From the IMG/VR virus record IMGVR_UViG_3300046529_000243, positions 1 through 21,749 of that record: a stretch of 21,749 nucleotides of DNA, one strand, 5' to 3'. The translations under genes were made by a program, and so were the position numbers. Origin of the DNA: a virus. The notes under the pieces are model-generated. The model did no database searches. It was not told the origin of the DNA and worked only from the letters and a program-made list of their open reading frames with translations. This document shows positions 1 to 21,749 of the stretch, in pieces (within the stretch, counting starts at the first letter, position 1; the number at the start of each line of letters is the position of its first letter).

Positions 1-1
1 T

Positions 2-115
2 CCAGGGTCAACTATGCCCCCAAGGCATAGAGAGGGCGGTAACCAGTCCTTGCTGACTGGCTACGTGGCCCTCCTTAATTCAATCTGGTGTCAGGCAACT
101 TACAGGCATGTCTAA
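2..115 (+). CDS. Possible 3' end of an upstream gene (partial)
   Basis: This reading frame is open from the window edge to TAA at 113-115. It overlaps the small terminase start by 8 bases, the kind of junction seen throughout this operon. From an internal ATG at 14 it would give 33 residues ending in WCQATYRHV. I recognise no family. The stretch also holds two strong hairpins, so its base pattern may reflect RNA structure and not coding. A second frame ends at TAG 28-30 and is an alternative end for the upstream gene. Low confidence. Confidence 0.25.
   Translation, partial: PGSTMPPRHREGGNQSLLTGYVALLNSIWCQATYRHV
12..73 (+). other. Double-hairpin element upstream of the terminase
   Basis: Two hairpins are visible. 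The first has a perfect 7-bp stem, CTATGCC (12-18) with GGCATAG (24-30), and a 5-base loop. The second has GAGGGC (32-37) with GCCCTC (68-73), then GTA (39-41) with TAC (62-64), then CCAGTC (43-48) with GACTGG (55-60) around a 6-base loop. CCAG (2-5) and CTGG (85-88) could close both into a three-way junction. No U-run follows the second stem directly, so a standard intrinsic terminator is unlikely. A leader RNA controlling the terminase gene, or a DNA site bound by the packaging enzyme, are both possible. Confidence 0.45.
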
Positions 116-443
116 AGGCAATAGAGGTAACCCCAATCCCCTTCCTCCGCCCATAAGCGGCCAATGGAAGCCCGGCCAATCGGGCAACCCAGCAGGCGGG
201 CGCAAGCACAAAGCCTTCAGGCTGGCTCTAGAGCGCAATCTAGCGATACTGGGTGGTGGGGATCCCGATATCACCATGGACAAGATAGCGGTCGCTCATC
301 TCACCCGGTGCACGGAGGGCGACATGGGGGCCATCAAGGAATTGGCCGACAGGTTGGACGGCAAGGTACCGCAATCCATTGGCGGTACCGACGAGCTTCC
401 GGGCATTAAGGGATTTGCGTGGATCGACACGAAGACGGAATAG
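108..443 (+). CDS. terS: Terminase small subunit, DUF5681-like
   Basis: This is probably the DNA-recognition subunit of the packaging motor, which binds viral DNA and loads the large subunit. The N-terminus has the W-K-P-G-Q-S-G-N-P motif (about residues 20-28) followed by a basic G-G-R-K-H-K stretch, as in DUF5681 proteins. The C-terminal half contains the G-D-M-G-A-I-K-E-L-A-D-R-L-D-G-K pattern common in phage small terminases. At 111 residues it is short. The next gene, overlapping by 25 bases, is the large terminase, which supports the role. No other ATG in this frame lies upstream before a stop at 54-56; the ribosome site is weak. Family assignment is from pattern recognition. Confidence 0.8.
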   Translation: MSKGNRGNPNPLPPPISGQWKPGQSGNPAGGRKHKAFRLALERNLAILGGGDPDITMDKIAVAHLTRCTEGDMGAIKELADRLDGKVPQSIGGTDELPGIKGFAWIDTKTE

Positions 444-1756
444 TTCGCATCAATTATGAACCGCGATCCTATTTCCTTCCGTTTCATGCTCGTACAGAAC
501 GATTCGCTTGTGTTATTGCTCACCGACGAGCAGGCAAAACGGTTGCGTGCATTCATGATCTGCAACGGGCTGCCATCCGGAATACGCTTACGCGCCCTCG
601 ATACGCTTACATCGCACCGACATACAGCCAAGCCAAGACAGCAGCCTTTGACTACTTGATGGACGCTGCGGCGCCGATCATGCCCTATGGGGCGACAGTC
701 AACAAATCAGAACTGAGGGCCGACTACCCGAATGGGTCACAAATCAGACTGTTCGGGGCTGATAATCACGACTCCTTGCGCGGTGTGCGACTCGATGGCG
801 TTGTGTTTGATGAGTTCGCTGACGTTAATCCTCGAACATGGGATGCGGTCATCCGACCGGCTCTCAGTGACCGCCAGGGGGGAGCAGTATTTATTGGAAC
901 ACCTCGAGGCCATGATGGATTCTACCGACTGTGGTGTGACGCTCAGTCTAACCCAGAATGGTTTACTGCTTGCCTCAAAGCCTCAGAGTACGTCCCCGAC
1001 AACGCCAAGTACAGCTTAGAGGAATGCCGCGCTAAGGGGTTGTTGCATCCCATCGAGCTTGAGAACGCTCGCAAGTCGATGCCGACCGAACTCTATGAAC
1101 AGGAATATGAGTGTGACTTTGAGGCCGCCATCGTTGGGGCCTATTACGGCACCTACATGGCGGACGCAGCCAAGGACGGACGTATTACTCAAGTCCCCTA
1201 CGATCCGGCTTTCCAGGTCTATACCGCATGGGACATTGGCGGGGACAGAGATGCAACGGCCATCTGGTTCTGGCAGTCCATCGGTCGACAAATCTGCCTC
1301 ATTGACTATTATGAAGCTGTGGGGTCGGATTCTGGGCCGCACGTCAAAGTGCTACTCGGTAAACCGTATAGCTACGCGCAACATTTTATACCACATGACG
1401 CAGGCCCTAACCGTATTGGCATTGATCAGTCTTATTCTGATTTTCTCCGCAACCATGGTCTTCGGGATATTACTGTCCTGCCTGTTGGCATACGCGAACA
1501 CGGCATTAACGCGGCTCGGCTGCTTTTGCCGCGATGTGTATTTGATGCTCAAAACTGCGCTGACGGCATCGAGTCGCTGAAGATGTACCGGGCGAAGTAC
1601 GATGAGAAGCTCAAGACCCTTAGCGCAAGTCCTGTCCACGATTGGGCTTCTCATGGTGCCGACGCTTTTCGTTATTTGGCTGTTGCTCTTGATAGGCATG
1701 TGAGTTCGCCGGACTTTAATCGCAAGCTGGTGTATCCTAACCTTGGTGTTGCATAA
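419..1756 (+). CDS. terL: Terminase large subunit (ATPase and nuclease)
   Basis: This is the motor that translocates DNA into the procapsid through the portal and cuts it at the end of packaging. The ATPase domain shows a Walker A motif, A-H-R-R-A-G-K-T (residues 34-41), a Walker B strand ending V-V-F-D-E-F (128-133, D131/E132) and a coupling-type segment, F-I-G-T-P-R-G (158-164). The C-terminal RNase H-like nuclease has A-W-D-I-G-G-D (270-276), L-I-D-Y-Y (294-298) and H-D-W-A-S-H-G-A-D-A (407-416), giving candidate metal ligands D272, D296, D408 and D415. The length of 445 is normal for compact phage terminases. The start is GTG at 419, inside the small-subunit gene, so translation is probably coupled. 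The product is complete. Confidence 0.95.
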   Translation: MDRHEDGIVRINYEPRSYFLPFHARTERFACVIAHRRAGKTVACIHDLQRAAIRNTLTRPRYAYIAPTYSQAKTAAFDYLMDAAAPIMPYGATVNKSELRADYPNGSQIRLFGADNHDSLRGVRLDGVVFDEFADVNPRTWDAVIRPALSDRQGGAVFIGTPRGHDGFYRLWCDAQSNPEWFTACLKASEYVPDNAKYSLEECRAKGLLHPIELENARKSMPTELYEQEYECDFEAAIVGAYYGTYMADAAKDGRITQVPYDPAFQVYTAWDIGGDRDATAIWFWQSIGRQICLIDYYEAVGSDSGPHVKVLLGKPYSYAQHFIPHDAGPNRIGIDQSYSDFLRNHGLRDITVLPVGIREHGINAARLLLPRCVFDAQNCADGIESLKMYRAKYDEKLKTLSASPVHDWASHGADAFRYLAVALDRHVSSPDFNRKLVYPNLGVA

Positions 1757-1881
1757 TATACGTTGGTGGCAGTATCGTTGGTGGGACTTCTTCCACGAAA
1801 TTGGCTGCCGTAAGTGCGGCGGGTGCCTCTGGCATAGTCGGCGGTGTCCGTGGAGCTGAGATGTTCTTAGGAGCGGCTTAA
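1753..1881 (+). CDS. Candidate Gly-rich mini-protein with ATA start
   Basis: This frame (42 residues if read from ATA at 1753) fills the gap between the large terminase stop and the next mini-gene. The peptide is rich in small residues with GxxxG-like spacing (Y-V-G-G-S-I-V-G-G, later S-G-I-V-G-G-V-R-G) and looks like a glycine-zipper membrane or assembly peptide. Its TAA (1879-1881) is one base before the next ATG, matching the spacing of true genes here. No ATG, GTG or TTG is in frame near the beginning; only ATA codons occur (1753, 1756) behind a weak GGTG. It could be a gene with a rare start, a decayed gene, or non-coding. Confidence 0.3.
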   Translation: MIYVGGSIVGGTSSTKLAAVSAAGASGIVGGVRGAEMFLGAA

Positions 1882-1882
1882 G

Positions 1883-1984
1883 ATGTCCTATGAGCTGATG
1901 GCATTGTTAATTTTGCTTGCGCTTCCGGTTGTGAGCGCTATTGGGCTGGTGGCGTTTGTGTGGCATGGCGAGAAATGTTCCTAG
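1883..1984 (+). CDS. 33-residue single-pass membrane peptide
   Basis: A good ribosome site, AGGAG at 1869-1873, sits nine bases before ATG 1883. After M-S-Y-E, residues 5-27 are an unbroken hydrophobic run (Leu, Ala, Val, Ile, Phe) able to cross a membrane once; a short tail H-G-E-K-C-S follows. The gene ends within the start of the next one. The length is too small to assign a family. Small membrane peptides in phages include holins and inhibitors of host functions, but holins normally sit with a lysin, and none is seen here. Only membrane insertion is supported. The start is secure because of the strong ribosome site. Confidence 0.7.
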   Translation: MSYELMALLILLALPVVSAIGLVAFVWHGEKCS

Positions 1985-2238
1985 AGGAAAAGCGCCACGG
2001 TGAGCCGCAGCTTGGAGTCGCCAGCTTTACGGCCTTTGTGGCGACCAAAAACCCAGATGAGGTATATTACTGGGAGAGCCGCGAGACATGCGCATGCGCT
2101 CAATACGCCCACAGCATCGGCAAGTTTGAAGACTGGGTGCAACCGCGGACAGAAGAAGATTACCAGATGTGGGAGCGGCTTAATAAGCTGGCAAGAGGGT
2201 CCATGACATTCGGTCAATTGGCAGAGAAGCTCAAATGA
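1960..2238 (+). CDS. Hypothetical protein, 92 aa (or 88 aa)
   Basis: This is a soluble, mixed-composition protein with many acidic and aromatic residues (V-Y-Y-W-E-S near 40 and a C-A-C-A-Q segment near 50). I do not recognise it. Two starts are possible: GTG at 1960, or ATG at 1975 giving 88 residues. Neither has a strong ribosome site, and both lie inside the preceding membrane-peptide gene. The 3' end overlaps the next ATG as ATGA, so the frame is almost certainly real and translated within the operon. Location between terminase and portal gives no functional hint. Confidence 0.75.
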   Translation: MAWREMFLEEKRHGEPQLGVASFTAFVATKNPDEVYYWESRETCACAQYAHSIGKFEDWVQPRTEEDYQMWERLNKLARGSMTFGQLAEKLK

Positions 2239-2516
2239 ATGACGGTCGGCCAGGCTGGCATCCCGATCCGGTGATGCATGACATGCGGATGGTGGGCAAT
2301 ATTGTGGGCGGGGTAGCCATGGCAGCTGCAGTCCAGCAGCAGGCCCAAGCCGCCTATCAGACCCAAGTTGCGATGGCCCAAGCAGCCCAAGCAGCCCAAA
2401 CGCCTATCATTTATGCTGCGCAAGCCGACTTGTATGCACTCAATGCCAAGATTGCTGCTCTCACGGTGGCCGTCGAGCGCTTGCAGGCGCAGCTCGGCCA
2501 ACCTGTAACAGTCTAG
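2235..2516 (+). CDS. Ala/Gln-rich helical hypothetical protein
   Basis: This 93-residue protein starts at the ATGA overlap with the preceding gene and stops immediately before the next ATG. It begins with a G-W-H-P-D-P segment, then a small-residue hydrophobic patch (V-G-N-I-V-G-G-V-A-M-A), then a long helix rich in Ala and Gln (about 30-58), and ends with a leucine/valine heptad-like helix (A-L-T-V-A-V-E-R-L-Q-A-Q-L). A short coiled coil is likely, possibly with weak membrane contact. Part of the Ala-Gln run is coded by a 9-bp tandem repeat. No family is recognised. Confidence 0.75.
   Translation: MNDGRPGWHPDPVMHDMRMVGNIVGGVAMAAAVQQQAQAAYQTQVAMAQAAQAAQTPIIYAAQADLYALNAKIAALTVAVERLQAQLGQPVTV
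2376..2400 (+). repeat. 9-bp tandem repeat, about 2.8 copies
   Basis: GCCCAAGCA occurs at 2376-2384 and 2385-2393, followed by a partial copy to 2400. It lies in frame in the Ala/Gln-rich gene and encodes repeated A-Q-A units. Slippage here would change protein length by three residues without a frameshift. Confidence 0.8.
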
Positions 2517-3143
2517 ATGCCGCGACCCATTCTCCTCATCCGCCATGGCTGCACGGCCTTAAACAAAAACGACAGCTCGGCCGATAAGATTAGAGGATGG
2601 AAAGACGTTCCGCTGAATGAGATAGGACGTAAAGAGGCCGATAAGCTCGGTGAGCGCCTCAAAGGCAATGGCCCCGATTATCTGGTGTCCTCCGATCTCA
2701 TTCGGGCTAAGGAAACCGCGGTTATTATCTCCAAGGTCTCAGGCATTCCCTTGGAACTTGTCACCAAGTCCTTCAGACCGTGGGATGTAGGAAAATATGC
2801 CGGCACCTCGAGCCAGGAGAGCGTCCCCATTCTGGCCGAAATGGCCGAGAAGCAACCCGACAAGAGGGTTCCGGGCGGGGAGTCGTTCAATACATTCAAG
2901 AGCCGCCTGTTTGGCGGGCTTTACAATCTCTTACGCGCCAATAACGAAATACCGGGGATTGTGACGCATCACAGGGTCGAGCGCCTATTGAAGGCATGGC
3001 AAGCGGCTGGCTACCCTAAAAATGGTGATATCGACCCGCGGGTGTTTGCCCAGAAGGGCGAGGCCCCGGGTCATCTCGAGGTCTTTGGCGTTCCGGTCGA
3101 GCGCATACCGCATGATGCCTTTTCTGATTATGGCTGGGCCTAA
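2517..3143 (+). CDS. Histidine phosphatase (phosphoglycerate mutase-like)
   Basis: The family transfers phosphate through a phospho-histidine intermediate, and members act on sugars, nucleotides or proteins. The signature is clear: L-I-R-H-G-C-T at residues 7-13 with nucleophile H10, S-S-D-L-I-R-A-K-E-T-A at 58-68 containing the second arginine (R63), G-G-E-S at 120-123, and the second catalytic histidine in G-I-V-T-H-H (H151). At 208 residues it is a normal single-domain member with all core residues, so it is probably active. It follows the preceding stop directly and overlaps the next gene as TAATG. A metabolic or regulatory enzyme in a head operon is unusual; the substrate cannot be read from the sequence. 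A role in nucleotide or phosphoprotein turnover is only inference. Confidence 0.9.
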   Translation: MPRPILLIRHGCTALNKNDSSADKIRGWKDVPLNEIGRKEADKLGERLKGNGPDYLVSSDLIRAKETAVIISKVSGIPLELVTKSFRPWDVGKYAGTSSQESVPILAEMAEKQPDKRVPGGESFNTFKSRLFGGLYNLLRANNEIPGIVTHHRVERLLKAWQAAGYPKNGDIDPRVFAQKGEAPGHLEVFGVPVERIPHDAFSDYGWA

Positions 3144-3310
3144 TGCTGGGCCTTAAGACCAAGGCCAGCAAGGACGAGGCGTCCTATTGTAAGGGCTCGC
3201 CAGGGCGGCATTGCTCGATCTGCGTCATGTTTATTAAACCCGATTCTTGTAGCGCCGTTGCTGGCAAGATATCACCGTCCGCAGTTTGCGATTATTTCAG
3301 GCGTAAATGA
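3143..3310 (+). CDS. HiPIP-like four-cysteine mini-protein, 55 aa
   Basis: This small gene runs from ATG 3143 (TAATG overlap with the phosphatase) to TGA 3308-3310 (ATGA overlap with the next gene). The product has C16 plus a cluster C24-x2-C27-x8-C36-x12-C49, with H-C-S-I-C-V-M-F-I, then C-S-A-V-A-G-K-I-S-P, and an end of V-C-D-Y-F. High-potential iron-sulfur proteins bind one 4Fe-4S cube with C-x2-C, a third Cys, a V-x-G-x-I-x-P-like turn and a final Cys followed by aromatics, and the pattern here matches in order though the second spacer is shorter. No signal peptide is seen, unlike exported HiPIPs. A zinc-binding knuckle is the main alternative. Confidence 0.85.
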   Translation: MLGLKTKASKDEASYCKGSPGRHCSICVMFIKPDSCSAVAGKISPSAVCDYFRRK

Positions 3311-3786
3311 TAGACGTATTCATTCTCCTTGGCGGTCTGTTCGGCGGTCAGGGGGAACAGCTCGTCAATGTCGGCATGGGGGCGCTGGCTTTAGAACTCG
3401 AGCGCTTACCGGGGGTGAAAGTCACTCAATACCCTTGGCGCGATTACGAGCGTGTTGCTGTTGACCACTCTCACGGCAAGCTCGTGGTGATTGGCTATAG
3501 CGGAGGAGGCTCACGAGCCACTTGGCTGGCGGACGGGGAGCTGATTATCATTGATTTAATGGTTTTATATGACCCGAGTCCGAGCTGGCAGATGAAGCCG
3601 GTCAAGGACAACGTTAAGCGGGCGATTTGCTATCATAATACAAATCCGATGTTTGGCAGGCTGGGCGGCGGCCTCTTGCGCGGCCCTCATGTTGAAGTCG
3701 TTGATATTGCCGAGTTTCATTTAGACGTTGAGAAAGACCTCGCCTTACATGCGCACACCATCGCCGCGGTGAAAGAGCTTTTATAA
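3307..3786 (+). CDS. Alpha/beta-hydrolase-like protein
   Basis: This 159-residue protein begins with a hydrophobic strand (D-V-F-I-L-L-G-G-L-F-G-G) resembling the first strand and oxyanion loop of small alpha/beta hydrolases. K-L-V-V-I-G-Y-S-G-G-G at 58-68 is a nucleophile elbow (G-x-S-x-G) with S65 as nucleophile. L-Y-D-P-S (87-91) may supply the acid D89, and H138, H148 or H150 could be the catalytic histidine. It is shorter than typical hydrolases, so a minimal fold is implied. It overlaps the HiPIP-like gene by four bases and stops immediately before the portal gene. Esterase or lipase activity on the cell envelope or a particle component is possible; the substrate is unknown. Confidence 0.75.
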   Translation: MIDVFILLGGLFGGQGEQLVNVGMGALALELERLPGVKVTQYPWRDYERVAVDHSHGKLVVIGYSGGGSRATWLADGELIIIDLMVLYDPSPSWQMKPVKDNVKRAICYHNTNPMFGRLGGGLLRGPHVEVVDIAEFHLDVEKDLALHAHTIAAVKELL

Positions 3787-6414
3787 ATGGCATCACCCAC
3801 TTACGCTGCAGAGCCTCGTCCTAGCCGACGAATGAGCCGCAGCGAACTGAAGACATTGCTGGATTCCGAGAAGATAAGCGCCCTCGCCGCCATCCGGGCA
3901 TCCGTCCTAAGCTCGCAGCGCGACGATGCGCTGATGTACTACAACAACGACATGAGCAAGGACATGCCGGCGGCGGACGGCCATTCAAGTGCCGTCAGTT
4001 CGGACGTATCGGACACCATTGAAGGCTTGATGCCTTCGCTGATGGAAATCTTTACCGGCTCCGAGGAAGTTGTTAAATTCAATCCGCAGGGGCCGGAGGA
4101 CGTTCAAGCCGCTGAGCAGGAAACCGACTATATCAATCATGTTCTAATGAATCAGAACCCCGGCTTTCTGATTCTGTATAGCTTCATCAAAGACGCGCTC
4201 TTATCCAAGGTTGGCGTGGTCAAGGTTTGGTGGGAGGAACGTGAAGAGGAAGAGCAGGAAACCTACTACAATCTCACCGATGACCAGTTTGCCTTATTGG
4301 CGGCCGATCAGGATGTTGAGATCGTTGCCCATTCAGCCCACCAAGGGGAATCCGAGGGGGATGAACTCAGAGATAGTTCGCTCGGGGATACAGAGGATGC
4401 GCCTGGTCAATTGCCTCAGACTCGTGCGGCGATTGGCCAAGGAGAATCGAACAATGGCTCCTGGCAACCGCGAGGCGGTCAAACCATAAACCGTAGCGCC
4501 CCGCCAGGGGCTTTGCCGGCGCCTTCAGGACCTCCGGGAATAGGCGCGCCGGCCGCAGGCATGGCTGGCCCGGCACCCACCCTGCACGATGTCAAGGTCA
4601 AGCGCAGCAAGAAGTATGCCGAAGCCAAAGTGCTTGGTGTCCCGCCGGAAGAGTTCGGCATTGAGAAAACTGCCCGCTCCATTCGGAGTTGCAATTATTG
4701 CTTTCATCGCATAACACAGATTACCCAAGGTGAGCTTATTCGGCAGGGCTATGACCGCGATATCGTTGAATCGCTCCCCACCTATCTCTCCATCACGAAC
4801 CCGGAAGAGATCAACCGAGACACAGTTGCGGAACATCTTGACGTTGGAGAAGAGCATAACCCGGCTTCTAGACGAATTGCTATCATCGAACACTACGTCC
4901 GAATGGACTATGAAGGAACGGGAGTTGCTAAACTCTATAAGGTTACTACGGGTGACGAACAGGGGGTCTTACTAACCAAGAACGGCGGCGAACTCGATAT
5001 GGAGGAGTTCGACCAGATCCCATTTGCCGCCATGACGCCGGTGATTATTACCCACCGGTTCTTTGGTCGCTCCTTGGCCGATTTGGTCATGGAGATTCAA
5101 CGTATTAAAACGGCCCTATTGCGGGCCTATCTCGATAACAAGTATCTTGCCAACAATCCACGCACTGAGGTTGCCGAGAGCCACGCCTCGGTCAACACTT
5201 TAGATGACCTATTAATCAGCCGCCAGGGCGGAATTGTACGTACTAAGCAGCCTGGCGGCCTTAACGTTATTGAAGTCCCAGACATCGGGCAGAACATCTT
5301 TCCGGCCTTGGAATATTTCGACCAGGTGCGGGAAGTCCGTACCGGTGTCACCCGCCAAGGGCAGGGCATTGACGCCGATGCGTTACAGAACCAGACGGCG
5401 ACCGCTGTCAATCAGATGTACTCGGCCACTCAGGCCCGCATGAAGCTGATTGCGCGTATCTTTGCCGAGACAGGTATTAAAGACCTTTCCCTGTTGCTGC
5501 ACGGCATTGTGCGAAAGCACGGCCAGCAGGCTCAGACCGTCAGATTGCGCAATCAGTGGGTTCAAGTTGACCCGCGGGAGTGGAAAAAGCGCAACGATAT
5601 GACGGTGGAAGTGGGGCTTGGCACCGGCGGCAAGGCCGAGCAGATGCAGATGATCAACCTGATCATCGCCATGCAAGAGAAGGCCTTGATGGGCGGCCTG
5701 ACGAATATCGTCACCCCCACGAATCTCTACAATTCGGCCAAGGTGCTAACACGCATTAGCGGTCATAAGGACACAGACGCCTTCTTTACCGACCCGAGCA
5801 CGCAGCCGCCTCCGCAAGCGCAGCCCGATCCCAAACTACAAATCGAGATGATCAAGGCGCAGAGTGCGGCGCAGTTACAGCAGCAAAAGCAGCAGACCGA
5901 AGCGGTCCACGAGGCCGCCAAACTACAGGCCGACGCCGCTCTTGAGCAGCAGAAGTTCGAGCATCAAAAAGAACTCGACATGCTTGAGATGCATATGAAG
6001 CGCGAAGAGCACGGCCACAAGATGCAGCTTGCTACCCATCAAGCCAAGCTTGCCGAAGTCCAGGCTGGAACGCAGATTGCGCTCGCCGGACACCAAGTCG
6101 AACAGGACAAGCACAAGGCCGAGACCGAGAAGGCCAAGGCTTCGCAGCCCAAGGAATCCAGTGGCGGCACAATGGTATTCGCCGGCGACAAGGGCGCCGA
6201 GTCAGTCAGTAAGGGTTTTGGCGGTCTAACCGACAGCCTAGGCGGGGGTATTAAGCAGCTTGGCGACCACATGACCAAGATGCACGAACAAACCATGCAG
6301 GCGCACAAGCAGACGGCTGATGCTATCGGCCACATGCTTAAGCACGCCTCCGCCCCGCGCAAGATTGTTCGCGGCAAGGACGGCAAGATTAGTCATGTGG
6401 AGACTTCTCACTAA
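3787..6414 (+). CDS. Portal protein with linker insert and coiled-coil tail
   Basis: The portal is a dodecameric ring at one capsid vertex through which DNA is packaged and ejected. The N-terminal 180 residues (Y-Y-N-N-D near 51, then S-S-A-V-S-S-D-V-S-D-T-I-E and L-M-P-S-L-M near 81) are typical of podovirus portals. Residues about 183-265 are a Gly/Pro/Ser/Gln-rich low-complexity insert between two parts of the wing domain. The core resumes at H-D-V-K-V-K-R and includes the R-R-I-A-I-I-E-H-Y segment and a Q-N-Q-T-A-T-A-V-N-Q stretch. Residues about 675-790 form a long Gln/Lys/Glu-rich helix, probably a coiled-coil barrel or tail projecting into the capsid. At 875 residues it is longer than many portals, mainly because of these two additions. 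The start is ATG directly after the preceding TAA. Confidence 0.92.
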   Translation: MASPTYAAEPRPSRRMSRSELKTLLDSEKISALAAIRASVLSSQRDDALMYYNNDMSKDMPAADGHSSAVSSDVSDTIEGLMPSLMEIFTGSEEVVKFNPQGPEDVQAAEQETDYINHVLMNQNPGFLILYSFIKDALLSKVGVVKVWWEEREEEEQETYYNLTDDQFALLAADQDVEIVAHSAHQGESEGDELRDSSLGDTEDAPGQLPQTRAAIGQGESNNGSWQPRGGQTINRSAPPGALPAPSGPPGIGAPAAGMAGPAPTLHDVKVKRSKKYAEAKVLGVPPEEFGIEKTARSIRSCNYCFHRITQITQGELIRQGYDRDIVESLPTYLSITNPEEINRDTVAEHLDVGEEHNPASRRIAIIEHYVRMDYEGTGVAKLYKVTTGDEQGVLLTKNGGELDMEEFDQIPFAAMTPVIITHRFFGRSLADLVMEIQRIKTALLRAYLDNKYLANNPRTEVAESHASVNTLDDLLISRQGGIVRTKQPGGLNVIEVPDIGQNIFPALEYFDQVREVRTGVTRQGQGIDADALQNQTATAVNQMYSATQARMKLIARIFAETGIKDLSLLLHGIVRKHGQQAQTVRLRNQWVQVDPREWKKRNDMTVEVGLGTGGKAEQMQMINLIIAMQEKALMGGLTNIVTPTNLYNSAKVLTRISGHKDTDAFFTDPSTQPPPQAQPDPKLQIEMIKAQSAAQLQQQKQQTEAVHEAAKLQADAALEQQKFEHQKELDMLEMHMKREEHGHKMQLATHQAKLAEVQAGTQIALAGHQVEQDKHKAETEKAKASQPKESSGGTMVFAGDKGAESVSKGFGGLTDSLGGGIKQLGDHMTKMHEQTMQAHKQTADAIGHMLKHASAPRKIVRGKDGKISHVETSH

Positions 6415-7811
6415 TGGCGCTGACGGTCACACATGCGCACCACTCGGCCATTGCCGATGACGGTTCGGATGTCGGCTCAAACAATTGGAATGCTGCGCAC
6501 ACTCTGACCGGCAGTGTTGCGGCTTCGGAACTGACCGGCAATATTGACCTTTCTTCCCAGGTTACTGGTAATCTGGCGACAAGCCATTTAAACAGCGCAA
6601 CGAGCGCAAGCTCTTCTACATTTTGGTGCGGGAACGGCGCCTGGATTAATCCCCTTAGCGGGTTTTCTGCAAAGACTCCAGCAGGCAGTGACTTAACTTT
6701 CTATGTTGCGACGACGGGGAACGACTCCAATGTCGGCTCGGTTGGCTCCCCGTTCAAGACTATCCAGTACGCCCTAAACGTTGTTGCGGGCTATGATTGG
6801 ATAGGCAACTTTAGGCCGATAATCAATGTTGTCGCCGGCACCTACGCCGAAAACCTCATCCTGCCGGTCCTGACCAATGCAACAAAGGAAGGTTGGCTGC
6901 TCGGCGATGAAACCACCCCGGCCAATGTCATACTGTCCGGCGCTTCGGGGCCAACCGCCGCGATAAGGGCCGATGGCGGCGTTGAGTGGTTTGTCTCCGG
7001 GTTTGAGTTTCAGGGCTCGACGACCTACGGGATAAGCGTTAATTACGGCAGCATCGTCGATATGGGAGCCATTAATATGAATGGCCCCCCGAACCCGTTT
7101 CACTGCGAGCAAGCGGAACTGGGGCTCAATGTTGGGCCTATCATCGTTAAGCAAGTCAACGGCAACTTCATTACAGGAAAGTACGGTCTATTCCCTTGGG
7201 AAAATTGCTCCATTACCCTGACAACGGGGCCAATGACAAATGCGAACTTTTTCCTGGACCTTGAGGGGGGCAATTGCCAAGTCCAGCTAGAGAACGCCAC
7301 CTACACTAATTTTAGCTCATGGGCGGACGGCGGCGGCAGCAGCATTGTCGCCCTAAATTCCAGCATTGTTAATACGAGGAACGGGCTGATATCGGACGTC
7401 CCGGGAGCAACCGCGGTGCCCGGGAGCAACCTGTTTGCTGACGTTACCTGCTGGATTACGTCGATCAACAGTAATTTTGCTACCAACCTTGGAAGCGCCT
7501 TCGGGTATGTGGACCGGACGGTAGTTACCTCAACGTCCACCAATTATACGCTGGGCTTTGCCAACGCCGGCAACATTATCGAAATGAATAATGCCGGAGC
7601 CAATACGGTTACGGTCCCGTCAAGCGCAACGGTTAACTTTCCGGTTGGCGCAAAGGTGACGGTTGTTCAAGCGGGCGCTGGCGCTACATCGCCCTCGACG
7701 GCCAGCGGCGCGACAATACACGGGGTAGCGGCTTTGGCAGGTCAATGGAAATCGGCCGTTCTTTATAAGCGTGCGGCCGACGAATGGGTTCAGCTCAGTG
7801 GGGCATTCTAA
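6414..7811 (+). CDS. Tail fibre/spike-like protein with beta-helix
   Basis: This is a 465-residue virion-surface protein candidate. The N-terminus (M-A-L-T-V-T-H, then N-N-W-N-A-A-H-T-L-T-G) matches the start of the next gene and is probably the attachment part. Residues 51-77 carry one copy of a T-G-N-L...L-N-S-A-T...F-W-C-G-N-G-A-W repeat. After that, F-Y-V-A-T-T-G-N-D-S-N-V-G and S-P-F-K-T-I-Q-Y-A-L-N resemble the opening of right-handed parallel beta-helix (pectate-lyase-like/DUF1565) domains, and the following 200 residues have rung-like hydrophobic periodicity. The last about 90 residues resemble a common fibre end domain (V-T-V-P-S-S-A-T-V-N-F-P-V-G). It overlaps the portal stop as TAATG. 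A polysaccharide-binding or -cleaving receptor protein is likely, but the enzyme activity is not shown. Confidence 0.75.
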   Translation: MALTVTHAHHSAIADDGSDVGSNNWNAAHTLTGSVAASELTGNIDLSSQVTGNLATSHLNSATSASSSTFWCGNGAWINPLSGFSAKTPAGSDLTFYVATTGNDSNVGSVGSPFKTIQYALNVVAGYDWIGNFRPIINVVAGTYAENLILPVLTNATKEGWLLGDETTPANVILSGASGPTAAIRADGGVEWFVSGFEFQGSTTYGISVNYGSIVDMGAINMNGPPNPFHCEQAELGLNVGPIIVKQVNGNFITGKYGLFPWENCSITLTTGPMTNANFFLDLEGGNCQVQLENATYTNFSSWADGGGSSIVALNSSIVNTRNGLISDVPGATAVPGSNLFADVTCWITSINSNFATNLGSAFGYVDRTVVTSTSTNYTLGFANAGNIIEMNNAGANTVTVPSSATVNFPVGAKVTVVQAGAGATSPSTASGATIHGVAALAGQWKSAVLYKRAADEWVQLSGAF

Positions 7812-9155
7812 GTGGCTTTAACGGTCGCACATAATTTCACCTCAACGACGACTGAAACCACAAACTCCGGCACGTCCGGAGGCTTGGGCATTGTTGGGCC
7901 AAACGAGTGGAATGCTAATCACACTGTCACCGGCTCAATCTCGCTTGCCAGTACTGCCGATGGCATTACCGGCAATCTTCCGGTTGGGAACCTCAACAGC
8001 GGCACGGGCGCCAGCACGACCACCATGTGGCGCGGCGACGGCTCCTGGGCTGCGGTCGATTTGGCGACCGCGAACGTTACCGGCAACCTTGGCGTAAGCC
8101 ACCTGAATAGCGGTACGGCCGCAAGCAATGCCACGTTCTGGCGCGGCGATGGTACATGGGCCGCAGCAGGCGGCAGCGTAGGTGGCACAAGCGGCAGCGT
8201 CCAGTATAGCACTGGCGGCGCGCTTGGTGGCTTCGGCTATTGGGACCAAGCCAACCTCATCCTAAATCTCGGCAGCACCTCGGCTGCGGAGAGCTTGCGG
8301 GTCTATAATTCGATTGATGTTCTAACCGGCCCCACCAACTACGAGCGCGGGGTGTTTGATTGGACGACCACCAGCAACGTCCTGACGATTGGGACGCAGA
8401 AAGGCGGGACGGGGACAGCACGCTCGGTTAAGATTGTAGGGGGCAATGCCGGCACGTTCCTGGAATGCGGCATTGATCGCGGAGACACGTTCACTGTCCA
8501 AAACGGCTCTTTCGGAATTGATATTAATGGAAATACGAACTATAATACGTATTTCTTCTCTGCTGAGGGATGGCGTGTAGTCAGCGGCAACGCCTATTGC
8601 TTCGTTAGTTCGGGAAATGCAACGGGGACAACCGACACCGCTATCAATCGCGTTACCGCTGGGGTACTTGGTGTTGGCACAGCATACAATAACGCCTCTG
8701 GCTGGATTAATTATGGGGGCGAAAAGCGCGTCTCCGCCGATGTCACTTCGACCACAACCGCCAAGGCAAACATTACCGGCTTGAGCTTTACTACACTCGC
8801 GAGCCGCAAATATTCATTCCAGGCCAATTTGATTGTAACCGATGCGGCTGCGGGGGGTATCGCCATCACCCTGAATGCCACGTCCACCACGACCACATAC
8901 ACGCTTATATTTGATGGCTTTGTGGTGGAAGCCACCAATAAGGGCTATGCGCAGGGAACGCTATTGACTGGCGCGAACGATGTCGCGTCATCCGCCACTA
9001 CTGGGACTATCGCACACGTGATTGTGACCGGCACGCTGGAAACTTCCGCCACGGCACCCAGTACCGTTGTCCTTCAATTCTCGCAGAATACGCAGAACGC
9101 CACACAAACCACTGTCAAACAGGGCTCATTTATGTGGGTCCACGATATGCCCTAA
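7812..9155 (+). CDS. Tail fibre-like protein, N-terminally related to the previous gene
   Basis: This 447-residue protein starts with GTG directly after the preceding TAA. It shares M-A-L-T-V-x-H and the W-N-A-x-H-T-x-T-G-S block with the upstream fibre, then diverges. Residues 53-80 and 90-117 are two tandem copies of T-G-N-L-x-V...L-N-S-G-T-x-A-S...W-R-G-D-G-x-W-A, a motif common in phage fibres. The rest is Thr/Ser/Gly-rich beta structure. The C-terminal part (residues about 310-447, from V-S-A-D-V-T-S-T-T) has a jelly-roll-like look. A homotrimeric surface fibre for host attachment is the best guess. The divergent C-terminal part compared with its neighbour suggests a different receptor or a distal fibre segment. 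Confidence 0.75.
   Translation: MALTVAHNFTSTTTETTNSGTSGGLGIVGPNEWNANHTVTGSISLASTADGITGNLPVGNLNSGTGASTTTMWRGDGSWAAVDLATANVTGNLGVSHLNSGTAASNATFWRGDGTWAAAGGSVGGTSGSVQYSTGGALGGFGYWDQANLILNLGSTSAAESLRVYNSIDVLTGPTNYERGVFDWTTTSNVLTIGTQKGGTGTARSVKIVGGNAGTFLECGIDRGDTFTVQNGSFGIDINGNTNYNTYFFSAEGWRVVSGNAYCFVSSGNATGTTDTAINRVTAGVLGVGTAYNNASGWINYGGEKRVSADVTSTTTAKANITGLSFTTLASRKYSFQANLIVTDAAAGGIAITLNATSTTTTYTLIFDGFVVEATNKGYAQGTLLTGANDVASSATTGTIAHVIVTGTLETSATAPSTVVLQFSQNTQNATQTTVKQGSFMWVHDMP
7968..8162 (+). repeat. Two tandem WRGDGxW fibre repeats
   Basis: Copies at 7968-8051 and 8079-8162 encode 28-residue units with the same order of landmarks: T-G-N-L, L-N-S-G-T-x-A-S, and W-R-G-D-G-x-W-A. A third, diverged copy is in the upstream fibre gene at about 6564-6644, where W-R-G-D-G is replaced by W-C-G-N-G. 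Confidence 0.75.
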
Positions 9156-9164
9156 GGAATAGAT

Positions 9165-9488
9165 ATGGGAACCGTTACAATCACTGCTGCGGGCTTCGCC
9201 AATCTTCCGGGGTCCGCGCCGACCACGTGGCCAGCGGATGTTACCTATCCGTCAAGCGGCAACACCAACGGCACAAAAGTTTATACGATTACGGATGCCG
9301 ACTGGCAGAAGCTCATTAATTGGGCCGCCGACAGTCAATTTACCGGAACGGTCGCCAGCCCAGCCGCCCCCACCGCGCAACAGATCCTGCTCGCTTGGGT
9401 CAATATCTGGGCCAACGGCACCATCGGGGCAGTCAAGCAATACTTCACCATACCGGCCCAGCCGCCGACGCCTATCGTCTTTACATAA
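9165..9488 (+). CDS. Hypothetical protein, 107 aa
   Basis: AAGGAATAG-type ribosome site precedes ATG 9165. The N-terminal half is beta-like (G-T-V-T-I-T-A-A-G-F), and the middle has a helix with W-Q-K-L-I-N-W-A-A-D, followed by a Pro/Ala/Gln segment, a helix (I-L-L-A-W-V-N-I-W-A-N-G) and a Pro-rich end. I do not recognise a family. It is placed directly after the fibre genes, so a fibre-associated or assembly role is possible but unproven. Confidence 0.8.
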   Translation: MGTVTITAAGFANLPGSAPTTWPADVTYPSSGNTNGTKVYTITDADWQKLINWAADSQFTGTVASPAAPTAQQILLAWVNIWANGTIGAVKQYFTIPAQPPTPIVFT

Positions 9489-9497
9489 AGAGGCCCC

Positions 9498-9656
9498 ATG
9501 CTGAAACTGGAACTAAGCGAGCAGATGCTTCAGGTTATCGGGGAAGCCCTTAGCAATGCCCCCTATCGGATTTCCGCGCCCGTCCTGGCGGAGATTCAAA
9601 AGCAGCTTGATGCCCAACAGAACCGCAAGGGCCTCAAGGTGCCACAAGCAGCATAA
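9498..9656 (+). CDS. Conserved-looking phage mini-protein, 52 aa
   Basis: A good ribosome site, AAGAGG at 9488-9493, sits four bases before ATG 9498. The 52-residue product is L-x-L-rich at the start (M-L-K-L-E-L-S), then two predicted helices separated by A-P-Y-R-I-S-A-P, the second being V-L-A-E-I-Q-K-Q-L-D-A-Q. Short proteins of this two-helix pattern occur widely in tailed phages and have no assigned function as far as I know. The TAA is seven bases before the next ATG. Confidence 0.8.
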   Translation: MLKLELSEQMLQVIGEALSNAPYRISAPVLAEIQKQLDAQQNRKGLKVPQAA

Positions 9657-9662
9657 CATGAC

Positions 9663-9971
9663 ATGGCTACAGCCTTCCAGCCCAATGCGTTCCAGAACAA
9701 TGCGTTCCAGATCGTATCGTCAACGGTCAATTGGATATTGGCGGGCGTTACTCGAGGATTGCACGGCCAGCCTTTAGGGCTCTGCAACGTCTTTGTTTAT
9801 GATAGCGTTACCGACGGCTTTATGGGAAGCGGCACCTCGGACGCCAGCGGTAATTACACTGTCACTCTATCAAGCAGCGGCAATAATCTCTTTGCTGTGG
9901 CCTATCTTGCGGGTACGCCGGATTTAGCCGGAACGACTGTTAATACGCTGGTTGCTAGTTCTTCGACATGA
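9663..9971 (+). CDS. FQ-repeat protein with Ig-like/carboxypeptidase-regulatory-like domain
   Basis: The N-terminus has three evenly spaced A-F-Q units (F5, F10, F15), partly visible as a DNA repeat. From about residue 25 the pattern G-V-T-R-G...L-C-N-V-F-V-Y-D...S-G-T-S-D-A-S-G-N-Y-T-V resembles the seven-stranded carboxypeptidase-regulatory/CNA-B-like beta domain, where a T-D-x-x-G-x-Y-x-V strand is typical. Such domains often decorate phage virions and bind surfaces. The length is 102 residues and the last bases overlap the next gene as ATGA. The next gene shares the same N-terminal repeat, so both probably attach to the same partner or to one another. Confidence 0.75.
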   Translation: MATAFQPNAFQNNAFQIVSSTVNWILAGVTRGLHGQPLGLCNVFVYDSVTDGFMGSGTSDASGNYTVTLSSSGNNLFAVAYLAGTPDLAGTTVNTLVASSST

Positions 9972-10531
9972 CTGCGGTTTTTCAGTCAAATATCTTTCAG
10001 CATACTGTATTTCAGGTTGGCGGCAGCACGCCTATCGTGGCGGGGCCGGCCTCTAACGATATCTTTCTGTGCCCGGTCCCGGCCTTCTCGAACCATGCCG
10101 ACATCAGGCTGGAAGACCCCACTAAGAAATGTGGGGGCGGTATTGGCTGGATGCCCGAATGGGGCACCGGCAGACCACGATTTAGGCACGACCCGAGAGA
10201 GCTTGACCGCAGGATTAGAGCGCAGCGCGGCTTTGGTCCGCAGCGCTACGCCCAACTTCTTGAAGAAGTTGCCACCAAGGCCAGGGAAGCCAAGAACAAA
10301 GCGCAGCGTAAGGCGCTCAAGGCCGCACTGGAGTCGGCAAAGTTAGTAGACATCGAAAGCCAGGCCATCGATCCGGCGCCGCTGTTGCTGGCCATCGAAG
10401 AAGTCGCCACCATCAAGCGGGTCAAGGAAAGCCTCGAGGCTGCTCGCCACGCCGAAGCGATGGCCAGGGCTTATTACGAATTTGAACTCGAACAGGACGA
10501 GGAAGAAGCATTAGTGCTGCTCCTGAATTAG
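9968..10531 (+). CDS. FQ-repeat protein with helical charged C-terminus
   Basis: The first 17 residues repeat the F-Q triplet of the upstream protein at identical positions (F5, F10, F15), then the sequence changes to a turn-rich part (F-L-C-P-V-P-A-F, K-C-G-G-G-I-G-W-M-P-E-W-G). From about residue 75 to the end it is a long, highly charged helix pair rich in Ala, Glu, Lys and Arg with coiled-coil potential, ending in an acidic patch D-E-E-E. The role is unknown. The C-terminal coding end contains a possible ribosome site (GAGGAAG, 10499-10505) for the next, ATT-starting frame. Confidence 0.75.
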   Translation: MTAVFQSNIFQHTVFQVGGSTPIVAGPASNDIFLCPVPAFSNHADIRLEDPTKKCGGGIGWMPEWGTGRPRFRHDPRELDRRIRAQRGFGPQRYAQLLEEVATKAREAKNKAQRKALKAALESAKLVDIESQAIDPAPLLLAIEEVATIKRVKESLEAARHAEAMARAYYEFELEQDEEEALVLLLN

Positions 10532-10698
10532 ATTACGTCCGAGTTTACCAAGGCGGCAATCACGATGTCTGGTGCAATGGGCGCACTCATGTTTGGTGCG
10601 ACGGCGGCTATGGCCTGCCGGATAATCTGGTGCCAGTCCAAAATCCTTGGACAAGAATTGGCAAATGCGATTGTGAGAAATGGACGAAATCAAGCTAG
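10510..10698 (+). CDS. Cryptic four-cysteine mini-protein with ATT start
   Basis: This frame fills the otherwise empty 148 bases between two genes. Its 62 residues look coding: L-D-Y-V-R-V-Y-Q-G-G-N-H-D-V-W-C, then G-R-T-H-V-W-C-D-G-G and C-D-C-E-K-W, with cysteines at 22, 30, 53 and 55. No ATG, GTG or TTG is in frame before the conserved-looking part. ATT at 10510 stands four bases after GAGGAAG (10499-10505), so an ATT start is plausible. The alternative is a -1 frameshift out of the preceding gene, but no slippery heptamer is seen. The TAG overlaps the next gene by 19 bases. A metal-binding or WxG-type beta fold is possible. Confidence 0.5.
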   Translation: MSAAPELDYVRVYQGGNHDVWCNGRTHVWCDGGYGLPDNLVPVQNPWTRIGKCDCEKWTKSS

Positions 10699-10952
10699 GC
10701 CAACAGCAGGGCCGTGGCGCGGCTGCTGAAGCTCTACTGCAAAGTGAACTCCTGAAAGAAGTCTTTTCGTACCTGGAAACCGAGTACCTGCTGGCCTGGC
10801 GCAACACCCGTGTGGCAGATACTAACGCTCGCGAAAAGCTCTGGCAGGCCGTTCACATTGTGAATTTGGTCAAGGACCAGCTGCATAAATACGTTGCTGA
10901 CGGCAAGATCGCCTCCAAGGATCTTGCCAACATCAAATATCTGAAAAGGTGA
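10680..10952 (+). CDS. Small helical protein before scaffold, 90 aa
   Basis: The protein is almost all helix and well charged. Landmarks are G-R-G-A-A-A-E-A-L-L-Q-S-E-L-L-K-E (about 12-28), A-W-R-N-T (39-43), A-R-E-K-L-W-Q-A-V-H-I-V (50-61) and a Lys-rich end. Proteins with the A-W-R-x-T ... R-E-x-L-W pattern are commonly found just before the scaffold and capsid genes of podoviruses; function is not known to me. An assembly or scaffold-related role is inferred from position. The start is ATG, and its last codons contain the AGGTGA ribosome site for the scaffold gene. Confidence 0.85.
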   Translation: MDEIKLGQQQGRGAAAEALLQSELLKEVFSYLETEYLLAWRNTRVADTNAREKLWQAVHIVNLVKDQLHKYVADGKIASKDLANIKYLKR

Positions 10953-10955
10953 TAA

Positions 10956-12023
10956 TTGTCTGAGAATCTTGATATTGCACAGAATGCTACTGAAGTTGTA
11001 CCGACAAGCGACACGACCCCCCTTACACCCCGCCAGGCTGCGGAATCACTGAGCCAATATCGCTATAAACGCGATGCCGGTGAAGCCCGCGCTGCGGAGG
11101 AAATGCCACCCTCGCAGGTCAATGACGCCGCGAGAGAGATTGACGCCGCCCCTCCAGAAGAGGCTACCGGCGAGCTACCGACCGAAGCAACCGACCAGGC
11201 GGAAGCGCCTCCACTCGACTTGCCGAGGTCTTGGGCGAAAGACAAAGCGGAAGCATGGGCAAGGCTCGACCGTGACACCCAAGAATACCTCTTGGATCAT
11301 GACAGCAAAGCCTCTGCGGAAGTACGTCGGACGCAAAACGAATCCGCTGAACGCGCCAAGGCTCTTGAAGCCGAACGCGCACAGTTGGAACAGGCTAGGA
11401 AGCAATATGAAGAAGCCGCCTTGGTGGCCCTTCAGGAGCTTCAAGGACAGCAGCTGGGCGAATTCGCCGATATCAGAACGCATGCCGATGTCGAGCGATT
11501 AGCCAGGGAAGATTGGCCGCGTTATGCCTTGTGGGACGCCAAGCAAAAGCAAATTGCAGGGCGGCAGCAAGAATTAAAGGCCGCCCAGGAGCGTCAGCAG
11601 CAGGACTATCAGGCCCAATACGCTAAATTCGTCAAGGACAACACGGACAAATTCATTGAATCCGTGCCCGAGCTGAAGAACAGCGAGAAGGCCACCAAGT
11701 TCGCGACTGACGCCGTTAATCTCTATCGGGATCTAGGATATTCCGAAGACGAGATAACACAATTGCAGCAAGGCAAGGCATCAATTTCTCCTCATGATCG
11801 TCGGCAATTGCAGATGACCAGGGAGGCGCTTCTCTATCGCCAAGCCAAGGCTGCAATTCCAAAAGCTGTGGCCAAGCCCATTCCACAAGTACAGCGCCCC
11901 GGTGTTGCTGCGCCGCGCAATGCGGACAAGAGCAGCCGGGAGGAAGCTTTAAGCAAACGTTTAGACGCAACAGGCAACTGGAAAGACGCCGCGGAGCTAC
12001 TCATAGCCCGGCGCTCCAGATAA
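10956..12023 (+). CDS. Capsid scaffolding protein
   Basis: The scaffold drives correct assembly of capsid protein around the portal and leaves before or during packaging. The N-terminal 85 residues are acidic, Pro/Ala/Glu-rich and probably disordered. Then comes D-L-P-R-S-W-A-K-D-K-A-E-A-W (about 88-101) and Q-E-Y-L-L-D-H (about 108-114), typical of phage scaffold proteins, followed by a long coiled coil rich in Ala, Glu and Gln (about 125-165 and 195-230). The C-terminal end is basic (K-A-I-P-K-A-V-A-K-P), as expected for the capsid-binding end. The start is TTG at 10956 behind AGGTGA. It lies just before the major capsid gene, as usual for scaffold genes. Confidence 0.88.
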   Translation: MSENLDIAQNATEVVPTSDTTPLTPRQAAESLSQYRYKRDAGEARAAEEMPPSQVNDAAREIDAAPPEEATGELPTEATDQAEAPPLDLPRSWAKDKAEAWARLDRDTQEYLLDHDSKASAEVRRTQNESAERAKALEAERAQLEQARKQYEEAALVALQELQGQQLGEFADIRTHADVERLAREDWPRYALWDAKQKQIAGRQQELKAAQERQQQDYQAQYAKFVKDNTDKFIESVPELKNSEKATKFATDAVNLYRDLGYSEDEITQLQQGKASISPHDRRQLQMTREALLYRQAKAAIPKAVAKPIPQVQRPGVAAPRNADKSSREEALSKRLDATGNWKDAAELLIARRSR

Positions 12024-12033
12024 AGGATAAAAC

Positions 12034-13011
12034 ATGTCTCTCCCCAGCAATGCCCTGGCTTCGTATGAAGCCATCGGCAACCGCGAAGACCTCGCGGACG
12101 TTATCTACAGAATTGACCCGACCGAGACTCCGTTCCTGTCGGGCGCCGAGAAGGCCAAAGCTACCGCCGTCAAGCACGAATGGCAGACCCAGGCCCTCGC
12201 CACCGCACAGACCACCAACGCAGTGCTCGAAGGCGACGACGCCGCGGCTGATGCCACGACCGTCACTGCTCGCCTGAGCAACATTGCGCAAATCTCGCGT
12301 AAGGTGCCCATGGTGAGCGGCACCCAGCAGGCTGTGGATCATGCCGGCCGCGGGAACGAAATGTCGTATCAGGAGATGTTGAAAGGGCTTGAACTCAAGC
12401 GCGACATGGAGGGCTCGCTGATTGCCTCGACGTGGGGCAGCACGACCGGCTCTGATACTGCTGTCCGGCATCTGGGTTCGGTCCTGTCCTGGCTCGGCGT
12501 CGGCGCCAAAGGCAATACCAGCGTGTCGACCGGCGCCACCACTGGTGTCGACCCGACAGGCTCGGACGGCTCGGGCGTTCGCACCAACGGCACCCAGCGT
12601 GCTTTCACCGAAGCTCAGTTGAAGAACGTGCTTCAGGCGGTGTGGGTGAACGGCGGCAAGCCCGACCTCATCATGACTGGCAGCTTCAATAAGCAGGTCT
12701 TCTCGACCTTCACTGGCCGCAGCTCGCCCATCGAGCAGGCCGCCAGCAAGAAGATCGTGGCGGCAGTTGATGCCTACGAGTCGGACTTCGGCACCCTGAA
12801 AGTGGTCCCGAACCGCTTCTGTCGGCAGCGTGACGTGTTCACGTTCCAGATGGACCTGTGGGGAGTGGCCTTCGTCAACGGTCGCCGCATGGTGTCGGTG
12901 CCACTGTCTCAGACGGGTGACTCGGTTCGCCGCATGATCCTGTCGGAGTACACCCTGGAGGCTCGCAACGAAAAGGGCTCCGGCCTCGTCACCGACTTGA
13001 CCACCAGCTAA
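12034..13011 (+). CDS. Major capsid protein, SU10-like (DUF5309 type)
   Basis: This 325-residue HK97-fold shell protein is preceded by a strong ribosome site, AAAGGA (12022-12027). The N-terminus has D-P-T-E-T-P-F-L-S-G (about 28-37), then H-E-W-Q-T and V-L-E-G-D-D, followed by I-S-R-K-V-P-M-V-S-G-T; this order is characteristic of the SU10 major capsid family. The C-terminal half shows P-D-L-I-M-T-G-S-F-N-K-Q (about 210-221), F-G-T-L-K-V-V-P-N-R and L-S-E-Y-T-L-E-A-R-N-E-K, as in relatives. No signs of truncation. Third codon positions are nearly all C or G, unlike the mixed use of neighbours, consistent with very high expression. Confidence 0.93.
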   Translation: MSLPSNALASYEAIGNREDLADVIYRIDPTETPFLSGAEKAKATAVKHEWQTQALATAQTTNAVLEGDDAAADATTVTARLSNIAQISRKVPMVSGTQQAVDHAGRGNEMSYQEMLKGLELKRDMEGSLIASTWGSTTGSDTAVRHLGSVLSWLGVGAKGNTSVSTGATTGVDPTGSDGSGVRTNGTQRAFTEAQLKNVLQAVWVNGGKPDLIMTGSFNKQVFSTFTGRSSPIEQAASKKIVAAVDAYESDFGTLKVVPNRFCRQRDVFTFQMDLWGVAFVNGRRMVSVPLSQTGDSVRRMILSEYTLEARNEKGSGLVTDLTTS

Positions 13012-13023
13012 TAGGGGGTCGCG

Positions 13024-13557
13024 ATGTCTTTTTATACTGTCTTTGAACAGAACGAGGTGCTGTTAACCAGCACCACGACCACCGTTATGGCGTCCACCGA
13101 CCTTGCAATCGTGCATAGCGCCGGCGGCAATAGGAAGTTCTACACCACACTTGGTGCGGCGTCTGCACAGGGCGCCTTCCAATCCGTCACTACGGCAACG
13201 GGCTCGGGAGCTACTTTCCCCTCCCTGTTGCCCTATGGGACGAGCATCATCACTGCGGCGGCTACCGGCGCAGTTGTCTTCATGCCGGCGCCCCCGGCTG
13301 CAGGTATCTATAAAAGCATTGTGATGGGCGCAACGTCGACCAGCACAGGCTTTCAGATCATCTCCAGCTCAAGCGCTAGCTGCCAAATCTATACTACCGG
13401 CACCTCGACCAACACGATTGTGCCCCGTCTTCAGACCTTGCTCGGCCAAAACTCGGCCTACATCGATCTGATCTCGCTTTCCACTTCGCAGTGGCAGGTA
13501 ACGGGCATGTCGATTGGCGCCGGCTGCGTCGCGTTTACGACCACTACATCATCGTAA
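13024..13557 (+). CDS. Beta-rich protein downstream of capsid (possible decoration)
   Basis: This 177-residue protein is Thr/Ser/Gly/Ala-rich with short alternating hydrophobic strands and no long helix, typical of virion beta-sandwich proteins. Landmarks are T-V-F-E-Q-N-E-V-L-L (4-13) and Y-I-D-L-I-S-L-S-T-S-Q-W-Q-V-T-G near the C-terminus, the latter common in phage head or fibre proteins. The gene starts behind an A-G-G-G-G-G ribosome site (near 13014-13019) directly after the capsid stop. Position right after the capsid gene suggests a head decoration or stabilising protein. No family recognised with confidence. Confidence 0.8.
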   Translation: MSFYTVFEQNEVLLTSTTTTVMASTDLAIVHSAGGNRKFYTTLGAASAQGAFQSVTTATGSGATFPSLLPYGTSIITAAATGAVVFMPAPPAAGIYKSIVMGATSTSTGFQIISSSSASCQIYTTGTSTNTIVPRLQTLLGQNSAYIDLISLSTSQWQVTGMSIGAGCVAFTTTTSS

Positions 13558-13571
13558 CATAAGGAGAGATT

Positions 13572-14291
13572 GTGTCGGATCATACCGAACAGGATCATAC
13601 CCCCAAGCATCGCAAGATAGCGATCCTTGGTTCTGCAATTTCCTCAGTTCACTTCGCTCCAGTGCATGATCCCGAATGGGAAATCTGGGCGTGTAGTCCC
13701 GCAAACAAGGGGCTACAGCGATGCGATGTGTGGTTCGAATTGCACAATCTCGACATTAAAAGACGCGAAGGACTAACCGAGTGGCTGGACTATCTCAAGG
13801 CCCAGCCACTCGTCTACATGCAAAAACAATACCCGGACTTTCCTAACTCCAAGGAATATCCGCTCAAGGAGATGTTCGAGAAGTACGGTCCGTTTTGGTG
13901 GACCTCACAGCTCTCATACATGATTGCTCTCGCCCTCGAACAGAATCCGGTAGCTATCGGCATCTATGGTGTCGATATGGCAGCAAACAGTGAATACAAC
14001 CAGCAGCGGCTCGCCTGTCAGTACTTTATTACTAAAATTCTTGATAGGGACATCGAACTCATTGTTCCTCCTGAGTCCGACATTTTGGAGCCAGCGCCAC
14101 TATATGGCTATTGTGAGTCCTCTCGTCAGTGGCGCAAATATTATGCTCGCAAGCTGGAATTGCAGCATCGCGTTTCTAACCTGCAGCATGAAATTGATAA
14201 GAAATCCAAAGAAGCCGCGCACCTAGTTGGTGCGATGGACGATATGGAATACCAACTCGCGCACTGGGCTAATCGGCGAGATTTCTATTAA
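13572..14291 (+). CDS. Rossmann-like phage protein, 239 aa
   Basis: After a charged tail of about 14 residues, K-I-A-I-L-G-S-A-I-S-S (15-25) forms a first strand and Ser/Gly-rich loop typical of a nucleotide-binding Rossmann fold, followed by D-P-E-W-E-I-W-A-C-S-P-A-N (33-45). The middle has aromatic-rich helices (Y-G-P-F-W-W-T-S-Q-L-S-Y-M) and a strand V-A-I-G-I-Y-G-V-D-M. The last 50 residues are a charged helix, possibly a coiled coil. Proteins beginning this way recur in podophage head regions and are usually annotated as hypothetical. The start is GTG behind a strong AAGGAGA site (13561-13567). No catalytic residues can be assigned. Confidence 0.85.
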   Translation: MSDHTEQDHTPKHRKIAILGSAISSVHFAPVHDPEWEIWACSPANKGLQRCDVWFELHNLDIKRREGLTEWLDYLKAQPLVYMQKQYPDFPNSKEYPLKEMFEKYGPFWWTSQLSYMIALALEQNPVAIGIYGVDMAANSEYNQQRLACQYFITKILDRDIELIVPPESDILEPAPLYGYCESSRQWRKYYARKLELQHRVSNLQHEIDKKSKEAAHLVGAMDDMEYQLAHWANRRDFY

Positions 14292-14449
14292 TGCTCTATT
14301 TCAGGAAAAAGCCCTTCTATATAAGCTGGAATGAGGGCTATTTCCCGAATTTCACTTTTGGGTGGACGAGCGGCGGAGACCTGATTCTTTCATTGCGTCT
14401 CTGTCGCTGGTTTAAATTTACCAAATGGGTCGCCCGACCTCAAACATAA
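14291..14449 (+). CDS. Aromatic-rich mini-protein, 52 aa
   Basis: The gene starts in the TAATG overlap with the previous gene and encodes a basic, aromatic-rich peptide: M-L-Y-F-R-K-K-P-F-Y-I-S-W at the N-terminus, F-P-N-F-T-F-G-W-T-S-G-G-D in the middle, and a hydrophobic stretch L-I-L-S-L-R-L followed by C-R-W-F-K-F-T-K-W-V-A-R. It could bind the inner membrane peripherally or as a short amphipathic helix. Family unknown. The coding look and the close coupling support a real gene. Confidence 0.7.
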   Translation: MLYFRKKPFYISWNEGYFPNFTFGWTSGGDLILSLRLCRWFKFTKWVARPQT

Positions 14450-14507
14450 AAAATAAAATCACCGCGCAGGAAACGCGCATAACAACCCTGCCTAGGGAGG
14501 CACTTCT

Positions 14508-14879
14508 ATGGCTTTGTTTACCCCTTATCCGCTTAAGACCCGCACTTATAGCATTGCAACCACAACCACTTCCGGTGCCCCCGTCAGCACGGCTGTCATG
14601 GTGGGGCGGTGCAAGTATGTGGCGGGATGGTTCGCGCCCAACAATGCCGGCACCTCGACCAATGTCACCGGCTTTGACGTTATCGCGTTCCTCGCCGGTT
14701 CTGCAACTGCTACCGTTATTTCCAGCGGCACCAGCGTAACAACCACCACCGGGACGCTCGGATCTCCGGTGACCATCACCAGCACGGCATCCGTATTTCT
14801 GAATCCCGGCGATGTCATTCTTACCATTGGCTCGACCAGCCAAGCTGGGTTTGTGACGCACGTCGTTCAGGAGTTTTAA
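14508..14879 (+). CDS. Beta-rich virion-associated hypothetical protein, 123 aa
   Basis: A ribosome site (AGGGAGG) lies shortly before ATG 14508. The product is Thr/Ser/Val-rich with beta-like alternation (S-I-A-T-T-T-T-S-G-A, A-T-V-I-S-S-G-T-S-V-T-T-T-T-G), resembling small head-surface proteins. The middle carries G-W-F-A-P-N-N-A-G. It starts a run of small genes between capsid and adaptor that share this style. A head decoration or fibre-base role is possible. The 58 bases before it, after the mini-protein stop, hold no recognisable gene. Confidence 0.75.
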   Translation: MALFTPYPLKTRTYSIATTTTSGAPVSTAVMVGRCKYVAGWFAPNNAGTSTNVTGFDVIAFLAGSATATVISSGTSVTTTTGTLGSPVTITSTASVFLNPGDVILTIGSTSQAGFVTHVVQEF

Positions 14880-14883
14880 TCCA

Positions 14884-15195
14884 ATGTCGTCCTTCTTCGT
14901 GAAGCAGCCGGCTTCCCGGCTTATCAAGAACCAGCTGCTTCAATACACAGGAAGCGGGACACTGCTCACCACCCCATTCCTGTCCGAGACCTATCAAGTC
15001 CGGGTGCTCTCTCAGGTGAATGGTTGGTGCTCGATTGACAATACCACCGGCATGATTTCATCGTCAACCGGTGGCGTTCTTCTCGCGGCCAACACCGCGG
15101 CGGGGGATTACTTCACCGTCACCCCCGGGCAGGCATTCGCATTCAGCTCGACCACGACTGCCAGCGGGACAATCAGCGTGACGGAGATGTCCTGA
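14884..15195 (+). CDS. Beta-rich small protein, tandem copy A (103 aa)
   Basis: This 103-residue protein and the next are clear tandem paralogs. Shared landmarks are F-F-x-K at the start, Y-T-G-S-G-T, V-R-V-L-S-Q-V, L-x-A-A-N-T-A-x-G-D-Y-F and a C-terminal S-G-T-x-S-V-T-E-M. The composition is beta-rich and it probably forms a small sandwich. AGGAG (14869-14873) in the previous gene is a good ribosome site ten bases upstream. Function unknown; a head-surface or fibre-base component is a guess from position and style. Confidence 0.75.
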   Translation: MSSFFVKQPASRLIKNQLLQYTGSGTLLTTPFLSETYQVRVLSQVNGWCSIDNTTGMISSSTGGVLLAANTAAGDYFTVTPGQAFAFSSTTTASGTISVTEMS

Positions 15196-15497
15196 TGACT
15201 GCTTTCTTTCAAAAGGCGTCTTCGTCGCGGATTGGCTTCAATACGATATTGAATTATACCGGCTCCGGCACGGTCTCAACCACCAATGTCCATGCCGGTT
15301 GCTATCACGTCCGCGTTCTGTCCCAGGTTCCCGGGTTTCTGGCCATTGATGTGTCTGCCTCCAGTAGTGGCTCAGGCACACTAATTGCGGCCAATACCGC
15401 AGGCGGAGATTACTTTTCCTGCATTCCGGGAAACATCGTTACCTTTAGCTCAACACTCGGTACTAGCGGTACCTTAAGTGTCACGGAGATGCTATAA
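15195..15497 (+). CDS. Beta-rich small protein, tandem copy B (100 aa)
   Basis: Copy B of the pair begins at the TGATG overlap with copy A (stop TGA 15193-15195) and stops at TAATG with the next gene. It keeps the landmarks of copy A but differs in loops (for example it replaces W-C-S-I-D with F-L-A-I-D) and is about 40% identical by eye. Gene duplication followed by divergence is the simplest account. Co-assembly as a hetero-oligomer would be a reasonable idea, but nothing in the sequence shows it. Confidence 0.75.
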   Translation: MTAFFQKASSSRIGFNTILNYTGSGTVSTTNVHAGCYHVRVLSQVPGFLAIDVSASSSGSGTLIAANTAGGDYFSCIPGNIVTFSSTLGTSGTLSVTEML

Positions 15498-15943
15498 TGG
15501 CCTCAACAGTAGATTCAAAGACGGCGCTCACGGCCATGGTTTCCGTGTTGACCGCCTACACTTCCGCGGTGGGCGTTTCCACTGCGACCTTCAATACCTC
15601 GCTGGCGTCCCAGCAGACTGCCGACACCTCACTGTCGTCGGCGGAAAGCAAAATCTTGACCCAGATCAGCAGCGCCATTGGCTCTGCGCAACCGTCCAGC
15701 AGCATTCACAACAGTGCTTTTGGCACCGGGGTGGACTTTCGCACCCTCTACACCGCCATGGCCTCGGCCATCACAGCCTTTTCTTCGGCTAGCTCGGTTA
15801 CAACCGGCAATTTCGCCACGCAGCTGTCGTCAATGATAACCATTGATACAGGTCTCACCAGCGTGGAAAGCGGCCTTGTTACCTTGCTCACCAGCGCAGT
15901 CGGCAATGCCACGCCCGCCGCTTCTACTCATAGTCAGGTTTGA
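15497..15943 (+). CDS. Duplicated helical-module protein, 148 aa
   Basis: The 148 residues contain two copies of a roughly 62-residue module: residues about 10-71 and 83-145. Shared pattern is [A/S]-x-[T/V]-A-[Y/F]-S/T-S-A, then S-L-A-S-Q-Q-T-A-D-T-S-L-S-S-A-E-S in copy 1 and Q-L-S-S-M-I-T-I-D-T-G-L-T-S-V-E-S in copy 2, then helix and a close of S-S-x-I-H or A-A-S-T-H. A third copy is the next gene. Mostly helix, hydrophobic with few charges, low Cys. No family recognised. TAATG overlap with copy B of the previous pair. Confidence 0.75.
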   Translation: MASTVDSKTALTAMVSVLTAYTSAVGVSTATFNTSLASQQTADTSLSSAESKILTQISSAIGSAQPSSSIHNSAFGTGVDFRTLYTAMASAITAFSSASSVTTGNFATQLSSMITIDTGLTSVESGLVTLLTSAVGNATPAASTHSQV

Positions 15944-16177
15944 AAAATGGCCTCCAACATTGACGGAAGACAACTCCTCACCTGGTTTACGGATTCCATG
16001 GTGGCGCTCTGCCTCACCCAGGCGTCCGGCACCACGACTACTTGCACCCAGATGGTAACCTCCATCGCTAGCCAGGCGTCAGCGGATACCGGCCTGTCCA
16101 ATCAGGAAAAGGGTATCCTGACCGCCATCTCGACTGCGTTCTCCAAGGCGGCCACGCAGCCCAGCTCGGGCATTCAC
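15524..16177 (+). repeat. Three copies of one helical module across two genes
   Basis: Copies at about 15524-15709, 15743-15931 and 15971-16177. Common residues are the T-D-T-x-L-S/T-x-x-E-x-x-I/L core and a closing S-x-I/T-H. The first two sit in one protein, the third is a separate 80-residue protein beginning with the same M-A-S-x-x-D. Confidence 0.7.
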
Positions 16178-16189
16178 GCAGTTCTATGA
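15947..16189 (+). CDS. Single-module helical protein, 80 aa
   Basis: This protein is one stand-alone copy of the module found twice in the previous gene: V-T-S-I-A-S-Q-A-S-A-D-T-G-L-S-N-Q-E-K (about 37-55), then I-L-T-A-I-S-T-A-F-S-K, ending S-S-G-I-H-A-V-L. It begins M-A-S-N-I-D, like the partner gene's M-A-S-T-V-D. It has two Cys absent from the partner (C22, C33). The stop overlaps the next ATG as ATGA. Confidence 0.75.
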   Translation: MASNIDGRQLLTWFTDSMVALCLTQASGTTTTCTQMVTSIASQASADTGLSNQEKGILTAISTAFSKAATQPSSGIHAVL

Positions 16190-16506
16190 GAACCAGCCTC
16201 AAGCTTGATGGCGATACGGTTGTTGTCAGGAACTACGAGGACGCGCAGGACATTGCAGACGGGGCTCATCTCTTATCCGACCGGCCGCAGCATGGGCGGG
16301 ACTTTCATCACAAGTGGAGCCTGCCCCCAACCCGAGTTATTGCCTTCTATAACGAGTATTGCGGCGATGGCTATGCGCCCCATAAGCCCATGAATGCTGA
16401 ATTCTGGGCCTGGGTGGACAAGAAAATGAAAGACCCGCAATACCGGGTGTTCTGGACCCATAACCCGAGCAACCCCTACAGGCTGGGCTGGGATGGCCTG
16501 CGGTGA
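16186..16506 (+). CDS. Conserved-looking phage hypothetical protein, 106 aa
   Basis: The product begins with a strand-like L-K-L-D-G-D-T-V-V-V-R-N-Y-E-D-A (5-20), then H-H-K-W-S-L-P (41-47), A-F-W-A-W-V-D-K-K-M-like helix near 90, and D-P-Q-Y-R-V-F-W-T (83-91). A phage family in podovirus head/neck regions has this arrangement of a short strand, a histidine-rich turn, a helix and a D-P-x-[YW]-R ending, but I cannot name it with certainty. It overlaps both neighbours by a few bases. Confidence 0.75.
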   Translation: MRTSLKLDGDTVVVRNYEDAQDIADGAHLLSDRPQHGRDFHHKWSLPPTRVIAFYNEYCGDGYAPHKPMNAEFWAWVDKKMKDPQYRVFWTHNPSNPYRLGWDGLR

Positions 16507-16675
16507 CCGTACCTGCTACCGCGGGACCATTGACGACTACAACATGCAATACAAGGACGGCCCCTGCAAGGCAGTGAAATGCCAATGGGAGGGGCCGACA
16601 CGCCCACATTTTACCGATAACCCCGCCCGACTTGTCTACAAGGGCGATGGACGTTGGGTCTTTGAATGGCACTAA
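16493..16675 (+). CDS. CX4C...CX4C mini-protein, 60 aa
   Basis: ATG 16493 lies inside the end of the previous gene, and the stop at 16673-16675 lies inside the adaptor start. The 60 residues contain two symmetric Cys pairs, C3-x4-C8 and C25-x4-C30, with many aromatic residues and a C-terminal G-D-G-R-W-V-F-E-W-H. A zinc knuckle is possible; disulfides would be unusual in the cytoplasm. No function assigned. The tight overlaps on both sides and the sense composition argue for a real gene. Confidence 0.65.
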   Translation: MACGDRTCYRGTIDDYNMQYKDGPCKAVKCQWEGPTRPHFTDNPARLVYKGDGRWVFEWH

Positions 16676-17529
16676 CCACTTACGCGACCTTTCAGGCGGC
16701 AATAGCGGACCAGATTGTCCGCTCCGACTTGACCAGCCAGATTATCGACTGTATCACGTTGTTTGAAGTGGAGGCATCGCGTGAGCTATTCCATCAACGA
16801 TTGGCTGAAACAACCACCATTCTTGTTCCCTCCAACCCTGCTGCTATTCTGGTCACTGGCGCCGCTAATAATGGAAGCGGCCTTATTCGACTTTCTATCA
16901 CCAGTACATCGACTCTCACAACCGGGCAAGAACTGGCCGTTTTCTCCGTAGGGGGCACCACGGAGGCGAACGGCACCTGGATTATCACGGTCATCAATAC
17001 GACCCAGCTCGACCTGCAAGGCTCGACATTTGCCAACACCTATACGAGCGGCGGCCAGGTCCAGGCCCCGCAGGGCATTTGTACGCTGCCGAGCGACTAT
17101 ATGGGATGGAGGCGCGTCACCTGGACGGGCTCGCCCACCACGGAGCTGCAATATGTCCATCCGTCGATATTGACGGTTGAATTTCCTACATTCCTGCCAA
17201 TCATCGCAACCGATGTACCGCGGGTTTTTACAATCGAGGGAAACAACCTCAAAATCATGCCGGCTAACGGCACGCCAATCGAATTCGATTACTTTGCCAA
17301 AACCGCCGCCCTCTCGGGCGCACTGAATTGGCTCTTTGTCAACTATGTGGACGCCTATTGGAACGGAGTCCTCGAGCAGATCTATCGCTATATGAAGGAC
17401 TACGAGCAGGCGCAGGTCTATCAGCAAGCCAAGTCAGTGATTTTCGAGCAAATCCATACCAAGCGATTCAGGGAAGAAGGCCAGCTCACCATAAGGGTGC
17501 AGGGCTCTAGCTACGGAGCTACGCCCTAA
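16666..17529 (+). CDS. Neck adaptor (head-completion) protein with inserted beta domain
   Basis: The adaptor ring binds below the portal and connects to the nozzle. The N-terminal helices (Y-A-T-F-Q-A-A-I-A-D-Q-I-V-R-S-D-L-T, then I-D-C-I-T-L-F-E-V-E-A-S-R-E-L-F) match the gp4/SU10-adaptor style. Residues 61-132 (16846-17061) are an inserted beta domain, N-N-G-S-G-L-I-R-L...G-G-T-T-E-A-N-G-T-W...Y-T-S-G-G, resembling the FCCH domain often detected in phage proteins. The adaptor fold resumes with L-P-S-D-Y-M-G-W-R-R, and ends with helices (L-E-Q-I-Y-R-Y-M-K-D-Y-E-Q-A) and a C-terminal tail. It is followed by the nozzle gene with a 1-base stop/start overlap, the expected order. Confidence 0.85.
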   Translation: MALTTYATFQAAIADQIVRSDLTSQIIDCITLFEVEASRELFHQRLAETTTILVPSNPAAILVTGAANNGSGLIRLSITSTSTLTTGQELAVFSVGGTTEANGTWIITVINTTQLDLQGSTFANTYTSGGQVQAPQGICTLPSDYMGWRRVTWTGSPTTELQYVHPSILTVEFPTFLPIIATDVPRVFTIEGNNLKIMPANGTPIEFDYFAKTAALSGALNWLFVNYVDAYWNGVLEQIYRYMKDYEQAQVYQQAKSVIFEQIHTKRFREEGQLTIRVQGSSYGATP

Positions 17530-19289
17530 TGGCTAACCTGATATCGTTCGGAGAGTATCGCCCGGACGTTGCAGACTATCAGGGAGAGCATACCAAAGAC
17601 GCCACCAACGTTGTCCCGCAGGGGGATGGGTATGGTCCCTTCCCGTCCTTCGCGGCCTTCAGTCAGGCGCTCTCCGGTCAATGCCGCGGGTTCTTCTACG
17701 GCCTGAAAAATGACGGTAGTATTGCGGTGTTTGCCGCAACCTCGACCAATCTCTACCTGCTCAACAGCACCACGCAGACATGGACCAACGTTTCCAAGGG
17801 TGGTGGACCTTATACTGCGCTAGCCTCTACTGCCCAATGGGACTTTGAGCAATTCAACAACTTCATCCTGGCCACTCAGGTCAATGTCCCGGTTCAAGTC
17901 TATGACCTCACGGCATCGAGCGCTTTTGCGGACCTTGGGGGCTCGCCGCCGCAGGCTGCGTATATCGCTGTTGTCAACCAGTTCGTTGTTCTCTCTGGCC
18001 TCGCCTCTCCAAACGTATATCGCGTACAATGGTCAGGCAATGGTTCCGTTACAAGCTGGACCGCAGGTATTAATCAATCAGACTTTCAGGACTTGGCAGA
18101 CGGAGGCATCTGCCGAGGCGTATCCGGTGGCGACGTATTCGGCCTCATCTTTCAGGACCGCATGATCCGGCGCATGACCTACGCGCCCGGCAGTCCTTAC
18201 ATATTCGGGATTGATAAGATCGCCCAGGGGGAGGGCCTGTACGCTCCCTATTCGATCATCAATTCCGATGTGGGTATTTTCTACCTGTCCACTCAGGGGT
18301 TCAAGATGTGGAACCCCGGCGCCAACCCAACGCCGATTGGCAAAGAGAGAGTGGACAGGACGTTCTTTAATACCGTCGACACCAGCAACCTGCAACTGAT
18401 CATAGGCTGCGCAGACCCGACCAAGCCAAGGGTCTATTGGGCTTATAAGAGCCAGCAGCAGGCTCAGACAATGTTCGACACCATCCTGTGCTATGACTGG
18501 GTGTTGGACAGGTGGTCTACGATTACCCAGACCGGAGAGTATTTCGCGCCTCTTGCGGCTCCCGGCCTGACGCTTGAGCAGACCGATGCGGCGTTCGGTG
18601 TCCAGCCGGCCGTCGCGGTAAGCTCGATTACCACGTCGACTTCGGCCCTGGTGGTGAACGCCACCAACCACGGCATGTCCATCGGGCAGGGGATTTACTT
18701 CGGCACCAATGTGGTTGGCCTAACCGCTTCTACGCCTTATTATGTGATATCGACCTCCTTCGGCGCCAACTCGTTTAAGATTTCGGCAACCGGAGGGGTG
18801 GGTACCTTACAGGGTACACCCGTTGGAACTACAAGCTCGGCAACGACCACCAGCTCAAGTGCAATCACGTTCCAGCAGGGCGACATTGACACGCTTAACC
18901 TAGGAACGTTCGATTCGATTTCGATTTCCCAGCTGCCGACGCTTGCCGCAGTGGACGTGACCCATAAGGCGGGCTTTTTCACCGGCCCCAACTTGCAGGC
19001 GACGATTGAATCCGCCGAGCATGGCGACAGTATGCGGCGTATTTTCATCAGCGGCTATCGCCCAATCACTGACGCTCCAAAGGCTAATATCTTTGGTTCG
19101 CTCTCGGAGCGCGAGGCAGAGGAAAACGCCTCCACCTATACCACTGAGCAGATCACCAATGCGGTTGGGATTATTCCCTGCCGCGCCACTACGCGTTATG
19201 CGCGGGGCAAGATTAGAATTACTGCGGGCTCCACTTGGACCTTCGCCGCAGGTCTTGAGCCCATCATTAGCTTGGAAGGCCAGCGGTGA
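17529..19289 (+). CDS. Tail nozzle (gp10/gp12-like beta-propeller) with inserted domain
   Basis: The nozzle is a hexameric or similar ring that extends the neck and closes the DNA channel in short-tailed phages. The N-terminus, F-G-E-Y-R-P-D-V-A-D-Y (7-17) and A-T-N-V-V-P-Q-G-D-G-Y-G-P-F-P-S (25-40), is the common start of these proteins. Repeated blade-like strands follow (A-V-F-A-A-T-S-T-N-L-Y, W-D-F-E-Q-F-N-N-F-I-L, Y-I-A-V-V-N-Q-F-V-V-L, V-Y-W-A-Y). Residues about 362-442 (18612-18854) are an inserted beta domain with N-H-G-M-S-I-G-Q-G-I-Y-F and Y-Y-V-I-S-T-S, unlike the propeller around it. The core resumes at I-D-T-L-N-L-G-T-F-D-S. The stop overlaps the next GTG. Confidence 0.85.
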   Translation: MANLISFGEYRPDVADYQGEHTKDATNVVPQGDGYGPFPSFAAFSQALSGQCRGFFYGLKNDGSIAVFAATSTNLYLLNSTTQTWTNVSKGGGPYTALASTAQWDFEQFNNFILATQVNVPVQVYDLTASSAFADLGGSPPQAAYIAVVNQFVVLSGLASPNVYRVQWSGNGSVTSWTAGINQSDFQDLADGGICRGVSGGDVFGLIFQDRMIRRMTYAPGSPYIFGIDKIAQGEGLYAPYSIINSDVGIFYLSTQGFKMWNPGANPTPIGKERVDRTFFNTVDTSNLQLIIGCADPTKPRVYWAYKSQQQAQTMFDTILCYDWVLDRWSTITQTGEYFAPLAAPGLTLEQTDAAFGVQPAVAVSSITTSTSALVVNATNHGMSIGQGIYFGTNVVGLTASTPYYVISTSFGANSFKISATGGVGTLQGTPVGTTSSATTTSSSAITFQQGDIDTLNLGTFDSISISQLPTLAAVDVTHKAGFFTGPNLQATIESAEHGDSMRRIFISGYRPITDAPKANIFGSLSEREAEENASTYTTEQITNAVGIIPCRATTRYARGKIRITAGSTWTFAAGLEPIISLEGQR

Positions 19290-19606
19290 CAGTCGGCTCT
19301 GGGCTTTACATCAATCTGGCTGAGAAGAATCCGCTTATCGTCAATACTGCCATTAAGCAGCTCATCGAAGGGCGATCTAACGCAGTCGGGACGGTCACGC
19401 TCACGACCGGAACGGCTACAACCGTTACGGCCATAACCTGCGGCCCGCAAAGCGCGGTGTTCTTATTCCCGACGACTGCCAATGCGGCGGCCGCGGTGAC
19501 GACTGTATCCGTGCCCTCCACCAATATTATCCGGGGGCAGTTCATCGTCAACCATGCCAGCAACGCTAACACCGATAAGATTTATAACTATCTGGCTATC
19601 GGATGA
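19286..19606 (+). CDS. Beta-rich virion protein, 106 aa
   Basis: Starting with GTG in a GTGA overlap with the nozzle stop, this 106-residue product has A-E-K-N-P-L-I-V-N-T-A-I-K-Q-L-I-E-G-R-S-N (12-32), G-T-V-T-L-T-T-G-T-A-T-T-V-T, a P-x-S-A-V-F-L-F-P strand and a closing F-I-V-N-H-A-S-N-A-N-T-D. Short proteins of this design commonly follow nozzle genes in podophages and resemble fibre-end domains. It probably sits on the tail or fibre base. No enzyme motif. Confidence 0.75.
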   Translation: MTVGSGLYINLAEKNPLIVNTAIKQLIEGRSNAVGTVTLTTGTATTVTAITCGPQSAVFLFPTTANAAAAVTTVSVPSTNIIRGQFIVNHASNANTDKIYNYLAIG

Positions 19607-20046
19607 CCAATACTTTTAACCGCAACGACGGTACGTTCGCCCAAGTGGACATGGCGAGCCTCACGCCGGGCCTTACAACCGTCACCAAAGCCACCACGGC
19701 CAACGTAGCCCTGAGCAGCACTGCCAGTTATTTTGATGGACCGAGCGTATCGCAGGGCTCATCCGGGACATGGTACGCCAGCGGCAGCATTACACTACAG
19801 AGCACGGCCGGCAGCGACAACTTTGCTGCCAAGCTGTGGGACGGCTCTACCGTCATAGCAAGCGGCGCGGTTACCACTGTTGGCGCAAGCGCTATAGGGC
19901 AAATTGCATTATCGGGAGTCATTGTCTCCCCGGCTGGAAATCTGAAAATATCGGCCTCAGATTTTACCGGCACACACGGCAATATCCTTTTTAACTTCTC
20001 AGGTAATAGCGCCGATAGCTTTATTACTGCGGTGCGGATTGGCTGA
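19603..20046 (+). CDS. Beta-rich virion/fibre-associated protein, 147 aa
   Basis: This 147-residue protein begins N-T-F-N-R-N-D-G-T-F and contains repeated beta strands: W-Y-A-S-G-S-I-T-L-Q-S, F-A-A-K-L-W-D-G-S-T-V-I-A-S-G, L-K-I-S-A-S-D-F, ending F-I-T-A-V-R-I-G. The composition and strand spacing fit a jelly-roll-like surface domain such as those at fibre ends or decorating heads. It starts at an ATGA overlap and ends 8 bases into the next gene (TTG 20039, TGA 20044-20046). Confidence 0.75.
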   Translation: MTNTFNRNDGTFAQVDMASLTPGLTTVTKATTANVALSSTASYFDGPSVSQGSSGTWYASGSITLQSTAGSDNFAAKLWDGSTVIASGAVTTVGASAIGQIALSGVIVSPAGNLKISASDFTGTHGNILFNFSGNSADSFITAVRIG

Positions 20047-20440
20047 AGTCCTCTGTGTCGACCCCGCCAAGGTGCCCGAGCTTTGGCCGCATGTTTCTGA
20101 CTTGGTTAAACGCGGACTCAGCTACGGCTCGGAAGACTTCGAAGAGGTCAAGGAAAAAGTCCATTCCGGCCTGTGGCTTCTCTGGCTGGTCGTTGAAGAC
20201 CTGAGAATTAAAGGGATAGTCATTACCGCATTGATTGGCAACGCCTGTGAGATCATTGCCGCAGCGGGGCGCGATTTCATAGCCTTGATTCACCTGATCC
20301 GCCACCTCGAGGCTTTTGCCCGAGCTGAAGGGCGCGAACGCATGCTGATAACCGGCCGCAGAGGATGGCTAAGAGTGCTCAAACACTATCATCCCATCGG
20401 GACCGTTGGCGATTTGGTCAGCCTTGAAAGAATACTATGA
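20039..20440 (+). CDS. GNAT-like protein
   Basis: This 133-residue protein starts at TTG, overlapping the previous stop by eight bases. Landmarks are L-W-P-H-V-S-D-L-V-K-R-G (about 15-26), a central strand pair (G-L-W-L-L-W-L-V-V-E-D, I-K-G-I-V-I-T-A-L-I), and a helix-strand end, L-E-A-F-A-R-A-E-G-R-E-R-M-L-I-T-G-R-R-G-W-L-R-V-L. The overall order, including the G-R-R-G-W turn before an amphipathic helix, resembles truncated GNAT acetyltransferases seen between tail and ejection genes of podophages. The pyrophosphate-loop motif Q/R-x-x-G-x-G/A is absent, so activity is uncertain. Structural use is the alternative. Confidence 0.7.
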   Translation: MAEVLCVDPAKVPELWPHVSDLVKRGLSYGSEDFEEVKEKVHSGLWLLWLVVEDLRIKGIVITALIGNACEIIAAAGRDFIALIHLIRHLEAFARAEGRERMLITGRRGWLRVLKHYHPIGTVGDLVSLERIL

Positions 20441-21381
20441 CCCAACAGACATCTAGTACCAATCAATCACAGAATACGACGCAGCAGCAAAATCAGCAGC
20501 AGCAGTCGTTCACGAACCCGTGGGTTCGATCTCTAGGCCCGCTCAACAATCTCCTGCAATCTATGCAGGTTGCCACTGGCAATACAGGCGTCACCCCGGC
20601 ACAAACTTCGGCTCTCAACGGCCTTATGACGGGAGCCAACGGCCTGCCGAATTTCGGTGCCCAATCTGCGGGAGTTACCAGCGGGCTACTCCAGGGAGAT
20701 CCTACGGGGCTGCTGACCTCGGGCAACAATAATTTTCAGGCCGCATTGCAGCCCATCATTGCGGCCGGCCTAGATCCAACCAAAAACCCCAACCTTGCGA
20801 ATGCACTGCAGGCAGTGCAATACAACGCAACCAACGCAAACCAAGCCCAATTTTCAGGAGCCGGGCGGACCGGCGGCGGCGCTCAAGCCTATGCGCTCGG
20901 GCAAGGCATTACCAACGCCGAAGCCCCCCTGCTGCTTGGCCAATATAATCAAGACGTGGCGAACACGATTAATGCTGGCTCGCAGATGTTCGGCGCCAAC
21001 AACGCCACCTCAAACGCCATCACCGGCAACCAGCAATCCGGACTGAGTGCGGCGCAGAACCAACCGAATATTGCACTGGCTCCGCAACTCGCCCAGCTTC
21101 AGACCGCGCAGACTCAATACAATCTGCCGCTCTCCAATGTCGCCGGCGCCGAAGGCTTGACTTTGCCGATTGCAGGCATGGGTGGCAGCTCAAGCGGGAC
21201 GGCCTCGGGCTCGGGCACCGGCACCATGGTTGGCCAGTCGAATACGACCTCCACGCCGAGCATCTTGCAGGATATCAGCATGCTGGGCGGCATTCTTGGT
21301 GGTAATATGGGCTTCTTTGGCAGCTCCGGCCTAGGGGGCACCACTCCCACCGGCAATATTCTCAGGGGCATTGGCCTCTAG
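20437..21381 (+). CDS. Gln/Asn-rich virion protein, probably ejected with DNA
   Basis: The first 25 residues are a Gln/Asn/Ser/Thr run, then W-V-R-S-L-G-P-L-N-N-L-L-Q (29-41), a helical middle with many Asn/Gln/Ala residues, and a Gly/Ser/Thr-rich C-terminus with a small hydrophobic patch L-G-G-I-L-G-G-N-M-G-F-F (about 284-295). No enzyme motif or signal peptide is seen. Placement after the GNAT-like gene and before a probable internal virion protein suggests an ejection (internal core) protein that could contact membranes. ATGA overlap with the upstream gene. Family not certain. Confidence 0.8.
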   Translation: MTQQTSSTNQSQNTTQQQNQQQQSFTNPWVRSLGPLNNLLQSMQVATGNTGVTPAQTSALNGLMTGANGLPNFGAQSAGVTSGLLQGDPTGLLTSGNNNFQAALQPIIAAGLDPTKNPNLANALQAVQYNATNANQAQFSGAGRTGGGAQAYALGQGITNAEAPLLLGQYNQDVANTINAGSQMFGANNATSNAITGNQQSGLSAAQNQPNIALAPQLAQLQTAQTQYNLPLSNVAGAEGLTLPIAGMGGSSSGTASGSGTGTMVGQSNTTSTPSILQDISMLGGILGGNMGFFGSSGLGGTTPTGNILRGIGL

Positions 21382-21403
21382 CCACTGTTTGAAGGACCAT
21401 AAA

Positions 21404-21749
21404 ATGCCCGGACTTTTTGATAGCATCGGTAGCAACGGCGGCATTCTCGGGCTGTTGACGGGGCAGGGCGCCGGTCCCGGCGGACTAGCGGGGGCCTTTA
21501 GTCCTGGCCTTAGACAAGAAGCCATACAACAGCAGCAACTACAGGCCACCTATCAGGCTCTCGGCCCGCTCATTCAGCAGGCTTATCCTAATCTGCCGCC
21601 AGAACACCAAAATGCCTTGGCGCGGGCAGCTACGCTCGACCCGGAAATCCGCAAGCAGATTACGCCCAACCTGAACCAAAGACCGGAATTGGTGGAGACC
21701 GGCAACGACCCGCTGACGGGACAGAAAACCTTCGCGGAAAAGAATTTCC
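21404..21749 (+). CDS. Probable internal virion protein, 5' part only
   Basis: AAGGA (21392-21396) lies seven bases before ATG 21404. The visible 115 residues run to the window edge without a stop. They begin M-P-G-L-F-D-S-I-G and a glycine-rich stretch (G-L-L-T-G-Q-G-A-G-P-G-G-L-A-G-A-F), then a helix rich in Gln (E-A-I-Q-Q-Q-Q-L-Q-A-T-Y), and E-T-G-N-D-P-L-T-G-Q-K-T-F near the end. Proteins with this last pattern in podophages are often large internal virion proteins carrying a peptidoglycan-lytic domain; the enzyme part would lie outside the window, so that is inference. Confidence 0.8.
   Translation, partial: MPGLFDSIGSNGGILGLLTGQGAGPGGLAGAFSPGLRQEAIQQQQLQATYQALGPLIQQAYPNLPPEHQNALARAATLDPEIRKQITPNLNQRPELVETGNDPLTGQKTFAEKNF

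Follow-up and report, generated by a model that had tools for sequence, protein, structure and literature searches.

The window analysed here, a 21,749-nucleotide (nt) stretch of viral DNA (IMG/VR record IMGVR_UViG_3300046529_000243, positions 1 to 21,749), is head-module DNA, as matches to PHROGs families show for the terminase large subunit (TerL), portal, head scaffold and major capsid protein (Table 1). This bears out the phage head operon setting given in the original prediction, which had picked out a 55-residue protein as a HiPIP-like iron-sulfur candidate. Its gene lies between those of TerL and the portal protein; the presence of the protein in virions remains an inference. The gene is tightly packed, with overlaps of start and stop codons at both of its ends, and the histidine phosphatase gene upstream of it is intact. 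Scanning the window for Rfam families, tRNAs and promoters yielded nothing of use. Relatives of the window TerL are rare in viral contigs: just four were found, and a HiPIP accompanies only the already known close one.

Table 1 Features of the window discussed in the text, with predicted cluster ligands
Feature	Position	Strand	Basis or remark
Terminase large subunit	419..1756	+	phrog_2
Histidine phosphatase, PF00300 branch 1	2517..3143	+	Conserved RHG and second His; its stop and the HiPIP start overlap (TAATG)
Phage-type HiPIP, predicted [4Fe-4S] protein, 55 aa	3143..3310	+	Standalone, without signal peptide
Tyr15	3185..3187	+	Matches conserved HiPIP tyrosine near cluster; invariant in 59-sequence phage alignment
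Cys24, predicted cluster ligand 1 (PioC Cys22)	3212..3214	+	Alignment
Cys27, predicted cluster ligand 2 (PioC Cys25)	3221..3223	+	Alignment
Cys36, predicted cluster ligand 3 (PioC Cys34)	3248..3250	+	Alignment
Cys49, predicted cluster ligand 4 (PioC Cys47)	3287..3289	+	Equivalent position in 95/96 distinct phage domains
159-aa protein with GYSGGG (GxSxG) motif	3307..3786	+	Start overlaps HiPIP stop (ATGA)
Portal protein	3787..6414	+	phrog_1216, E = 1.8e-164
Head scaffolding protein	10956..12023	+	phrog_3927
Major head protein	12034..13011	+	phrog_1328

The translated protein, MLGLKTKASKDEASYCKGSPGRHCSICVMFIKPDSCSAVAGKISPSAVCDYFRRK, contains the cysteine pattern C24-x2-C27-x8-C36-x12-C49, the turn V39-A-G41-K-I43-S-P45 and the end C49-D-Y-F, all three as originally predicted. 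The predicted absence of an export signal also held, with 14 residues before Tyr15 and no hydrophobic segment. A fifth cysteine, C16, which the original prediction leaves unmentioned, is an arginine in the closest relative (locus L001) and is not kept by the family in our alignment. The L001 protein is 89% identical to the window protein; the two genes differ by 14 synonymous and 6 non-synonymous changes (dN/dS of about 0.09), showing that the open reading frame (ORF) is under purifying selection.

HiPIPs are known from photosynthetic and iron-oxidising bacteria, where they carry electrons in the periplasm. PioC, by published account the smallest HiPIP known, binds its 4Fe-4S cluster through Cys22, Cys25, Cys34 and Cys47 (PMC7462912). 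The x2/x8/x12 spacing of the window protein is exactly that of PioC, which resolves the concern, raised with the original prediction, that one spacer was short. Tyr15 aligns with the tyrosine of PioC, 3h31 and 1isu. Its equivalent was not included in the pattern with which phage copies were sought.

Profile comparisons place the window protein among HiPIPs. A hidden Markov model (HMM) of 57 other phage copies, from which the window copy and its near twin were left out, scores it at 72.8 bits, compared with maxima of 9.3 bits in 2000 full shuffles and 23.4 bits in 2000 shuffles with the cysteines fixed. An HMM of exported bacterial HiPIPs and PioC gives 41.7 bits (maxima of 12.2 and 21.2 bits in the corresponding controls). 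It is the sole HiPIP-like segment among the 503 six-frame segments of the window, the others reaching at most 5.3 bits. Curated collections are less responsive to the single sequence. Pfam gave no family and PHROGs no match, and the NCBIfam model Feoxidase_Iro (HiPIP iron oxidase, NF041615) matched with E = 1e-8 at 35.3 bits, against a strict cut-off of 100. Two phage relatives, however, pass the 22-bit cut-off of the Pfam HiPIP family PF01355, one from the Synechococcus phage S-SRM01 (23.7 bits) and one from locus L079 (25.0 bits). In searches of the PDB, the single sequence finds PioC by phmmer at E = 0.007, and the phage family profile finds PioC (2.9e-15), the R. marinus HiPIP (2e-6), and then 1isu and 1hlq.

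The AlphaFold2 model, computed with 59 phage sequences, has a pLDDT of 93.3 and a pTM of 0.74, and shows a HiPIP fold. All 18 Foldseek matches in the PDB are HiPIPs, with TMq up to 0.75 (0.73 for PioC); the best E-value is just 0.007, a modest figure of the kind expected at a length of 55 residues. VIA-align gives Z scores of 7.4 for 1isu and 7.0 for PioC. The assignment to family and fold is thus well supported by sequence profile, fold and ligand spacing. We regard the HiPIP fold, which is predicted by a model, as very likely. A 4Fe-4S cluster is likely too, although it is inferred, there being no metal data for any phage copy. The HiPIP-like reading in the original prediction is supported to this extent, with iron content an inference.

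One objection is that a small protein with four cysteines may be a zinc-binding domain that merely resembles a HiPIP, particularly as the identity of the metal is inferred. Zinc ribbons and knuckles, however, have two C-x2-C (or C/H) knuckles, whereas the window protein has a single C-x2-C pair together with PioC-identical spacing and the conserved HiPIP tyrosine. Profile and fold searches returned HiPIPs, the only other matches being short ones to cytochrome c (E = 0.08–0.4), and no zinc family appeared in Pfam, NCBIfam or the PDB. The outcome that would have refuted the original prediction, no HiPIP signal together with a zinc-family match, did not occur, and we consider this alternative very unlikely.

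The window protein is nevertheless a phage-type variant and not a typical HiPIP, in that it lacks an export signal, falls below curated cut-offs on its own and has no glycine before the last cysteine. Ala47 occupies the position, two residues ahead of the last ligand, at which HiPIPs commonly have Gly. That glycine is widely conserved in HiPIPs, is not a ligand and is usual rather than defining; it is present in 76 of the 96 phage domains. PioC, which with the Iro-type HiPIPs (NF041615) has size, spacing, conserved tyrosine and predicted fold in common with the window protein (R. palustris TIE-1, PDB 6xyv/7a58), has the glycine. PioC also differs in being a periplasmic electron carrier (PMC7462912), whereas the window copy lies in a head operon and is without an export signal.

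The original prediction treated the gene as a single oddity. Our survey corrects this: the window ORF is one of many copies of a domain that is widespread in phages. Scanning DNA for the core signature C-x2-C-x-M-[FWLC]-x2-P-x2-C-x2-V-x-G-x-I gave matches in at least 120 viral stretches and in 8 stretches from 84,980 bacterial and archaeal species genomes. Two of the eight cellular matches look spurious, five resemble exported HiPIPs, and the eighth is a long fusion of the phage type. The fixed methionine of the signature favours the phage type, so the enrichment concerns that type and not all HiPIPs. Features outside the signature confirm the hits: of 96 distinct phage domains, 95 have the last cysteine at the same distance and 95 have a tyrosine ahead of the first cysteine. 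Phage copies have no export signals, whereas the bacterial hits have long signal sequences. The domains form 61 clusters, 33 of them inside larger proteins and 28 standalone.

In a few members the cluster site itself departs from the pattern. The copy at L024:6344-6511 has a serine where other copies have the fourth ligand cysteine. A comparable substitution, C77S, is present in the HiPIP structure 1js2, whose title describes a serine-ligated [4Fe-4S] cluster. In HiPIP-like domains at L164:1338-1508 and L166:3737-3907, inserted residues separate the first two cysteines (C-x11-C, not C-x2-C), and cluster binding by these domains is uncertain.

Comparing the window protein with the phage collection by tblastn gave no match; the same search with its relatives found only S-SRM01 there, and nothing in plasmids. 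The S-SRM01 protein (QPX48026) is a standalone member of the same family (33–36% identity), like the window copy. It is annotated 'hypothetical protein' in GenBank, but its UniProt entry (A0A879R316) already names a HiPIP profile domain, and recognition of a HiPIP domain in a phage is consequently not new. In the literature that we could search, which left most subscription papers and bioRxiv preprints outside its coverage, we found no report of phage HiPIPs.

The histidine phosphatase is a recurrent partner. Its gene precedes that of the HiPIP in the window and in two relatives. In L045, whose TerL is only 60% identical to that of the window, the genes follow in the order TerL, phosphatase, HiPIP, portal, and the TAATG overlap recurs. 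Phosphatase and HiPIP form one protein in L073, L154, L156, L157, L159 and L160; the HiPIP comes first in L162, and in L192 both are joined in one protein with ChaB and an XkdF protease. A HiPIP lies within about 3 kb at 18 of the 77 viral loci where a phosphatase relative is encoded, compared with none of 80 control loci chosen for an unrelated methylase (P = 9e-7). The linkage persists when kin of the seed sequences are removed (11/70, P = 1.5e-4) and when one locus is counted per arrangement (6/65, P = 0.007). The association is real, although not universal.

The relatives are also tied to virion heads by covalent fusion. The HiPIP domain is C-terminal to portal domains in six loci (L017, L027, L076, L092, L104 and L135), lies within a P22-type portal protein in L100, precedes MuF in L041, L061 and L120, and is fused to MuF in L165 as well. 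In L106 it sits between portal and MuF, accompanied by NUDIX. Fusions to XkdF-type proteases occur in L136 and L192, the former also including the anti-CBASS protein Acb1, and fusions to the pyrophosphatase InPase in L005 and L132. Portals and MuF are parts of the virion, and a HiPIP joined to them should therefore be one too, although this is an inference. Several of these fusions have domains in common with the polyvalent and MuF-fused effectors described by Iyer et al. 2017 (PMC5512222), namely InPase, ParB-like, ART, MuF and portal domains; the main text of that paper makes no mention of HiPIP, iron or iron-sulfur domains. Separately, we note that the protein at L136:5947-7998, which holds HiPIP, NUDIX, Acb1 and the XkdF-type protease in a single chain, is prophage-like and comes from a Rhodocyclaceae MAG contig.

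A second link to heads comes from standalone copies in T4-like phages, which start with MKSFQEFLFE, MKSYQEFIAE and similar sequences, almost identical to the MKTYQEFIAE start of T4 IPII and IPIII. The T4 internal proteins are diverse injected defence proteins that have only their targeting sequence in common (PMC3012670). A single regular expression for such a capsid-targeting-like N-terminus matched 29 of 64 distinct N-proximal phage copies and 25 of the 909 other ORFs in the loci of the T4-like group. These 29 copies are related sequences and do not represent 29 independent events. The gp21-type protease (PF03420) was present in all six sampled records longer than 160 kb. Beyond the N-terminal peptide we saw no similarity between phage HiPIPs and IPI, IPII or IPIII, which are likewise small, injected head proteins.

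The window HiPIP itself has neither a capsid-targeting peptide or gp21 site nor a fusion, being a single-domain protein, in which it differs from the copy of T4-like S-SRM01 with its T4-type capsid-targeting N-terminus. Its packaging therefore rests on its position and its relatives. Without virion data, we lean towards the inference that it is head-associated in its own phage.

An alternative is that the protein is cytosolic and never packaged, for example serving to soak up oxidants or nitric oxide or to counter host defence, and came to lie among head genes by modular shuffling. In its favour are the absence of a targeting peptide from the standalone window copy and the variability of cargo-like genes in the TerL–portal slot between close relatives, such as the methylase of L001 and the GxSxG protein of the window. 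The neighbours of other standalone copies are also mixed, including terminase, portal and head–tail adaptor as well as integrase, kinase and primase, and a tally of these neighbours alone does not prove a head role. Against it stand the repeated covalent fusions to portal, MuF and head protease and the T4-type targeting peptides of relatives, and we consider this alternative unlikely.

The original prediction also held that an iron-sulfur protein would be unexpected in a virion gene cluster, which needs correction: in siphophages, the tail-tip hub of the lambda gpL type has an iron-sulfur cluster that is essential for tail assembly (PMC10276861). The hub resembles the proposed phage HiPIP in placing such a cluster in a virion protein; it differs in belonging to the tail and not the head, in that the cluster is in an ion-binding domain of the hub protein, and in not being found by the HiPIP fold search. 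It also serves as precedent for the main rival to our reading, in which the cluster is structural, no electrons are transferred, and the HiPIP fold gives heads a compact module for docking or packaging. This rival remains possible. The domain flanks portal, MuF and protease domains or lies between them, and many of its architectures have no redox partner. However, standalone T4-like copies already have a capsid-targeting peptide and would not need a docking role, the window copy is a free 55-residue protein, and the tyrosine and all four cysteines are kept as in redox HiPIPs.

Our preferred reading is that a phage-borne branch of HiPIPs without a Tat export signal is used as virion cargo. Cys24, Cys27, Cys36 and Cys49 would hold one [4Fe-4S] cluster packed against Tyr15 in a PioC-sized fold, the fold being predicted and the metal inferred. 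In the window, the protein would probably be co-translated with the upstream histidine phosphatase. In the head, the cargo would travel as a free protein, with a T4-type capsid-targeting peptide ahead of it, or as a fusion to portal, MuF or head-protease domains; as inferred from these architectures, it would enter the host with the DNA. There this small protein may transfer single electrons or serve as a redox switch beside takeover enzymes that cleave nucleotides or phosphoesters (histidine phosphatase, NUDIX, InPase and Acb1). The least certain step, also an inference, is that the cluster would be in the oxidised (3+) state while the virion is outside the cell and become reduced (2+) on entry into the cytosol.

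Taken as a whole, this reading of a head-carried, phage-type HiPIP delivered with host-takeover enzymes could as readily be wrong as right, given that the metal, the packaging of the window copy, its delivery and a redox function are all inferred. Delivery combined with a redox role is at best evenly balanced and perhaps slightly disfavoured. One argument against electron-carrier roles is that a HiPIP in a reducing cytosol is expected to stay reduced, and we saw no dedicated redox partner gene adjoining the window HiPIP. A bolder version, in which many kinds of phage inject head-loaded HiPIP-type [4Fe-4S] proteins with histidine phosphatase, NUDIX, pyrophosphatase or anti-CBASS enzymes as the redox component of takeover or counter-defence, is one that we would rather doubt than accept.

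A different redox role, as an auxiliary metabolic gene feeding electrons to host photosynthesis or respiration, as in purple bacteria, would fit the known biochemistry of HiPIPs (PMC7462912) and the occurrence of a copy in a Synechococcus phage. That role, however, is periplasmic and needs Tat export, and it is the bacterial hits that have signal sequences and not the phage copies, which in addition are often fused to head proteins. We judge it very unlikely. If the cargo reading is instead true, a HiPIP branch free of export signals across tailed phages puts a redox-active iron-sulfur cluster inside virions, and connects virion iron with injected effectors and with the histidine phosphatases of phages, which are poorly understood. 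S-SRM01 is a cultured phage with a copy, which makes the claim directly testable.

Other genes of the window merit brief mention. The protein at 3307-3786 has a serine-hydrolase-like motif and matched neither Pfam nor PHROGs. Locus L006 encodes a relative (48%) at a distance of about 3 kb from a HiPIP; in L001 the corresponding slot is occupied by a DNA methylase, and no such relative adjoins the HiPIP. In the structural region, the adjoining small paralogues at 14884-15195 and 15195-15497 are 54% identical and form a tandem duplication. A second adjoining paralogous pair follows at 15497-15943 and 15947-16189, the first of which has two repeats of a unit found once in the second. Finally, the large adjoining proteins at 6414-7811 and 7812-9155 have a common N-terminal segment (40% over 89 columns) and diverge downstream, a pattern resembling that of tail-fibre proteins with a common attachment end.
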